A stretch of DNA of 64,000 nucleotides from Nitrososphaerota archaeon (GTDB lineage Archaea > Thermoproteota > Nitrososphaeria > Nitrososphaerales > Nitrosopumilaceae): NCBI GenBank assembly GCA_021325595.1, contig JAJPGX010000031.1, positions 1 to 64,000 on the forward strand, read 5' to 3'. The notes below the pieces were generated by a model. It worked only from the letters and a program-made list of their open reading frames with translations, did no database searches and was not told the DNA's origin. The position numbers were made by a program, and so were the translations under genes. This document shows, piece by piece, positions 1 through 64,000 of this stretch. Every line of letters starts with the position of its first letter. Within the stretch, counting starts at the first letter, position 1.

Positions 1-320
1 GAAATGTCATTCTTGTCTCCCCCTAGCCATGAGGGCAAGCGAATTAGCATGAATCTTTGGTATGCGTTTGCAGTATCGGAATAATTGTACGAAGACGGGT
101 ACATGAAAAAACCAACGCTGTTTGGCTCCATGTCAGATACCTTGACAAAATATGACGGTCCAAATTTGTCGAAGACATCTGTGTGAAGATAGATTCGTTC
201 TTGTGATGTTATATCATTTTTAGATGAATTATAGACTAGAATTCCATATACAACAAAGAACAAAAAGAGCATGACTGCAATTGTAGCTCCACTAAAAATT
301 GCAATGTACGCAGTTTTCAT
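1..320 (-). CDS. Partial membrane-anchored protein, N-terminal part
   Basis: This reading frame starts with ATG at 318-320 and stays open to the left edge of the window, so only about 106 residues are visible. Residues about 5-30 are a single hydrophobic segment (AIFSGATIAVMLFLFFVVYG), followed by a hydrophilic part that would lie outside the cell. I do not recognise the family. It begins 10 bases after the stop of the beta-propeller gene at 331-2058 on the same strand, so the two are probably co-transcribed. Its C-terminus and function cannot be judged here. Confidence 0.7.
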   Translation of the reverse strand, partial: MKTAYIAIFSGATIAVMLFLFFVVYGILVYNSSKNDITSQERIYLHTDVFDKFGPSYFVKVSDMEPNSVGFFMYPSSYNYSDTANAYQRFMLIRLPSWLGGDKNDI

Positions 321-330
321 TTTCTAATCC

Positions 331-2058
331 TTATTTTCCATTTGATTCAGGTTCCATATTTACGGTAGTTGTAACTATCTCACAGCCTGCCTCTGTATAG
401 TTGTGCTCGATTTCAATCGGATTTAGGTTAAGCACTACAAGTCCATATGAGCCATTTTCACATTCAGTATGCTTTCCAGTGTTAGAAGACAGGTAGAGAT
501 GTATTGTGGCAGAAGATTGGTGAGTTTCACTGTTTGATGCATAGCTATAATCACTATATCTCCATCCTTTCATTGACCAATCCCTTATTTTTTGTTCATT
601 CATTATATCATAGAAGACAAGGTTTGCTTGTGTTTGGTTTCCATATCTTAAAAGCAGATCATTTAATGGATTTTCTGACCATCCTCTGAGTACAAGTTTT
701 GGTATGGTATCAGGACTTACACATGCTGGCCGGTGTCCTTGTTTTTTTATTGCAAGTACAAATCCCTCCTTACATGTTATGTTTTGTGTAGTAACACCTG
801 ACTTGAATTGTTGTAATGGCGTGCCAAGTTCTTTTTTCATATAACCTGTAATAGGTTGTAGTTCTGTGGTATCTGTCTTATTTTGATTGAAAAATAGAAT
901 CTGTCCGTTATCATTTCCAAAACCCGTTCCAGCTACGGAAAGTGTGCCGTCATAGGACACGTCTAGTGAGTTGACAATTCCTGCGTTGCTGTTCCACAGC
1001 AGATTCCCCTTATCATCAAGAAAGAAAAGTGTTGGTCCTCCATTCCATATACCTCCAAGCACATACCTGCCATCCCCTGAAATCACAGATTTCATATCAC
1101 CTGGATATGACCACAGAACAGTTCCGTTTTTATCAAAAAGATACGTGGCTCCAGGGTCAGACTCGCCCCACTGCTGTGCGCTTGCCGCAATAAAAGATCC
1201 GTCATAAGAGATTGATTGGTAAAAGAAATGCTTGCCCGTATTTTTTGCAAGAACAATTTTTCCTGCGTCATCAAAGAGCAGTATGCCGTCAGCATAATCA
1301 CTTGTTATGACATACTTGCCGTCAGGAGACATTGTAAGATATGAACTTCCTGCAGAAACATTTTCTTCAGTGCCGTGACCTGCAGTATAACTCCAGAGCT
1401 TATTTCCATGGTTGTCAAGAAACTCTACTACTGCCTCGTCCTTGGTTGCAACATAGGACCCGTCAGGAGATATTGAAACGGTATGATCATTGGAACGGGT
1501 TACTGGATAGGTCCACAGGAGATTGCCATTCTTATCAAAGTACAGAATTGCCTTGTCTGAACCTACTGCCACGTAAGAACCATCTGATGATATGACTATG
1601 TTTGTAACAGCAACAGATCCTGTTCCATCGTATTTCCAAAGAAGATTTCCTTTTTTATCAAAATAGTAGACCTCACCATTATTCCAGCCTGCAGGACCGT
1701 GTGTACCATAGTGGTAAAACTGTGATCCTGCAGCTGCAAGATATTTTCCATCTGATGATACCGCAACTTGTAGAATCTGCCTGTCTGCAGTGTATTTCCA
1801 AAATAGTGTTCCGTTATTATCAAAAAAGTAGACTGAACCATTCTTGTCGCCTGCTTGTGTTCCTGCGGCAACATATCTATCGTTTCCAGAAATTTTAACC
1901 GTGTCTACTGGTCCATCTGCGGCAAAGTTCAGAAAAGGTTTCTTGTTTTGTTCAAGAGGAGTTAGATGAAGCATGTCAGGAGTGTCATCTGCGTATGCTT
2001 TTGAAAACAATATCACACATGAAAATACAAAAACAGCTAAAAGATAGAGAGTTTTCAT
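331..2058 (-). CDS. Exported PQQ/WD-like beta-propeller protein
   Basis: The 575-residue product starts with a signal peptide (hydrophobic residues 3-20, likely cut near AYA-D). About eight repeats follow between residues 45 and 395. Each carries a version of the motif FDKNGNLLWKY (for example YYFDKKGNLLWKY, LFFLDDKGNLLWNS), which is the hallmark of PQQ-like or WD-type propeller blades. The remaining 170 residues form a separate C-terminal region with two spaced cysteines (EGFVLAI.., GCEIV) and no repeat. It is probably an extracellular binding or scaffold protein; propellers of this sort need not be enzymes, and I see no cofactor-specific residues. It is the first gene of a probable two-gene unit with the partial gene that follows. 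Confidence 0.85.
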   Translation of the reverse strand: MKTLYLLAVFVFSCVILFSKAYADDTPDMLHLTPLEQNKKPFLNFAADGPVDTVKISGNDRYVAAGTQAGDKNGSVYFFDNNGTLFWKYTADRQILQVAVSSDGKYLAAAGSQFYHYGTHGPAGWNNGEVYYFDKKGNLLWKYDGTGSVAVTNIVISSDGSYVAVGSDKAILYFDKNGNLLWTYPVTRSNDHTVSISPDGSYVATKDEAVVEFLDNHGNKLWSYTAGHGTEENVSAGSSYLTMSPDGKYVITSDYADGILLFDDAGKIVLAKNTGKHFFYQSISYDGSFIAASAQQWGESDPGATYLFDKNGTVLWSYPGDMKSVISGDGRYVLGGIWNGGPTLFFLDDKGNLLWNSNAGIVNSLDVSYDGTLSVAGTGFGNDNGQILFFNQNKTDTTELQPITGYMKKELGTPLQQFKSGVTTQNITCKEGFVLAIKKQGHRPACVSPDTIPKLVLRGWSENPLNDLLLRYGNQTQANLVFYDIMNEQKIRDWSMKGWRYSDYSYASNSETHQSSATIHLYLSSNTGKHTECENGSYGLVVLNLNPIEIEHNYTEAGCEIVTTTVNMEPESNGK

Positions 2059-2168
2059 TTAATAGTTGTACTGGACAAATATGGTTTAAAAAAGTGGCGT
2101 AGAAGTGGATACTAAGTCGGTTGACTTGAATCGGAGAGGATTCAGAAATACAAAGTGACTTGTTTTGA

Positions 2169-2384
2169 TTATTGTTCCAGTTCTATAACATCTGTAGATT
2201 TTGCTATTGCTTCATCTATCTCTGGCACATCTGCAGGTATAAGAACCTCCATTCCCACAATCTTGCCTGTCTGGTTGACATCAATGAACCTGTCATCACC
2301 CATAGGTATTGTCTTTGCAACCTTGCCCTTGCGTACTCGCACATAGATTGCTCCTGCATCTTTGTCAAATTTTATTGAAACCAA
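2169..2384 (-). CDS. DUF2283-type small protein, possible antitoxin
   Basis: The 71-residue product has the pattern of DUF2283 proteins: a short beta-rich chain with DKDAGAIYVRV near the N-terminus and GKIVGMEVLIPADV near residue 45. The start is TTG at 2384; it overlaps the end of the upstream DUF4258-type gene by 20 bases, which implies translational coupling. DUF4258 and DUF2283 proteins are often encoded side by side and are suspected toxin-antitoxin partners, but no activity has been shown for this pair. The assignment rests on sequence pattern and gene order. Confidence 0.75.
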   Translation of the reverse strand: MVSIKFDKDAGAIYVRVRKGKVAKTIPMGDDRFIDVNQTGKIVGMEVLIPADVPEIDEAIAKSTDVIELEQ

Positions 2385-2655
2385 TTACCTTCAATCCTCC
2401 CTTGTCTGTCCACATTACAGTGATAACCGTCACAGAAGTATTAATCTTGTTATGGATAACTACCAGATAAGGCTGGTCCTTATATGGCGGGTTTTTTGTC
2501 TTGTTGTAACTTTTGTAATTTTTCCTCTTGCTGTCAAGTATTGTCTGGATAGGGTCGTTGATTACATTTGAGATATCCTGCGTTGTCACGAATCTCTCAA
2601 ATGCTCTTGTCCTACAATGCTTGGACAGTATGATGCGGATCTTCCTGACAGGCAA
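2365..2655 (-). CDS. DUF4258-type small protein, possible RNase-like toxin
   Basis: The product is 96 residues long and basic. It has SKHCRTRAFERFVTTQDI near the N-terminus, in which His and Arg residues precede a helix, and a C-terminal strand pair ending VITVMWTDKGG. This matches the layout of DUF4258 proteins, which are compared with RelE/BECR-type RNase toxins. The gene overlaps its DUF2283 partner by 20 bases and stands alone from other genes, as expected for a two-gene addiction-type module. It starts with ATG at 2655. Toxicity is an inference from the family arrangement. Confidence 0.7.
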   Translation of the reverse strand: MPVRKIRIILSKHCRTRAFERFVTTQDISNVINDPIQTILDSKRKNYKSYNKTKNPPYKDQPYLVVIHNKINTSVTVITVMWTDKGGLKVIGFNKI

Positions 2656-2854
2656 TTCATTGTTTTGTATTGCTTGTGAATTTTAAACCGGCAAGCCTTG
2701 GTCGGAAGAGGAACCAGGTATTGTTTTGTCTTTGATATTAAAATAAGATACAATCAGACTAGATTGATCTAGTTTAATAAATTGAAAATTCAAGAAATCG
2801 GTTCTAAGGTTAGTCTTGTGAGATTCAAACCTTGTAAGGTTCTAATTCGGTAGT

Positions 2855-2864
2855 TTTAATAAAA
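2855..2864 (+). promoter_or_regulatory. TATA box for gatD
   Basis: The sequence tttaataaaa is centred about 27 bases before the gatD ATG at 2886. This is the usual archaeal TATA-to-start spacing and implies an almost leaderless transcript. Confidence 0.5.
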
Positions 2865-2885
2865 TAAATTTTCTAACCCTATCAA

Positions 2886-4175
2886 ATGTCACATCTTGGG
2901 TATAAAGGAAGAGCGTTAAACAAACTCAAAGAATTCAACGTTGAAGTTGGAAATGAGGTAATAATCCATCATACAGATTATGATTATACAGGAGTTTTAA
3001 TGCCAAGATACGAACATAGTGATGATAGCCACATAGTGATAAAATTAAAAAGTGGTTACAACATTGGTCTGGAAGTAGATAAGATAAAAAAAATCGAAAT
3101 TGAATCAAAAACATTGTCACCTAAAGATGAGGTCATCATACAACCAACAATTAACAAAGATTTGCCAAAGATTCTTTTAATTTCAACAGGCGGAACAATT
3201 GCAAGTAGAATAGATTATCGAACAGGGGCTGTAAAACCTGCGTTAACCGCAGAGGAGCTTAATGCTAGCGTACCAGAACTTTCCAAAATAGCAAATATTG
3301 AAACTGAGGTGCTTTTGTCAGAATATTCCGAGAACTTACTTCCAGAACATTGGAAGATGATTGCAAAAAAACTTGACTCGTATGCAGATTCTGAGTACGT
3401 TGGGATTATAGTTGCACATGGTACAGATACTATGCAATATACTGCATCTGCATTAGCATTTTCACTATCTGGTTTTCCAAAGCCAGTAGCTCTAGTTGGA
3501 TCACAGAGATCTTCAGATAGACCCTCATCAGATGCGGCATTGAATTTAATTGCAGCCACAAATTTTTTGGTAAAAGAGCGGGTAACGGGTTTCTTTGTGG
3601 TTATGCATAATACTTCAAGTGATGATGAGATTGCCTGTCACTGGGCTACACGGGTCAGAAAAAATCATACTAGCAAGAGAAATGCGTTTCAAACAGTAGG
3701 TGATACGCCCGCATATATTGTAAAAGGTGAAAATATTACAAGGAACAAGATATTCAATCCCGAACAAAAACCATACACGCCTAGAATAAATTTTGATACA
3801 AATGCCATGTTACTAAAATATTATCCTGGCATGAAACCAGAAATTATTGATCATCTAGTGAGATCTGGATACAAGGCGATAATTTTAGAGGGAACTGGTC
3901 TTGGTCATGTGGGAAAAATCATGTATGAGCCGCTTCAAACTGCAATAAAGAATGGAATATTTGTTGGAATGACTTCACAGTGCATAGATGGGATGGTAAG
4001 AATGACAGTATATGAAAGCGGAAGAGATCTACTAAACATAGGAGTTGTTCCGTTAGGAAACATGATTCCAGAAACAGCACTAGTTAAAACAATGTGGGCA
4101 TTGGCAAATTCCAAGAACGGCGTGGAATTAAATAAATTGATGACTGAAAACATATCTCTTGAAATCTCAGACTAA
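2886..4175 (+). CDS. gatD: Glu-tRNA(Gln) amidotransferase subunit D
   Basis: GatD is the asparaginase-like subunit of the archaeal GatDE complex. It frees ammonia from an amide donor so that GatE can convert Glu-tRNA(Gln) to Gln-tRNA(Gln). The 429-residue length fits the family. An N-terminal beta-barrel-like region (residues 1-80) precedes the asparaginase core, which has STGGTIASR near residue 100 and AHGTDTMQYTA near residue 178, the two threonine-containing catalytic motifs, plus the SQRSSDRPSSDAALN segment. The partner gatE follows 32 bases downstream on the same strand. This is the standard archaeal route to Gln-tRNA. Confidence 0.96.
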   Translation: MSHLGYKGRALNKLKEFNVEVGNEVIIHHTDYDYTGVLMPRYEHSDDSHIVIKLKSGYNIGLEVDKIKKIEIESKTLSPKDEVIIQPTINKDLPKILLISTGGTIASRIDYRTGAVKPALTAEELNASVPELSKIANIETEVLLSEYSENLLPEHWKMIAKKLDSYADSEYVGIIVAHGTDTMQYTASALAFSLSGFPKPVALVGSQRSSDRPSSDAALNLIAATNFLVKERVTGFFVVMHNTSSDDEIACHWATRVRKNHTSKRNAFQTVGDTPAYIVKGENITRNKIFNPEQKPYTPRINFDTNAMLLKYYPGMKPEIIDHLVRSGYKAIILEGTGLGHVGKIMYEPLQTAIKNGIFVGMTSQCIDGMVRMTVYESGRDLLNIGVVPLGNMIPETALVKTMWALANSKNGVELNKLMTENISLEISD

Positions 4176-4207
4176 GCTTTAAAGCAAGTGCGAGATTAAA
4201 ATTACAA

Positions 4208-6109
4208 GTGTCAGAATTTCAAATTGATAAAATTGGGTTAAAGGTAGGACTGGAGATACATCAGCAACTAGCTACAGGAAAGAAATTATTTTGTAATTGT
4301 ATGCCTATTGAAACGGAAGAATATTTAACTAATTTTAGTAGAAAATTACGTATTACAAAAAGTGAGCTAGGAAAGCTTGATCCTAGCGCCATATTTGAAA
4401 AGAGTAAAGAAAAAACAATCGTATATTTTGGAAATCCACAGAGTAGTTGTTTAGTAGAACAAGACGAAGAGCCTCCCCATGATCTAGACAAAGTGGCCAA
4501 AGAAACAACTTTAATCATTTCTGCTTCCTTGCACGCTAAAATTTTTAATGAAATTTATGTGATGAGAAAAATTGTAATTGACGGTTCAAATACTTCAGGT
4601 TTTCAGAGAACAATGCTTGTTTCTGTAAATGGCAACATAGAGGTAGATGGTAAAAAAATAGGAATACAAAGTATCTGTCTTGAAGAAGACGCCGCAAGAC
4701 TTCTAAAAGATTCTGAAAATGTACGTGAATACAGCCTTGACAGATTGGGAATACCGCTTGTAGAGATAGCCACAGAGCCTGTTTCAGGAAAGCCAGAAGA
4801 AATTAAGAAGATTGCTCTTACGCTTGGAAGACTTCTTCGTGCTACAAAACGCGTTGAGAGAGGACTTGGGTCCATCAGACAGGATGTAAATGTGTCAGTG
4901 GAAGGCGGAGGCAATGTTGTAGAAGTAAAAGGGGTTCAAAAGCTAGATCAGCTTGAGAAGGTAATCGAATATGAAGCAAAAAGACAACATGGGCTATTAA
5001 AAATTAAAGAAAAAGTAGAAAAAATAAACACCGGTATCGACAAAACAAAAGATGTAAGAGATGTAACAGATATTTTTAAGGAATGTAGCTCAAAGATAAT
5101 TCAGAAAGCTCTTACGCAAGGATCAATTGTAAAGATCATCAAGGTTCCGGGTTTTTCCAAAATATTTGGTTATGAACCATATCCAGGCATAAGATTAGGA
5201 AAACAATTAGGTGAGCTAGTCAGATTCTTTGGATTAGGCGGAATATTTCATTCTGATGAAGATCTACATGGATACGGCATAGAGGACTCACAAATTGAGA
5301 ATTTAAAACAAATTCTAAACATAGGACCAAGTGATGCTTTCTTAATTTTAGCAGGCGATGAGAAAAAAATGGATGTGATCATTGATTCCTTGATAAATAG
5401 AATTAATGATTCCAAAAAAGGCGTTCCTGCAGAAACAAGAGCTGCAACGCCTTCTGGCGAAACTGTGTTTTTGCGTCCTAGACCTGGAGCTTCTAGAATG
5501 TATCCAGAGACAGACATTCCACCAATTACAGTAAGTCATGAGGAAATCGAAGATGCAAAGAAAAAAGTCCCAAGATCTTGGGAAGACATGGTATCTTCAT
5601 TACAGAAACAATACGATCTTAATAGTCAACTTGCAATTCAGATATTTGATTCAGAATACTTGGATTTATTTGAAAATATATGCAAAGATAGGAAGATTCC
5701 TGCTAATTTTGTAGCCTCAATTCTTTGTGGTACCATCACGAATTTAGAAAGAAAGATGCCAGATGCAAAGACCCTAAGAGTTACGGACATATCAGAAGCG
5801 TTTAATCTTTTAAAAAATGGAAACATTGCAAAAGAATCACTAGAAATAATTTTTGAAAGTATAATGAGTGGAAAAGCAAAATCAATGTCAGATGCCATAA
5901 AAGTTAATGCGTTAGGAGTATTGAACGATAATGAATTAAATAAAATACTAGACGAGATCATAGAATCAAACATAATGATCATAAAGGAACAAGGGGCCAG
6001 AGCCATTGGGCCCTTGATGGGATTAGCGATGAAATCCCTAAGGGGAAAAGTAGATGGTCAGAAATTAAATCAATTACTAGAAAATAAGATTAAAACAAAA
6101 ATTACCTAG
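4208..6109 (+). CDS. gatE: Glu-tRNA(Gln) amidotransferase subunit E
   Basis: GatE is the kinase and transamidase subunit paired with GatD. The 633-residue product begins with GTG at 4208 and has GLKVGLEIHQQL at its N-terminus, the GatB/GatE signature. A run with RLGIPLVEIATEP and GLGSIRQDVNVSV follows, matching the phosphorylation and tRNA-binding cradle. Residues about 280-420 are the GatE-specific insert related to the bacterial aspartyl-tRNA synthetase GAD domain. The C-terminal about 150 residues are the helical tail with the YqeY-like end (EQGARAIGPLMGLAMKSLRG). It is convergent with the PII gene, whose stop lies 9 bases away. Confidence 0.96.
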   Translation: MSEFQIDKIGLKVGLEIHQQLATGKKLFCNCMPIETEEYLTNFSRKLRITKSELGKLDPSAIFEKSKEKTIVYFGNPQSSCLVEQDEEPPHDLDKVAKETTLIISASLHAKIFNEIYVMRKIVIDGSNTSGFQRTMLVSVNGNIEVDGKKIGIQSICLEEDAARLLKDSENVREYSLDRLGIPLVEIATEPVSGKPEEIKKIALTLGRLLRATKRVERGLGSIRQDVNVSVEGGGNVVEVKGVQKLDQLEKVIEYEAKRQHGLLKIKEKVEKINTGIDKTKDVRDVTDIFKECSSKIIQKALTQGSIVKIIKVPGFSKIFGYEPYPGIRLGKQLGELVRFFGLGGIFHSDEDLHGYGIEDSQIENLKQILNIGPSDAFLILAGDEKKMDVIIDSLINRINDSKKGVPAETRAATPSGETVFLRPRPGASRMYPETDIPPITVSHEEIEDAKKKVPRSWEDMVSSLQKQYDLNSQLAIQIFDSEYLDLFENICKDRKIPANFVASILCGTITNLERKMPDAKTLRVTDISEAFNLLKNGNIAKESLEIIFESIMSGKAKSMSDAIKVNALGVLNDNELNKILDEIIESNIMIIKEQGARAIGPLMGLAMKSLRGKVDGQKLNQLLENKIKTKIT

Positions 6110-6118
6110 TACAAAATA

Positions 6119-6454
6119 TTAAATTGCATGAATTCCCTTTTGTCTGCTTCCTATATCCACTGCTGTATCTATAGTATCAACAAATATTTTTCCGTCTCCT
6201 ACCGAACCCGTACTTGCCGTATCAAGAATCGTACTTACAATTCTGTCTACCATTGAATCATCAACTACTGTAAGCAAATAGCTTTTTGTAGTAAAAGCAC
6301 CCTTGTCATCACTTTTGGTTGACTGGATAACATGGCTTGCTCTACCCCATCCTTTTGCATCAAAAACAGTAATGCCTCCAACTCCAATTTTTTTAAGAGC
6401 TTCAACAACTGCAGATAATTTTTCGGTAGATATTACAGCCTCCACTCTTTTCAT
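6119..6454 (-). CDS. PII-like signal protein with altered T-loop
   Basis: The 111-residue chain aligns over its length with GlnB/GlnK: the N-terminal strand MKRVEAVIS, the loop start KGWGRAS at residues 34-40, and the signature TGSVGDGKIFV at 82-92. PII proteins bind ATP/ADP and 2-oxoglutarate and report nitrogen and energy state to transporters and enzymes. Two canonical positions differ here: the residue matching Gln39 is Ala, and the T-loop has no Tyr at position 51 (Lys instead). Uridylylation at that site is therefore impossible, and 2-oxoglutarate binding may be changed. No ammonium transporter gene is adjacent. Confidence 0.9.
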   Translation of the reverse strand: MKRVEAVISTEKLSAVVEALKKIGVGGITVFDAKGWGRASHVIQSTKSDDKGAFTTKSYLLTVVDDSMVDRIVSTILDTASTGSVGDGKIFVDTIDTAVDIGSRQKGIHAI

Positions 6455-6475
6455 GAAGCCAAGAACTAATGATAG

Positions 6476-6485
6476 ATTATAAATT
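6476..6485 (-). promoter_or_regulatory. TATA box for the PII-like gene
   Basis: On the minus strand the sequence aatttataat is centred 26 bases before the ATG at 6454, which suggests a leaderless transcript. It lies only about 25 bases outside the left attachment repeat, so integration of the element left this promoter intact. Confidence 0.5.
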
Positions 6486-6507
6486 TTTCAGTCTTTATAT
6501 TATTATA

Positions 6508-6525
6508 AATGCGGGAGGTGGGATT
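6508..6525. repeat. Left attachment repeat (displaced tRNA-Leu 3' end)
   Basis: This 18-bp copy, aatgcgggaggtgggatt, is identical to 11394-11411, which spans the 3' end of tRNA-Leu. No tRNA continues from it. Its last eight bases (gtgggatt) are also the first eight bases of the 103-bp inverted repeat, so the exact crossover point cannot be placed within those eight bases. Confidence 0.82.
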
Positions 6526-6620
6526 TGTGTTGATATATTCATTTGTGCGTTAACATTTGGTATCACGGTAGTTGGCGATAACAATACCAGTCCAATTATA
6601 ATTGCAGTCATGATAGTTGT
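6518..6620 (+). repeat. Left arm of a perfect 103-bp inverted repeat
   Basis: These 103 bases are the exact reverse complement of 8202-8304. On the minus strand they encode the same signal-peptide stretch as the exported protein gene (from TTIMTA through ISTQIP), but the copy stops at the attachment repeat and has no gene body after it. Similarity beyond the arm is weak. The arms are separated by 1,581 bases. Confidence 0.97.
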
Positions 6621-6861
6621 AGAGTTTTTGTCGTATTGTTCAACGTAGACCGGTGTGGCAGATTTACTATTTTGCTAGCTGTCAGTACCTTCACTTTTTC
6701 TAAAATCAAGATGTGTCGCTGAACTTTTCTAGTTTCCTCGCTTTACTTGGGTGCGGGTTCGATGGTTGCCCAGAACAGTTAGCGTATTTGAATTCTTTTT
6801 CCTGACAAAGTTAGATATCTATGCTATTGTATTGTAGAAGTTTGTTACATTATTTCCGCTT
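6621..6861. other. Stretch with no recognisable gene inside the element
   Basis: With the attachment repeat and inverted-repeat arm to its left, this stretch forms the 6455-6861 gap. I see no supported reading frame in it on either strand. On the minus strand a frame runs open into the inverted-repeat arm (before it, a segment reading TPVYVEQYDKNST) but has no start codon of its own before the internal ATG, so it looks like debris. Confidence 0.4.
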
Positions 6862-7134
6862 TTAAGATGACGATTTTACAGATTTAGCATTTTTCTTTCT
6901 ATCCCAAAGCAGAATTCCTATTCCAATTAGCATAATAATTATTCCCATAAATTCTAAAAAGAAGAAAGGAAGCTCTAAAATATGAAAAAGAGCATCGACA
7001 TTAGGAATGAAAAAAGTAAATCCACACCTATCAAAACCGCAATGTGGATTAAGAGCTATAGAAATTATAGTAACAAGTATGGAAAAACCTTCCAAAGAAA
7101 TCCCGATGATCAAAATTATGTAACCACGTTTCAT
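6862..7134 (-). CDS. Small two-span membrane protein
   Basis: The 90-residue product has two clear hydrophobic segments (residues about 5-27 and 53-76). They are separated by a loop with two cysteines in NPHCGFDRCGF and followed by a basic, serine-rich tail (DRKKNAKSVKSSS). The start is ATG at 7134. No family is recognised. It lies inside the integrated element and runs in the same direction as the integrase. The membrane topology is seen in the sequence; the role is unknown. Confidence 0.6.
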   Translation of the reverse strand: MKRGYIILIIGISLEGFSILVTIISIALNPHCGFDRCGFTFFIPNVDALFHILELPFFFLEFMGIIIMLIGIGILLWDRKKNAKSVKSSS

Positions 7135-7255
7135 CTTTGCTTACCTTATTATCTCCGGAACAATTATTTCAATTTGTTTTACATCTTTAGCATAAATTTG
7201 AGATATGGCTGGTGTAATAGATGTCAAAATAATTAAAAAAAGAGTTAAGGGGGGG

Positions 7256-7630
7256 TTAGGTGAATTTCCACGCCAGCCCTGAAATGTTACTCCTTACATT
7301 ACTTTCTTTTGAATAGTATGAATAACTATTCGCATCGTGACCAGACAGAAATCCAACTAGCGAGCTACCTGAGACTATAGCTGCTCCACTATCTCCACCT
7401 ACGACTACAATAGTGGCTTTTATCATATCATTCAGCGTAACGCCATCTGGATACGATATAGTTGTTGATGTGGCTAGTACTGTACCACTCTCAAGAGCAT
7501 TGGACCCTGCCCCTGAGTACGTGACTGTCATTCCAGAGTCTTTCTTCCTTGCCTCTCGTTTTGTCTTGTAAAACCTACGAAAGGTCTCTGCCTTGACAGT
7601 AATGGTACTGTATCCTTTTCTTGGAAATAG
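7256..7630 (-). pseudogene. Chimeric remnant: regulator N-terminus fused to serine-protease-like tail
   Basis: An open frame runs from 7630 to a stop at 7256. Its first part (PRKGYSTITVKAETFRRF) resembles the start of the intact small protein at 7867-8028 (MPRSGYRVMSIKEETYLKF), but the expected ATG is replaced by TTT and no other start is available. After about 31 codons the frame passes into a different sequence with VVVGGDSGAAIVSGSSLVGF, the nucleophile motif of chymotrypsin-like serine proteases. The catalytic His and Asp regions are absent. An internal ATG at 7531 could still give a 91-residue product. I read it as two gene fragments joined by deletion. Confidence 0.6.
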
Positions 7631-7646
7631 TTACATGTACAAATCG

Positions 7647-7796
7647 TTAGAATTTCACTCTATCGATTGCGTTGCTGTGTTGCACGATCTGAGCACGAGA
7701 TCTAATAATCTTGGTACGAGCATGGTTAATGTCTTGAAGTTCTGCTGTGGCGCAATCTTTTTTTGTTCCAGTACTTGATAAATCATTTGAATTCAT
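7647..7796 (-). CDS. Possible 49-residue protein of unknown role
   Basis: An ATG at 7796 opens a 49-codon frame ending at 7647, just upstream of the chimeric remnant and in the same direction. The product is hydrophilic and helical (DINHARTKIIRSRAQIVQHSNAIDRVKF) with no recognised motif. It fills an otherwise empty stretch, which is the main support. It could equally be chance. Confidence 0.3.
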   Translation of the reverse strand: MNSNDLSSTGTKKDCATAELQDINHARTKIIRSRAQIVQHSNAIDRVKF

Positions 7797-7866
7797 GAAA
7801 AACTCGTTACAATCTCAGATTATGCCATACTGTTGGATGAGAGAAATGAGGACAAGGGTGTGCAAT

Positions 7867-8028
7867 TTATTTTACTGATCTTGGTTTTTTGCGCACTTCC
7901 AAGAGAAGCTCAAGAAACCTGCTGTTGCTCATGTCTGGGAAGATCTTTCGTGCCTCTTCTGCGGCGCTGATGAACTTGAGGTAGGTCTCTTCCTTGATTG
8001 ACATGACGCGATATCCGCTTCTTGGCAT
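7867..8028 (-). CDS. Small ribbon-helix-helix-like protein
   Basis: This 53-residue frame starts with ATG at 8028 and ends with TAA at 7867. The N-terminal strand GYRVMSIKEETYLKF is followed by two helices (SAAEEARKIF, NSRFLELLLEVRKK). The strand-helix-helix order and basic ends fit a ribbon-helix-helix DNA-binding fold. The degenerate copy at 7534-7630 shares the PRxGY start, which supports the reading frame as real. It is divergent from the exported-protein gene at 8169, and both upstream regions carry AGTAC/GTACT half-sites. A regulator role within the element is an inference. Confidence 0.65.
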   Translation of the reverse strand: MPRSGYRVMSIKEETYLKFISAAEEARKIFPDMSNSRFLELLLEVRKKPRSVK

Positions 8029-8133
8029 CTTGTACTGATTATATATAGTACGACTGATAAATCATAGGTAGAAAATGATGGAGAAAATAAGATTTACTCA
8101 TCAATTATACGCAAATGGGAATCAAAATAATCC

Positions 8134-8140
8134 ATTTATA
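8134..8140 (+). promoter_or_regulatory. TATA box for the element's exported protein
   Basis: The sequence atttata is centred about 32 bases before the ATG at 8169, placing the transcript start a few bases before that codon. This favours 8169 over the in-frame ATG at 8145 as the true start, because the latter would lie upstream of the expected transcript. Confidence 0.5.
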
Positions 8141-8152
8141 GTACATGTACTA
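8139..8152. promoter_or_regulatory. 14-bp perfect palindrome, candidate operator
   Basis: The sequence tagtacatgtacta is a perfect palindrome. It overlaps the downstream edge of the TATA box of the exported-protein gene, where a bound regulator would block transcription start. Related half-sites (gtact at 8032-8036, agtac at 8047-8051) lie before the divergent small regulator-like gene. Confidence 0.4.
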
Positions 8153-8168
8153 TATCCCGTACAATAAC

Positions 8169-9329
8169 ATGAAAATACAGAACAACAAGACAAAAACAGC
8201 AACAACTATCATGACTGCAATTATAATTGGACTGGTATTGTTATCGCCAACTACCGTGATACCAAATGTTAACGCACAAATGAATATATCAACACAAATC
8301 CCACAATCCCCAGCAGATATTGAGAAGTTACTTCCAAAACCATTATCTAAAGGCCAAATAGAATCATTACAGAAGACAGCGCTGTCAAATGATTCAGTAC
8401 AAAACATTATTGCGGGAAAGCCGTATCGGTTTATGGCAGCAGACTATGTGGGCAATATAGTAACGGGCATTGCAAATCCAGAAGTTCATTTCAATATTAG
8501 CAACAAAACAGAAGTTACAGTTGTTGAAAATCTTGAAACTGGCACTATAACTGATATTAAAATTGGTTCGATACAAAAACTCGCTGGTCCAGTACCACCT
8601 GCAAATGGATCGAAACTTACAACAGGATCAGCAGCAAGAGCCGTAGACGATTATACTGGAACACATAATATAGATGGGCTGATAGGTCATCTTCCAACCA
8701 GTCTGCCAGGATTTTCTGCTTCAACTTTGCCACAAGTATCGTATTTGTTAAACGGCATAGAACTAAACGCAAACGACGATCCAGCCTACGCATGCAACTC
8801 GAATTACTATTATTACAACTACTTTGCCCAAGGAGGCGTGGACTGGGGAGCATCCAATCCTCACATAGTATATGCCGATACGCTCAGTAATTGTTATCCA
8901 GTACTACAATATAGTGTAGATTATAACCCAGGAAAAACTTACCTATTTGAAATCTGGGTTACTCGCGGTACATACAATTGGAATATCTATGGAGAAGACA
9001 TGAGCAATGGCAAATACTTTTGGTATCAGAATCCAAATGCAGTAGCTCAGAACACAATGAAGAAAAACGATGTTAATACATCAGTGTGGTTTGAAAATCA
9101 TGAAACTGGCACAAGTTGGTACAACGACTTTAGTCCTACAACCGTAAGTGCAAACACAATACAATTCCATGATTTTGGTGGAAACTATTGGCAAAAGTGG
9201 GATAATGATGCACAGTCAGTAATAGAATGCAGTGGATTGCCAGGATATCAAAACGTCATTACTGGGAATCTAATAAACGGCAACACCGCCAACTGGGACC
9301 TGATACAGATGGCGCAACATCACTGTTAG
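8169..9329 (+). CDS. Exported protein of the integrated element, unknown function
   Basis: I place the start at ATG 8169 (386 residues) rather than the in-frame ATG at 8145, from the TATA spacing. The N-terminus is a signal peptide: a basic region, then ATTIMTAIIIGLVLLSPTTV, with a likely cut after NVNA. The mature part has a propeptide-like helical region (residues about 30-160). A beta-rich domain follows with many Tyr and Trp residues and four cysteines, containing SVWFENHETGTSWYNDF near residue 310. That domain loosely recalls secreted lectin- or peptidase-like beta-sandwiches, but I cannot name a family. The 5' part is duplicated as the other arm of the 103-bp inverted repeat. A tail-anchored gene follows 48 bases later. 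Confidence 0.75.
   Translation: MKIQNNKTKTATTIMTAIIIGLVLLSPTTVIPNVNAQMNISTQIPQSPADIEKLLPKPLSKGQIESLQKTALSNDSVQNIIAGKPYRFMAADYVGNIVTGIANPEVHFNISNKTEVTVVENLETGTITDIKIGSIQKLAGPVPPANGSKLTTGSAARAVDDYTGTHNIDGLIGHLPTSLPGFSASTLPQVSYLLNGIELNANDDPAYACNSNYYYYNYFAQGGVDWGASNPHIVYADTLSNCYPVLQYSVDYNPGKTYLFEIWVTRGTYNWNIYGEDMSNGKYFWYQNPNAVAQNTMKKNDVNTSVWFENHETGTSWYNDFSPTTVSANTIQFHDFGGNYWQKWDNDAQSVIECSGLPGYQNVITGNLINGNTANWDLIQMAQHHC
8202..8304 (-). repeat. Right arm of the perfect 103-bp inverted repeat
   Basis: This arm lies within the 5' coding region of the exported protein and covers most of its signal peptide. It matches the reverse complement of 6518-6620 at every base. Recombination between the arms would invert 6621-8201 and detach the promoter and first 11 codons from the gene body. 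Confidence 0.97.
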
Positions 9330-9377
9330 TATAACTTTACTACATCTTTTTTATTATCTGCAAAGAGTATTGAGTAA

Positions 9378-10073
9378 ATGAGGGCATCTACAATGATAAT
9401 CATTTCAATTTGTGGAATAGTTTTAATCGGAGGTTCACTAGCATACATTTACAGTCCTCGACCAATAAGTACTCAGGAAAGATCATCTTACATACCTTAT
9501 ATGATGAAAGAGGACTTTGGGAAAAATGGATCAAGATTTGATTATGTACAAGTAGACTACACCAAGTACCTAGATCCTGTCAATTCAACCATAGGTGTAA
9601 CGGCCATGGGCCCTCACAAGTTCAATGATTGTAGCATTATATATCAAAGTAAAAGAAGTAACAAGATGTTATGGTATGATGAAAACATTACAAATCGTGG
9701 AGAAGGGTTCTCTGAAGATCCCACAATGGTACTGAACTCAACAAACAGGTTGATATTCGAGTGCACTAATCCCTCATATTCAATTGCATGGCCATACATG
9801 GAATTTGATGGAATCCCAAGTTCTGAAAATACTGTTTCTGTGAAAGGCAAACTTGAATCTCAGTCAAACATAACATTAACAATTTATTCTTGCGTGATAC
9901 TGAAATGTGAAACTGAAAATCGACATTTGATTGCTGAGAGTAACATGACAACCATGAAGGATGGAGGTTTTACATATTCATTTACAATTCCACAAACAAA
10001 TGATAATCTTCTTTATACTATTGTGCAATTAGGTACAAAAGAATACATGCTTGGATCTAGGATAGGGCAGTAG
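9378..10073 (+). CDS. Membrane-anchored extracellular protein of the element
   Basis: The 231-residue product has one N-terminal hydrophobic segment (residues about 5-24, MIIISICGIVLIGGSLAYIY), then a soluble domain with several NxT/S sites and paired cysteines (NDCSIIY, FECTNP, YSCVILKCE). The C-terminal half has an immunoglobulin-like alternation of strands (NTVSVKGKLESQSNITLTIY). It runs in the same direction as the exported protein 48 bases upstream, so the two may work together at the cell surface. No family is recognised. Confidence 0.7.
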   Translation: MRASTMIIISICGIVLIGGSLAYIYSPRPISTQERSSYIPYMMKEDFGKNGSRFDYVQVDYTKYLDPVNSTIGVTAMGPHKFNDCSIIYQSKRSNKMLWYDENITNRGEGFSEDPTMVLNSTNRLIFECTNPSYSIAWPYMEFDGIPSSENTVSVKGKLESQSNITLTIYSCVILKCETENRHLIAESNMTTMKDGGFTYSFTIPQTNDNLLYTIVQLGTKEYMLGSRIGQ

Positions 10074-10191
10074 ATCTGGCCAAAATGATGTGCCACTACA
10101 ACGATAAGCAATAATATCAATCAAGACCGAACCACGGCAGTAATGTGATAAAACAAAAAAGTGCATAATTACTAGATATGGAAATCTCTTG

Positions 10192-11313
10192 TCATCTTGA
10201 TATCTTTGCTATTCTTCTATTTGGACTGGAATGATCAAGGCTTTCTGCGATCATCTCCTTGAGATCCCCATAGCTTCGCTCTAGCCGCTCAAGCCTGTCC
10301 TGCAGTACTATGTTATAACGCTCAAGCTCACCCACTTTCTTGTCTGATACCGTAATCTGCTGTTCAAGCTTGTCTTTAAGCTCCGTTGCCTCAGATATTG
10401 TAAGGTATGGTACCGCCTTGAGGTACTCTTCAAGAAGGTACTGTTCATGAGGCCTGTAATAGTTTTCTGCATGGCCCATCAGTTTCTCAACATCAATTGT
10501 CTTCATGGCACGCTCAGCTGTAGTCTTGAAGAACTTGCGAAACCCGTGTATCTGCTTGAACTCGTAGTTTGTGCCAAGCCTTGACTCCCTCAGCTTCATC
10601 TTCTTGAGAAACTCGCCCATCTGGTTTGCAATAGATTTTGAAGTAAGTGGTATTGCAATACCTGGATCCTGCATTCTCTGCTTGCGGTACCTGTTGTTGT
10701 CCCATGTATCCCGTATAAGAGGCGATGATGGCGTTATCCTCTCGCCTGCAGACTCGCGAAGCTTCCTGTATTGTAACAACGCATTGTAGCATTCGGGTGT
10801 GACAAAAGTATAGTACTGCTCCCTATTGCCATGGTATGCGACAAGCTTTGCTGCAACAATCCTTCCTTTCTGGGTTATTGGAGCTATATTCCCCCAGACC
10901 AGCCCGTCAAACGCCCCCACCCTGATACCGGAACTGCAGCATAACAGTACGATACACTTTGTCCTGATATCTGCAAGCTCAAGTATGGTACGGATCTCTT
11001 CAATGGTAGGTGCTCTGTCGCTTCCAGTCTTTTTTGCGTGCGGTATTATCTTTGCAATCTTGGACCAGTTGATGCCATCCATATCATTCATCTCAAAGAA
11101 ATGCTTTAATGCATCACGGAACTGATGCAGCGTGGAACCGCTCACCTCTTTTCTTCTATTTTCGATATAATCGATGAACAGATCCTGGAATACTTTGGGG
11201 TTCTTTCTTGTCTTGCCTGCAAGTTCGTCTGGTTCCATCTTGCAAAAATCCAAAAACTGCGAGAGCTTTTTGCAGTATGACTCTCTGGTAGAATCACTGT
11301 GAAATCCCTTCAT
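10192..11313 (-). CDS. Tyrosine recombinase (integrase) of the tRNA-Leu element
   Basis: This 373-residue protein is a phage-type integrase that would insert and excise the element at the tRNA-Leu 3' end. An N-terminal SAM-like core-binding domain (residues 5-100) precedes the catalytic domain with the expected residues in order: Arg in SSGIRVGA (about 130), His-x-x-Arg in HGFRKFF (about 257), His in LMGHAENY (about 280), and Tyr in HEQYLLEEY (about 291). A C-terminal coiled coil (LKDKLEQQITVSDKKVGELERYN and onward, about 310-360) is extra. The gene is complete. It points away from the tRNA, and its start lies 83 bases from it. Confidence 0.93.
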   Translation of the reverse strand: MKGFHSDSTRESYCKKLSQFLDFCKMEPDELAGKTRKNPKVFQDLFIDYIENRRKEVSGSTLHQFRDALKHFFEMNDMDGINWSKIAKIIPHAKKTGSDRAPTIEEIRTILELADIRTKCIVLLCCSSGIRVGAFDGLVWGNIAPITQKGRIVAAKLVAYHGNREQYYTFVTPECYNALLQYRKLRESAGERITPSSPLIRDTWDNNRYRKQRMQDPGIAIPLTSKSIANQMGEFLKKMKLRESRLGTNYEFKQIHGFRKFFKTTAERAMKTIDVEKLMGHAENYYRPHEQYLLEEYLKAVPYLTISEATELKDKLEQQITVSDKKVGELERYNIVLQDRLERLERSYGDLKEMIAESLDHSSPNRRIAKISR

Positions 11314-11365
11314 GAAATTGTCAATTGACTTGCCTTGCAGGTTCAGTGGATACTATACGGAGGCC

Positions 11366-11374
11366 AAATATATA
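11366..11374 (-). promoter_or_regulatory. TATA box for the integrase
   Basis: On the minus strand the sequence tatatattt lies about 55 bases before the integrase ATG at 11313. This predicts a leader of roughly 30 bases. It sits between the attachment repeat and the gene, so the promoter travels with the element. Confidence 0.45.
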
Positions 11375-11393
11375 GACTTTCCACCCGAAATGT

Positions 11394-11411
11394 AATGCGG
11401 GAGGTGGGATT
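11394..11411. repeat. Right attachment repeat at the 3' end of tRNA-Leu
   Basis: This is the second copy of aatgcgggaggtgggatt. It includes the tRNA 3' acceptor strand and half of the T-arm on the minus strand. It is identical to 6508-6525 in the same orientation. Confidence 0.85.
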
Positions 11412-11480
11412 CGAACCCACGAACTCCTAAGAGATAAGGTTCTGAGCCTTACGCCGTTGACCAGGCTAGGCGACCCCCGC
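11397..11480 (-). tRNA. tRNA-Leu, anticodon CAG
   Basis: Read on the minus strand, the 84-base sequence folds as a class II tRNA. The acceptor stem GCGGGGG pairs with CTCCCGC (one G-T). The anticodon stem TAAGG/CCTTA encloses the loop CTCAGAA with anticodon CAG. A long variable arm is based on TCTCTTAGGAG, and the T-arm is GTGGG-TTCGAAT-CCCAC. No CCA is encoded and no intron is present. The 3' end is the integration site of the 4.9 kb element. Confidence 0.96.
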
Positions 11481-11536
11481 AACGTGAGAATTAAAACTCC
11501 ACAATAAGTGCTTTTTTATCATGAAATGAACAAACA

Positions 11537-12106
11537 CTAGTTCTTCAAACCGATGGTGTTTGTTTTGGAAATTTCATCTATAATAGAAATTGCTTTTTCT
11601 AATTTTTGTACTCTTTTTGCTCTATTATCCCTAAAACTTGTATTCCATGGCTGAGTATAGAGAATCACAGATTTTCCCACATTTAACATGCTATGTGCAT
11701 TTAATGGAGAGTCATCTATGAATATATCATAATCAAGTTTTGCTTTTTCTACACCTTCTATAACACCTACATAATTTCTAAAAATAACTCCATGAAGTTT
11801 TAACCAGTTTTTTACGTACTCGTGTGTTGATTCTTCCCTGGCAGTAACAATATCTACAGTTCCTAATTCAGAAAGTTTTCCAGTAGTTTCTGCTATGTTA
11901 TTTTCTGTTGGAGGAATATCCTTCCATGATTTCCAACATAAAGATAATTCATTGTAAAAATCAAATTTTTGAATATTATGCTTTTTCCAAAAATCCCATT
12001 CAGATATATCTGATTTGTGTATTGTCATTCGCACCTTATTATTATATAAAATCCATGAATGGATTACATCTGCAAGTACTCCATCTACATCAAGCGCTAT
12101 TTTCAT
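11537..12106 (-). CDS. HAD-family 5'-nucleotidase-like phosphatase
   Basis: The 189-residue product has the HAD motifs of the 5'(3')-deoxyribonucleotidase-like group. These are ALDVDGVLAD at residues 4-13 (nucleophile Asp and acid Asp), a threonine in VDIVTAREES near 95, and FIDDSPLNAH near 130 as the metal-binding motif. Length and motif spacing fit the small nucleotidase branch, which dephosphorylates nucleoside monophosphates. The natural substrate is not clear from sequence. It follows dnaJ by six bases, so it is likely the last gene of the grpE-dnaK-dnaJ transcript. Confidence 0.8.
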   Translation of the reverse strand: MKIALDVDGVLADVIHSWILYNNKVRMTIHKSDISEWDFWKKHNIQKFDFYNELSLCWKSWKDIPPTENNIAETTGKLSELGTVDIVTAREESTHEYVKNWLKLHGVIFRNYVGVIEGVEKAKLDYDIFIDDSPLNAHSMLNVGKSVILYTQPWNTSFRDNRAKRVQKLEKAISIIDEISKTNTIGLKN

Positions 12107-12112
12107 ATGAGA

Positions 12113-13213
12113 TCACTTGTTGAAACTATCACGTAGTTCCTCTAGTAATTTTTTCTGATGCTTGTCCAACTTGGTTGGAATTTTTACTACAAGTCTAACA
12201 TATTGATCCCCCCGTCCTTTACTTGTAGCTCTTGGAAGCCCCTTTCCTTTTAGCTTGATAATAGTATTAGGTTGGGATCCTGCCTCGACATCGATTTTTT
12301 CTGTACCTTCTAATGTAGGAACCATTAATGACTTGCCCAAAGCAGCATCCATCATAGAAATATCTGCATCATAAAATAAGTCCGGTCCATCTCTCTTGAA
12401 CTTATCATGTGGTTTTACCTTTATTCTGACTATCAAGTCACCATTAATTCCATTAGGAATGGCTTCACCCTCCCCTTGTATTCTATATTCGCCACTTTCA
12501 ACACCGGGAGGAATATCAAATGAGAAATTCCGCATGGATTTTTGTTTACCGTTTCCCTTACACTTTGAGCATGGTCTTTCAATTATCCTTCCTTGCCCCT
12601 TACATGTGTTACACGGTTGGACTGTGACAAATGTTGAGAATCCACTGCTACGAGTTGTTCTTACCTGTCCTTGACCGTTACACACAGTACAAGTTCTCAT
12701 AGATGTGCCAGGAGAGCAGCCGGAACCTTTGCAGGCATCACAGTCAACCATCCTTGGAAGCTCAATTTCCTCTTTTTTACCCTTCAAAACTTCTTCTAGC
12801 GATATAGCAGTATCATAGACCAGATCTGCTCCTCTCTCTCTTCCATATCCGCCAAAATCAAAACCGCCAAATCTAAATCCTCCACCCCTTCCAAAAAGCG
12901 ATTCAAAAATTGAATCAAAGCCAGTTCCAAATATATCTTCAAAATTGACCTTAGAGCCTCTGAAAATGTCTTCAGTGCTGTATCTGCCATCTACCCCAGC
13001 ATGACCATAATTATCGTATACTTTTCTTTTTTCTGGATCAGACAAAATTGCGTATGCCTCAGATACTTCTTTAAAGTATTCAGATGCATCAGGAGATTTG
13101 TTTCTATCAGGATGAAATTTTAGTGCAAGTTTTCTATATTGAGATTTTATTTCGTCAGCAGTTGCATTTTTCGATACACCTAGAACTTCATAATAATCAC
13201 GTTTGGTGCTCAT
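12113..13213 (-). CDS. dnaJ: Chaperone DnaJ
   Basis: DnaJ stimulates the DnaK ATPase and delivers unfolded proteins. The 366-residue protein has a J-domain with the HPD motif (LKFHPDRNKSPD, residues about 31-42) and a Gly/Phe-rich segment (RGGGFRFGGFDFGGYG). Four zinc-finger repeats CxxCxGxG follow (CDACKGSG, CTVCNGQG, CNTCKGQG, CSKCKGNG), then the two C-terminal substrate domains. This is a full type I DnaJ. It is 36 bases downstream of dnaK in the same direction. The DnaK system in archaea is generally considered to have come from bacteria. Confidence 0.97.
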   Translation of the reverse strand: MSTKRDYYEVLGVSKNATADEIKSQYRKLALKFHPDRNKSPDASEYFKEVSEAYAILSDPEKRKVYDNYGHAGVDGRYSTEDIFRGSKVNFEDIFGTGFDSIFESLFGRGGGFRFGGFDFGGYGRERGADLVYDTAISLEEVLKGKKEEIELPRMVDCDACKGSGCSPGTSMRTCTVCNGQGQVRTTRSSGFSTFVTVQPCNTCKGQGRIIERPCSKCKGNGKQKSMRNFSFDIPPGVESGEYRIQGEGEAIPNGINGDLIVRIKVKPHDKFKRDGPDLFYDADISMMDAALGKSLMVPTLEGTEKIDVEAGSQPNTIIKLKGKGLPRATSKGRGDQYVRLVVKIPTKLDKHQKKLLEELRDSFNK

Positions 13214-13249
13214 AATATCATCATAATGTATTGTTCCCTTCTATATACA

Positions 13250-15076
13250 TCAGTTTGTCGTTTTATTTGTAGACTGGCCAGTTGGCTCTTCTTGTTTTTG
13301 TTGACCAGTATTTGGAGGAGGGGTAACATTTTTGTAAAGTTCCGTGCTGATATCATTAACTAGTTTCTTTAATGATTCCAATTTTGGTTTTATTTCAGTT
13401 GCGCCTTTCTCAAGAACGTCTTTTAGGTCTTTTATTGCATTTGTTACTTGAATTCCCTGTTCTTGAGATATCTTATCTTTTAAATCTTGGTTAATCAATT
13501 TCTCTGTTGTGTAGATATAGCTTTCTGCTTCATTTTTAATTTCGACTTCCTCTTTTTTCTTTTTGTCTTGTTCGGAATACACCTCAGCATCTTTCTTCAT
13601 TTTTTCTATATCATCTTTAGAAAGTTTGGTACTTGCGCTAATTGTAATTTTAGCTTCTTTTTGTGTTGCCATATCCTTTGCTGTTACATTTAGTATTCCA
13701 TTTGCATCAATATCGAATTTAACCTCAATTTGTGGAACGCCTCGTGGTGCGGGTGGAATTCCAGATAGGTTAAAAGAACCTAGAGATACATTGTCTGCGG
13801 CCATAGGGCGTTCACCCTGTACAATATGAATAGTAACTGCAGTCTGATTATCTGCAGCTGTTGTGAAGGTTTTACTTTTAGATGTTGGTATTGTTGTATT
13901 TCTGTCTATGATAGGTTCACGTAATCCACCAAGCACCTCAACACCTAATGTGAGTGGAGTCACGTCAAGTAAAACTATATCACTGGTAACTTCACCTGCA
14001 ATAATCCCTGCTTGAATAGCTGCTCCCAATGCGACAGCTTCCATAGGATCAACGCCTGCCTCAGGTTCTTTTCCCATTACGGTTGCAACAAATTTTCTTA
14101 CCAGAGGTATCCTTGTTGGACCGCCAACCAATATAACCTTACTTACATCAGAAGGAGATAATTTGGCATCTTCTAATGCCTTTAACATAGAGGGCTTACA
14201 TCTTTCGATTATAGGATTAATGAGTTCTTCAAACTTTGATCTTGTTATTTTTAATTCTAAATTTTTAGGACCTGAGGAAGGATCATACGCTATAAATGGC
14301 AGGTTTACATCAGTTTCAAAAACGGAAGATAGCTCTATCTTTGCTTTTTCGGCAGCTTCTCGTACTCTTACCATTGCAGCATTGTCTTTTGAAATATCTA
14401 TGCCAGATATTTTTCTAAAAGAATCTATGATAAAGTCAATAAGCACTTTGTCCATATCGGTTCCTCCCAATTGTGTATCACCTGATGTGCTCATTACCTC
14501 AAATACACCTCCTCCCATTTCCATAATAGTAACATCTAGTGTTCCACCACCAAAATCAAATACCATAATTTTCATGTCTTGTTTTGCCTTGTCAAGACCA
14601 AATGCAAGTGCAGCAGCAGTAGGTTCATTAATTATTCGTACAACCTCAAGACCAGCTATCTGGCCAGCATCTTTGGTTGCTTGTCGTTGGTTATCATTAA
14701 AGTAAGCAGGGACCGTAATTACTGCTTTTTCTACTGTTTCTCCCACAAATGCCTCTGCATCCCGTTTTATTTTTTGGAGAATAAAGGCCGAGATTTGTTG
14801 TGGCTTGTATTCTTTGCCATACATTTTAAAAGTATAATCAGTTCCCATCTTTCTTTTTGCAGCTACCACAGTACCTTCTGGATTAGTTACTGCTTGCCTT
14901 CTGGCAGGTTCACCAACTAAGAGTTGATTGTCTTTTGTCATAGCAACAACTGATGGGAATGCCTTTCCACCTACAGTTGTTCCTTCTGCAGCCGGGATTA
15001 ATGTTGGTTTTCCTCCCATCATAACCGCAGCGGCAGAGTTACTTGTTCCTAAATCTATTCCAATAATTTTAGCCAT
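13250..15076 (-). CDS. dnaK: Chaperone DnaK (Hsp70)
   Basis: This 608-residue Hsp70 binds exposed hydrophobic peptides under ATP control. The N-terminus has [15 protein letters not shown] (phosphate loop 1). [16 protein letters not shown] and [14 protein letters not shown] mark the rest of the ATPase domain. The substrate-binding domain begins near residue 375 ([13 protein letters not shown]), followed by a helical lid and a Gln/Thr/Asn-rich C-terminal tail. The start overlaps the end of grpE by eight bases, so translation is coupled. The set runs grpE, dnaK, dnaJ. Confidence 0.98.
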
Positions 15077-15620
15077 TGTTTGTCTCCCTAGTGGGTATTT
15101 TTGAGATTTCCACTAAACTAGGTCTGATTATTCTGTCCTTCAAAATATATCCTTTACGTAATTCAGCAGTAACTGTATTATCTTCCAGAGATGGATCTTC
15201 TTTGATCGAAATTGCTTCATGCAGTTTTGGGTTAAAAAGTTCACCCAGACAATCTATGGGTTTTACACCATAGTCCGCAAGAAACAAGTCCATGTTTTTT
15301 ACTATTGCATCCAGTCCTTGAATGTTTGCACCTTGCTTTAATAATGCATCTTTAGCACGAATAAAGTCATCATAAATTGCAAGAAATTTTAATATCATGT
15401 CATCAACAATAGAATTTACTCTATTTTGTACATCAATTTCAGATCTTTTCTTTAGATTATCAAAATCTGCCAACAAATATTGTATTTTTTTTTCAAGTGA
15501 TACAACTTTTTCTTTTTCGGTTTCTAGTTGAGATTTTAATTCGGCAAATTCAGCATCTTTGTCAGTTTTTTCGGCATCTAATTCTGAATTGGTAGTAATT
15601 TCTTCATTATTTTCAGCCAC
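15069..15620 (-). CDS. grpE: Nucleotide exchange factor GrpE
   Basis: GrpE releases ADP from DnaK. The 183-residue product has an acidic N-terminal extension and a long coiled coil (residues 25-70, [20 protein letters not shown] and onward). The conserved core follows ([15 protein letters not shown], then [16 protein letters not shown]), and the C-terminal beta wing ends in [18 protein letters not shown]. It is the first gene of the chaperone cluster and overlaps dnaK by eight bases. The Rossmann-fold gene lies 23 bases upstream on the same strand. Confidence 0.96.
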
Positions 15621-15643
15621 TAGTATTCATCTCCATCTTGATA

Positions 15644-16777
15644 CTACAATATCTCGCATAACGGATTTGTTTTTATTATTATTACATCAGAATCTTTTCC
15701 ATTTTTTATCATTTTGTCAAAATCAAATTTTGAACAAGTGACAATAATGGTAGTTTTGTCACTATGGAAAAGGTCCAAACTTGGTCCCTGATGAATTTCA
15801 ACATCTCCAATATAATCACGTAGTTTTGTCATGAGCGAGTTTAGCATATCTACTTTATCACCACGCATTTCATATACATCCTGAGTCCAAACTAAAACTA
15901 CCTTAGTACGACTTGCTTTTAGTTCGTTTTTCTTTAGAGTGGAACGTATTTCATCTATCAATCTTTTTACATATCCTTCTATTCCCTTAATGCTTCCATT
16001 TACTAGATACATCATGGTTCCAGCACCCTCAACAGATGTACCAAGAGATCTAAGATCATATAATCCACTAGTCATATCATCAAGAAATAGATCCTTGTAT
16101 TCAGTAGACATCAGATCATTTCGGGTTGCATCATCTTGAGCAAATTTGCAAACTTCTAGAATGCTAGATAGATTAGAAAACTGAATTAAAGTTTTAATCG
16201 CATGCAAAATTTCGGCAGATGATATTGATACAAATTTTTTAGTTTTTTTGTCCGTCTCTAATAATTTTGCCAGTTTATCATCTGGCTTGGCATTAAAGGA
16301 GCCAATTATTTCCGGTATGTTATTTTTGGATAGAGGATAATAAAAGTACGATATTCCTTTACCCATCTCAAGGCCAGTAACATGTTCAAGCAAAGAAATG
16401 GTCTCATTATTTCCACCTATACCGGTAGGAAGATTGTAAATCACAGAGCTTCCTTTTTTAATTGATGTAGTAGCATCTTTAAATTTAGAATGAATTTCCA
16501 TCTTTGCTTCCTGACCAGTTTTTCGAATTCTTGGAGCAAAAAAAAGATACTCGCAATGAGATATAGCTACATCTATTGGTTCCACGCCCAATAATGGTTC
16601 ATCCTCTTTTAGTGATGTTACATTAGGATACGTTTTAGCAATTTCAGTTTTTAACGATATGGCCATATGCGCCGATTCATCAACAATGAAGACGTCTGCA
16701 CCTTTGATTGCCATTTGACATGCAATAGAATATCCTTCAGTACTTAACCCATAAACAACAACTTTAGTTGCAGCCAA
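15644..16777 (-). CDS. Rossmann-fold NAD(P)-binding protein, dehydrogenase-like
   Basis: The family start is best placed at TTG 16777 (MAATKVVVYGLSTEG), because the Rossmann strand begins there. An in-frame ATG at 16870 would add 31 poorly supported residues and overlap the divergent gene. The product (377 residues) opens with a GxSxxG nucleotide loop and an acidic end to strand 2 (VFIVDES), like UDP-sugar or 6-phosphogluconate-type dehydrogenases. The middle has GIGGNNETISLLEHVTG. The second half contains a helical domain and a Rossmann-like C-terminal piece (VVLVWTQDVYEMRGDKV). I cannot name the substrate. It is upstream of grpE on the same strand. Confidence 0.65.
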   Translation of the reverse strand: MAATKVVVYGLSTEGYSIACQMAIKGADVFIVDESAHMAISLKTEIAKTYPNVTSLKEDEPLLGVEPIDVAISHCEYLFFAPRIRKTGQEAKMEIHSKFKDATTSIKKGSSVIYNLPTGIGGNNETISLLEHVTGLEMGKGISYFYYPLSKNNIPEIIGSFNAKPDDKLAKLLETDKKTKKFVSISSAEILHAIKTLIQFSNLSSILEVCKFAQDDATRNDLMSTEYKDLFLDDMTSGLYDLRSLGTSVEGAGTMMYLVNGSIKGIEGYVKRLIDEIRSTLKKNELKASRTKVVLVWTQDVYEMRGDKVDMLNSLMTKLRDYIGDVEIHQGPSLDLFHSDKTTIIVTCSKFDFDKMIKNGKDSDVIIIKTNPLCEIL

Positions 16778-16842
16778 ATCATGCGAACTATGAGTATGGG
16801 CTAAGAAAAACTTTTTCCATCCATACTTCCATCCAAAAATGT

Positions 16843-17868
16843 TTGAAAATTTGGTTTGATATCTTAACACCTAAACAATTGTTGTTTTTTGCCCCAATGA
16901 TACAAAAAATGAGTAAAAAACACCGAGTATTGTGTACTTCTAGGAATTATAGAGAGGTAATTGGTTTAGCTAAACTAAGAAAGATCAATCTTTTAGTAAT
17001 TGGTAAACATGGTGGGGCAACTAGGAAAGGCAAGCTAATTTCAAGTACACAGAGAATGGCCAGATTGGCTAAAGTAATATCCAATTTTTCTCCTGATTTG
17101 ACAATCAGTTTTTGTACACCTGACGTTTCACGAATTTCATATGGATTGGGCATTAAACATATTGCTTTTTCTGATTCTCCACACGCTGAAGCAGTGATGA
17201 GACTTTCCGTACCTTTGGTTCAAAAACTTCTCATTCCTTGGATTATCCCAAAAAATGAATTTACAAAATATGGCATATCCGAAAAGAACATCATTCAATA
17301 CAGAGCAATAGATGCTTCTGTGATGGTAAAAGAAAAGTCTAGTCAACATAAAATGAATACAGACAAATCTAGAAGAACAATTGTAATCAGACCTGAAGAA
17401 TCGCAAGCATCCTATACAGTTGAAAAAACGTCAAGTTATAAAATTATAGAAAAAATTTGTAAAAAATCATCTGATTATAATATTATCGTATTGGCCAGAT
17501 ATCCTATGCAAAAAAAAGACCTTAAGAGTAGATTTGGTAAAAAGATCAAGGTCATGGAAAAGGTAGTTGATGGAAAATCCTTACTTTCTGTTACTGACTT
17601 GTTCATTGGTTCAGGTGGTACCATGACTGCGGAATCTGCCTTAATGGGTATTCCTACAATATCATACAATGCTGTACCAAATTATATTGAAGATTATTTA
17701 GTAAAAATAGGAATTGTTAGAAGAGAATCAAATCCAAAAAGAATCATTTCTGTTATAGAATGTATGTTAAATGAAAAAGAAACAATTAGGAAAAAAGCAA
17801 GAAAGGTATTGAATACAATGGAAGATCCCTATCTGAAATTAACTAAAACCATACAACAAATGAATTGA
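16843..17868 (+). CDS. DUF354-family protein, glycosyltransferase-like
   Basis: DUF354 proteins usually begin with a KxWxD strand leading to a helix and a short LFF segment. Here KIWFDILTPKQLLFFAPMI starts at TTG 16843, giving 341 residues. The ATG at 16768 would add 25 residues and overlap the divergent gene. The fold is GT-B-like: a first Rossmann domain with HGGATRKGKL and HIAFSDSPHAEAV, and a second with DLFIGSGGTMTAESALMGIPTISY, the motif of UDP-GlcNAc 2-epimerases and related transferases. The role is probably surface polysaccharide or glycan assembly; no partner genes are adjacent. Confidence 0.75.
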   Translation: MKIWFDILTPKQLLFFAPMIQKMSKKHRVLCTSRNYREVIGLAKLRKINLLVIGKHGGATRKGKLISSTQRMARLAKVISNFSPDLTISFCTPDVSRISYGLGIKHIAFSDSPHAEAVMRLSVPLVQKLLIPWIIPKNEFTKYGISEKNIIQYRAIDASVMVKEKSSQHKMNTDKSRRTIVIRPEESQASYTVEKTSSYKIIEKICKKSSDYNIIVLARYPMQKKDLKSRFGKKIKVMEKVVDGKSLLSVTDLFIGSGGTMTAESALMGIPTISYNAVPNYIEDYLVKIGIVRRESNPKRIISVIECMLNEKETIRKKARKVLNTMEDPYLKLTKTIQQMN

Positions 17869-17881
17869 AATACAAATCACA

Positions 17882-19198
17882 TTACGCGTTAACTAGTTTT
17901 TTGTATAATTCTATTGCAGAGTTCTCATCTTTTTCTCCAACGATTACAGCAGAGCCCCGCTTCAAGAAACTTACATGGATATCATTAGTGGACAGTGATA
18001 ACCCTAGCTCTCCCTGATTTTGAACTTTGAATCCTTTTCCCGCTGCAGTATTAGTAATTTTTGGTACATCGATCTCAACCATTTTTGTTGGAGTAATAGA
18101 AAAAGTACGCTTGCCTCTATTACGTCCACATAATTCTTCGATTATAAATTCTTGAGCTGGAGATTCTTCATTCTTACCTTTTCCACAAACAGAACATTCC
18201 TCAACTTTTTGAAATGATGTTGAATTAAAATCTAGATTATCAAGATCTATGTAGAGCAGCTTGTTTGCTAATGTTGGTGGTCTACCTATCATAATCTTTA
18301 CAGCCTCTGCTACTTCGATACCTCCTACAACAGAAAGAATTGAGGGATGTACACCCTCTGTACTGCAAGTGGGCATTGAGTTTTCATCAAGTGCTGGAAA
18401 GACACAGTGATAACATGCAGTACTATGTGGTATGATAGTAAATACTTGACCTGAGACTCCTACTGCCGCACCTGTAACAAATGGTATGTTTTTCTTTATA
18501 CATGCCTTGTTAAGAGAATACCTAGCGTTGACACTATCAAGAGCATCAATCACTACATCGCATCCTTCAACAATATCAAGAGCAGTGTAATCATTTACAG
18601 ACACAGGTAATGCTTCAATCACAACATCTGGATTCATTTTTTTTAGTTTTTTTGCGGCAACCTCAACCTTTACTTGTCCTATATCAGATTCATCAAACAT
18701 GGTTTGCCTGTGTAAATTTGAAAGTTCGATAACATCCCTATCAACGATTCTTATCTTACCTATTCCCATAGCTACAAGCCTAGTTGCTATTGGGTTTCCT
18801 AATCCTCCTACTCCCACCACGCAGGCTTTGGCATTTTTTAACTTGATTTGTCCTTCATAACCTATCTCTTCTAACATAACTTGTCTTGAATATCTCTCAA
18901 GATCTCGGCTTGAAAGTTCGGAACCACCTGCTACTGCTGGAAGTATGTAGATTTCATCTCCATCTTTTAGGGAAGCTTCCATCCCCCCAGAAAATCGCAT
19001 ATTTTTTCCATTAATGTAGATATTGATAAGAGATCTTGGAGACCCATCTGGGTTTAGTACTCGTCTTTTGAATTCGTCTCCTAATTGTTCAGAAATTTTA
19101 GTGAATGCTTCAGAGAGAGTAGTGGCAGATAGATCTACTTTCTTTTCGCCTCCCCCTTTGTTTAAGACTGATGGAATTGTAAATTTGATGTTTGCCAA
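17882..19198 (-). CDS. Ubiquitin-like (MoaD/ThiS) domain fused to E1-like adenylyltransferase
   Basis: Residues 1-92 are a beta-grasp sulfur-carrier domain ending in the diglycine AVAGG (91-92). From about 97 the chain is a ThiF/MoeB/UbaA-type E1: ERYSRQVMLEEIG, nucleotide loop GVGGLGNP (129-136), the DRDVIELSNLHRQ motif, zinc cysteines CYHC (262-265) and CSVC (335-338), and a likely catalytic Cys278 in PTCSTEGV. A 90-residue C-terminal domain follows. E1 enzymes adenylate the diglycine end of the carrier, but here that glycine pair is internal. The gene starts with TTG directly after the threonine synthase stop, so the two are coupled. Confidence 0.88.
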   Translation of the reverse strand: MANIKFTIPSVLNKGGGEKKVDLSATTLSEAFTKISEQLGDEFKRRVLNPDGSPRSLINIYINGKNMRFSGGMEASLKDGDEIYILPAVAGGSELSSRDLERYSRQVMLEEIGYEGQIKLKNAKACVVGVGGLGNPIATRLVAMGIGKIRIVDRDVIELSNLHRQTMFDESDIGQVKVEVAAKKLKKMNPDVVIEALPVSVNDYTALDIVEGCDVVIDALDSVNARYSLNKACIKKNIPFVTGAAVGVSGQVFTIIPHSTACYHCVFPALDENSMPTCSTEGVHPSILSVVGGIEVAEAVKIMIGRPPTLANKLLYIDLDNLDFNSTSFQKVEECSVCGKGKNEESPAQEFIIEELCGRNRGKRTFSITPTKMVEIDVPKITNTAAGKGFKVQNQGELGLSLSTNDIHVSFLKRGSAVIVGEKDENSAIELYKKLVNA

Positions 19199-20416
19199 TT
19201 ATCTCACCAGTGCTGCAATTTTAGCAACATCAGCTTGCATTACCTGCGGTTTAGGGAGAACTTCCATCATAACCTCTGTTGTTTTCAGTCCGTTACCAGT
19301 TACATAACATATGGTAGAATCATTCTTATCGATCTTTCCTTCTTCAACCAACTTTTTTAGTACAGCTATAGATACTCCTCCTGCGGGTTCGGTGAAAATT
19401 CCTTCTGTTCTAGCTAGTAATAAAATAGCATCCAAGATTTCCTTGTTGTTTGATTCTTCAGCAAAACCGTTATACTGTTTCAATCTTTTTAATACATATT
19501 GTCCATCTCCCGGATCACCTATAGCTAGGCTTTTAGCTATAGTATCTGGATTTTCTACTGGTGTTACTTCTGTGATATTTTTCTTGAAAGCATCAACTAT
19601 AGGAGCACATCCATGAGGCTGAGCTGCAATTATATGCATTCCTGATACACTGTTAAGCAGGGATAGATTTTCCAATTCTTCAAATCCTTTGCAAATTGCA
19701 TTTAACATCGCTCCACTTCCTACAGGTACAATAAGTTGATCCGGTACCTTCCAATCAAGCTGCTCTGCAACTTCATATGCCAGTGTTTTTGAACCTTCAA
19801 CATAATACGAACGCATGTTAATATTCACTATACCAATTCCTTTACTGTCTCCAATCTGTGCAGCTATTCGATTTGCATCATCATATGTTCCATCAACTGC
19901 AATAAAGTTAGCACCATAAGATAGTGCTTGAGTTATCTTTGCATGTTCGATGTCACTTGGTGCAAATATGTAGCATGGAAAATCTCCTTTTGCTGCATGT
20001 GCTGCAGTAGCTGATGCAAGATTTCCAGTAGATGCGCATCCAACTGCAGAAAGACCAAATTCTTTTGCCTTTGACACAGCTATTCCAGCTGGTCTATCTT
20101 TGAATGAAAAAGTAGGATTCATAGAATCATTTTTTATGTAAAGATTATTGAGTCCAAGAGCTTTTCCTAATTTTTCTGCTTTAATTAATGGCGTCATACC
20201 AGCTCCTATGTTTACTATGTTTGACTTTGATTCGATTGGTAAAAGCTCATGATATCTCCAATAGGTATGCTCACGATTAGAGAATGTATTTTTGGTTACT
20301 GGTGGAAAATCATAATGTACATCAAGTGGTCCAAAACACTCTTCACAAATGTACTTGAATGTAGGCGGGTATTCTTTTTTACATTCTCTACACTGTAGAT
20401 GCTTTATCTTTCCCAA
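19199..20416 (-). CDS. thrC: Threonine synthase
   Basis: This PLP enzyme converts O-phosphohomoserine to threonine. The 405-residue product starts with TTG at 20416. It carries an N-terminal zinc ribbon (CRECKKEYPPTFKYICEEC), the PLP lysine motif PTFSFKDRPAG near residue 107, a phosphate/PLP loop (GSGAML near 237), and EPAGGVS near 347. It abuts the ubiquitin-like/E1 fusion gene. Relatives of this fold, such as CysM with CysO in mycobacteria, use a protein thiocarboxylate as sulfur donor, so an additional sulfur role is possible. The motif set is nevertheless typical of threonine synthase. Confidence 0.93.
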   Translation of the reverse strand: MGKIKHLQCRECKKEYPPTFKYICEECFGPLDVHYDFPPVTKNTFSNREHTYWRYHELLPIESKSNIVNIGAGMTPLIKAEKLGKALGLNNLYIKNDSMNPTFSFKDRPAGIAVSKAKEFGLSAVGCASTGNLASATAAHAAKGDFPCYIFAPSDIEHAKITQALSYGANFIAVDGTYDDANRIAAQIGDSKGIGIVNINMRSYYVEGSKTLAYEVAEQLDWKVPDQLIVPVGSGAMLNAICKGFEELENLSLLNSVSGMHIIAAQPHGCAPIVDAFKKNITEVTPVENPDTIAKSLAIGDPGDGQYVLKRLKQYNGFAEESNNKEILDAILLLARTEGIFTEPAGGVSIAVLKKLVEEGKIDKNDSTICYVTGNGLKTTEVMMEVLPKPQVMQADVAKIAALVR

Positions 20417-20648
20417 GATAGTTCTGACTTCGTAAAATAGTACATAAAAAATCCTAATATTAATTTAAGTAATACTTAATTTCTTACCTAATAAGATTTA
20501 GTGAAGATTAATATAAAAAACTATACAAAACCAGAAAGATCAGCATAGAAAAGGTAGATCAAGATAAAATTTAGTTTGATTTGAAGTTTTTTTGTATTTT
20601 TTACAATTGTAAGAGATATTAATGATGTACAAAGGAATTATCACAAAA

Positions 20649-21146
20649 ATGAGAAAAGAGAAAAGAGCTGGAAGGAAGAGAAAACCACTAGGTGCTATAA
20701 TTGCACTAGTTGTAATAGCTGCCATAATAGCTGGAGGTGTTTATTATTACTATGAACAACAAAACAAGATTAAACAAGAACAGTGGATTTCTTCAGGACC
20801 GTTTTCAATTAACAAAAATGAATACAAGTTGGGTGAGTATGTGTTCATGTCTGTACAAGGCCTCAAACCTACAGATGTTGGATCCATAATCATAGTTGAT
20901 CCAAAAGGAGATGTTTATGATCACATACCATTTAACGGGACAATGAAATCTAGCTTTAATCAGTTTTTCAAACCTAACACACAGAGAACATTGGCACTGT
21001 GTACACCTGAAAGTTTAGTTGGAAATTGGACTCTGGCATTTCAAGGTGTATCCTACAAATCTATTCCCTTTAAAGTCATAAATGATTGGATTCCCGGAGC
21101 ACAAGCAGAGATAAAGCCAGTACCAAAGGGACTAGACCCCTGCTAA
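20649..21146 (+). CDS. Membrane-anchored extracellular protein, unknown
   Basis: I favour ATG 20649 (165 residues; MRKEKRAGRKRKPLG), which gives a clean basic start before one hydrophobic segment (AIIALVVIAAIIAGGVYYYY). ATG 20622 is also in frame and would add nine residues. The outside part is an immunoglobulin-like beta domain with two cysteines (LALCTPE, and the C-terminal GLDPC) and a YKLGEYVFMSVQGLKP segment, like copper- or S-layer-associated archaeal surface domains. No specific function can be assigned. It is convergent with hisI, whose stop lies three bases away. Confidence 0.7.
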   Translation: MRKEKRAGRKRKPLGAIIALVVIAAIIAGGVYYYYEQQNKIKQEQWISSGPFSINKNEYKLGEYVFMSVQGLKPTDVGSIIIVDPKGDVYDHIPFNGTMKSSFNQFFKPNTQRTLALCTPESLVGNWTLAFQGVSYKSIPFKVINDWIPGAQAEIKPVPKGLDPC

Positions 21147-21149
21147 ATA

Positions 21150-21479
21150 TTATTTTTCCAACATATTATGAAAGCAGATCCTTTCTCCAGTGTGACATGC
21201 TGGCCCTGACGGTTCCACTAAATATATGATAGCATCTGAATCACAGTCAACAAGAATTTCTTTGACTTTTTGAGTATTACCTGATTCTTCGCCTTTCATC
21301 CATAGTTTGTTTCTAGATCTGCTCCAAAACCAAGAATTTCCTGTTTTTTGAGTTAATTCCAGAGATTCTTTATTAGCATATGCAAGTGTCAGTATTTCTT
21401 TTGAATTTACATCTTGAACAATAACAGGTACAAGTCCATCTCCCTTGGCAAAGTCTATGTCATTGATTTTCATTTTCAT
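21150..21479 (-). CDS. hisI: Phosphoribosyl-AMP cyclohydrolase
   Basis: HisI opens the adenine ring of phosphoribosyl-AMP, the third step of histidine synthesis. The 109-residue protein is the stand-alone form. It has [17 protein letters not shown], then [11 protein letters not shown] and the metal motif [12 protein letters not shown] near the C-terminus. There is no HisE domain attached, and no separate hisE gene is visible in the window. It is the last gene of the operon, 31 bases after hisF. Confidence 0.96.
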
Positions 21480-21510
21480 ATTTAATACACTAATTCGTAT
21501 CAGGTTTTCC

Positions 21511-22314
21511 TTATATTCTTACAGGAACTCCGTTCTCTTTTAGATACTCTTTTACTCTATCTACTGAATGTGTTTTATAATGAAATATTGATGCAGCTAA
21601 AGCAGCGTCAACGTTGGTTTGGAGAAAAACATCAAGCATGTGTTTTGGTATACCACATCCTCCAGACGCTATTACAGGTATATTGACTGCATTAACTATT
21701 TCTTGAATGAGCTGTACATCATATCCTTCTTTTGTCCCATCCATATCTATGCTGGTAAGTAGGATCTCACCTGCACCTAGTCTTTCTACTTCTTTGGCCC
21801 AATCTATTGCATCAAGACCGGTAGGCGTTTTACCGCCATAGATATACACTTCAAACCAGAATTGTTTCGAATCATGTTTAAAGATGTGCTTGGATTCCTT
21901 AATCTCATAATTTCGTTTCACATCCATGGCTATTACAATACATTGTTTGCCAAATATTTCCATTAATTTAGTAATTATTTCTGGATTCTTGACAGCACCT
22001 GTATTGATGGCTACCTTATCTGCTCCACTAAGGAGAATATCCCGCGCATCTTGTAGAGTTTTAACTCCACCACCTACTGTAAACGGAATATCAATGACTT
22101 GGGCTACTTTTTTTACAAGGCTTTTAATGGTTTCCCGTTGTTGTTCGGATGCTGTAATATCCAAAAAAACAAGCTCATCAGCACCTTCGTTACTATATTT
22201 CTCAGCCAACAAAACCGGATCTCCCGCATCCTTAATTGACTTGAAATGCATTCCTTTGACTACACGGCCTTTATCTACGTCAAGACATGGAATAACTCTC
22301 TTAGTTAGGGTCAT
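21511..22314 (-). CDS. hisF: Imidazole glycerol phosphate synthase, cyclase subunit
   Basis: HisF uses ammonia from HisH to close the imidazole ring, releasing AICAR. The 267-residue (beta/alpha)8 barrel has the catalytic aspartates in [13 protein letters not shown] (residue 11) and VIAMDVKRN (about 131), and the phosphate loops VASGGCG and the GGGV segment. A short insert near residues 135-150 ([18 protein letters not shown]) is longer than in many relatives. It overlaps hisA by four bases. Confidence 0.97.
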
Positions 22315-23018
22315 GCCACCAGTTTTACCTCCTCCATCGATATTTTTCCGTCATATAATGCCTTACCAAGGATAACACCATACGAGCCACATTTCTTTAC
22401 ATTTTCTATATCTTGCAAATTTGATATCCCACCACTTGCAATTATTTTAGTTAAGGGTAGGTTGCATGCTTTTTTTAGCGATTCAAGATCAGGTCCGTTT
22501 AATGTGCCATCTCTGTCTATACTCGTAATAAGAAATTCTGAATAACCCAGATCTACAAATTGTTTTATTCCATTTATTAGATCTATGTCCGTGCTTTCTT
22601 TCCAACCATTTATTACTATTTTTCCTTGTAGTTGATCTGCAGATATTACAAATTTTTCTCTTCCAAATTTCTTTGATATCTCTTCTAGAACTTCTCTGTT
22701 TCTAAATGCAATTGTACCAAGAACAACTTTTGTTGCAAATTGTAGCGCATTTTCAATTTTTTCTTTTGTTCTTAGGCCTCCTGCAATTTCTATCGGGATT
22801 GATACGTTTTCAGCGATTTTTTTTATTGTTTGAAAATTAGAGCCCATTCCCAGTGTAGCGTCAAGATCCACTATATGAATAATATCAGCTCCTGCCTTTT
22901 CCCATTTTTTTGCAGTTTCAACTGGGTTGGAGCTGTAAATTGTTTTTTGCCTTGGGTCTCCCTTGATTAAACGTACTACCTTACCATCCATAATATCTAT
23001 TGCAGGAATTATTTTCAC
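22311..23018 (-). CDS. hisA: ProFAR isomerase
   Basis: HisA is the Amadori isomerase that makes PRFAR from ProFAR. It is a 235-residue (beta/alpha)8 barrel with the catalytic Asp in PAIDIMDGKVVRL (residue 8), a second Asp in FVISADQLQGK (about 129), and phosphate loops IEIAGGLR and IIASGGIS. Start and stop overlap the neighbouring hisH and hisF by four bases each, which points to tight translational coupling. Confidence 0.97.
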   Translation of the reverse strand: MKIIPAIDIMDGKVVRLIKGDPRQKTIYSSNPVETAKKWEKAGADIIHIVDLDATLGMGSNFQTIKKIAENVSIPIEIAGGLRTKEKIENALQFATKVVLGTIAFRNREVLEEISKKFGREKFVISADQLQGKIVINGWKESTDIDLINGIKQFVDLGYSEFLITSIDRDGTLNGPDLESLKKACNLPLTKIIASGGISNLQDIENVKKCGSYGVILGKALYDGKISMEEVKLVA

Positions 23019-23620
23019 TTTTTACACACTCGTAAAAAGTTCTTTATCATAATTGAACCAGTCTTGCCTGACTTTTCAGGATGAAATTGTGTTCCTAAAA
23101 GGGTACCATTTTCTATCACAGCAGGAACGCTGATTCCATAGTCAGAATCCGCTTTTATAATTTCTTCATTTTTTGGCTTTACTCTATACGAGTGAACAAA
23201 ATACACCCATGATCCATCTTTTACTCCCTCAAGTAAAATACTGGGTTTCTCAATTTGCAAATCATTCCATCCCATGTGAGGTATCTTGAATTTATTTGGA
23301 AGTAGTACGACTTCGCCTTCAAGAACTCCCAGTCCTCCCAATTTTCCTTCCTCACTTTTTTCAAAAAACATTTCCATACCAAGACAAATTCCCAAAATAG
23401 GAATTTGGTTTTTGACAAGATCTCGAAATGCAGTTTTTGATGAACTAAGACTCTTTATTGCAGGATCAAAATTACCTACACCTGGAAGTAAGAGACCTGA
23501 ATATCCATCGATATTATCTAAGTTAGTTATTACATCTACCTCAGCATTATTTTTTTCAAGTGATGATTTTAGACTAAATATGTTACCTGCCCCATAGTCA
23601 AATATTGCAACTTTTACCAC
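23015..23620 (-). CDS. hisH: Imidazole glycerol phosphate synthase, glutaminase subunit
   Basis: HisH is a class I glutamine amidotransferase that feeds ammonia to HisF. The 201-residue product has the nucleophile Cys in ILGICLGMEMFFE (about residue 79) and the His-Glu pair in GTQFHPEKSG (about 179-181). The N-terminus has the glutaminase Rossmann start IFDYGAGNIFSLK. It overlaps hisA by four bases and hisB by one base. Confidence 0.97.
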   Translation of the reverse strand: MVKVAIFDYGAGNIFSLKSSLEKNNAEVDVITNLDNIDGYSGLLLPGVGNFDPAIKSLSSSKTAFRDLVKNQIPILGICLGMEMFFEKSEEGKLGGLGVLEGEVVLLPNKFKIPHMGWNDLQIEKPSILLEGVKDGSWVYFVHSYRVKPKNEEIIKADSDYGISVPAVIENGTLLGTQFHPEKSGKTGSIMIKNFLRVCKK

Positions 23621-24207
23621 TACATGGCACCTTTTGTACTTGGTATTCCTTTTTGTTTTTTATCAAGAGTTGCTGCTTGTCTCCATGCTATAGCCAATGC
23701 TTTGATAGCAGATTCAATTTTGTGATGATCATTTTTTCCATATTTTACAATAATATGTACACAAACATTGAGGTTTTGAGCAAGGGAGTTAAAGAAGTGT
23801 TCTAGATCTTCTTTTGATATTCCTTCAATCTGATTTCTTTCTAACAATAACTCAATTTTGTGAAATTGTCTTTTTACTAGATCCAAAGAAGCTTCCGCTA
23901 ATGCTTCATCCATTGGCACCGATGCGTGACCAAATCGGACTATACTATTTCTTGTTCCAAGAGATTGATCCAATGCCATGCCAAGTGATATTGCGGTATC
24001 CTCTATCAAGTGATGATCTATCCCATCATTTGATTTTGCCCTAAGTTGTAGATCTAGCATGGCATGTTTTGCAAAAGAAATTATCAAATGATCAAGAAAT
24101 GATATCTCAGTTTTTACTGAAATTTTTCCATTACCATCTACATTAACATTGACAGATACCTCTGTTTCCTTAGTTTTTCTTGTAATTTTTCCTACTCTTG
24201 CTTTCAT
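23620..24207 (-). CDS. hisB: Imidazoleglycerol-phosphate dehydratase
   Basis: HisB removes water from imidazoleglycerol phosphate. The 195-residue product is the single-domain dehydratase with no fused phosphatase. It shows the Mn-binding repeats FLDHLIISFAKHAML and HHLIEDTAISLGMAL, and near the C-terminus the second half-site KNDHHKIESAIKALA. Because the histidinol-phosphatase activity is not fused here, the adjacent HAD gene is a candidate for that step. Confidence 0.97.
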   Translation of the reverse strand: MKARVGKITRKTKETEVSVNVNVDGNGKISVKTEISFLDHLIISFAKHAMLDLQLRAKSNDGIDHHLIEDTAISLGMALDQSLGTRNSIVRFGHASVPMDEALAEASLDLVKRQFHKIELLLERNQIEGISKEDLEHFFNSLAQNLNVCVHIIVKYGKNDHHKIESAIKALAIAWRQAATLDKKQKGIPSTKGAM

Positions 24208-24233
24208 TTAAAATCCCCCTGCAGAGAACTGCC

Positions 24234-25220
24234 TTATGTCTCAACTAGATTTAATGTCTTCGGAATAAGATCAACTGATTCCAATATCATATTTGCTTTT
24301 TTCTTCTCAAACAAGTCAAATTTCTTCGTGGGGTCTTTACTCGTACCATATATACCACAGAAAATTGTTGGAATTCCAGAATCATTTGCCTGCTTTGCCA
24401 TAATGTAATCCTCAACAGAATCACCAACAAACAAGGCACAACTACTTTTCATTCCTTTAATTGATGAGATAAGAGATTGAGGGTTTGGTTTTGCCATTTC
24501 TCTTGGTTCGTCTTCAAGAAACTTGGAGTTTTGAATATCAAATTCGTTAATTAGTTCTTTTAGAGATTCTTTTGCAGACAGTATGCCTCGTCCAGTAACG
24601 ATAGAAATTTTAGTGCCAAATTTTTTGTGCATCTCTTGCATCAAATTTTGATTAATCAATACAACGTCATTTTCAATCAATCCTGCTCCAGTATAGAACT
24701 CTGGTTTTCTTTTGTGTAGCATTTGATATAATTTTGGACCATAAAAAATTTCATCAAAAATAGAATTTAATAGGTTTTCAAATCTTGTACTTGGATAGCT
24801 TAGTTTTTTTTGAATGTCAGAAATATCTGCATTAAGAGAATTAAGAAAGTTCTCAACAGATATTATTCCAGACTTGTCTGCGTTTTTGGCTACTTGAAAA
24901 ACAAATTCATTGAATGGTTTGCGCATTTTCTTTGCAGCAACAAATGATATGATTAAAGCATAAGTTACATCCACCTCATCATTAAATCCACCTGATTCCT
25001 TGAATGCTTCGATCATTTTTGTTGTTATCAAGTTATCTTCATTAAAATTTGTCATTTTTTTTATAACAAAATCAACTGTTTTTTTTATTGCAAGATCATA
25101 GGAATTTGAAACATCAATCAAAACTCCATCACAATCAAATACTGCTGAATCTAGTTTTTTGATTACGTCGATTTTTGATGGATCAATAAATATTCCATCA
25201 TCTAGTTTTTTTATACTCAA
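24234..25220 (-). CDS. HAD-family phosphatase inside the histidine operon
   Basis: The likely start is TTG at 25220, overlapping the hisC stop (TTGA), which gives 328 residues. An upstream in-frame ATG at 25292 would overlap hisC by 76 bases and is less likely. HAD motifs are present: FDCDGVLIDVS (nucleophile and acid Asp), IVTGRG with the motif II Thr, a Lys in MAKPNPQSL, and LFVGDSVEDYIMAK as motif IV. A long helical cap sits between motifs I and II. Histidine synthesis needs a histidinol-phosphatase and none of the usual kinds is present in this operon. Its position between hisC and hisB makes it a strong candidate, but this is inference. Confidence 0.8.
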   Translation of the reverse strand: MSIKKLDDGIFIDPSKIDVIKKLDSAVFDCDGVLIDVSNSYDLAIKKTVDFVIKKMTNFNEDNLITTKMIEAFKESGGFNDEVDVTYALIISFVAAKKMRKPFNEFVFQVAKNADKSGIISVENFLNSLNADISDIQKKLSYPSTRFENLLNSIFDEIFYGPKLYQMLHKRKPEFYTGAGLIENDVVLINQNLMQEMHKKFGTKISIVTGRGILSAKESLKELINEFDIQNSKFLEDEPREMAKPNPQSLISSIKGMKSSCALFVGDSVEDYIMAKQANDSGIPTIFCGIYGTSKDPTKKFDLFEKKKANMILESVDLIPKTLNLVET

Positions 25221-26287
25221 TTTAGCAAGTCCCTTATTGCAGTAAGGAATTTTGAGTTCATAGTCTGAGAACCAACAGTTACCCTCAGACAACCTTCGTG
25301 TTTTCCAATTTTCCCAAGGTTCTTGATTGCTATTCCTTGTTCAATTAGTGCCTTGTAGATACGTTGGCTGGATCCATTAGCATCAAATAGTACAAAATTT
25401 GCTTGCGAGTCAAATACCTCAAAGACGCTCATTTCTCGTAGTTTTTCTATGATTCTTTTCCTTTCTTTTTTTACTATCTCTGCAACTTCGGCAAAGTGTT
25501 TTGAGTGTTGTAAAGCAACTATACCGGTCTCAATTGCAACAGAATTCAATGGATAAGGATATTGTATAACTCTGGTAAATGTGTCTACAACATTCTTGTT
25601 TGCCACAAAATACCCAATACGCAGTCCTGCAAGCCCAAACGATTTTGAAAGAGTGCGTAAAACCATGATATTATCAGCCTTCTTTGCAATATCTACAATA
25701 GAAGAGTCTGAGAATTCTACATATGCTTCATCAATGATTACAAGTCCCTTAAATTCGTGAATTAATCTTTCTAGCTGTTTTCTTGGAAATTGAAACCCTG
25801 TTGGATTATTTGGTGAATCAAGATAAAGAATGCTGGCTTTGTTAAAGTTTTTTAAAAATTTTTCCAGATCTAATGTCATATTTTTTTCAAAAGGAATTTT
25901 TATTGTTGGAATAGAATAAAGCTTACACCTTTCTTCAAAAAAACCAAATGTAGGATTTGAAGTAAGAATTGTTGTTTTGCTTGAAGCAAAATTTCCTAGT
26001 ATGAGATCAATGATTTGATCAGAACCATTACCAACTCCAATCATCTCGGGCGGAAGTTTTAGATATTGAGACAGCGAGTCTACCAATCTTTCAGTTCCTC
26101 CCAGTGGATATTCACGAACATCTAGTCTTGCTTGTGTTTTTTCAATTAATGACGATATAAACTCAGGATCAATTGCATAATTTTCATTAGAATCCAATTT
26201 TATAATATTAGAATATTTTTCTGGCTTTTTGTATCCGGATAATTTTGAAAACTTATCAATCTCTTTTTTAAACCAATTTTGTTTCAT
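25217..26287 (-). CDS. hisC: Histidinol-phosphate aminotransferase
   Basis: HisC transfers an amino group from glutamate to imidazole acetol phosphate. The 356-residue fold-type I PLP enzyme has the substrate entry motif KLDSNENY, LDSPNNPTG, VIIDEAYVEF, and the PLP lysine in RTLSKSFGLAGLRIGY (about residue 216). The C-terminus has GSQTMNSKFL. Its ATG overlaps the hisD stop by four bases, and its stop overlaps the TTG start of the HAD gene. Confidence 0.96.
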   Translation of the reverse strand: MKQNWFKKEIDKFSKLSGYKKPEKYSNIIKLDSNENYAIDPEFISSLIEKTQARLDVREYPLGGTERLVDSLSQYLKLPPEMIGVGNGSDQIIDLILGNFASSKTTILTSNPTFGFFEERCKLYSIPTIKIPFEKNMTLDLEKFLKNFNKASILYLDSPNNPTGFQFPRKQLERLIHEFKGLVIIDEAYVEFSDSSIVDIAKKADNIMVLRTLSKSFGLAGLRIGYFVANKNVVDTFTRVIQYPYPLNSVAIETGIVALQHSKHFAEVAEIVKKERKRIIEKLREMSVFEVFDSQANFVLFDANGSSQRIYKALIEQGIAIKNLGKIGKHEGCLRVTVGSQTMNSKFLTAIRDLLN

Positions 26288-27552
26288 AGTCTTCCTCGCA
26301 CTGCATTATAGTGATTTGGTAGTCCTTCAGCATCTGTAAATGCCTTCATATATCGAGATATTTTTGTAAGAGATTTTCTCGAAGATTCTACCCGAGTTTG
26401 TAATTTCATGTAATCTAATACTCCTAGTGACCCTCGTGTTCTTCCAAACCTATTGGTTGGAAGTATGTGATTAGAACCTAAAAGGTAATCGCTTGCTGAA
26501 GAAGGAGTATTTTGACCCAGAAGGACCAAACCAGCATTTGTTATTTTTTTACTCACTCTACTAGGATTACTAGTCATTACTTCCAAGTGTTCTGGAGCAA
26601 GACTATTTACAAAGTCAACCATATCTTTTTCTGTATTACACATAGCTATGAAGCCATTTTTTTTCAGGCTTTCTTTTATGATGTCAGATCTCTTGGACAT
26701 CTTTACTTCTTGTTGTAAAGACTTTACTACTAAGTTCTGTAGCTTTGTAGAATTTGTGATTAAACAGCACATTGTATCGGCACTGTGTTCTGCTTGAGAA
26801 ATCAAATCCAGTGCTACAAGTTTAGGATTTGCAGAAGAATCTGCTATGATGGCAAGTTCTGTAGGGCCAGCAATCATATCAATAGAAACAACATCGCTAA
26901 GTAGTGATTTTGCAATTGTAACAAATACGCCTCCAGGACCTACAATTTTATCAACTTGAGGAATTGATTCTGTACCATATGCTAATGCTCCAATAGCTTG
27001 GGCTCCCCCTACCTTATAGAACTCATCAACTCCACATATGTCAGCTGCTACTAATGTTAGTGGATCTACCTCTCCTTTTTCATCGGGTGGAGATACAGCA
27101 ATAATTTTTCTAACACCTGCAACCTTTGCAGGAATAACAGACATTACTACCGTACTTGGGTATCTCGCCTTACCACCAGGTATGTAACACCCTACACTGT
27201 CAATCGGAGTAAACAGTTTCTGTATCTTTGTACCGTCAAATGATATTGAGATATTTTTTAATTGATTCTTTACCATTTTTTCGCTTTTTTCCAATCTTCT
27301 TTTTGCTAGATTTATTGCAGAAATTTGTTCACTTGTTACTTTTGAGTAAGCACTAGTGAATTCTTTAGGGCTAACTCTGAAAGAATGAAGTGATGCCTTA
27401 GTAAATTTTAGTTCGTATTCCTTAACTGCCCTATCCTTTCGTTTCTTTACATCAGAGATAATGCCAAGTACTTTTCTTTGCAGTGCTGCAGTGGGTTTAG
27501 GCCTTACAAATTCCACAGTAGAAGATATATCTTGAATTTTTATGATTTTCAT
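26284..27552 (-). CDS. hisD: Histidinol dehydrogenase
   Basis: HisD oxidises histidinol to histidine in two NAD-linked steps. I place the start at ATG 27552, which shares one base with the hisG stop (TGATG). A TTG one codon earlier is also possible. The 422-residue product shows GCYIPGGKARYPSTVVM, KVGGAQAIGALAYGTE, the signature DMIAGPTELAII, and SQAEHSADTMC with the catalytic and zinc-binding residues. It is the second gene of the operon. Confidence 0.97.
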   Translation of the reverse strand: MKIIKIQDISSTVEFVRPKPTAALQRKVLGIISDVKKRKDRAVKEYELKFTKASLHSFRVSPKEFTSAYSKVTSEQISAINLAKRRLEKSEKMVKNQLKNISISFDGTKIQKLFTPIDSVGCYIPGGKARYPSTVVMSVIPAKVAGVRKIIAVSPPDEKGEVDPLTLVAADICGVDEFYKVGGAQAIGALAYGTESIPQVDKIVGPGGVFVTIAKSLLSDVVSIDMIAGPTELAIIADSSANPKLVALDLISQAEHSADTMCCLITNSTKLQNLVVKSLQQEVKMSKRSDIIKESLKKNGFIAMCNTEKDMVDFVNSLAPEHLEVMTSNPSRVSKKITNAGLVLLGQNTPSSASDYLLGSNHILPTNRFGRTRGSLGVLDYMKLQTRVESSRKSLTKISRYMKAFTDAEGLPNHYNAVRGRL

Positions 27553-28529
27553 CAACTTTCTTCATCACGTTTTATCTCCTCAAGTGACAGTATCTGTTTT
27601 GGCTCATGTACCACTAGGCCTTGTGCTATCTTTCGTAGTTTTGGAACAATCTTGTGAAATTCTGACTTTGGTATGATAGTGTTTATTCCGTACCAGCCCT
27701 TCTCACTAAGAGGGCTGACTGTTGGTCGTTTAAGTGATGGTAGCTCTGCTAGAAGTCTGGATAAATTCTCCTGTTTGACATTTAAGAATAGATGTAAGTG
27801 TTTTTTGCCTTCTACAGCACCCCGCAGCATTGTTACAATATCAAAAATTTTTCCTCGTTTTGATTTGTCTTTAAGAGCAGTTTTGTTTGCTATCAGGACC
27901 GCGGTAGATTCCATGACAGTATCGACTATTTTTAGTTGATTTTGAACAAGCGTAGTGCCAGTTTCTGTTACATCCATTATAGCATCTACATCTTCTGGGG
28001 GCTTTGCTTCAGTTGCACCAAATGAAAGAAAGATCTGTACGTTCTTGTTAGTTCCAAGGCTAAGCCAGGGGGTTACAATAACTGGCTGTTTTGATCCATA
28101 AAATTTCTTGTAATTCTTGCACTGCATTATGAATTTGGAAGCAGTAGTTAGATATTCAGAGGAAATACGCAGAACTTTTTTCTTTCTTGCATATTGTGCA
28201 ATCATTTCATCTAATGATTTGAAGTGATAAGAGTCAGGAATAGCAATTACTAATTTTATTTTTCCATATTCTAAATTAAGAAGAACCTCAACATCAGAAT
28301 GTGTTTCTTTGACCCAATCTTTTCCTGTTATACCAACATCATACAATCCATTATACACAAGACTTGGGATTTCCTGTGGGCGAAGCATCTTTACAGAAAT
28401 CTGCGGATCATCCAAAATTACCCTATAAGTTCGCTCCCGTCTAACAACACGGGTCCAAGATTTTTCTAGAATCTTAAATGTAGCTTCTTCAATACTTCCC
28501 TTTGGTACTGCAAATTTTACTATTGTCAA
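27552..28529 (-). CDS. hisG: ATP phosphoribosyltransferase, long form
   Basis: HisG starts histidine synthesis by joining ATP and PRPP and is the usual feedback-inhibited step. The 325-residue protein begins with TTG at 28529. It has AVPKGSIEEAT at the N-terminus, the YDVGITGKDWV substrate motif, and the PRPP segment VDAIMDVTETGTTLVQNQL. A C-terminal ACT-like regulatory domain from about residue 225 (LHLFLNVKQENLSRLLAELP) marks the long form, which does not need HisZ. It is the first gene of a nine-gene operon. Confidence 0.96.
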   Translation of the reverse strand: MTIVKFAVPKGSIEEATFKILEKSWTRVVRRERTYRVILDDPQISVKMLRPQEIPSLVYNGLYDVGITGKDWVKETHSDVEVLLNLEYGKIKLVIAIPDSYHFKSLDEMIAQYARKKKVLRISSEYLTTASKFIMQCKNYKKFYGSKQPVIVTPWLSLGTNKNVQIFLSFGATEAKPPEDVDAIMDVTETGTTLVQNQLKIVDTVMESTAVLIANKTALKDKSKRGKIFDIVTMLRGAVEGKKHLHLFLNVKQENLSRLLAELPSLKRPTVSPLSEKGWYGINTIIPKSEFHKIVPKLRKIAQGLVVHEPKQILSLEEIKRDEES

Positions 28530-28568
28530 CGTAGTCTTCCAACCTTCTTTGGATATATATTTAGTCGC

Positions 28569-29822
28569 CTATAGTTCTTGGAATATCTCTTTAGCTCGGG
28601 TAACTGAGATATTGCCTTCCTTTACCATTCGCGATATTACCTCATCTGCTTTCTCTGTAGGTATACCTGCACTGGCAACTATGTTTCTTGCATGCAGTTT
28701 CATATGCCCCTTTTGGATTCCTTCAGAAGCAAGTGCCCTAATTGCACTAAAGTTCTGAGCTAATCCCACAGCACCCATAATACATGCCAACTCTTTAGCA
28801 GATTTTACTCCAAGTATTTTTGTGCACACTTTGATCATTGGATGTATGTTAATTATTCCCCCAACTATGCCAACTGACATTGGAAGTTCAATTTCGCCGA
28901 CAAGATTACCATTTCTGTCTTTTTTCCACGTAGTGATTGATGTGTATCTACCTTGTCGTGATGCATATGCATGAGCAGCAGCTTCAATTGCTCTTGTATC
29001 TTGACCGGTAGAATTTGCCACAGCTATTATGCCATTCATAATTCCTTTATTGTGTGTAACAGCACGATATGGATCGTTTGCTGCAAATTCATACGCCCAT
29101 AAGATATTATCAATTATTTTTTCTCCTCCCACTTCATCTTTATCAAAAATTGCTTTTCCTCTTACCAATCTTTTTGTTGAATAGTTTGATAATATACGCA
29201 AAATTGCTCTTCCTCCAGTAATTTGTTCAATTAGAGGTGCAACAGATTCACACATTGTATTTGTTACATTAGCTCCCATAGCATCACCAACATCTATCAA
29301 GAGCTCTACAATAATCATCTTGCCATATTTTGCCTCTACTTTTTTACATGAAACTTCTTTTGCGCCTTTTTTCATTTGTGAGAGAGTTTTACTCTTTGAA
29401 TTTGCAAGTTGAATTATTTCGTTAGTCGATTTCATTATTTTTTGAATAGCAGACTTTACGTCAACGTCAACTACTTGAATTTGTCCAATGCTATAAGATT
29501 CATCTGCAGTCATGACAAAACCACCGTGTTTTCTGGCTATTTTAGCAGCTTTTGAGGATGCTGCAACAACCGATGGTTCTTCAATCACCATTGGAATTAG
29601 ATAGTCTTTCCCATTTATGGTAAAATTTGTTGCAATTCCTAAAGGGAATGAGAGCGTACCGATTGCATTTTCGATCATGTTGTTGGCTTGATTAAATGAT
29701 ATTCCGCCGTCATTTTTTAGAATCTCAAGATCTTCTTTTGACAGTCCGCATAAAGATTCAAGTATCTTTAGTTTTTCATCTCTTGTTTTTTCATTGAATT
29801 TTGGAATGGATGAGTTTGCCAA
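28569..29822 (-). CDS. HMG-CoA reductase, class II type
   Basis: This enzyme interconverts HMG-CoA and mevalonate; in archaea the synthetic direction supplies isoprenoid lipids. The 417-residue product starts with TTG at 29822, one base after the stop of the sugar-dehydrogenase gene. Motifs are ENAIGTLSFPLGIA, PMVIEEPSVVAA (catalytic Glu), VDVGDAMGANVTNTMCE, and KGHMKLHARNIVASAG with the catalytic His. The pattern fits the class II enzymes often annotated as degradative. It is the only HMG-CoA reductase in the window, so a role in mevalonate synthesis is reasonable but not proven. Confidence 0.92.
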   Translation of the reverse strand: MANSSIPKFNEKTRDEKLKILESLCGLSKEDLEILKNDGGISFNQANNMIENAIGTLSFPLGIATNFTINGKDYLIPMVIEEPSVVAASSKAAKIARKHGGFVMTADESYSIGQIQVVDVDVKSAIQKIMKSTNEIIQLANSKSKTLSQMKKGAKEVSCKKVEAKYGKMIIVELLIDVGDAMGANVTNTMCESVAPLIEQITGGRAILRILSNYSTKRLVRGKAIFDKDEVGGEKIIDNILWAYEFAANDPYRAVTHNKGIMNGIIAVANSTGQDTRAIEAAAHAYASRQGRYTSITTWKKDRNGNLVGEIELPMSVGIVGGIINIHPMIKVCTKILGVKSAKELACIMGAVGLAQNFSAIRALASEGIQKGHMKLHARNIVASAGIPTEKADEVISRMVKEGNISVTRAKEIFQEL

Positions 29823-29823
29823 G

Positions 29824-30918
29824 TTATTTTACAATCCTCAATAATTTATCATCATTTTTGTCTGGAAAACCCTTTCCGTCCGTATTACTAGTAAGTATAT
29901 ACAAATATCCATCTGGTCCTTCCCCAACCTCACGAATTCTGCCCAAACCATCTAGTATGATTTTTTGCGTTCCTAATGTATCATTATTGATTTGTATCTG
30001 GAACAATGCATTTCCCCGAAGAGATGCTATTACAATACTATCTTTAAAGTCGAGCTTTCCTGATTTATAATACACCATACCAGCAGGTTGAATGCTGATA
30101 TCATAGCATCGCTTTGCATCCTGATACTCCTTTTGACCACTGCATTCTTGATTTGGCCAACCATAATTCTGGCCACTTTTAATCAAGTTTATTTCATCAT
30201 TTTTTGTAGGCCCCTCTTCTGTTTCATAGAGATTGCCGTTACTGTCCCACGCTAGCCCTTGAGGATTTCTATGTCCATATGAATAGACAGGTGAGTTTGG
30301 GATAGGATTATCTGATGGAATTGTACCGTCATCATTTAATCGTAAAATTTTTCCAGCAAGCGAGTTTAGATCTTGTGCTGCATTATCATCAGTAGCATCT
30401 CCAGTTCCTACATATAGTTTGTTATCAGGGCCAAATTTTATGACACCCCCATCATCAAATTCTGCTCCAGGGATTTTATCCAAGATAGTTGTTGCATCAG
30501 CAATTTTTTCATTATCTATTGTGATTCTCAGTACCTTGTTCCAAAGCTTATCCCCATCTTTGTAAGTATAGTACACGTACATGTAGTGATTTTGTATAAA
30601 ATTTGGATGTAATGTGATTCCTAAGAGTCCAGCATCATTAATATCTGCAACATGAAGATCGGCTACAGAATTGTTAGATAGTACATCATTATCAATAACT
30701 CGGATTCTGCCAACTTTTTCTGTCAAGAAAATTTTATCATCAGAAAATGCTAATGCCCATGGCTTTTGTAGCTTTGTAGTAACAACTTTTACAGCATCAG
30801 TTCCGTTTTGACTTGCGTCAGGTTTTGGAATAACAATTGATCCTGATGGAGATGTAATTATTATTATAGATACAGCAATTGCAGCAATTATTGCTATGAT
30901 TCTAGTTCTTTTGTCCAC
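29824..30918 (-). CDS. PQQ-dependent sugar dehydrogenase family protein, membrane-anchored
   Basis: The 364-residue product starts with GTG at 30918; an ATG two bases upstream is out of frame. After a short basic start it has one hydrophobic segment (IIAIIAAIAVSIIIITSP). The following propeller has family motifs: LQKPWALAFSDD, HPNFIQNHYMYVYYTY, EFDDGGVIKFGPDNKLYVG, GHRNPQGLAWD with its catalytic His, and GQNYGWPNQEC. These belong to the soluble glucose/sorbosone dehydrogenase family. It probably acts outside the membrane. Whether PQQ is made by this organism is not visible here. It is coupled to the HMG-CoA reductase gene, with no obvious pathway link. Confidence 0.88.
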   Translation of the reverse strand: MDKRTRIIAIIAAIAVSIIIITSPSGSIVIPKPDASQNGTDAVKVVTTKLQKPWALAFSDDKIFLTEKVGRIRVIDNDVLSNNSVADLHVADINDAGLLGITLHPNFIQNHYMYVYYTYKDGDKLWNKVLRITIDNEKIADATTILDKIPGAEFDDGGVIKFGPDNKLYVGTGDATDDNAAQDLNSLAGKILRLNDDGTIPSDNPIPNSPVYSYGHRNPQGLAWDSNGNLYETEEGPTKNDEINLIKSGQNYGWPNQECSGQKEYQDAKRCYDISIQPAGMVYYKSGKLDFKDSIVIASLRGNALFQIQINNDTLGTQKIILDGLGRIREVGEGPDGYLYILTSNTDGKGFPDKNDDKLLRIVK

Positions 30919-30970
30919 ATGGGTCAGACTTTCAAAATCCTATTAATTATTTCTAAAAATTTGATAAAGC

Positions 30971-30979
30971 GTATATATC
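30971..30979 (+). promoter_or_regulatory. TATA box for initiator tRNA-Met
   Basis: The sequence gtatatatc is centred about 27 bases before the first base of the tRNA at 31002, the expected spacing for an archaeal tRNA promoter. Confidence 0.55.
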
Positions 30980-31020
30980 ACCCTGAGACTCCTTCACCCT
31001 TAGCGGGGTGGGGAAGCCAG

Positions 31021-31033
31021 ACTACGGGGCTAA
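31021..31033 (+). other. Predicted 13-base D-loop intron
   Basis: Removal of actacggggctaa joins GCCAG to GTCATCCC and restores the conserved GG of the D-loop. The exon segment AGCC pairs with GGCT in the insert, flanked by three-base bulges AGA and AAG, each cut after its second base. This is a bulge-helix-bulge at a non-canonical position. Confidence 0.7.
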
Positions 31034-31053
31034 GTCATCCCGGCGGGCTCATA

Positions 31054-31070
31054 ATCAACACCGATGAGAT
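31054..31070 (+). other. Predicted 17-base anticodon-loop intron (37/38)
   Basis: The insert atcaacaccgatgagat lies at the canonical archaeal position after base 37. CTCA of the anticodon loop pairs with TGAG of the insert, with three-base bulges TAA and ATA. Cutting after the second base of each yields the loop CTCATAA. Confidence 0.8.
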
Positions 31071-31112
31071 ACCCGCAAGTCAGTAGTTCAAATCTACTCC
31101 CCGCTACTACGT

Positions 31113-32441
31113 TTAACATAATTGGTGCTTAAACCAGTTTGATGATTTATCAAAGTGCAATTTAGTATTAAATTTCCTAATTCTTTGTAATGGCCTAGTC
31201 AGATGCCTATGTGCGGTAGAAACAGGAAGGTAGAATTGTTTTTTAATTTTCCTTGGATTTTCTTTTCTAATTTTTTCAGTTGCGATACTGCCACAACGTA
31301 CACAACTAAACCCTTGATTCTTTCCTTTGGATTTCATACTTTTCTTGCATCTAAGACACAATGGGTTTACCCACAAAATGTCTTTTTCCAGTTCTAAAAC
31401 TTGAAGAAATTCTACATTTAGTACACGCTCGTGGTTTTTTGATGCTTTTCTTATACCACCTCCTATCTTGACAAGATCACCTTTGATTAATCCAGATACT
31501 ACAGAACCAAGCCCAGTTTGTTTGTATGTTGCACATTTTATTGTCTTATTTTCTTTAGTGATTGAGAAAAATACATGTCCCCCTTTCTCAATTTGCGGTT
31601 TGGATGATATTTTTCCCACAATGTATCCGGATGAGAATGGCTTTAGATCTGCAATGTCAAGTTCATTTTCTAGATGATCACCTGTTCCCTGATTTGATCT
31701 AAATATCATATAGCCCTCTATTTTTTCATCAGATCTTACCAATGATGCACCCTTGATAACAGAATTAACATCTTCACCTCTAACTCCAAAGAAGACAGGA
31801 TCTTGACCATGAGGAGCAATCAGGATTCTATTTTTGGCATCATCAAAACTATTGAATGTCCTAGGAAAAGTCATCTTCTGCATTTTCTTTACGCTTTCCT
31901 TTACAATTTCTCTTTTCCTTCCAAAGTTTATTTTATTTCTATATGAGATAAGCTCAAATGTATGATCTCGGAAATTATATCCTATTGCTCCAATAGCACC
32001 AACTAATCCTTGACCATTTCCAAATGAAAACATTTCAAGTCCATTTTCCATGGCAAATTGTTTTGCGTAACTTCTGCTTACAAGTTTGTAAAGAGCCATT
32101 TTTCCAAATTCTGAGAAACTTTTTGGAATTTCTTCATTCTTATAGAAAACAAGTCCAGGATTGGCCCCATCTCTTATAGCAGAATACTTTTTAACAAATT
32201 GTACAATGTTTTTCTTTACAATTTCTGGTTTTCTAGTTTTTATTTTTATTGCAACCGCTCCATTTCCACGTGTTTTCCAAGGAACGTTTGGGTTAAATCG
32301 TATCAGATATGGATAATCTAGAAATTTCACGTGTTCTTTTTTTAGATATTCAACTATTTTATAGGCAAGATAGGTAGTACACATGCCCTTTCTAGAATCA
32401 GTATCATCAAATCCAATATGAAGAACCGTGGATCTTTTCAT
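31113..32441 (-). CDS. tiaS: tRNA(Ile2) 2-agmatinylcytidine synthetase
   Basis: TiaS attaches agmatine to the wobble C of tRNA-Ile(CAU) so that it reads AUA rather than AUG. The 442-residue product has the N-terminal ATPase signature HIGFDDTDSRKGMCTTYLA, a FeoA/TCKD-like core with GNGQGLVGAIGAIGY, an OB-fold region (about 270-340), and a C-terminal zinc ribbon (CLRCKKSMKSKG..FSCVRC). The gene ends six bases past the initiator tRNA-Met gene and is convergent with it. It overlaps the upstream AsnC-type gene by four bases. Confidence 0.95.
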   Translation of the reverse strand: MKRSTVLHIGFDDTDSRKGMCTTYLAYKIVEYLKKEHVKFLDYPYLIRFNPNVPWKTRGNGAVAIKIKTRKPEIVKKNIVQFVKKYSAIRDGANPGLVFYKNEEIPKSFSEFGKMALYKLVSRSYAKQFAMENGLEMFSFGNGQGLVGAIGAIGYNFRDHTFELISYRNKINFGRKREIVKESVKKMQKMTFPRTFNSFDDAKNRILIAPHGQDPVFFGVRGEDVNSVIKGASLVRSDEKIEGYMIFRSNQGTGDHLENELDIADLKPFSSGYIVGKISSKPQIEKGGHVFFSITKENKTIKCATYKQTGLGSVVSGLIKGDLVKIGGGIRKASKNHERVLNVEFLQVLELEKDILWVNPLCLRCKKSMKSKGKNQGFSCVRCGSIATEKIRKENPRKIKKQFYLPVSTAHRHLTRPLQRIRKFNTKLHFDKSSNWFKHQLC

Positions 32442-32668
32442 TCTATAACAGTCATAGTCAAAGTTGAACGCACATTTTTGAGTTGCCTTATGTTACTTGA
32501 GATGGTTTTTTTCAATGTTTCACTATCTGGAGCCTCAATTTTTACCACCAAATCGTATGCGCCATAAAGTACGTAAACATACTTTACATAGTTCATAGTT
32601 TTGAGCTGATTTAATAGATCATTTTCTGCTCCTAATTCAGCATTAATTAACACAAATGCAATTGGCAT
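32438..32668 (-). CDS. Stand-alone AsnC/Lrp-type ligand-binding domain
   Basis: The 76-residue chain is only the alpha/beta sandwich of Lrp/AsnC regulators (MPIAFVLINAELGAENDLL, then VYVLYGAYDLVVKIEAPD), with no helix-turn-helix. Such small proteins can bind amino acids and may partner with full-length Lrp-type regulators. It is coupled to tiaS by a four-base overlap. No DNA contact is expected from this protein alone. Confidence 0.88.
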   Translation of the reverse strand: MPIAFVLINAELGAENDLLNQLKTMNYVKYVYVLYGAYDLVVKIEAPDSETLKKTISSNIRQLKNVRSTLTMTVIE

Positions 32669-32749
32669 TGTTTGCTCTTCTAAATGTACGATATTAAATA
32701 TTGTGTCAGTTCGCTTGATTTAAATTAAAAAAATAATCCTTAATACCAA

Positions 32750-33745
32750 TTGATAGTTATCGATGAAAAACGAATATTCAGAGAGATAGAAGAAAGAAGA
32801 CCAGTATCAGTTGCATTAAATGGTCCGGATGGAATTTTACCAAAAATTCAAGAAACAGCTTCTAAAATAATGGAAAAATTTGGAATTCCAGCATATGTTA
32901 TGGCTGATAGTTGTTTTGGATCATGTGATCTAAATACAAATGGTATGAAAGTATTGGGCGCCGAATTACTATTTCATATAGGTCATACCATAAACTCTAC
33001 AAGTTTTGGTGATAACATAATTCTTGTCGATGCATTTGATAACATTTCTTTTGAAACAATTGCAAAAAAATGCGCTTCAGAATTTGCTGGAAAAACTATT
33101 GCGCTTATTACAGATAGCCAACATTTACACGAGGTCGAAAAGGTAAAGAAGATACTGGAAGAAAATCATGTCAAGGTCAAAATAGGTAAGGGTAAGGGAC
33201 AACTAAATGATGGCCAAGTTTTCGGCTGTGAGTTTTATCCAGCAATGGAGACAAAAGACGAGGTAGATGTCAATTTATTTTTGGGTCAGAGTAATTTTCA
33301 TGCCTCAGGAATTGCATTATCAACAAACATACCAACATACGTATTAGATCCATACTTCAATGAGATTAGGGAAGTTACAGAGTTTGCACAGAGGCTACAG
33401 AAAAAGGCTATTTTGACCATTTACAAAGCTGCAGAGGCTGACTCGTTTGGTATCATCATTGGGTTAAAAGAAGGACAATTTTCAAAAACTACTGGATTGA
33501 AATTCAAGAAAGAACTTGAAAATCTTGGTAAAAAAGTTCAACTATTTGCGCTAACTGAGATAAGTGATGACAGGTTAAGAAATCTGAAGGATATAGATGC
33601 ATTTATACAAGTTGCTTGCCCAAGGATATCAACGGATAATCAATTTCACAAGCCAGTCTTGTCCACTCCACAAGCAAATGCGCTACTAAAAATATTAAAA
33701 AAAGAAGGTATGGAAGGATTCCTACAGATTCCTCATTGGCTATAA
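32750..33745 (+). CDS. dph2: Diphthamide synthase subunit Dph2
   Basis: Dph2 is the unusual radical-SAM enzyme that transfers an aminocarboxypropyl group to a histidine of elongation factor 2. The 331-residue product starts with TTG at 32750. It has three separated cysteines expected to hold the 4Fe-4S cluster: in ADSCFGSCD (about residues 58-62), GCEFYP (about 160), and ACPRIST (about 284). These match the archaeal homodimeric enzyme. The small zinc protein and csl4 follow on the same strand. Confidence 0.94.
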   Translation: MIVIDEKRIFREIEERRPVSVALNGPDGILPKIQETASKIMEKFGIPAYVMADSCFGSCDLNTNGMKVLGAELLFHIGHTINSTSFGDNIILVDAFDNISFETIAKKCASEFAGKTIALITDSQHLHEVEKVKKILEENHVKVKIGKGKGQLNDGQVFGCEFYPAMETKDEVDVNLFLGQSNFHASGIALSTNIPTYVLDPYFNEIREVTEFAQRLQKKAILTIYKAAEADSFGIIIGLKEGQFSKTTGLKFKKELENLGKKVQLFALTEISDDRLRNLKDIDAFIQVACPRISTDNQFHKPVLSTPQANALLKILKKEGMEGFLQIPHWL

Positions 33746-33805
33746 CAATAAAATTCAACTGGTTGTAATTGTTGAATATTACAAATGCTTTAGATAAAGC
33801 TCGTC

Positions 33806-33937
33806 TTGTTTAAAGTAAGAAAATGTCAAAATGTGTGTAGTTCCTGTGGGCATGAAATTAAAGAAGAGTGTTTTATTAACGATTGTACATGTTGTATACC
33901 AGATCATTTGGGTTCATATGGAAAAAAAGACAATTAA
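33806..33937 (+). CDS. Cysteine-rich 43-residue protein, probable zinc binder
   Basis: A TTG at 33806 opens a frame of 43 codons ending at 33937. Seven cysteines and two histidines are packed into it: CQNVCSSCGHEIKEEC, then DCTCCIPDHLG. The dense CxxxCxxCGH and CTCC pattern suggests a zinc ribbon or metal-binding micro-protein and would be unlikely by chance. It lies between dph2 and csl4 in the same direction. No function is known to me, and the start could be elsewhere in the short upstream stretch. Confidence 0.55.
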   Translation: MFKVRKCQNVCSSCGHEIKEECFINDCTCCIPDHLGSYGKKDN

Positions 33938-34010
33938 TAAGATCTGAACGCATCTTTCTCAAAATATAACGAAATAAACAATTATAATCATCGGATACAA
34001 AATTTGTGCA

Positions 34011-34565
34011 TTGTCACAAAAACAAGCTCTTCCAGGAGATAAAATAGCCATAATAGAAGAATTTGAAACTGGAACCAATACATTTGATGATGGACAATCC
34101 ATACGATCTTTAGTTGTTGGTACGGCTGAATTTGACAAAGTAAATCGTATTGCAAAAATTACTGAGATGAAAAAGCGAGCCGTTGCAAAGGTAGGTGATA
34201 CCATAGTAGGAAATGTTTCAGCATTGATGAACAACATGTTTGCCATAAATATGCTCTACATTAATGGCAACCCCACGCATGCAGGAGTTGAATGCATTTG
34301 TCAAGCTAAAGGAGCAAAAAAAAGAATACTTGTAAGAGTGGGCGACATAGTTGCTGCCAAAATAATTAGTCATCTCAATGGCGTAATTCATGCGGTAATT
34401 AATGAGCCAGAGTTAGGCGTGTTATTCTCCCAGTGTGTAAAATGTGGCTCTAAAGTTATTGCTCTTGGTTCCAACGTGAAATGTGTTGATTGTGGATACA
34501 TAGAAGAAAGAAAATTGTCAACTAAGTTTGGAAACAGCGATTTTATAAAAATCGGTTCTAGTTAA
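34011..34565 (+). CDS. csl4: Exosome RNA-binding subunit Csl4
   Basis: Csl4 is a cap subunit of the archaeal exosome that guides RNA to the Rrp41-Rrp42 core. The 184-residue product starts with TTG at 34011. It has an N-terminal beta domain (LPGDKIAIIEEFETG), an S1 domain in the middle (VAKVGDTIVGNVSALMNN, VRVGDIVAAKII), and a C-terminal zinc ribbon (CVKCGSKVIAL..VKCVDCG). Order and length match archaeal Csl4. pheA follows four bases later. Confidence 0.93.
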   Translation: MSQKQALPGDKIAIIEEFETGTNTFDDGQSIRSLVVGTAEFDKVNRIAKITEMKKRAVAKVGDTIVGNVSALMNNMFAINMLYINGNPTHAGVECICQAKGAKKRILVRVGDIVAAKIISHLNGVIHAVINEPELGVLFSQCVKCGSKVIALGSNVKCVDCGYIEERKLSTKFGNSDFIKIGSS

Positions 34566-34569
34566 AAGC

Positions 34570-35385
34570 ATGTTAAAAATAGCATTTCAAGGAGAACGCG
34601 GAGCATATAGTGAGGCCGCCGCAATTAGTTTTTTCAAAGAAACAATTGAAACCATCCCTCATCCCACTTTTCATGATGCTCTAGAATCCACTGAAAAGAA
34701 AATAACTGATTACACTATTCTTCCTGTTGAAAATTCACTAGAGGGTAGTGTTGGTGAGAGTTATGATTTACTTCTTACTACAAATCTTAATGCTGTGGGC
34801 GAAATATATTATAGGATAAAACATTGTTTAATTGCTTTTCAAAATATTGAAAAAATTGATACTGTATATTCACACCCACAAGCCCTTGGCCAGTGTAGGG
34901 AATTTATTCAGAAAAATCATCTCAAACCAATACCTACCTATGATACGGCTGGAAGTGTAAAGATATTACTTGAATTAAAGTCTAAAAATATATCTTGTAT
35001 TGCTAGCAAAAGAGCCGCTGAAATTTACAATGTGCCTGTAATAAAAGAGGGAATAGAAGATAATCAAAATAATTATACAAGATTTTTAGTTCTTAGTAGA
35101 GACAAACATGGAGCTACATCAAAAGACAAAACTTCGATAATATTTTCCATTAAACACACTCCTGGAGCCTTGTATAACATTCTTGAGAAATTTAATGCAA
35201 ATAAAATAAATCTGACAAAGATAGAATCTCGTCCTACAAAGACAACACCTTGGGAATACAACTTTTATGTAGATTTTGATGGACACCAAGAATCTAAAAA
35301 TGTTAAAGAAACATTGGACAACATAAAACCAAACACATTGTTTTTAAAAGTTCTAGGTTCTTATCCTAGAGCAGAATTAAGCTAA
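34570..35385 (+). CDS. pheA: Prephenate dehydratase
   Basis: PheA turns prephenate into phenylpyruvate on the way to phenylalanine. The 271-residue product has the N-terminal FQGERGAYSEAAA motif, LPVENSLEGSVGESYDLL, and NNYTRFLVLSRD with the catalytic Thr-Arg-Phe. A C-terminal ACT domain (about 190-271) has HTPGALYNILEKFNANKINLTKIESRP-type residues in two parts, so allosteric control by phenylalanine is likely. No chorismate mutase domain is fused. Its stop overlaps the convergent gene by four bases. Confidence 0.95.
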   Translation: MLKIAFQGERGAYSEAAAISFFKETIETIPHPTFHDALESTEKKITDYTILPVENSLEGSVGESYDLLLTTNLNAVGEIYYRIKHCLIAFQNIEKIDTVYSHPQALGQCREFIQKNHLKPIPTYDTAGSVKILLELKSKNISCIASKRAAEIYNVPVIKEGIEDNQNNYTRFLVLSRDKHGATSKDKTSIIFSIKHTPGALYNILEKFNANKINLTKIESRPTKTTPWEYNFYVDFDGHQESKNVKETLDNIKPNTLFLKVLGSYPRAELS

Positions 35386-35843
35386 AAACCGCGTGGTTTC
35401 CGTACAGAAAAAGCTGCACTTATTCCAATTATCAAGATTCCAGATGATATTACAATTAAATGTGACATGAATATCATTGGATTTTGAACAGCTTCCAGTT
35501 TTCCTGTTACATGAAGCGGTGAACCTCCAGTGTTTGTTATGTTAATGAAATGTTTTCCATCTGCAAGGCTAACCCAATCAAAACTAACTTTATTTTCAAA
35601 ATCATTATCTACTTGTAGACCATTTGATGGAGTTTTAAGTTTTACATGAAATGATGCTCCTGTGACATTCAAAAGTTCATGATAGTGATTTTGAGCATCA
35701 AATTCAAAGACATCACTTTTTCCAATATCCACTGTATCGTTTACATCATGAAGATTAGAAAATGATTGGAGAAGAAAATATACACCTAGTGCAACAGCCA
35801 AAGAACCTATTCCTATACCAATTGCTGTTTTTTTGCTTAACAT
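35382..35843 (-). CDS. Two-span membrane protein, unknown
   Basis: The 153-residue product has an N-terminal hydrophobic segment (GIGIGSLAVALGVYFLLQSF), a soluble beta domain of about 90 residues that includes HYHELLNVTGASFHVKL and HFINITNTGGSPLHVTGKLE, and a C-terminal hydrophobic segment (LIVISSGILIIGISAAF) followed by a short basic tail. The middle domain would face outward. The pattern recurs in archaeal membrane proteins with no known role. It begins 36 bases after guaB's stop and may share its transcript. Confidence 0.7.
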   Translation of the reverse strand: MLSKKTAIGIGIGSLAVALGVYFLLQSFSNLHDVNDTVDIGKSDVFEFDAQNHYHELLNVTGASFHVKLKTPSNGLQVDNDFENKVSFDWVSLADGKHFINITNTGGSPLHVTGKLEAVQNPMIFMSHLIVISSGILIIGISAAFSVRKPRGF

Positions 35844-35879
35844 TTCTAAAAACTAGTACAATACCATATTTAAGTTCGG

Positions 35880-37319
35880 TTACATGAGTTCAACATCGTG
35901 AGGCTGACTTTCTGCATATCCTGCAGTTGACATTTTAATAAATTCAGCATTCTGTTGCATCTGAACAATATTATTTGCTCCACAATAACTAAGACCTGAA
36001 CGTATACCTCCAGTAAGTTGTTTTATGATATCAGTTACGCTTCCTTTGTATGGGACCATAGCTTCGACTCCTTCTGCAACATAATCATTAAGATCATCAC
36101 CCATTGCTAGTGCTCCTGTTTCTTTTGTCTTTCTTCCAAGAGAAGCATAAAACGACGCCATACCTCTGTAAATTTTGTATCTTTTACCATTTCTCATAAC
36201 ATAGGAACCAGGACTTTCATCGGTTCCTCCAAGTAAGCTGCCAACCATAACGGTGGATGCACCTGCTGCAAGTGCTTTGGTGGCATCGCCCGAATTTCTT
36301 ACTCCACCATCTGAAATTATTGGTACATTATATTTTCTTCCTACTTGTGCGCAGTCCATTACTGCAGTAAGTTGTGGGACTCCTGAGCCAGTTATTACTC
36401 TAGTAATACAAATAGAGCCAGAGCCTACTCCTACTTTTACTGCATCTACTCCTGCTTTTATGAGGTCTTCTGTACCTTGTGCAGTTGCTACGTTGCCTGC
36501 AATTAATTCGCAGTTAGGAAATGCTTTTTTGATCAATCGAACAGTGTTTATTGCATTATCACTATGACCATGTGCTATATCAACAACAATAGTATCAGCA
36601 CCAGCATCAAGTAATGCCTCCGTTCTTTCCATAAAATCGCCTTTTACACCTACTGCTGCTCCAACCAGTGGCCTTCCTTTCTTATCTTTAGAAGCCTGAG
36701 GATAATTACCTGCATTTATGATGTCCTTGCTGGTTATCAGTCCTTTTACATTTCCTCGTTCGTCAAGAAGAGGTAGTTTCTCAATACAATTTTTTCGTAG
36801 GATGTCTTTTGCTTCGCCTATACCTATTCCGGACTTTGCAGTAATGACATCACTTGTCATTACTTCTTTTACTTGCTTTTTTTCGTCTGCTGGTTCTAGC
36901 ATAACAATATCTCGTCGTGTCAATATACCAACTAGTTTACCAGTCTCATCAGTTACAAGAAGGCCAGAAACCCCACGCTCTCGCATAGATTCAACGGCTT
37001 GATGAATTGTTTGTTCAGGTCTTATGGTATAGGGATTTTCGATCATAATACTGCCTGAACGTTTTGTTTTTAATACTTCATTTACTTGCTCAGAGATGGT
37101 CAAGAATCTATGAATAATTCCTATTCCTCCTTCGCGCGCTATGGCTACAGCCATTGCTGATTCTGTAACAGTATCCATGTTTGCACTAATTATTGGAATG
37201 TTCAAGGAGATATTTTTTGAAAGTTTAGTTTGGAGATTTGTTTGAGATCTAGTTACTATACTTGATCGTTTAGGAACAAGGAGTACATCATCAAACGTTA
37301 GTCCTTCCCTTATTTCCAA
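35880..37319 (-). CDS. guaB: IMP dehydrogenase
   Basis: GuaB oxidises IMP to XMP, the first committed step to GMP. The 479-residue product has LTFDDVLLVP at its N-terminus, two CBS domains inserted at about 95-205, the IMP loop GSGSICITRVITGSGVP with catalytic Cys, ISDGGVRNSGD, and the flap segment YRGMASFYASLG..EGVEAMVPYKG. The length is typical of the full form. guaA, the next enzyme of the pathway, is in the same window at 39582. Confidence 0.97.
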   Translation of the reverse strand: MEIREGLTFDDVLLVPKRSSIVTRSQTNLQTKLSKNISLNIPIISANMDTVTESAMAVAIAREGGIGIIHRFLTISEQVNEVLKTKRSGSIMIENPYTIRPEQTIHQAVESMRERGVSGLLVTDETGKLVGILTRRDIVMLEPADEKKQVKEVMTSDVITAKSGIGIGEAKDILRKNCIEKLPLLDERGNVKGLITSKDIINAGNYPQASKDKKGRPLVGAAVGVKGDFMERTEALLDAGADTIVVDIAHGHSDNAINTVRLIKKAFPNCELIAGNVATAQGTEDLIKAGVDAVKVGVGSGSICITRVITGSGVPQLTAVMDCAQVGRKYNVPIISDGGVRNSGDATKALAAGASTVMVGSLLGGTDESPGSYVMRNGKRYKIYRGMASFYASLGRKTKETGALAMGDDLNDYVAEGVEAMVPYKGSVTDIIKQLTGGIRSGLSYCGANNIVQMQQNAEFIKMSTAGYAESQPHDVELM

Positions 37320-37368
37320 CTGAACCTTCTTGTTTAGAATTAAAATCTGTTATAAGCCTTTCTTGGTA

Positions 37369-38217
37369 TCACATAAGTTTTTCAGTTACCAGAGCGATCT
37401 CTCTAGTTTCTTTTACATTGTGTGTTCGAATTACATCAGCACCCTTCAAAATTGCAAAAGATTCGGCAGCCAAAGAACCATAGAGTCTCTTTTCTGGGTT
37501 TGGTTCATTCAATAATTCACCCAGAAATGATTTCCTTGATACCGATATTAGAAGTGGATATGTATCCTTAATCAAGTCAAGATTTTGAAGTATCAAAAGA
37601 TCTCTTTGTAACCAATCTGAATCAATTTTTGTGAAAAACTTTCCTTTACCGTTTTTTCTAAAAAAACCAATTGCTGGATCTATTACAATCTTATTTGCTG
37701 ATATTCCTGCATTTTTTGCAATTGTTATGCTTCGCTTGATTAGTTTCTTGGTTTGGACTATATGGTTTCCACGAACTAGACCTTTACTGTACGCACAGAT
37801 AATAACTGATGGTTGGTATTCTGATAGAATCGAAGGCATTTGTGCATCATATTTTAGACCAGAAATGTCATTAATGGTTTCTACACCAAGATCAAGAGCT
37901 GCCTTGGCAACACCTGCACGACAAGTATCAACAGATATTGGGAGTTTCGATACTTTTTGAATCGCATTTATTGCGTTTGTAATTCGTTCGATTTCTTTTT
38001 TCTCGGTTATTACGGTATTAAGATATGGTGCAGTAGACATACCTCCTACATCGATAAAATCAGCCCCATCTTCTTCCATTTGTTTAGCTATTTTTCCAAT
38101 GGATGTTCTGTCCGTATAGATGGATTTTTTATAAAACGACTCCGTACTTGTGTTTATTATTCCCATAATTCTAACAGGATTGGAGCCACCAACACGAATC
38201 TTTCCAAGATAATTCAT
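37369..38217 (-). CDS. Dihydropteroate synthase-family protein
   Basis: The 282-residue TIM barrel has the family motifs RIMGIINTSTESFY, DFIDVGGMSTAP, LPISVDTCRAGVAKAALDLG, INDISGLK, and at the C-terminus RTHNVKETREI. Dihydropteroate synthase joins a pterin diphosphate to 4-aminobenzoate; in archaea members may make tetrahydrofolate or methanopterin-type cofactors. The phosphate motif has STAPYLN instead of the usual STRPGA, which is common in archaeal forms. A divergent mptE gene lies 36 bases away and would supply the pterin diphosphate substrate. Confidence 0.85.
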   Translation of the reverse strand: MNYLGKIRVGGSNPVRIMGIINTSTESFYKKSIYTDRTSIGKIAKQMEEDGADFIDVGGMSTAPYLNTVITEKKEIERITNAINAIQKVSKLPISVDTCRAGVAKAALDLGVETINDISGLKYDAQMPSILSEYQPSVIICAYSKGLVRGNHIVQTKKLIKRSITIAKNAGISANKIVIDPAIGFFRKNGKGKFFTKIDSDWLQRDLLILQNLDLIKDTYPLLISVSRKSFLGELLNEPNPEKRLYGSLAAESFAILKGADVIRTHNVKETREIALVTEKLM

Positions 38218-38253
38218 ATGGTTTATGATTAACCCAGATACATTTAGACTTAC

Positions 38254-38991
38254 ATGACTTTAGATGGGTGGCCAAAAAAATATCAAGAAATTCTCAAGAA
38301 ATTTGGATATGATGTTAGAAAAGATATCAAAGCAGCCAAGATTCTAAATTCAATCATAGATAACAGATTAGCTACAACAAATATTGAGAGAAAAATTAAA
38401 GGTAAGCCAGTTTTTGTCATAGGAGCTGGTCCGTCATTGGGACAAGCTATACCACATTTAAAAAAATTCAAAGAGATAACCAAGATAGTAGCTGACAGTG
38501 CTACACCTATTCTACTTGAGCATGGAATCAAACCAGACATTGTTGTAACAGATCTTGATGGTGATTTAGATGCGCTCAAAAAAGCATCTAACAATGCCAT
38601 CATGGTAGTCCATGCTCATGGCGATAATATGAGATGCCTTCCATTTGCTCATTTCTTCAAACGTTGTATGGGCACTACACAATCAGAACCGTTTGGCAAT
38701 ATTCAAAATTACGGTGGTTTTACAGATGGCGACAGATGCGTTTTCCTCACAAGACATTTTGGTGCAAATAAAATAATACTTTTTGGCATGGATTTTGGTT
38801 TTAGGGTAGGAAGTTCATCTAAAACTAATAGACGTGATAAATCCATCAAGATAAAAAAACTGCGTATGGCAAAATCACTACTAGAATGGCTTGCGTCAAA
38901 AAACAGATCAGGTCTTTACACTACATCTAGTCCCATATTGGGATTCAGGAAGATTCGATTTGCAGATCTTCAAGGGTTAGTTAGAACGTAA
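38254..38991 (+). CDS. mptE: 6-hydroxymethylpterin diphosphokinase MptE-like
   Basis: MptE attaches diphosphate to 6-hydroxymethyl-7,8-dihydropterin. The 245-residue product shows the MptE/DUF115 core: VFVIGAGPSLGQAI near residue 53, VADSATPILLEHGIKPDIVVTDLDGD, a HAHGDN segment, and GGFTDGDRCVFLTRHFGANKIILFGMD. The kinase is unrelated to bacterial FolK. It is divergent from the dihydropteroate synthase-family gene, and the two would act in succession, which supports both calls. Confidence 0.9.
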   Translation: MTLDGWPKKYQEILKKFGYDVRKDIKAAKILNSIIDNRLATTNIERKIKGKPVFVIGAGPSLGQAIPHLKKFKEITKIVADSATPILLEHGIKPDIVVTDLDGDLDALKKASNNAIMVVHAHGDNMRCLPFAHFFKRCMGTTQSEPFGNIQNYGGFTDGDRCVFLTRHFGANKIILFGMDFGFRVGSSSKTNRRDKSIKIKKLRMAKSLLEWLASKNRSGLYTTSSPILGFRKIRFADLQGLVRT

Positions 38992-39034
38992 AGCTTGTTT
39001 TAATATTTATTATCCATTCAACATTATAGAATAC

Positions 39035-39577
39035 GTGAGTTATCCAGAAGAGCGGGTCAAGGAGATTTTAGAGATAAGAGAGTGGATCGCTGAAGAAATA
39101 GACAAACGGGAACGGGAGATAGACAAATTAAAACAAAATCTCCAGATTTTGGATTCTCTTGTAAAACAATCAAGTTTCAGTAAGGCATCCAATCTCATGT
39201 CAACTAAATCAAGACAAGAATCATCTTCTGTTATTCCTATTAAAACACCAGATAACAAGGTAATAGCAAACGCACATGTAACGGAGAATGAACTAGTCAT
39301 AATACCAGATAAAGAAATAATGTTAGATATCGAAACCCAACCATTCAAATCATTTTTCTTAGGGAGAATCGTAGGCGGAATGCAGAACCAAGATAATACA
39401 GAAGTACAAAGTGGAAAGATTGCGCCAGAATCTGTTATCCAATGTATGGTAAATAAAGATGGAACTAGAATTAGAGAAATTCTTATCAAAAATTATCGTC
39501 AAAAAGACAGGGTCAATGAGATAATCAACACTGTAACATGGTCATTTTCTAGAATGATTGAAAATTCTCAAAAGTGA
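39035..39577 (+). CDS. Coiled-coil protein of unknown function upstream of guaA
   Basis: The 180-residue product starts with GTG at 39035. Residues 3-45 form a coiled coil (RVKEILEIREWIAEEIDKRE and onward). A low-complexity, Ser-rich linker follows. A C-terminal domain then has LGRIVGGMQNQDN, VIQCMVNKDGTRIREILIKNY, and a helix. It ends five bases before the guaA ATG, so the two are likely co-translated. I do not recognise a named family. Confidence 0.65.
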   Translation: MSYPEERVKEILEIREWIAEEIDKREREIDKLKQNLQILDSLVKQSSFSKASNLMSTKSRQESSSVIPIKTPDNKVIANAHVTENELVIIPDKEIMLDIETQPFKSFFLGRIVGGMQNQDNTEVQSGKIAPESVIQCMVNKDGTRIREILIKNYRQKDRVNEIINTVTWSFSRMIENSQK

Positions 39578-39581
39578 GATA

Positions 39582-41105
39582 ATGGATAGAATCGTTGTCT
39601 TAGATTTTGGATCACAGTATAGTCACCTCATATGTAGGAGAATCAGGGAGTTCTCAGTTTATGCCGAGCTAGTTCCATATGATATTTCACTTGAGGAATT
39701 AAAGAAAATAAATCCAAAAGGCATTGTCTTTAGTGGAGGTCCTTCCAGTGTATACAACAAAGATTCTCCAAAACCTGTAGATGGAATTTTTGAAATTGGT
39801 TTGCCTGTTCTTGGGATTTGTTATGGTCATCAACTAATTGTAAACACATTTGGTGGAAAAGTAAAAAGTGCCAACAAAGAATATGGTTCTTCTTTGCTTA
39901 ACATAGATAACAATACTGATTTGTTATCTAATCTTGGCAAATCAACCAAAGCGTGGATGAGTCATGGAGATGCGGCTGAAGTTCTTCCAAAGGGATTTGA
40001 GGTGATAGGACATACAGAGAGATCTTTTGCAGCAGCAATTGCAAACAGACAAAAGATGATCTATGGAATTCAGTTTCATCCTGAGGTTGTACATACAGAA
40101 AATGGTATTCAAGTTCTAAAAAATTTTGTATTAGACATATGTAAAGCAAAACAAGATTGGACCTTAGAGAATTTCATAGAAACCACAGTTGCAGATATAT
40201 CAAAGATTGATGGTAATGTCCTATGCGGCATAAGTGGTGGAATTGATTCCACAGTAGCTGCACTACTTATTCAAAAAGCAATAGGAAACAGACTCAAATG
40301 TGTTTTTGTTGATAATGGATTACTTCGGTTAGACGAAGAAAAAGAAGTCGAAAATATGTTTGAAAATAATTTTGGAATGAATTTTACTGTAATCAATGCA
40401 AAAGAGAGATTTCTTACAAGACTTAAAAAAATAACAGATCCGGAAGAGAAAAGAAAGATCATAGGTGAAGAATTTGTCAAGATATTTACAGAGTTTGCAG
40501 AAAAAAATGGACCATTCAAGTGGTTAGCGCAAGGCACACTGTACCCTGATGTTATAGAGAGTGGTGTATCCAAGGGACCTGCAGCTGTAATCAAGACACA
40601 CCACAATGTGGGTGGATTGCCATCTTGGCTTAACCTCCAAGTTTTGGAGCCTTTGAGATATCTATACAAAGATGAGGTAAGAAAAGTGGGAAAAATTCTT
40701 GGCGTACCAGATCATTTACTAAATAGACATCCATTTCCGGGACCGGGACTTGCAGTAAGAGTCATGGGAGAGGTAACTCCTGAGAAGTTGCAAATTTGCA
40801 AACATGCAAGCAAGATAGTAGAAGATGAATTATTATCATCAGGTTGGTATAACAAGGTCTGGCAAGCCTACGCTGCAGTAGGTGATGACAGAGCTGTTGG
40901 AGTAGTAGGCGATGAGAGAAAATACAGTCATGTTGTTTTAGTACGTGTGGTAGATTCAATTGATGCCATGACTGCTGACTGGACTAGACTGCCATCAGAA
41001 GTACTCGAACGAATTAGCAATAGAATCACAAACGAGGTAGATGGAGTAGCTTGGGTAAGTTATGTAATTTCAAGTAAACCACCAGCTACTATAGAACCAC
41101 AATAA
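39582..41105 (+). CDS. guaA: GMP synthase (glutamine-hydrolysing)
   Basis: GuaA aminates XMP to GMP. ATG 39582 is the better start (507 residues) because the glutaminase begins with MDRIVVLDFGSQYSHLI; the in-frame ATG at 39558 would overlap the upstream gene. Motifs are GICYGHQLIV (nucleophile Cys), IQFHPEVVHTE, the P-loop of the ATP pyrophosphatase GISGGIDSTVAAL, and the C-terminal dimerisation part ending in SSKPPATIEPQ-like residues. Both domains are on one chain, unlike the split archaeal GuaAa/GuaAb arrangement. Confidence 0.96.
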   Translation: MDRIVVLDFGSQYSHLICRRIREFSVYAELVPYDISLEELKKINPKGIVFSGGPSSVYNKDSPKPVDGIFEIGLPVLGICYGHQLIVNTFGGKVKSANKEYGSSLLNIDNNTDLLSNLGKSTKAWMSHGDAAEVLPKGFEVIGHTERSFAAAIANRQKMIYGIQFHPEVVHTENGIQVLKNFVLDICKAKQDWTLENFIETTVADISKIDGNVLCGISGGIDSTVAALLIQKAIGNRLKCVFVDNGLLRLDEEKEVENMFENNFGMNFTVINAKERFLTRLKKITDPEEKRKIIGEEFVKIFTEFAEKNGPFKWLAQGTLYPDVIESGVSKGPAAVIKTHHNVGGLPSWLNLQVLEPLRYLYKDEVRKVGKILGVPDHLLNRHPFPGPGLAVRVMGEVTPEKLQICKHASKIVEDELLSSGWYNKVWQAYAAVGDDRAVGVVGDERKYSHVVLVRVVDSIDAMTADWTRLPSEVLERISNRITNEVDGVAWVSYVISSKPPATIEPQ

Positions 41106-41142
41106 AAATTTAGTTTAGAGAAAATAGAGTGTAAAAAATTCT

Positions 41143-42600
41143 CTATGGTACTGGAATTATTCTAGCTGTTGGCGATTCGTTTTCATGGTGTACAGTAATT
41201 TGTACTGTATCACTTGACTGACCAAACGAGTTGCTTACTGTCAACTTGAACTCGAATGTCTTAGATTCTCCAATAGGCACATCTGGTGCAAAGAATGCTG
41301 GGTGAACACTATTTGTAAATAGCAAGGTTACTGGATCACCACTTGTCTGTGTCCACGAGTATTTTATGTTGTCACCAGTGCTAGCACTACCATCAAGTGT
41401 AACAAGTGTACGATATGTTACATCTTGATCAGGACCTGCATTAGCTACTGGTGGTTGTCCAGTTGCTTGTACCTGGTTGATTCTTACATTAACTTGGCAT
41501 GATGGAATATCTATGATTGGATCACTGACATCAAGTTGGAATCGTAATGTACCACTTGGAGCAGATAGTGATGGAGCCATGAATGTTGGATTGAGTGAAT
41601 CAGCTCCAGTAAGCTTTACTGGTTGGCCTGTAATCTGTCTCCAGTAGAATGACAAGTTGTCATTGCTTGGATTAGATACTGCTGCTGATAATCTTACCAA
41701 AGTATTTTCATTAACTGAAATATCTGAACATGTAACAGTGGGTGTCACATGGCTACTCTTTACTGTGACTTTAACTAAAGCAGAAGCTCTTCCTCCGTGT
41801 CCATCATCTGCAGTGAGAATGAAAAGCATTGGTTTTGTTGAGCCTGGAGTAATAGCTGGAGATACAAATGATGTGGTGGTATCTGTAGTGGATGATAAGC
41901 TAACTTGTGGACCAGAGTATTGACCCCAAGTATAGGTGATTGGATCATTGTCTGCATCGGTAGCAGAGCCTGTTAGGGTTACCTGAGTTCCCTCATCAAC
42001 TACTTGATCTGGACTGACTTTAACTACTGGAGGATGATTAACGTGTAATACAATTACATTAAATGTTGTAGTATCTTTTGCTTCATGACCATCATCTACT
42101 GTTAGGGATAAAACTACTGTGCTTACCTGATGTGGAGGAACTGCTGGAGCGACAAAGGATATGACTCCAGCAGATGGGCTTGGTGAAAATGTGATTGGAT
42201 CTCCTGAAACTTGTGACCAAGAATATGTTAATGTGTCACCATCTGGATCAGCTGATCTTAGACCAGACAGTGTTACTTTTGTCATTTCATTTACAACTAT
42301 GCTATTTACTCCACCATATCTGTAATATGCTGAAGCTAGTGCGTTCTTGCTAACTGCACTTGATTGATAAACATTAGAAGTATAGTAGTTATCACACCAT
42401 ATGTGATCTGCACCTTGGAATTTTTGGATACAGTCTTGAAGTAATTTTACCGCATCACTGTTTGCTGGTGTACTTTGAGCATGAGCAGGTATTGCAGGTA
42501 AAATAGCAGCAAACATCATCACGGCTAACGTCATTACTAAAAATCGGTAATTCAATCTGTGGGGACTTAATTTGCGATTATTAAAAAACCTTTCTCTCAT
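41143..42600 (-). CDS. Secreted multi-domain PKD/K319-like surface protein
   Basis: I favour ATG 42600 (485 residues, MRERFFNNRK); an ATG 15 bases earlier is also possible. The signal peptide includes MTLAVMMFAAILPAIPAHAQ. After a Cys-containing N-terminal region, four immunoglobulin-like repeats follow. They are marked by SADPDGDTLTYSWSQVSGDP, TDADNDPITYTWGQYSGP, NPSNDNLSFYWRQITGQP, and a last copy with NIKYSWTQTSGDP. Such PKD/REJ-type domains are common in archaeal cell-surface proteins and mediate adhesion or scaffolding. There is no C-terminal anchor in the visible sequence. Confidence 0.8.
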   Translation of the reverse strand: MRERFFNNRKLSPHRLNYRFLVMTLAVMMFAAILPAIPAHAQSTPANSDAVKLLQDCIQKFQGADHIWCDNYYTSNVYQSSAVSKNALASAYYRYGGVNSIVVNEMTKVTLSGLRSADPDGDTLTYSWSQVSGDPITFSPSPSAGVISFVAPAVPPHQVSTVVLSLTVDDGHEAKDTTTFNVIVLHVNHPPVVKVSPDQVVDEGTQVTLTGSATDADNDPITYTWGQYSGPQVSLSSTTDTTTSFVSPAITPGSTKPMLFILTADDGHGGRASALVKVTVKSSHVTPTVTCSDISVNENTLVRLSAAVSNPSNDNLSFYWRQITGQPVKLTGADSLNPTFMAPSLSAPSGTLRFQLDVSDPIIDIPSCQVNVRINQVQATGQPPVANAGPDQDVTYRTLVTLDGSASTGDNIKYSWTQTSGDPVTLLFTNSVHPAFFAPDVPIGESKTFEFKLTVSNSFGQSSDTVQITVHHENESPTARIIPVP

Positions 42601-42680
42601 TTGATCTAAACACAAGATCGTAATTTTGATCCATTTTATGCAGATCTATCAATTATAGACATTTTCTGGAAAATACAGAC

Positions 42681-43694
42681 TTAGGAGGATTTTTCGTCAA
42701 TAAATGACAAAACTTCATTCATAGTGGGCGGAGTTCCTTTAGAATTGGTTACATATAGTGCAGCGGCCCCATTTGCAAAAGCAAGTCTTTCTAATGGTTC
42801 CAATTTTGCCATATATCCAACCACATTTGCAGCGTCCCAAACATCTCCTGCGCCTGTCACAAACAAAGGATTGATTTGAAATGATTTGGCAAATTTCACT
42901 TCTTTTCCATTTGACCAGTATGCACCCCAAGAAGTATGAAGATCTACAGGTATGGATATCTTATTAGATAATTCTGTAACTAATTGTGGCAAGTCATCTC
43001 TTTGGGCAATCTCGTTCATGCCGTATTGTTTTAAGAGTAGATTGCATTCATTTTCATTAATGCATAAAGAATGCAGATTATTTTGGAGTTTTTTTAGTGC
43101 ATCTTTAAATTCTTCTACTCTAGTCTGAATATCTGCAGGATCTAAAAAATGAAGGGCCAGTTTTGCCTTTGAAAATACATCTATTGAAAGTGCGGTTCCT
43201 TTCTTATTGCTTGCCCAATTTGTCATTATTACAGCGTCAGCCTTTGCAAGCACCTCATTTTCTGCAATGCCCAATCTATCCGGTCCAAAATTCTCATTAT
43301 CTCCCAAATCAGAAATCATTACATTCACAATCTTTTTCTTGTTATCTAGTTCAAGAGAAGTTGTTCTTCCAGGCTTTCCATCAATTATGAAAAGTGATGC
43401 CTTATCAAGATCAGAAAATGTTTCTTTTAGTATTTGTGAGCTTGTCTTGTCTGCTACAGTAATTAATGATACAGGACATCCAAGGCGAGCAAGTGCATAT
43501 GCAACATTGGTTGCATTTCCACCTTTCAGATCTGTTTGTAATATTCCACGTATACTTCCGCCCAATCTGGATTTTTCTAAAACTTGACTGTATAATTTTT
43601 CTAAATTTTGTATCTTGATTATCCTATCAAGGAAGAAATCATTTAGAACAACAATGGAATTATTGAGTTTAAGATTGCGTAATTTTTCTAACAT
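42681..43694 (-). CDS. PfkB-family carbohydrate kinase
   Basis: The 337-residue ribokinase-like protein has the N-terminal glycine pair motif KGGNATNVAYALARLG and the C-terminal anion-hole motif VTGAGDVWDAANVVGYM, where the Asp of GAGD is the catalytic base. The usual GAGDxFxxG is changed to GAGDVWDAAN, a departure that may mark a sub-family. The substrate, a sugar or nucleoside, cannot be told from sequence. It ends nine bases after the thermosome stop on the same strand, so they may share a transcript. Confidence 0.85.
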   Translation of the reverse strand: MLEKLRNLKLNNSIVVLNDFFLDRIIKIQNLEKLYSQVLEKSRLGGSIRGILQTDLKGGNATNVAYALARLGCPVSLITVADKTSSQILKETFSDLDKASLFIIDGKPGRTTSLELDNKKKIVNVMISDLGDNENFGPDRLGIAENEVLAKADAVIMTNWASNKKGTALSIDVFSKAKLALHFLDPADIQTRVEEFKDALKKLQNNLHSLCINENECNLLLKQYGMNEIAQRDDLPQLVTELSNKISIPVDLHTSWGAYWSNGKEVKFAKSFQINPLFVTGAGDVWDAANVVGYMAKLEPLERLAFANGAAALYVTNSKGTPPTMNEVLSFIDEKSS

Positions 43695-43702
43695 ATGATG
43701 GT

Positions 43703-45325
43703 TTAACCCATCGGTGGCATCTTTCCGCCACTCTTTCCACCTGATGAAGCAATTACATCATCAATTCTTAATATCATACATGCTGCTTCTGTTGCAGATT
43801 TGATTATCTGTTCTTTTACTGCAACTGGTTCAATGATATCAAGTGAGTACATGTCTGCAACGCGTGTGTTTCTTGCATCTATTCCAGTCCATTTCTTTCC
43901 TTGTGATTGTTTTGCACGTAAAGTCACCATCGTGTTAATTGGATCCATTCCTGCATTTTCGGCAATAGTAAGTGGGATCACTTCCAATGCTTCGGCATAT
44001 TTCTTTATTGCAAGTTGTTCTCTTCCTTCGAATCTATCAGCCCAATCCTTTAGGTGTGATGCAAGATATTCCTCTGGGGCTCCACCTCCTGCCACTACTG
44101 CTGGTTTTTCAATAACATCTTTTACTACCATCAGTGAGTCATGAAGTGATCTATCAACTTCATCAACTACTCTTTGCGAACCGCCTCTAATCAAAAGTGT
44201 GATGGCTTTTGGATTCTTACAGCCTTCGATAAAGACCCATTTTTCTGTCTCTACCTTTCGTTGTTCTACTAACTCTGCGGTTCCCAAGTCTTTAGAGGTC
44301 ATGTCATCAATATTGCTACTAATTCTACCTCCAGTTGCTTTTGCAAGTTTTCCCATATCACTTTCTTTTACTCTTCTAACTGAAAGTATTCCTTGCTTTG
44401 CAAGATAGTGTTGAGCTATATCATCAATGCCTTTTTGGCAGATCAGAACATTAGCACCAATTTCATGAATTTTTTCAACCATTGATTTGAGCATTCTATT
44501 TTCTTCTTCAAGAAACATTTGCATTTGTGTTGGATCAGTAATTCTAATTTCAGCACTCATCTCTGTCTTTTCAATTTCTAGTGCAGAATTTAGCAATGCA
44601 ATTTTTGCCTTTTCTATCTTAGTTGGCATTCCACTATGAACTACTTCTTTGTCAAGGACTATACCTTTGATAAGTTGTGTATTTCGTATAGAACCGCCAG
44701 CTTTCTTTTCCACTTTGATATTATCAAGATCTACTCTATTACCATCTGCTTCCTTTTCTACTACTTGTAGGATGGCATCTACAACTAACTTTGAGAGCAT
44801 ACCACTGTCTTCTGATATTAGTTTTGATTCCATGCTTGTCTTTGCTACCTTAAGTAGGATCTCTTTTTCATTTGGGCTTACTTGTTTTGCGATTTCAGTT
44901 AGAAGCGATAGCGCTTTTTCTGCAGCTGCCTGGAATCCTTCTATTATTACTGTAGCATGGACATCTTTTTCAAGAAGCTCCTCTGCTTTTGCTAAAAGAG
45001 AACCGCCAAAGACCACAGAAGATGTTGTTCCATCTCCTACTTCATTATCTACAGTCTTTGAAATTTCAACCATCATTTTTGCAGCTGGGTGCTGTACGTC
45101 AATCTCTTTGAGTATAGTAGCACCGTCATTTGTAATAGTAACATCGCCTAGTGAATCAACCAACATCTTGTCCATTCCACGTGGACCAAGACTTGTTCTA
45201 ACTAATTCTGCAACCAATTTTGCTGCAGCAATATTGTTTTTTTGTGCATCCCTGCCCTTTTGTTGTAGTGCACTCTCTTTGAGTACCAACACAGGACCTT
45301 GGGGTGTTTGTTGAATCGATGCCAA
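43703..45325 (-). CDS. Thermosome subunit (group II chaperonin)
   Basis: This ATP-driven chaperonin folds proteins in a double-ring cage. The 540-residue product starts with TTG at 45325. It has RTSLGPRGMDKML and VGDGTTSSVVFGGSLL for nucleotide binding, LIRGGSQRVVDEVDRSLHD, VAGGGAPEEYLA, and a Gly/Met/Lys tail (GGKSGGKMPPMG) typical of thermosomes. The apical domain includes the built-in lid. Only one subunit gene is visible in this window. Confidence 0.97.
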   Translation of the reverse strand: MASIQQTPQGPVLVLKESALQQKGRDAQKNNIAAAKLVAELVRTSLGPRGMDKMLVDSLGDVTITNDGATILKEIDVQHPAAKMMVEISKTVDNEVGDGTTSSVVFGGSLLAKAEELLEKDVHATVIIEGFQAAAEKALSLLTEIAKQVSPNEKEILLKVAKTSMESKLISEDSGMLSKLVVDAILQVVEKEADGNRVDLDNIKVEKKAGGSIRNTQLIKGIVLDKEVVHSGMPTKIEKAKIALLNSALEIEKTEMSAEIRITDPTQMQMFLEEENRMLKSMVEKIHEIGANVLICQKGIDDIAQHYLAKQGILSVRRVKESDMGKLAKATGGRISSNIDDMTSKDLGTAELVEQRKVETEKWVFIEGCKNPKAITLLIRGGSQRVVDEVDRSLHDSLMVVKDVIEKPAVVAGGGAPEEYLASHLKDWADRFEGREQLAIKKYAEALEVIPLTIAENAGMDPINTMVTLRAKQSQGKKWTGIDARNTRVADMYSLDIIEPVAVKEQIIKSATEAACMILRIDDVIASSGGKSGGKMPPMG

Positions 45326-45368
45326 AATTAATCTCTGACTTCGTATCCTGATTTTCCCATTTAATATC

Positions 45369-47138
45369 TTATCGGTTGATGACCTTCAAGTATGTCCTAT
45401 TTTTTACATCCACTACTCCACTGTAAAGTATACGTATTTCTGGTAGTGCAAGAAACGGCAAAAAGAGAGGTATCAAATGCGGGTTTTTAAATTTACAGCC
45501 AGCATCCACTATTTTTGAATCAATCGCTTCATATTCTGGCAATATTTTTTCAAATGATGCCTTAGATATCAAGCCTGCAACAGGCAGATCTAATTTACAG
45601 ATGATATTACCATTTTTTGCAGCAAGCATGCCTCCTCCCATTTTTGTTAGATTATTTGCCACGAATGCAATATCTTTCTCGTTTGATCCTATGATCATCA
45701 TATCATTTTCATGAAAGCTTTGGGTACATCCAAATGCTCCAATGTTGGCCCCAAAATTCTTTAGAAATGCGGTGGTATACTTGCCACTACCATAGGTTCT
45801 ATCTATGGCAACAACTTTCCATACGTCCTTTTCTTGAGAAGCTGTAACATTCCCGTCTCTTACCTCAAGTTCTTCCTGATCTTTACGTGTTATAATTTCG
45901 GTATCCAGTTTTATAACCAGAGCTTGTTCTGAATTATTTCTGCTTTTTATGATAAAGTCCTTTTCGGTGAATTTTCTGGTTTTCATGGTTTTGGTGAGCC
46001 AGTTTGGTATAGTACTAGTAGTTATTTTTGATACCAAGTTACCGTGAGCTATTACCAACCTTCCTCCAACAAAGACTTTGTTTGGCTTTATGTTTTCCAG
46101 GTTATCCAGTACAACAATATCTGCTAGCTTGCCTGGAGCTATTCCACCACAATCCTTGCTCATTCCATAATATTCATAGCAATTCTTTGATGCTATTGTT
46201 ATAGCATCAATTACATCCATTCCTAGTGTTGTAGCTTTTCGTATACAGTGATCAATTAAACCAAATTCTGCAATGTCTTTTGGAGTTACTCCGTCTGTAC
46301 AGAACATCAATCTATCAAAATAGGTCTTGTGTGACAAGACGTTTGGAATTATTTTATCAAGATCTCTTCGTATAGAACCTTCCCTCATCATGACCCACAT
46401 ACCAAGTCTTAGTCGTTCCATCAACTGATCATAATCTATTGGTTCATGGCATGAAAAAATTCCAGACGCGATGTAAGCATTGAGTTTTTTATCGCTTGCT
46501 CCAGCAGTATGACCATTTATGATTCCGTCATTTTTCAAAATGGTGGACAATGTTTGGATGGTATATGGATCTCTCGTAGTTACTTTGGTCCATGAAAATA
46601 CTTCACCCAGACCTACTACGTTTTCTAGATTGAATGCCTTCTTTTGTTCAGTAGCACTCATTGTTTTGGCATGACTGAATTTTCTATCTACAGGCAATCC
46701 CCCAGGAATAACATGAAATACCCTCAATGGTAGATTGTTTGTCATTTTTACAAATTCATGAAATCCTCTGTAGCCACAGACACTTACAATATCTATTGGA
46801 TCAGAGAATAGAGCAGTGGTACCACATAGAAGCGATTTTTTTGCAAGTTCAGAAGGAATCAAGTATTGATCTATGTGAATATGCGGATCCACAAAGCCAG
46901 GTGCTATGTACTTATTTTCCAGATCAATTACTGCTGTTTTTTTACCTACTGTATGTGTAGCATCTTTTCCAACATAGGCAATCCTATCTTTTTTTATTGC
47001 AACATGAGTATCAGGAATTATTTCCCTGGTGTAGACGTTAACTAGTTTGCAATTTTTTAGAACAATATCAGCATGACTCTCACCCATTGCGACAGAATTT
47101 AGTGTTGAAATCATTGAGGCAAGGTGAGTAGCCTTCAC
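45369..47138 (-). CDS. Adenine-deaminase-like amidohydrolase
   Basis: The 589-residue amidohydrolase has the family layout: metal motif APGFVDPHIHIDQYL near residue 85, LCGTTALFSDPI, EVFSW near 185, NGHTAGAS, and CTDGVTPKD near 290. A C-terminal domain ends with LPVAGLISKASFEK. It resembles adenine deaminase, which frees ammonia from adenine. The metal motif HIHIDQ replaces the usual HIHIESS, and DPIDIVSV replaces DPHEIANV, so the exact substrate is uncertain. Starts at ATG 47138, 47114 or 47087 are all in frame. Confidence 0.8.
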   Translation of the reverse strand: MKATHLASMISTLNSVAMGESHADIVLKNCKLVNVYTREIIPDTHVAIKKDRIAYVGKDATHTVGKKTAVIDLENKYIAPGFVDPHIHIDQYLIPSELAKKSLLCGTTALFSDPIDIVSVCGYRGFHEFVKMTNNLPLRVFHVIPGGLPVDRKFSHAKTMSATEQKKAFNLENVVGLGEVFSWTKVTTRDPYTIQTLSTILKNDGIINGHTAGASDKKLNAYIASGIFSCHEPIDYDQLMERLRLGMWVMMREGSIRRDLDKIIPNVLSHKTYFDRLMFCTDGVTPKDIAEFGLIDHCIRKATTLGMDVIDAITIASKNCYEYYGMSKDCGGIAPGKLADIVVLDNLENIKPNKVFVGGRLVIAHGNLVSKITTSTIPNWLTKTMKTRKFTEKDFIIKSRNNSEQALVIKLDTEIITRKDQEELEVRDGNVTASQEKDVWKVVAIDRTYGSGKYTTAFLKNFGANIGAFGCTQSFHENDMMIIGSNEKDIAFVANNLTKMGGGMLAAKNGNIICKLDLPVAGLISKASFEKILPEYEAIDSKIVDAGCKFKNPHLIPLFLPFLALPEIRILYSGVVDVKNRTYLKVINR

Positions 47139-47429
47139 AGGGAAGATGTAGTAGTGTACACTATTAAAGCGATGTTTAAACCTTGCAGACCGTAATTTAA
47201 AGAAGTTTTTGGAAAACTGTAGATTTATGGAAAATTAGCATTTATTCAGGAGTTTAAGTTCCTGTCCAAATTTTCCCAATTTTGGCTGTTTTAGGTAGTT
47301 ATGGATTTTTTGTCAGCTTCTAGAAAAGTATTACTAACAAATTATGGAATACTTGAAAATAGGGTAAAACCAATTATAGGCATGTTAGTTTGCCTAATCC
47401 TTAAAAACTACAAGGGCAGGGAAGAATAA
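47139..47429. other. Gap before the accessory region, no gene seen
   Basis: About 290 bases with no supported reading frame. It holds the 5' side of the amidohydrolase gene and of the GTG-started gene at 47430. No repeat or tRNA is visible. It marks the left edge of the nuclease-rich region. Confidence 0.5.
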
Positions 47430-48500
47430 GTGGAATCTCGATTAATAGCCAAAGAACTAATTCGGTATACCACATCTGCCTTCTTTTCTAAGAAAAAATA
47501 TCCTCTTTCAAATACCTCACTTCTAAAGATTCTCTATAAAATAAAAAAATATGTTTTGGGCACTACAATGGAAGATATTTTACAATTCTATTGGTATGAA
47601 CATGGACCATACTCTCCACTCATATTAGAATTAAAAGATGAAATGAAAACAGAAAAAATAATTCAAGAAACTGATAAAGGACTTGTGACAGAAAAATCCA
47701 GAATCATTGAACATGATGAGTTTCTTCAAAATATAAGGTCACACATAAATCAAATTATTAATGAATCATATTCTGATAGCTCTGCAACACTCATAGATGA
47801 CATCTATACGACTGATGCACCATATAGATTTTATCTATCTTTTAAAAGTAGATTCGCCGCAGCATTAGATAATTTCTATCGAGATCCTAATACTCATCTC
47901 AAATCTAATCAATTAATAACAATTTTAGAAGAAACAATAGGTGATTTGCCAAATGAACCTTTATTTTCCAATTTTAAATATAATTACTTAGATTTTGTTG
48001 AGTTATTATCAGCCATTGTTAAAGCAAAAAAAATTAATGAATTTGGAGACAGATTACAAAACGATTCAAATGAAATTTTCAAGACTTTTGCAAGAGGAGT
48101 AAGAATACTACATCATGATCCTTATTATGAAACTCAAGTGGATCATTGGAAAACGATATTTAACCAGGCAGTATCTAACGTAGAAAACAATATTCTTAGT
48201 CTATATTGTGATGTTCAACAAACACCAATTACAAATATTCATGTTTCAACGTTGGAAGAGCTTATTCCAGAGATTTTATCACTAAAAGCAAAAAAGAAGT
48301 TAGCAGCAGTTTCATTTTTACCCCCGATCAGAGATGAATCTATTAATTATGGAAATCTTGATGCAACCATATTCAATAGGTTAGCTGAAGAAGATTTTAA
48401 AGAATTATTACAGAAATTCCATACTGCAAAAAAAGCAATAATTGACAAAGTAGATAACGACAATCTTAATGCAGTAACATATCGTATTATTGCATCATGA
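47430..48500 (+). CDS. YwgA/Panacea-like N-terminal domain protein, unknown
   Basis: The 356-residue product starts with GTG at 47430. Its first about 85 residues carry LLKILYKIKKYVLGTTMEDIL and FYWYEHGPYSPLILELKDEM, with the GPYSP motif shared by YwgA- and Panacea (SocA)-type winged-helix domains, which occur in toxin-antitoxin and phage-related settings. The rest is a long helical domain with no motif I can name. It is convergent with the kinase-like gene and overlaps it by 14 bases. A link with that gene is suggested by position only. Confidence 0.6.
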   Translation: MESRLIAKELIRYTTSAFFSKKKYPLSNTSLLKILYKIKKYVLGTTMEDILQFYWYEHGPYSPLILELKDEMKTEKIIQETDKGLVTEKSRIIEHDEFLQNIRSHINQIINESYSDSSATLIDDIYTTDAPYRFYLSFKSRFAAALDNFYRDPNTHLKSNQLITILEETIGDLPNEPLFSNFKYNYLDFVELLSAIVKAKKINEFGDRLQNDSNEIFKTFARGVRILHHDPYYETQVDHWKTIFNQAVSNVENNILSLYCDVQQTPITNIHVSTLEELIPEILSLKAKKKLAAVSFLPPIRDESINYGNLDATIFNRLAEEDFKELLQKFHTAKKAIIDKVDNDNLNAVTYRIIAS

Positions 48501-49284
48501 TCAGAGATAATGGAACAGCTGATGATTTAGAAATTCTTTGTAAAAATAGGTGTTTTTTTCCTATTGTATAATTATCATAAATAATCACAATATCATTACG
48601 TTGTTTGACAATTTCTGCCCAAATGGAATTAAAACCAGATTCAAATGTTAATCTTGAATCTTTATCAGTATACCAATTTGGACCAAAAAATTTCATCATA
48701 ATATTACTTAGGCTTGCTGTAATACTCACATCAATTTCATTATCAGTTAAAGCTTCATGATCGATAGAGATTATCTTCTTGTTTGTTTTATCCCAAACAA
48801 AATTATTGGCACTTCTATCCCATATACCTAGAGTATAACTAAGAGCGGAGTTTTTTCCAAGTTCTTCTAAGAATACAACTTTATCTTGAGATACCATTGC
48901 TGGAGTTAAATTCTGAAGATCGATTCTTTGACCGATCACATCCCAATCTGAAAGTAGGCATTCACCCTCTCGCCATTTTTGGCCATCCATAGGAAATCCA
49001 TTGATTCTTTTGATTGTTGAATTGGGTAAGCCAATTTTCATTCTAATATCTCTAACTAGAAACTCATTTTCGTGCCTGAAACCCTTGTCATATTCGAGTT
49101 TTAGTCCAATATATCGAGTATTATCTATGTTTAATCGATATTGTTTATCCTCTTGAAATGATCGTCCATTGCCATAAGATCGATCACCACCAATTATAGA
49201 ACTGGGTTGATTCAGAAATTCACTGATAATCCTATTTGCCTCTATAGAATCAGTCTCATTTAGTTCATGATCGCCTATTTTCAT
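48487..49284 (-). CDS. Kinase-like protein (HipA / PI3-4-kinase type pattern)
   Basis: The 265-residue product has a catalytic-loop-like segment LGIWDRSANN (about residues 152-161) and a metal-binding-like IDHE (174-177). This is the D-x-x-x-x-N plus later Asp arrangement of HipA-like and phosphatidylinositol 3/4-kinase-like folds. An earlier Lys in IGLKLEY (62) could be the ATP lysine. There is no HipA N-terminal domain. Kinases of this type appear in toxin and defence systems. It lies tail-to-tail with the YwgA/Panacea-like gene. The fold call is tentative. Confidence 0.55.
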   Translation of the reverse strand: MKIGDHELNETDSIEANRIISEFLNQPSSIIGGDRSYGNGRSFQEDKQYRLNIDNTRYIGLKLEYDKGFRHENEFLVRDIRMKIGLPNSTIKRINGFPMDGQKWREGECLLSDWDVIGQRIDLQNLTPAMVSQDKVVFLEELGKNSALSYTLGIWDRSANNFVWDKTNKKIISIDHEALTDNEIDVSITASLSNIMMKFFGPNWYTDKDSRLTFESGFNSIWAEIVKQRNDIVIIYDNYTIGKKHLFLQRISKSSAVPLSLIMMQ

Positions 49285-49578
49285 AAATTTATTGTAACAA
49301 ACTCATACCATACAAGAATCTGTTGTTTTTTACTCCCCAAGAGATCGAGCTTATACTTACTCAAAAGGTTTGTTACGAAAACTCTGCTAATCATAGTCTA
49401 GTACTGGAATTGGATTAGTTGCTCATGATTGACAAGACAAGGATAAGTGGTTCAAAAATTCCAGATCAGATGTTATTTTTTAAAATTAAATTAGGTTAAT
49501 TTTCAGAAACTTAGAATTTCTATAATGTTATTTTCTTTGTAAGCACATCCGTTAAATGCATAGAAAGTAAATAATTAC
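49285..49578. other. Gap between accessory genes, no gene seen
   Basis: About 294 AT-rich bases. I see no supported reading frame or RNA gene. A short inverted pair (gtaacaaac / gtttgttac) about 65 bases apart lies near the left side and may be chance. Confidence 0.4.
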
Positions 49579-49818
49579 ATGAGTTTTTCTGATGATATAA
49601 TACGAGCGGTTTGGGCAAAAGGTAGAGTTATCCCCAATTATGATCCAAATCAATGGAGATGGGATCATTTTGGCTCAGTCATAAAATGGGAAGAATATGG
49701 TAATAGAGATTCTAAACATGGATGGGAGATAGATCATATTCTTCCAGTTGCAAGTGGAGGTAGTGATAATATTTCAAATCTACGTCCATTACAATGGGAA
49801 AACAATGTAAATCGATAA
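49579..49818 (+). CDS. Small HNH endonuclease-like protein
   Basis: The 79-residue product ends with a compact HNH core: WEIDHILPVASGGSDNISNLRPLQWENN. The DH pair, the Asn of SNLRPL and the final Asn are present. There are no zinc cysteines. The first half (VWAKGRVIPNYDPNQWRWD) is Trp-rich and matches the entry part of small HNH proteins that cut or nick DNA. It may belong to a defence or mobile function. It stands alone, 78 bases before the next gene's possible start. Confidence 0.75.
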   Translation: MSFSDDIIRAVWAKGRVIPNYDPNQWRWDHFGSVIKWEEYGNRDSKHGWEIDHILPVASGGSDNISNLRPLQWENNVNR

Positions 49819-49932
49819 CAGATAAAAAATTAATTCAGATCGCTAATACTTGCGACATATAGTAAAACTACGAAACACCCTCTGGATTGTATTAAATTGT
49901 TTAAATCTCATAAAAACTACTTTGGATTCAAT

Positions 49933-50220
49933 ATGTCCAACGCAGGAGTAGGAATTCTAGGTGGAGCTGTAGGTGCTGGAATAACATACGTGCTTACTAA
50001 ACCTAAGATCCAACGCCTTGAAGCAGAAAACGAAGCAAAAAGACAACACATCGATGCATTACAGAACGAAAATCAAATACTTAGAAACACTATCTATTCA
50101 AGAGATAACATCATCTCTCAGAAAGAAGAAGTGATACGACAAAAAGACACAGAGATAGCAGTAAAAGATGCAGAGATTGTCAGGCTGAAAGAAGAAAGAA
50201 AACGTGCTTTGAGTAACTAA
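49933..50220 (+). CDS. Membrane-anchored coiled-coil protein
   Basis: ATG 49933 is the likely start (95 residues); a TTG at 49897 is in frame but would add an unhelpful 12 residues. The N-terminus is a glycine-rich helix (GVGILGGAVGAGITYVL), followed by an unbroken coiled coil from about residue 22 (IQRLEAENEAKRQHIDALQN, then IISQKEEVIRQKDTEIAVKD) to a basic end. It looks like a small membrane-tethered coiled-coil. No family is recognised. Confidence 0.6.
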   Translation: MSNAGVGILGGAVGAGITYVLTKPKIQRLEAENEAKRQHIDALQNENQILRNTIYSRDNIISQKEEVIRQKDTEIAVKDAEIVRLKEERKRALSN

Positions 50221-50319
50221 TTCAAGAATTCATCAAATCTAGTAGTAATAGTTAGAGGAATCTAAAACACCAATAGGTAAGATCGAAAATCTCATTAGGT
50301 TAGCAACAAAAGAAATTCA

Positions 50320-51162
50320 GTGAGAAAATGCCATCATCATTATCAGTGGCATAATGGGAAGCTAAAATGTGCTAGATGCGGTCATAGAAAATGGCTAACT
50401 CATGGTTCAAAGAGGAAAATTCGTAACGCTTCAATCTGTGCTGTTTTAGTCCTTATTGGATTTCTTGTTTATCAAAATATGGGATTATTTACCAATACTG
50501 TAAATAATACACCAGTAGGAAAAGAAATTCCAAATTTAACAAAACAGGTTTCTACATTTCTAGTTACTGCACCACCACAAATCGTAAAAACTGTAAATAA
50601 TCTTCCTAATTCAATTTCACAAATACCCACTACTGAAGAACCATCAATAATACCAACACCAGCAACACGAAACCCGCCTGAAACACCATCTTTAAGCTTG
50701 GCTGAATTAAGGCAAATCGCATTAGACGATATTAACAATTATAGAAAACAAAATGGAGTACGCCCAGTTTCATTAGGCAATGCTCAGGCATCACAACTTT
50801 ATGCCGTTGTTTTAGTGAATGAAGGATGCATACACCATATTTCAGATAATGGTGATGATCCAATAATGCGATACAAGAGAGCTGGTGATCAGTTATTTCT
50901 TGTTGCAGAGAATCTAGCAGGCGGTTCTGGTACAGATTACATGACACCAGACAAATCAATTTTAGATGCTAATTATAGAATGATGTATGAAGATGCGGAT
51001 CAAGGAAATGGACATCGTGATAACATATTGAACCCTAGTCACATCTCAGTATCGCTTGGTATTGCATATGATTCTCAGAGATTGGTGATAGTAGAAGACT
51101 TTGAAGAACCTTATTCACCAAACTATTCTTACACATATGCATCAGGAAAATCATGTTGGTAA
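50320..51162 (+). CDS. CAP/SCP-domain protein with zinc ribbon and membrane anchor
   Basis: The 280-residue product starts with GTG at 50320. An N-terminal zinc-ribbon-like segment (CHHHYQWHNGKLKCARCGHRKW) comes first, then one hydrophobic helix (ASICAVLVLIGFLVYQNMGLF) and a Pro/Thr-rich linker. The C-terminal CAP domain runs from about residue 127 (LSLAELRQIALDDINNYRKQ), with CIHHISDNGDD and the hallmark GHRDNILNPSHISVSLGIAY. CAP proteins are extracellular and of varied role. The cytoplasmic zinc ribbon on the same chain is unusual. Confidence 0.82.
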   Translation: MRKCHHHYQWHNGKLKCARCGHRKWLTHGSKRKIRNASICAVLVLIGFLVYQNMGLFTNTVNNTPVGKEIPNLTKQVSTFLVTAPPQIVKTVNNLPNSISQIPTTEEPSIIPTPATRNPPETPSLSLAELRQIALDDINNYRKQNGVRPVSLGNAQASQLYAVVLVNEGCIHHISDNGDDPIMRYKRAGDQLFLVAENLAGGSGTDYMTPDKSILDANYRMMYEDADQGNGHRDNILNPSHISVSLGIAYDSQRLVIVEDFEEPYSPNYSYTYASGKSCW

Positions 51163-51280
51163 CTCCCGCTAGTTAACACGAAGAACTAACACCCTCAATT
51201 AACGGAAGTTGAAAATTACTACTGTTCAGAAATCGGGATCTGATGATCAAAAATTCTCGGTGTTCATTTTCGTGGTTTGT

Positions 51281-51613
51281 TCAATAACCCCCACCAGCAG
51301 TACCCGTTGTTTCTGTTTTTGGAATCATCATCCAAATGTAGAACAGGATGATTAAGATTACAATAATAACGCCAAAGATACTTGCTATTTCATTTTGGAC
51401 GGTATTAATCCAATTCACTAATTGGGCATAGAAAGAATTAGCAGTCTGTGTTGCTTGTTGTTCTGCTTGCTTTCCGGTATATCCAATCACAAACAATCCA
51501 CCGAAGATTAATGCGAAGGCAATTGTAATACTTAATAATATTTTCATCTGTTTTCTTTTTTGACGCATTTTTCTTCGTTCTTGGAAGAATCTTCTCTTCC
51601 AATAATTTCCCAT
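51281..51613 (-). CDS. Small two-span membrane protein
   Basis: The 110-residue product has a basic N-terminus (KRRFFQERRKMRQKRKQMK), a first hydrophobic segment (LLSITIAFALIFGGLFVIGY), an outward-facing loop, a second hydrophobic segment (IASIFGVIIVILIILFYIWMM), and a Gly/Tyr tail. No family is recognised. It shares direction with the larger membrane protein upstream (stop at 51717), 103 bases away. Confidence 0.6.
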   Translation of the reverse strand: MGNYWKRRFFQERRKMRQKRKQMKILLSITIAFALIFGGLFVIGYTGKQAEQQATQTANSFYAQLVNWINTVQNEIASIFGVIIVILIILFYIWMMIPKTETTGTAGGGY

Positions 51614-51716
51614 TTTACTTCTAGTATTTCTTATAAGACAACTTGATTAAAGTTTCCATCTTGTTTTGCCCTAAATCTAGCTTATCCAAGCAGTAATTAC
51701 ATCGAGATATAGATTG

Positions 51717-52874
51717 TTACTTCTTTCTTCTTTTTTCTATCAGTCTACGTGGAAGTTCAAAGACCACATACAAAATAATTATTGTTAATGTAATAAATCC
51801 ATTAGTATTATCTTTTATTATGAAAAAGAATCCACATGCTATACCAATAGCAATACAAAATAGGGCAATTTTGAATTTTCCTTCATTGGTAACTACACCT
51901 AAGTGTTGGTAAACACCTCTTGTATCATCAAGTATAGAATTTTTTACATGTTCAGCATGACTATTGTTTATTTCTTCAAATTTTATCATATGTTCTGGTC
52001 TCTCTAATACATTTTTCAAATATTCTATTTTATCAATGGCTTTTTCTTTTATAGATTCAGAATCTTTAAAGTAATACTGACCTTTTTCAAAAAATACAAC
52101 ATTGATGAACGTTTCATCATCATTTCTTGGGTTTTTTTCTAATTCAATCACGGTCATAAAACGTGAAAATTTTGGAGTCTTTAATTCTACCCCACGATTT
52201 GTGTCTTCAGGTGTTGCTAAAATTCTTAGTTGTGTTTTAAATGGATCTTTTGTAAGTACTTCCTCTATTCTTTCCAACCTTGTTCTTGCTCTAAATGAAT
52301 AACTTATCATATCTTCACTATGTGCAGTATACCCTGTGACCCATAGAACGATCCTGTCCTGTAATTGAGGAATCATTATAGTATAAACAAAAACTAACAT
52401 TAGGATAGAAATTGATTGTTGAATCTCCGAAGGTTGTCCGTGAAATAACGCATACAAAAGATAGTATGCAAATACTATAATTTGCATATACAGGGGAGGT
52501 ACAATTCTCTTGTCTGGATGTACTCGGGTTAAGACTAAAGATATTACAATGGGTATGATAAAAAGTAAAACTGGGAATAAAATCAGTCTTGCGGCATAAA
52601 TAGCAAATAATTGTTGTGCGTCTCCTAATTGTTTCTGAGTCTGTTCGTGTAATGTTTGATTGGTCTGCGTCAGTAGTGAGTTAGACAAGTATTGTACAGT
52701 ATATTGTTGATTCTGTAATTGATTTGGAATTTGGAAAAAGTCAGTTCCTAGTATTTGAAAGGCTGCTGCACTTAATGACGCCCCTAAAAATACGAACATT
52801 ATCCATCGAATCAATTCGTAGTTGTTTGAGAAGGTCGTTTTGAAAATCTCGAGGTAGTCTGTTGACATTATCAA
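51717..52874 (-). CDS. Multi-span membrane protein with cytoplasmic domain
   Basis: The 385-residue product has about six hydrophobic segments: near residues 20-40, 95-117, 126-145, 153-172, and a C-terminal pair at 338-357 and 359-377. Between the fourth and fifth lies a soluble domain of about 160 residues (RTRLERIEEVLTKDPFKTQL and onward). The first loop is Gln-rich (LQNQQYTVQYL). The topology suggests a sensor or channel-like role, but no family is recognised. Possible starts are ATG 52874 or the ATG two codons later. Confidence 0.65.
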   Translation of the reverse strand: MIMSTDYLEIFKTTFSNNYELIRWIMFVFLGASLSAAAFQILGTDFFQIPNQLQNQQYTVQYLSNSLLTQTNQTLHEQTQKQLGDAQQLFAIYAARLILFPVLLFIIPIVISLVLTRVHPDKRIVPPLYMQIIVFAYYLLYALFHGQPSEIQQSISILMLVFVYTIMIPQLQDRIVLWVTGYTAHSEDMISYSFRARTRLERIEEVLTKDPFKTQLRILATPEDTNRGVELKTPKFSRFMTVIELEKNPRNDDETFINVVFFEKGQYYFKDSESIKEKAIDKIEYLKNVLERPEHMIKFEEINNSHAEHVKNSILDDTRGVYQHLGVVTNEGKFKIALFCIAIGIACGFFFIIKDNTNGFITLTIIILYVVFELPRRLIEKRRKK

Positions 52875-53068
52875 GATCGAGTTCCTCTATTGCTATAAGG
52901 ATTGGGTTTTGCTTTTTCGTATTGATGAAAAACATATGTGTTTTTGAAATCAAATAAAGAAATTTTTGAAAAGATTTTGCATAATCCCCGAAACTTAACA
53001 GAAATAATTTTTGATACTTTCCTGCTCTCTAATGAAATTGTAATGAATCCTAGTAGCATTTACCTATT

Positions 53069-53374
53069 CTATCGTTGGATTATCTGTATTCTATACACTG
53101 GTCGCTTTCCCTTGTCATATATTGCATATCGTGTTATGATTACTGATTCTATTCTTGCATCTCTAAAAAACTTGGTATGAGCTTCTTTATCACCAGTAAA
53201 CAGATCGCATCCATTTTCATAACAATATCCACCAATTTTCTCATCTTTTGTTTCAGGTGGTAGCTCATTGATTGAACCTACCAGGATTATTTCCTCATAT
53301 TCTTCCTTGATGAGATCCTTTACATGTATACCCCAACCAAGGATGTCATTATCGATTATAGCTCTACTTCCCAA
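53069..53374 (-). CDS. PIN-like (DUF5615/Mut7-C type) nuclease candidate
   Basis: The 101-residue product has the outline of short PIN-like proteins: an N-terminal strand with acidic residues (AIIDNDILG), then IGGYCYENGCDLFTGDKEAH, which matches the LFTxD motif that forms the second half of the active site, and a final strand (SVIITRYAIYD). In this family the acidic residues bind metal for RNA cleavage, and many members are toxins. A divergent 59-residue frame starts 96 bases away and could be its partner. The start could lie one or two codons from ATG 53374. Confidence 0.55.
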   Translation of the reverse strand: MGSRAIIDNDILGWGIHVKDLIKEEYEEIILVGSINELPPETKDEKIGGYCYENGCDLFTGDKEAHTKFFRDARIESVIITRYAIYDKGKRPVYRIQIIQR

Positions 53375-53469
53375 TGATAACGATTTATCGTAAGAAGAGA
53401 TAAGGTTTACAGAATTAAGTTCATCAATATTATAAACATGAGTTACTTTCTATAGAACAAGATTAAGAG

Positions 53470-53649
53470 ATGAAAAACCTAGGAATATACGATTCATTTC
53501 TTTTTGATGAACATATTCTAATTTCACTTGATAAGAAATGGATTGAGGTTTTTGGTGAGATTCCAAAATTTGAAGTAAAAATAGACAGTAAAGGAAAACT
53601 GCATCTGGTATCTACCAAATCTATTCAATATAAGAAAAATATTCAATAG
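53470..53649 (+). CDS. 59-residue protein, possible antitoxin partner
   Basis: An ATG at 53470 opens a 59-codon frame to TAG at 53647-53649. The product has SLDKKWIEVFGEIPKFEVKI followed by DSKGKLHLVS, a strand pattern that recalls AbrB-like swapped-hairpin domains (xKIDxKGKLxL). That resemblance is weak. It is divergent from the PIN-like gene and fills an otherwise empty stretch. A toxin-antitoxin link is inferred from position only. Confidence 0.45.
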   Translation: MKNLGIYDSFLFDEHILISLDKKWIEVFGEIPKFEVKIDSKGKLHLVSTKSIQYKKNIQ

Positions 53650-53704
53650 ATCAAGTATATCTCAAATACAAAAACTATCTCATATATTTCATATACAACA
53701 TATT

Positions 53705-54595
53705 TTAAAAATCTGCAATCGTAGTAGTCAAATCTATTCTAAATACCGATGTAGGTATAATGGATTCTGGATCATTTATCATAATTCCATCATTATGAAA
53801 TTTGAAAATTGGAAATACAAATAGGTGGATTACATTATTCCATTTTAAGAAATAGATTGGAATGATTTTGTATTTTTCGTATTTTCTAAATCTTGATGCA
53901 GGATAAGCAATTTTATGCCAACCAATATCTAATCCTTTATTTTGTGATAATGATTTTGCCTCAAACAATAAAATGTGATCTTTAGTCCATATAGTATAAT
54001 CAAGTTCTTCTTGACCATCAAAGTCATAAATTGGTTGTATGTCATTTCCTTTCTTGTTTGCATATACCTTAAACTGAGAGCGTTTGTTGCCACGCGGACC
54101 TACATACCATTTTACATTACCTAAGAGTTCTTTTACAAGAGAATCATAAACACCCAATATGTTGAGTTGTTCTAGACCAGCGTTTTCTTGTCTTGTCATA
54201 AATGCATTCAAGAGATCTGAAAATTCTTCATCGTAGATGGGCTTTAGTTTGGTATATTTCGCGGTATTCAAATCAAGATAAGGCTTGGCAAATTGTGTCT
54301 CATCAAGTATCATAAAATTACCACTACCTGTCCTTAGAACATACAGATTCTTTTCTCTTAGAATAGGGGATTGATATGACCAAAAATCTATTGAAAGATA
54401 ATTTGCAGTATTTTGATCAGGTGTAAAGTTATATCTCTTAGAAAATTCCTTGAATGGTTTATCACTTAGAAAGAAACCAAGTGAGTTAATCTGATTCTTA
54501 AAATCTTGTTCATTAACAAGGGTATTGAGAACTTGATCCCATGAATCGGTTTTTTGCGTCCTTAACAGTACCATTGTATACACATACGTTATCAA
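53705..54595 (-). CDS. PD-(D/E)XK-like nuclease
   Basis: The 296-residue product carries QEELDYTIWTKDHILLFEAKS (about residues 192-211). The Asp, then the Glu-x-Lys at the strand end, form the PD-(D/E)XK nuclease centre. A later KIAYPASRFRKYEKYKIIPIYFL fits the helix and strand after the core. The N-terminal half is helical and may bind the target. ATG 54574 (residue 8) is an alternative start. It is divergent from the SRA-HNH gene, with only 46 bases between them, which suggests a shared control region. Confidence 0.65.
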   Translation of the reverse strand: MITYVYTMVLLRTQKTDSWDQVLNTLVNEQDFKNQINSLGFFLSDKPFKEFSKRYNFTPDQNTANYLSIDFWSYQSPILREKNLYVLRTGSGNFMILDETQFAKPYLDLNTAKYTKLKPIYDEEFSDLLNAFMTRQENAGLEQLNILGVYDSLVKELLGNVKWYVGPRGNKRSQFKVYANKKGNDIQPIYDFDGQEELDYTIWTKDHILLFEAKSLSQNKGLDIGWHKIAYPASRFRKYEKYKIIPIYFLKWNNVIHLFVFPIFKFHNDGIMINDPESIIPTSVFRIDLTTTIADF

Positions 54596-54641
54596 GTGGC
54601 AAAGACTTAACTTTTATTGCAAACTGATTTAGATCGTTCTT

Positions 54642-55340
54642 GTGAATATGACAGATGATATTTTTTCTTTTAATGAAATGTGTAGAAGAGAAAATGATGT
54701 CGTTTTACAAAGAGGTATGAATTTTGGATTGGGAAAAAATTATTCTGTAATTCTAATGTCAAGAGCAAGTAATGCCCCCTATAGAGATAGAATTGAAGAT
54801 GGAGGAATTACCATAATATATGAAGGACATGATATGCCAAGAACAAAAGAAAATTCTAATCCAAAATCGATTGATCAACAAGGCTCTACTCCTAAAGGTA
54901 CGTTAACTCAAAACGGAAAATTTTACAAGGCTGCTCATGATTATAAAGCTAAGAAAAGACCAGCTGAATTGGTCAAAGTGTATGAAAAGATTAGACCAGG
55001 AATTTGGACATATAATGGAGTTTTCAAATTAACTGATTCTTGGAAAGAGAAAGATGATACTAGAAATGTCTTTATGTTTAAGCTTGAAGCAACAGAAGAT
55101 TCAGTTTTAACAAATTCAAATAATCCAATAGATTTGAAGCATCGAAGAATAATTCCGACGTGGGTCAAAAGAGAAGTATGGAAAAGAGATAAAGGAAAAT
55201 GCATCAAGTGTGGTTCCACAAATAATCTTCACTTTGATCATGTCATTCCATTTTCGAAAGGTGGTGCATCAATAACTCCCGATAACGTACAGATTCTCTG
55301 TGCAAGACATAATATCGGAAAGAGTGACAATATAGAATAA
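54642..55340 (+). CDS. SRA-HNH enzyme, likely modification-dependent restriction endonuclease
   Basis: The N-terminal half (residues about 25-150) has the SRA/YDG pattern: GITIIYEGHDMPR, then QGSTPKGTLTQNGKFYKAA, and PAELVKVYEKIRPGIWTYNGVFKL. SRA domains flip out and read modified cytosines. The C-terminal HNH nuclease has CIKCGS (187-190), HFDHVIPFSKGG with the active His, and ILCARHN. The SRA-plus-HNH order is that of modification-dependent enzymes that cut DNA carrying 5-methyl- or 5-hydroxymethylcytosine. Its place beside a type I restriction operon fits defence against modified phage or virus DNA. Confidence 0.85.
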   Translation: MNMTDDIFSFNEMCRRENDVVLQRGMNFGLGKNYSVILMSRASNAPYRDRIEDGGITIIYEGHDMPRTKENSNPKSIDQQGSTPKGTLTQNGKFYKAAHDYKAKKRPAELVKVYEKIRPGIWTYNGVFKLTDSWKEKDDTRNVFMFKLEATEDSVLTNSNNPIDLKHRRIIPTWVKREVWKRDKGKCIKCGSTNNLHFDHVIPFSKGGASITPDNVQILCARHNIGKSDNIE

Positions 55341-55434
55341 GTCGTATTTTACCAATTGATTTTGATTCTTTCTTTTGTACTAATAGATAGAAAAGGATCT
55401 GATTTAAGACACTTATTTTATAGAACAATGAGAA

Positions 55435-56841
55435 ATGACTAGTCTTACTTTCTATGGTGGGGTAAACGAAATTGGTGGGAATAAAATACTCCTAGAAGAT
55501 AAGGACACCAAAGTTTTTCTAGATTTTGGCAAGAGCTTCAGTCGTCGCGCCAGGTATTTTGAAGAATATATCAATCCTAGAACATCAAATGGTATAGTAG
55601 ATTTTCTTACTATGGGACTCGTACCAGACATTCAAGGAGTTTACAGAGACGACCTCATGGTAATGGCAGGAAGAAAACCCCAGAAACCTGAGATAGATGC
55701 CATACTTTTATCTCATGCTCATTCTGATCATGCAGATTACATCTCATTTTTACATGAAGATATTCCAGTATACATGGGCGCAGCATGCCATCTTATCTTA
55801 AAAGCATTAGAAGAGAGGGGTTCAAGAACAATAGAGCGAGAAATTCTAAATTACAAACCAAGGCCATACAATATTAAAGATAAACCAATTCCAAGAGAGA
55901 TCAATGAATTTAGAACTGGTGACAAATTTAAGATTGGTTCACTTGAGATAGAACCAATTCATGTAGATCATTCTGTTCCTGGTGCATATGGTTTTATCAT
56001 TTACACATCAGAAGGACCGATTGTGTATACCGGAGATATTAGATTACATGGTACTCATTCTGATATGACTCGAGATTTTATCCAGAAAGCAAAAGAAGTA
56101 AAACCAATTGCTCTGATAACTGAGGGAACTAGAATTGCGGACGAAGCAAAAGAAGAAAGTGAAGATAAGGTCTACAAAGAATCTGGAAAAAAGGTTGCAG
56201 AATCTGAAAATCTAGTATTTACTGATTTTAATTTCAAAGATGTTGATAGACTAAAAACATTTTTTAACATAGCAAAAGAAAATGATAGAAAATTTGTTGT
56301 AAAAATTAATGATGCTTACTTTTTGAAATATTTATCTCAGGATAAACACTTGGATGTACCAAACATTGATGATGAAAATATCATAATTTATCTTCCAAAA
56401 CGTGGTTCTGGTTCGTATTCTGACTCGGATTATAAGGGAAATGATAAGGAATTTCTTGATTTGCATAATACATGGACTGCAGAACAAATTGCAGCTAGAC
56501 CCAACAAGGTACTCTGCGCCATTGGATTTTACAGTTTTACTGCCTTGATAGATATGAAACCCAAGACTGGTGCTTTGTACATACACTCTGCATCTGAGCC
56601 ATATAATGAAGAACAGGAACTATCCCAGGAACGAATTGACGCCTGGCTTGAACACTTTGGTATGAACAAGTTCCAAAGCCATTGCTCAGGGCATGCTAGA
56701 GGGCAAGACCTTCTTGAGGCAGTAAAGGAAATTGGAGCCAAAACACTCTATCCTGTACATACAGTACATCCAGAATTATATCAAAAAGTGTCAAAAAATA
56801 TGGTTTTGATTAAAGAAGGTGTCAAATACAACATATCTTAA
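55435..56841 (+). CDS. RNase J/MBL-fold nuclease linked to a type I restriction operon
   Basis: The 468-residue protein has the metallo-beta-lactamase motif LLSHAHSDHADY near residues 90-101, HVDHSVPGAYGF, and VYTGDIRLHG. The beta-CASP part has ALITEGTR (motif A-like), and the C-terminus has SHCSGHARGQDLL and YPVHTVHPE. This is the layout of RNase J-type 5' exonucleases. Its stop lies 13 bases before the hsdM ATG on the same strand. It is most likely a nuclease of the restriction operon rather than a general RNase J, though housekeeping RNA decay cannot be excluded. Confidence 0.8.
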   Translation: MTSLTFYGGVNEIGGNKILLEDKDTKVFLDFGKSFSRRARYFEEYINPRTSNGIVDFLTMGLVPDIQGVYRDDLMVMAGRKPQKPEIDAILLSHAHSDHADYISFLHEDIPVYMGAACHLILKALEERGSRTIEREILNYKPRPYNIKDKPIPREINEFRTGDKFKIGSLEIEPIHVDHSVPGAYGFIIYTSEGPIVYTGDIRLHGTHSDMTRDFIQKAKEVKPIALITEGTRIADEAKEESEDKVYKESGKKVAESENLVFTDFNFKDVDRLKTFFNIAKENDRKFVVKINDAYFLKYLSQDKHLDVPNIDDENIIIYLPKRGSGSYSDSDYKGNDKEFLDLHNTWTAEQIAARPNKVLCAIGFYSFTALIDMKPKTGALYIHSASEPYNEEQELSQERIDAWLEHFGMNKFQSHCSGHARGQDLLEAVKEIGAKTLYPVHTVHPELYQKVSKNMVLIKEGVKYNIS

Positions 56842-56854
56842 AAGATGTCGGGTT

Positions 56855-58459
56855 ATGGCTAAATCAAAATCTAAAAATCATGAAGAGATGAGTTTGGAGG
56901 ACAAGCTTTGGGAGACTGCTGAACAGCTTCGAAGCTCAGTCGAAGTATCAGAGTACAAGTATATTGCTTTAGGTTTGATGTTCTTAAAATTCATCTCAGA
57001 TAGATTTGATGAAAGACAAAAAGAATTAGAAGAAGAAAGTAAAAATCCAAAGAGCCCTAACTACTGTAAAACAGATAAAGAAAGGAATTATCTACTAAAT
57101 CTCAAAGATCAATACACATCAAAAGGCATATTCTATCTAAAAGACGGTGACAAGTGGTCAAACCTTCGCAAAATAGCTTCAAGTGAAAAAAATCTAGGAA
57201 TTGCAATTGATAAAATGTTACTTGAAATTGAAAAAGATAATCCAGAACTAGAAAATGTACTTCCAAAGATATTTTCTGGCTCTACCATTCCAAATCAGAA
57301 CTTGCAACAGTTAATAGAATTATTTGATACCATATCTCCGGGTAAAAAAACAGAGATTGCAAAAGATTCGTTTGGACGAATCTATGAATTTTTCATGAAA
57401 AAGTTTTCTAAAAAAGAAGGTCAAAAAGGTGGAGAATTTTTCACACCAGAATCTATAGTAAGACTACTCGTTGAGATTTTAGAACCATATGAGGGGATAA
57501 TATATGATCCAACTTGTGGTTCTGGAGGAATGTTTGTTCAGAGTGTCAAGTTTTTGGATGCTCACAAAAATGGTACTAGTAAAAAAGGAATCTCAATTTA
57601 TGGAATAGAGAAACAGACTGGAATCTGGCGTATCTGTAAGATGAATCTCTCAATTCGGGGTATTGAAAGTAAGAATATCACGCGTGCAGACTGTCTTTTG
57701 GAGCATCCATACCCGAATCTAAAGGCTAATAGAGTCATGGCAAATCCTCCCTTTAATCTCAGAGAATGGGGATATGATCACCTAAAAGATGATAAGAGAT
57801 TTTCACAGCTTGGAGTGCCTTCACCAAGCAAACCAGGTGGAAATTATGCGTTCATGGAACACATGCTATACCATTTAAATGAAAAAGATGGTAGGATGGG
57901 CCTTGTTTTGGCAAATGGTTCCATGTCAGCTGGTGGAACTGAAGGAAAGATTCGACAAAAACTAGTAGAATTTGATTGGGTTGATTGCATGATAGCACTT
58001 CCTACAAATCTTTTCTTTACTGTTACAATTCCAGCTTGCCTTTGGTTTTTTACTAAAAACAAGAATGATGGTAAGACAAGAAAGAGAAATGGTCAGACTC
58101 TATTTATTGATACAAGAAAGATCTTTACCAAAGTAGATAGAGTGTTAAATGAATTTTCAGAAGATCAAATACAGAAAATTTCTGGAACTTATCGATCGTA
58201 TATCGGAGAGAAAGGCTATCCAAAGTATGAAGATGTTTCTGGATATTGCAAAGTAGCTACAAAAGATGAGATTGCAAAAAATAATTTTGTTTTGACACCT
58301 GGCAGATATGTTGGTGCTGAAGACATTGAGGAAGATGATGAACCATTTGAAGATAAAATGAAGAGATTAGTAAAAGAATATGCTAACTTGTCAGAAAAAT
58401 CAAAAGAATTAGACAAAGAAATACGTAAGAATTTGAAAGAGATTGGTTTTGAGATCTGA
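56855..58459 (+). CDS. hsdM: Type I DNA methyltransferase, HsdM
   Basis: HsdM methylates adenine at the sequence chosen by HsdS. ATG 56855 (534 residues) is preferred, because an in-frame ATG 36 bases earlier lies inside the upstream gene. An N-terminal helical domain (LEDKLWETAEQLRSSVEVSEYK) precedes the methylase core with IYDPTCGSGGMFVQSVK (motif I, about residue 218) and RVMANPPFNLREWG (motif IV NPPF, about 297). The C-terminal coil interacts with HsdS. It overlaps hsdS by 17 bases. Confidence 0.96.
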   Translation: MAKSKSKNHEEMSLEDKLWETAEQLRSSVEVSEYKYIALGLMFLKFISDRFDERQKELEEESKNPKSPNYCKTDKERNYLLNLKDQYTSKGIFYLKDGDKWSNLRKIASSEKNLGIAIDKMLLEIEKDNPELENVLPKIFSGSTIPNQNLQQLIELFDTISPGKKTEIAKDSFGRIYEFFMKKFSKKEGQKGGEFFTPESIVRLLVEILEPYEGIIYDPTCGSGGMFVQSVKFLDAHKNGTSKKGISIYGIEKQTGIWRICKMNLSIRGIESKNITRADCLLEHPYPNLKANRVMANPPFNLREWGYDHLKDDKRFSQLGVPSPSKPGGNYAFMEHMLYHLNEKDGRMGLVLANGSMSAGGTEGKIRQKLVEFDWVDCMIALPTNLFFTVTIPACLWFFTKNKNDGKTRKRNGQTLFIDTRKIFTKVDRVLNEFSEDQIQKISGTYRSYIGEKGYPKYEDVSGYCKVATKDEIAKNNFVLTPGRYVGAEDIEEDDEPFEDKMKRLVKEYANLSEKSKELDKEIRKNLKEIGFEI

Positions 58460-59690
58460 ATTAGTCTATTCAATGAAAAAAATTGGAAGTGGAGCTATTG
58501 TATTCTCTGGATATGCCTTTAAAAGCAAAGATTTAGGTTCTTATGGAATACCAGTTGTTAAAATAAAAAATGTAAACAATAGAATAGTTACATTATCAAA
58601 TGTAGAATATTTTCCAAATGAAAAAGTAACAGAAAAACTAAGAAAATTCTTTCTTGAGAATGGAGACCTATTGATAGCTATGACTGGTCAAGGATCAGTT
58701 GGCAGAGTAGGAAAATTGCGTCTTTCCTCAAATCAAAAAGTCTTACTTAATCAACGCGTAGGTAAATTTATTATTGAATCAGATAGTCTTGATAAGGAAT
58801 TTCTATATCAGATTATTTCTTCGCCCTATTACGAGCAGATTTTATTTGATGCGGGAAATGGAAGTGGTCAACCAAACTTAAGTCCAGATGCAATATTAGA
58901 TGTTGAAATTCCATTCCCAGATATTTTTATTCAAAGGAAAATAGCAAAAATTCTTTCATCTTTAGACGATAAAGTTTGGTTTTTACAAAGACAAAATGAA
59001 ATATTAGAAAAAATAATTCAATCAATCTTCAAATCATGGTTTATTGATTTTGATGGACAGACAGAGTTTGTTGATTCTGAGTTAGGAGAGATACCAAAAG
59101 GATGGGAAGTTTGCTCTCTTAAAGAAGTTTTATCATTACTAAAAGATGGTAGCCACAATCCTCCACAAAGGGTTAAAGAAGGTATAAAGTTCATAGCCGG
59201 CGCATCAGATCTGAAACATTTTGAAATAGATTTTACAAATTGTACTTACATAACAAAAGAAGAATATGAAAAGATTCACAAATATTGGGAGATTAAATCT
59301 GATGATATACTACTTACAATTGTAGGTACAGTTGGAAATATTGGAATTGTAAAAGAGTTTGATTTACCATTTTCATTGCAGAGAAGTATTGCTGTCCTGA
59401 GACCTAATGATAAAATAGATTTTGTTTTTCTTTATTGTCTTTTAAACACAATAGAATTTGAACAGTTTCTTTATGCCAACATTAATCCTACCGGTCAGCC
59501 TGGAATTTATTTGGGGACATTATCCGAATTTAAAATAGTACTACCGTCTCAAGAGTTAATTAAAAGTTTTAGCAAAATTAGTAAACCAATTATTTCACTA
59601 ATTCAGAAGAATTATGAAAATATTAGAATGTTGAAGAATATTCGTGACTATCTTCTTCCAAAACTAATGTCAGGAGAAATTAGAGTATGA
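58443..59690 (+). CDS. hsdS: Type I specificity subunit, HsdS
   Basis: HsdS carries two target-recognition domains. The 415-residue product starts with TTG at 58443, overlapping hsdM by 17 bases; ATG 58473 is a plausible later start. The first domain has FSGYAFKSKDLGSYGIPVVK and LLIAMTGQGSVGRVGK. The central helix follows (QRKIAKILSSLDDKVWFLQRQNEI..), then the second domain with LGEIPKGWEVCSLKEVL and ITNIGIVKEF-like segments, and the final helix ends in YLLPKLMSGEIRV. Both half-sites and both helices are present, so it should be functional. Confidence 0.93.
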   Translation: MVLRSELVYSMKKIGSGAIVFSGYAFKSKDLGSYGIPVVKIKNVNNRIVTLSNVEYFPNEKVTEKLRKFFLENGDLLIAMTGQGSVGRVGKLRLSSNQKVLLNQRVGKFIIESDSLDKEFLYQIISSPYYEQILFDAGNGSGQPNLSPDAILDVEIPFPDIFIQRKIAKILSSLDDKVWFLQRQNEILEKIIQSIFKSWFIDFDGQTEFVDSELGEIPKGWEVCSLKEVLSLLKDGSHNPPQRVKEGIKFIAGASDLKHFEIDFTNCTYITKEEYEKIHKYWEIKSDDILLTIVGTVGNIGIVKEFDLPFSLQRSIAVLRPNDKIDFVFLYCLLNTIEFEQFLYANINPTGQPGIYLGTLSEFKIVLPSQELIKSFSKISKPIISLIQKNYENIRMLKNIRDYLLPKLMSGEIRV

Positions 59691-62600
59691 GTCCATCTGA
59701 ATTAAATGAAGAACAGCTAGTGGAAAAACCAGCAGAGAGAACATTTGCAGAATTAGGATTTGAGATCATTTATGGTCCTAATATTCATCCAGGAAAGGAA
59801 AATGCAGAACGAGAATCATTATACGAAGTACTGTTCAAGGGTAGATTACGAACAAAACTTGAGCAGTTAAACCCGGGTCTGCCCAAAGACGTCTACGATA
59901 TAGCTATACAGCAGATAGACGGTCTATCTCAGCCCTCGTTGATAGAAAATAATCGAGAATTTTATCAAATGCTCTTATCCGGTGTTAAAGTCGCCTACCA
60001 AAAAGATGGTAAAACAACATACTATGCATTAAAACTAATTGAATTTGATCCTGATAAAGTAAATGAAAATGATTTTTTGGCAGTACGACAGTTTTACGTG
60101 AGACAACATGAACTAAAAAAAATAGATCATGCTATTTTCATAAACGGTATACCTCTTGTCTTACTTGAATACAAAGATCCTACAAATACGAGTGCTACCA
60201 TTCTTGATGCTTATCATCAGCTTGGACGTAAGGATTATCAAAAGTACATTCCAAAAATTTTCTATTATAATACATTTCTAGTAATTAGTGACAGGACAAA
60301 GGCAAAATATGGAACCATGACTGCACCATTTGAGAGATTCTCTGATTGGAATGATCCTCTAAACCCCGATAAACAAGTAGCAAATAGACTAGAATTAATG
60401 CAAAAGTTAATGTTTGAAAAATCGACTTTGCTTGATTTAATTCAAAATTATTTAGAATACGAAAGTGATGGTAAGAATGTTATTAAAAAAATTGCTCAAC
60501 AACATCAATATCTTGCAGTAAACACAGCTGTAAAACAAACATTAGATGTGTTCTCACAAAAAAATGAAAACCGAATTGGTGTTGTATGGCATACTACAGG
60601 TAGTGGAAAATCATTAACAATGATTTTGTATACCAATATTTTATCACAAATAAAAAAATTAGAAAATCCAACATTTCTCGTTTTAACTGATAGAAGAGAT
60701 CTAGATGAACAGTTAAACGATTTTTTCATACTGGCTGGATTTCCATATCCAAAACCAGAGACTGCAATCTTAGAGGCTGAATCTATACTAGATTTAAGAG
60801 AAAAGCTTTCAGTTCCAGCTGGAAAGATCATCTTTACTACAATTCAGAAATTCCAGGTAACAGAAGATGAGAAAGAAGGAATGGCTAGGTATCCAAAGAT
60901 CTCAGACAGGCGAAATATCATCATCATAGCAGATGAGGCACATCGTTCTCAATACAAAAAGATGGCTCAAAACTTGCAAAGAGCCCTTCCAAACGCACTA
61001 AAAATAGGCTTTACAGGCACGCCTATTGAGAGGGAAGACAAGTCAACTACCCAGGTTTTTGGCAATATAATATCAGCATACAAAATTTCTGATGCCGTAA
61101 GAGACAAGGCAACTGTAGAGATTAGCTGTCAGAGAAGACAGGTTCAGCTACATTTGATAAACAAAATGATTGGTACAGATTTTAATAAAATTACTGAAGG
61201 ATTAGATCCAGATGCAATAGAACATTTATCAAAGAAATGGTCTGAGCTTAAGATTCTCTTAGAAGATCCTGACAGAATTGAAGTAATTGCAAAAGATATA
61301 GTGGAACATTTTAATGAAAAGAAAAAAATTGTTAAAGGAAAGGCAATGCTTGCAGCTTCGACAAAACTAGCTGCTGCACGATATACAGATATTATATCAA
61401 AAATTCCTGGTGCTCCCAAGTGTACTTGTATCATTTCTGGTTCAACAAAATCATTAACTGAAGAAACATCAAAAGAAAAACAAGAAAGAGAAGATATTGT
61501 AAGTAAACATTACAAGGACAAAAAGGAGATAGATGATCTGATTATTAAATTCAAAAATGAAAATGATGATTTAGAGTTACTAATTGTATGTGATATGTTT
61601 CTTACCGGTTTTGATGCACCGTTACTTCATACAATGTATATTGATAAACCACTTCGAGATCATAATTTGATTCAAGCAATTTCTAGAGTAAACAGAGTCT
61701 GGAAGGACAAACCAGGTGGTTTGATTGTAGATTATATCGGAATTACAGATGATTTGAAGCGAGCATTTAGCAATTACAATTATTCTGATGTAAAAGGAGT
61801 AATGATTCCAACAGAAGAGATTGTACAATATATGATGCAGAAACATGAAGAACTTCTAAGCTTCTTTGTATCAGATATAGAAAATGTTGAGAATCTAACA
61901 AATGAAGAAGAAAGCAAACTATTAGATCAGGCAATTGAGGAAATTCTAGATGATGAAGAGGTGAAAAGAAAGTTCATCCAGAGTGTGGCAGAACTTACTA
62001 AAGCCTACGCCGTATGTACACCTGATCCAGCTTGTCTTGAGGTAGAACCTCACCTGAGATTCTTCCAAAAGATGAGGCGAATGATGGCAAAGTCAATTTC
62101 AGGTATACCTTATGCCCCGCCAGATAAGGAAAATGCGGTACAGGAATTAGTAGAAAAGGGAATTTCGGCTGATAAGAAGATAAAATTCTACAATATTACA
62201 TATGATGATGAAAAGATAGATCTCAGTAAGGACTATATCGAAAATATTAAAAAAATACCACAAAAAAATCTCAAAGTTGAGCTTGCCTACAAACTACTTG
62301 ATGATGCAATAAAAGCCAAGTTTAAGCGAAATTTAGTAAAACAAAAATCATTTCAAGAAAGAATAGAAAATTCACTAAGCAAGTATCATGCAAAATTTGA
62401 AGATTATGAAACTGTTATGGGAAGACTAGAACAAGTCGCAAAAGAAATAACTGAAGAAAAGAAACGAGAAGATGTACTGCAATTATCAGATGAGGAGATT
62501 GCATTTTATGATATTGTAATAAAAGGAAAAGAACACATCGAGTCTGATAAAACACTTCGAGATATTTCTATTGAATTAACAAATTATCTAAAAAAGAATA

Positions 62601-62755
62601 CAGGCATTGATTGGATTAATCAAGAACAAGTAAAAGCTGAGATCAGAATGGGTGTTAGAAAAATTCTATTGAAGGCAAATCTCCCATTTGATACTATTGA
62701 GAATCTAGTTCCTGTAATAATGCAACAAGCTGAGAATAATTATGGTCAATCGTAA
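59687..62755 (+). CDS. hsdR: Type I restriction motor subunit, HsdR
   Basis: HsdR cuts and translocates unmethylated DNA. The 1,022-residue product overlaps hsdS by four bases. The N-terminal nuclease domain has the Glu-x-Lys of VLLEYKDPTN (about 158-161). The helicase core has Walker A in WHTTGSGKSLTM (about 302), motif II as IIADEAHRSQYK (about 415), IGFTGTPIEREDKST, and the later motif QAISRVNRVWKDKPGG. The C-terminal helical part holds the contact with HsdM. All main motifs are intact. Confidence 0.96.
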   Translation: MSPSELNEEQLVEKPAERTFAELGFEIIYGPNIHPGKENAERESLYEVLFKGRLRTKLEQLNPGLPKDVYDIAIQQIDGLSQPSLIENNREFYQMLLSGVKVAYQKDGKTTYYALKLIEFDPDKVNENDFLAVRQFYVRQHELKKIDHAIFINGIPLVLLEYKDPTNTSATILDAYHQLGRKDYQKYIPKIFYYNTFLVISDRTKAKYGTMTAPFERFSDWNDPLNPDKQVANRLELMQKLMFEKSTLLDLIQNYLEYESDGKNVIKKIAQQHQYLAVNTAVKQTLDVFSQKNENRIGVVWHTTGSGKSLTMILYTNILSQIKKLENPTFLVLTDRRDLDEQLNDFFILAGFPYPKPETAILEAESILDLREKLSVPAGKIIFTTIQKFQVTEDEKEGMARYPKISDRRNIIIIADEAHRSQYKKMAQNLQRALPNALKIGFTGTPIEREDKSTTQVFGNIISAYKISDAVRDKATVEISCQRRQVQLHLINKMIGTDFNKITEGLDPDAIEHLSKKWSELKILLEDPDRIEVIAKDIVEHFNEKKKIVKGKAMLAASTKLAAARYTDIISKIPGAPKCTCIISGSTKSLTEETSKEKQEREDIVSKHYKDKKEIDDLIIKFKNENDDLELLIVCDMFLTGFDAPLLHTMYIDKPLRDHNLIQAISRVNRVWKDKPGGLIVDYIGITDDLKRAFSNYNYSDVKGVMIPTEEIVQYMMQKHEELLSFFVSDIENVENLTNEEESKLLDQAIEEILDDEEVKRKFIQSVAELTKAYAVCTPDPACLEVEPHLRFFQKMRRMMAKSISGIPYAPPDKENAVQELVEKGISADKKIKFYNITYDDEKIDLSKDYIENIKKIPQKNLKVELAYKLLDDAIKAKFKRNLVKQKSFQERIENSLSKYHAKFEDYETVMGRLEQVAKEITEEKKREDVLQLSDEEIAFYDIVIKGKEHIESDKTLRDISIELTNYLKKNTGIDWINQEQVKAEIRMGVRKILLKANLPFDTIENLVPVIMQQAENNYGQS

Positions 62756-62960
62756 GTTGAAATTAGAAAAATTAAAAAACATTGCAGAAATAGTAATGGG
62801 GCAATCTCCACCTGGAAATACATACAACGAAATGGGTGTAGGTTTGCCATTCTATCAAGGTGTTACAGATTTTGGAATACGTCACCCTAAAAGAAGAGTG
62901 TTTTGTAGTAGACCAAAGAAAGTTTCAAAAAAAGGTGATGTATTAATTAGTGATTTTTAA
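62742..62960 (+). pseudogene. Truncated second hsdS (specificity subunit) fragment
   Basis: The ATG at 62742 overlaps the end of hsdR by 14 bases, as an intact operon gene would. The 72 residues read as the start of an HsdS target domain: AEIVMGQSPPGNTYNEMGVGLPFYQGVTDFG and FCSRPKKVSKKGDVLISDF. The usual sequence after LIS continues into the rest of the domain, but here a stop follows two codons later and nothing similar is found downstream. The remnant is therefore too short to work. It implies that a second specificity gene once stood here and was cut off. Confidence 0.75.
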
Positions 62961-63047
62961 ATTACGTTTTTCATAATTTAAATTTCTATTCATCAAATCT
63001 TGTTTTGAAAATTTCTTAATTCCTTTTATAGCAAGTTGTAAATCGAC

Positions 63048-63542
63048 TTGATCAGAATGGGAAACCTTAGTAAGAAAGAACGTGACCGTTTTTATCCGCT
63101 TTTAGTCCATCGAGATGGCGAGATTTGTCAGTTATGCCGTAAAACAATAGAGGAATCAGGTATGCTTGTGATTCATGAAATCAAATACGAAAGGCCTCTT
63201 TCCAATGATAATATGAAATTACTCTGCCTAAGCTGTAATAGAAAGTTAACCTCAAAGGCACTAAATATTCAAAGAGATGGATCACCAGAGTACAAAAAGA
63301 ATATAGAAAAAGAACCACTATTTCGTAAGTTTGTAACTGAGAAACTGTTGGAAAACAACTTTCATTATTCTTATGATGAGTTAATTGACAGTGGAGCTTA
63401 TCGTTGTGACATATCTACCGAAACGGCAAAACGGTATATGCGTCCATTAATGTCAGAGGATGGTCCATTATCCAAACCAATGGGTGCGCAGAATGGTGAG
63501 CTTCACGTTTGGATAAAAGGTCATGAACCATATTACGATTAA
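63048..63542 (+). CDS. HNH-type zinc nuclease-like protein
   Basis: The 164-residue product starts at TTG 63048 or at ATG 63057, three codons in. Its N-terminal half has ICQLCRKTIEESGMLVIHEI, then RPLSNDNMKLLCLSCNRKL. The two CxxC pairs, the His of VIHEI and the following Asn match an HNH/zinc-finger nuclease, though the usual DH pair is replaced by IHE. The C-terminal half (about 85-164) is helical with TAKRYMRPLMSEDGPLSK and may bind DNA. It is the last gene of the nuclease-rich cluster. Confidence 0.65.
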   Translation: MIRMGNLSKKERDRFYPLLVHRDGEICQLCRKTIEESGMLVIHEIKYERPLSNDNMKLLCLSCNRKLTSKALNIQRDGSPEYKKNIEKEPLFRKFVTEKLLENNFHYSYDELIDSGAYRCDISTETAKRYMRPLMSEDGPLSKPMGAQNGELHVWIKGHEPYYD

Positions 63543-63943
63543 TCGCCGGCGACTTTGTGTGTGTGCCACCATTATGTTGTAGTTTTAAATTCCTTCTTGT
63601 CCTAAGATAATTTAATCTAGAGAATAATTATCAAGTGTTTTACTTGTTCACAAATTTGGATAATACTACTAGTTACCGAATCGCCCACGGTTTGTGTGTA
63701 TGTGTATGTGGATACCAAACGTGACCAAACAAGCGCATATACGTAACAAAAGGTATCTTACTTCTCACGGCTAGAATATAATTATTTTTTCTATTTCTTT
63801 ATTATTTACATTGTACGAATGAAAAGTAAGAATACAGACACTGCCCCGAAAAAAAATTTTCATAAGACTTTCGCCTATCATACGTAAATTAGTACCAACT
63901 ACTTGATGATTAGTTCAAGATTTGGAGTTCCCCAATAATTTTT
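63543..63943. other. Right-end stretch without a recognised gene
   Basis: About 400 bases with no supported reading frame. Two tracts rich in TG repeats (near 63555 and 63694) both follow the word aatcgcc. A 22-codon frame from an ATG near 63820 is too short to support. Confidence 0.45.
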
Positions 63944-64000
63944 TTACTGGAAGGGGTCGATTAGTTTTTTGTCTTTGATTAACTCTGCTAATTTTTCTAT
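63944..64000 (-). CDS. Partial reading frame at the window edge
   Basis: From the right edge a minus-strand frame runs for 18 codons to a stop at 63944-63946, ending IEKLAELIKDKKLIDPFQ. The end resembles the short SHOCT-like tail helices of some prokaryotic proteins. It is too short to be sure it is coding. The rest of the gene, if real, lies outside the window. Confidence 0.25.
   Translation of the reverse strand: MEKLAELIKDKKLIDPFQ

Follow-up and report, generated by a model that had tools for sequence, protein, structure and literature searches.

A cryptic integrated element at the tRNA-Leu(CAG) gene of a Nitrosotalea archaeon and its probable origin from larger tRNA-Leu elements

According to the main text of Krupovic et al. 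(2019, PMC6563490), thaumarchaeal cryptic integrated elements (CIEs) are small elements that carry an integrase, are inserted at the 3' ends of tRNA genes between short att repeats (median of 17 bp) and hold mostly unknown cargo along with ribbon-helix-helix (RHH) proteins, many members being without a recognised replication gene. The 4.9-kb region W, found in the window (the whole 64,000-nucleotide stretch of DNA analysed here), shared these features, its att being 18 bp long. A tyrosine integrase lay beside the att site, the direct repeats were derived from the target, and the corresponding site was empty in relatives. W is thus a CIE of the thaumarchaeal type, belonging to a tRNA-Leu-directed family of Nitrosotalea and other Nitrososphaeria. 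It differs from the CIEs of that paper, in whose main text neither Argonaute nor secreted proteins nor tRNA-Leu appear, in its apparent rearrangement, in its relationship to elements with TIR-APAZ and short Argonaute (short pAgo) genes, and in a predicted RHH-controlled cargo of an exported glutamic-peptidase-like protein. Searches of W with Pfam, PHROGs and NCBIfam found no virion, conjugation, casposase or replication genes.

Integration site and host

Two exact copies of the 18-bp direct repeat AATGCGGGAGGTGGGATT bracketed W (Table 1), as the first-pass annotation had described from the tRNA-Leu(CAG) 3' end. A chance origin of the repeat was ruled out by the genome-wide distribution of its 15-mer core GCGGGAGGTGGGATT, which occurred exactly five times, in every case at a tRNA-Leu att site of two elements (C37:2-16 and C3:92-106 represent one site through a contig overlap). 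The single copy with one mismatch was located on contig C38 near a tRNA-Thr gene.

The host genus was Nitrosotalea, and the genome of Ca. N. devanaterra (LN890280.1) is congeneric. An empty tRNA-Leu(CAG) site with a single copy of the repeat word, the junction that the earlier annotation had proposed to look for, was present in congeneric genomes, and relatives had the uninterrupted order gatE-(PII)-tRNA-Leu-HAD. W was found at this site in none of the congeners examined. Removal of W and joining of the ends gave a gap of 53 bp between the tRNA and the PII gene, close to the 55 bases first estimated and to the approximately 60 bp in the three empty-site relatives that also have PII.

The insertion point of W coincides precisely with the 3' end of tRNA-Leu(CAG). 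The occupied tRNA has G at R57, whereas A was found in 17 of the 18 empty congeneric copies, and base 6526, next to the distal core, agreed with this A57. Such an arrangement would arise if the core of a circular form had recombined with the 3' end of the tRNA by a crossover 5' of AATCCC, leaving G57 in the occupied tRNA and A57 at the distal copy. As the genome is a draft of 50 contigs with breaks at repeats, a chimeric join or binning artefact might be suspected to have produced the bracketed region. This is highly improbable, because W lies inside a single 66-kb contig with both flanks in the conserved congener gene order, and the two att copies carry different bases at R57, which is what integration would produce.

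Table 1. Positions of the features of W and its flanks in the window.
Feature	Position	Strand	Remarks
PII gene	6119..6454	-	Chromosomal flank outside W
Distal att core	6508..6525	-	Exact copy; base 6526 = T (= A57)
Truncated signal-peptide fragment	6518..6641	-	Codons about 5-46; 96% inverted copy of 8180-8304
Small hydrophobic (membrane) protein	6862..7134	-	90 aa
ORF fragment with GGDSGAA motif	7256..7531	-	Assigned by eye; no family match
Remnant of third RHH gene	7529..7663	-	Comparison with G (13966-14100)
Remnant of second RHH gene	7714..7804	-	Comparison with G (14431-14520)
RHH-like regulator	7867..8028	-	Intact, 53 aa; 96% identical to G copy
Perfect 18-bp palindrome TATAGTACATGTACTATA	8137..8154		Proposed RHH operator, from sequence only
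Exported protein	8169..9329	+	386 aa from conserved start; signal peptide, N-terminal prodomain, beta-sandwich
Single-pass membrane or exported protein	9378..10073	+	231 aa; topology read from sequence
Tyrosine recombinase	10192..11313	-	Classical, unsplit, 373 aa, no stop; Pfam and alignment
Proximal att core	11394..11411	-	tRNA 3' end; AATCCCACCTCCCGCATT on tRNA strand
tRNA-Leu(CAG)	11395..11481	-	Integration target; G at R57 (TTCGAAT)
Conserved gene (called HAD-like)	11537..12106	-	Other flank; beside tRNA-Leu in congeners

Integrase and cargo of W

The integrase gene, reported earlier as a complete recombinase inside the intact tRNA end, was indeed uninterrupted and encoded the catalytic residues R131, H256-GF-R259, H281 and Y285/Y286, as read off the alignment. 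Phage_int_SAM_4 scored over its Pfam cut-off, and Phage_integrase under it. The gene is not split by att and is whole after integration, and its R...HxxR...H...Y pattern (R-H-R-H-Y) resembles that of the classical, non-suicidal archaeal tyrosine recombinases (PMC8371274). It represents, however, a distinct subfamily found for the most part at class II tRNAs (Leu and, in some cases, Ser), with the motif HGFR where pNOB8-type and SSV-type enzymes have YxxR and KxxR, respectively. Members of the subfamily were mostly located at tRNA-Leu(CAG/TAG) in several genera, and the closest integrases in other genera also adjoined tRNA-Leu. No record matched in phage and plasmid collections, no close relative was present among viral contigs (IMG/VR, best match of 26%), and a PDB sequence search found no solved relative. 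Purifying selection acts on this intact integrase, the pairwise dN/dS being about 0.07 (range of 0.06-0.08). The empty sites, the base-level junctions and the host genus bear out the initial view that, in an archaeon of the ammonia-oxidising type, the element was integrated site-specifically into tRNA-Leu by the tyrosine recombinase that it encodes.

The RHH-like protein was assigned by its sequence pattern and had no Pfam match. Exact copies of the palindrome upstream of the exported gene were found only in W and in the N. devanaterra element G described below. The RHH protein probably binds this palindrome between the two divergent genes, thereby controlling export of the glutamic-peptidase-like protein as an autoregulated unit. 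The exported gene itself was retained from the first annotation, but its start was moved from 8145, which falls within the palindrome, to the conserved start at 8169 (MKIQNN...).

Two residues of the exported protein, Q229 and E317 (numbering from 8145), were invariant across 12 homologues. A structure model built on the alignment of these 12 sequences (a 9-sequence version was poor, with a pLDDT of 48) matched neprosin, the eqolisin SCP-B and HC7 in Foldseek with modest E values of 3e-4 to 1e-3; the TM scores were 0.33-0.39 for neprosin and reached 0.61 for SCP-B (1s2b) when normalised by target length. The counterpart in G belongs to Pfam Peptidase_A4. No Pfam family matched the W protein, and PDB sequence searches with it returned nothing useful. 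The predicted beta-sandwich, the prodomain and the export signal are shared with glutamic peptidases (eqolisin/G1 SCP-B, neprosin), to whose catalytic pair the invariant Gln and Glu may correspond, although sequence identity is very low at about 10%. With modest scores, the model points to a putative peptidase with a glutamic-peptidase-like (eqolisin/neprosin-like) fold. No family match was obtained for the 231-aa protein encoded next to it.

Larger relatives and the probable derivation of W

Two larger relatives are inserted at tRNA-Leu(TAG) with the att word found in W. Element S (11.9 kb) is located on contig C3 of the same genome and has identical 18-bp repeats, with an integrase 84% identical to that of W, and element G of N. 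devanaterra (15.1 kb) has a 17-bp repeat; G may be listed in the supplementary element tables of Krupovic et al. (2019, PMC6563490). Both carry RHH genes, exported proteins, an AAA ATPase, and adjacent TIR-APAZ-like and short pAgo genes with strong PADLOC matches, which are SPARTA-like and of predicted function. W has no counterpart of the TIR-APAZ and short pAgo genes, the middle block of S and G being missing. The G order RHH1-RHH2-RHH3-exported is reversed in W, and the RHH remnants of W keep the order seen in N. devanaterra. The ORF fragment at 7256..7531 could represent the C terminus of an exported protein resembling a serine protease.

At the distal end, a 16-bp palindrome ACTCTGCATGCAGAGT adjoins the att site in S and G but is gone from W. 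Here the truncated signal-peptide fragment is joined to the distal att core via the common AAATCCCAC. This fragment forms part of an inverted repeat (112 bp, 96%; 6518-6629 and 8193-8304) that had previously been overlooked. An invertible promoter switch between the two repeats was rejected as non-functional, since the left copy has neither start codon nor gene body.

These comparisons support the reading, to which we assign a probability of about 0.7, that W is a CIE of the tRNA-Leu family deleted and rearranged from an S/G-like element, with autoregulated cargo and probably weak or absent excision. The larger ancestor would have lost the defence and ATPase block, and its block of regulator and exported genes would have been inverted. 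A deletion between the pseudo-core AAATCCCAC in the signal peptide of an exported gene and the distal att would have taken away the palindromic distal arm that S and G retain. This history of inversion and deletion is a reconstruction based on only these three elements.

A living minimal or satellite element, which would replicate and transfer with the aid of S or some other helper and supply the host with an exported enzyme, was close to the initial proposal of a minimal or dependent element. W and S do share a genome, the core and related integrases, the W integrase is conserved, and 2.6-kb cryptic elements without replication genes, such as were not found in W either, are known. This explanation is nevertheless unlikely, as W lacks the distal arm and holds three remnants within only 4.9 kb, its contig C20 (66 kb) passes through it unbroken, unlike the contigs at S, and no packaging or transfer gene was recognised in S either. 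A deleted, rearranged derivative of larger tRNA-Leu elements fits better, because the middle block is missing, the cargo is inverted, the RHH remnants are in N. devanaterra order and the distal att arm has given way to other sequence.

The contig ends around S were consistent with an empty site beside an occupied site in the sampled population, and the contig overlaps suggest either an excised circle of S or such a mixture; a search of the bin for the contig with the opposite flank of tRNA-Leu(TAG) found none. Present mobility is indirectly supported for S and doubtful for W. The lost distal palindrome and the signal-peptide fragment fused to att give W a rearranged appearance and probably make it poorly excisable, so that its excision today is probably weak or absent. 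W nevertheless retains an unbroken integrase ORF and two complete 18-bp cores, and its excision may still occur if the palindromic arm is not required.

It might also be supposed that W has become a static genomic islet after an integration long ago, its genes being domesticated and its integrase a passive leftover. The remnants, the inverted blocks and an assembly showing no sign of excision agree with such an islet, but its absence from the site in every congener examined, the purifying selection on both the integrase and the RHH gene, and the persistence of exact repeats make this quite improbable. Derivation from a larger element, with the integrase conserved, remains the preferred reading.

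Exported genes and implications

Related exported genes had promoters and signal peptides in common and unrelated mature parts. Profile comparison of the two exported families aligned the leader and prodomain but not the mature domains. We tentatively consider it possible that the exported genes of Nitrosotalea, several of them on mobile elements, serve as an exchange platform, in which the RHH, promoter and signal-peptide DNA is kept and the mature protein is swapped at the leader; W would record recombination of an att-like core in a leader with its own att. Our search found no literature dealing with glutamic peptidases of Nitrosotalea or with the exchange of signal peptides in these archaea.

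The mobile DNA and secreted proteins of acid-soil nitrifiers have been little studied. W links a small unexplained island to tRNA-Leu elements able to carry short-Argonaute defence in ammonia-oxidising archaea, and offers a base-level view of how an element integrates and of how trapping may arise. It also points to predicted secreted glutamic-type peptidases, possibly exchanged via shared signal peptides, as cargo in these acid-soil nitrifiers.

Integration of the 4.9-kb element at tRNA-Leu(CAG)

The 18-bp word AATGCGGGAGGTGGGATT was found in two copies bracketing the element W, the second forming the 3' end of tRNA-Leu(CAG) as the first-pass annotation had described, and the tyrosine recombinase assigned to the inner side of the intact tRNA end was indeed complete (see table). 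A search of the complete 1.64-Mb genome for the 15-base core gave five occurrences, all of them at tRNA-Leu att sites and all belonging to either W or its sister element S (contig C3). A chance origin of the repeat was excluded. C37:2-16 is the same att site as C3:92-106, because the two contigs overlap.

No insertion was detected at tRNA-Leu(CAG) in 18 fetched congeneric loci, which showed gatE, optionally PII, the tRNA and the next conserved gene (the contig of L033 stops before gatE). PII was also present in L025, L031 and L035; all three aligned across the joined window flanks with a single copy of the word, providing the empty tRNA-Leu-PII junction that had been proposed as a check. The tRNA sequence was TTCAAATCCC in 17 of the 18 loci and TTCGAATCCC in the window, and the base preceding the distal copy of W, at the end away from the integrase, was A. 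Such a pattern is expected from a crossover 5' of AATCCC and supports integration at base level. The claimed integration at the tRNA 3' end is supported by both the empty congeneric sites and the att signature.

Coordinates of the features in the window and related loci
Feature	Sequence	Position	Strand	Remark
18-bp word, two copies	window	6508-6525; 11394-11411		
tRNA-Leu(CAG)	window	11395-11481	minus	3' end is second copy of word
Integrase ORF	window	10192-11313		complete, directly inside intact tRNA end
Palindrome TATAGTACATGTACTATA	window	8137-8154		perfect; between RHH gene and exported gene
ORF fragment with GGDSGAA motif	window	7256-7531		joined to RHH remnant
TIR-APAZ-like and short pAgo pair (SPARTA-like)	L009 (contig C3); L090 (N. 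devanaterra)	4698-7660; 6034-8993		~95% identical by tblastx
Short exported protein beside distal att	L009; L090	295-936; 16090-16725		
ACTCTGCATGCAGAGT with partial core (GGATTTTT)	L198 (G006, another Nitrosotalea genome)	C1:1758681-1758696		no tRNA detected near

Related elements at tRNA-Leu(TAG)

The window comes from the genus Nitrosotalea, in which close copies of the integrase subfamily were limited to this genome and Candidatus Nitrosotalea devanaterra (LN890280.1), a patchy distribution. Closely related integrases from Nitrosopumilus and other lineages adjoin tRNA-Leu (CAG or TAG), and two adjoin tRNA-Ser. S (11.9 kb) lies at tRNA-Leu(TAG) with 18-bp repeats identical to those of W, and the N. 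devanaterra element G (15.1 kb) lies at the same tRNA with a 17-bp repeat; more than 20 of the congeneric loci fetched had an empty TAG site. S and G shared ~85% DNA identity across ~9 kb, including a TIR-APAZ-like gene and a short pAgo (both by PADLOC), an AAA ATPase, an AbrB/MazE-like gene and RHH (ribbon-helix-helix-like) genes. Exported proteins sit at the distal-att end of both. The short one of S matched a C-terminal WING-49 domain (NCBIfam), and that of G is similar by eye.

Contigs overlapped by exactly 107 bp at two independent places of the assembly, suggesting that 107 bp is the word length used by the assembler. The first 107 bases of C3 (L009 1-107) are common to C37 (L039 1-107) and stop one base into the distal att; the last 107 (L009 12067-12173) begin directly after base 12066. 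These ends fall on the att core and on R57 of the tRNA. These end points are exactly where the path TTC-A-AATCCC...-flank of an empty tRNA-Leu(TAG) would branch. The contig ends suggest that an empty site may coexist with S in the sample. A contig for the other tRNA-Leu(TAG) flank was looked for in the bin and not found; C20, carrying W, was unbroken across it. The same genome holds a further element-like insertion on the 7.2-kb contig C16, which overlaps C15 by 107 bp (L166, L167) and carries a short integrase-like ORF, an ATPase/helicase-like ORF and exported proteins; no tRNA was found in C16.

Probable rearrangement of W

W consists of the integrase and the exported-gene end, lacking the middle of S and G. 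Its RHH genes, one intact and two remnants, follow the order of G and precede the exported gene, but relative to the integrase this block is inverted. S and G are identical over 37 bp at the distal end, a stretch that includes the palindrome ACTCTGCATGCAGAGT adjoining the core. W has no such palindrome there and carries instead a 124-bp segment that matches, in inverted orientation and at 96%, the signal-peptide region of its own exported gene; AAATCCCAC, present in both sequences, joins this segment to the core. The simplest reading would be that a deletion brought the AAATCCCAC pseudo-core of a second exported gene up to the distal att, with the integrase or microhomology repair as candidate agents. 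Between W and G, dS was 1.37 for the integrase versus 0.64 for the RHH gene, indicating a separate history of the cargo module. The GGDSGAA fragment may derive from the end of an exported protein resembling serine proteases, and the palindrome with partial core in L198 is a possible relic att.

Exported proteins and possible leader exchange

In an alignment of the exported protein (start 8169) with 11 homologues, three cysteines were invariant, as were Q229 and E317. The structure model of the protein (mean pLDDT 78) matched two solved glutamic peptidases, neprosin (7zva) and eqolisin SCP-B (1s2b). It also matched HC7, an enzyme active on glycopeptides; the counterpart in G belongs to Pfam Peptidase_A4 (3e-15). 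No exact copy of the palindrome TATAGTACATGTACTATA occurred in the genus outside W and G. Judging from known RHH regulators, the exported gene would probably be controlled by an autoregulatory RHH switch.

The leader search returned 31 places in 15 of 37 Nitrosotalea genomes. The mature parts of 28 compared fetched genes fell into 12 clusters without detectable similarity between them, and 100-130 bp of upstream DNA was 80-90% identical in several genes of different clusters (for example L133, L137, L142, L149 and L150; L125/L127; L145/L151; L148/L152; L123/L143). L125 and L137, whose mature parts are unrelated, were 86% identical over as much as 1.37 kb of upstream DNA. The reverse, homologous mature parts with dissimilar leaders, was seen for S 982-1956 versus L099 and G 14867 versus L102. 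Of 30 loci, 14 had an RHH-like gene upstream in divergent orientation. These comparisons suggest that secreted gene bodies may be exchanged under conserved regulators and leaders. Window 8029-8280 belongs to the same pattern as the L123-L152 exported genes: promoters and signal peptides are conserved, the mature proteins are unrelated, and divergent RHH genes often lie upstream.

Thaumarchaeal cryptic integrated elements are already established, with sizes of 2.6-98 kb, a median att of 17 bp, many members without a replication gene, and tRNA genes as the location of over half of the elements mapped (PMC6563490). W shows these features, and G may be among the elements in the supplementary table of that study, the main text of which contains no mention of Argonaute, secreted proteins or tRNA-Leu. 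W is a further member of an established element type, instructive for its end structure, and the exported-gene family provides an additional lead.
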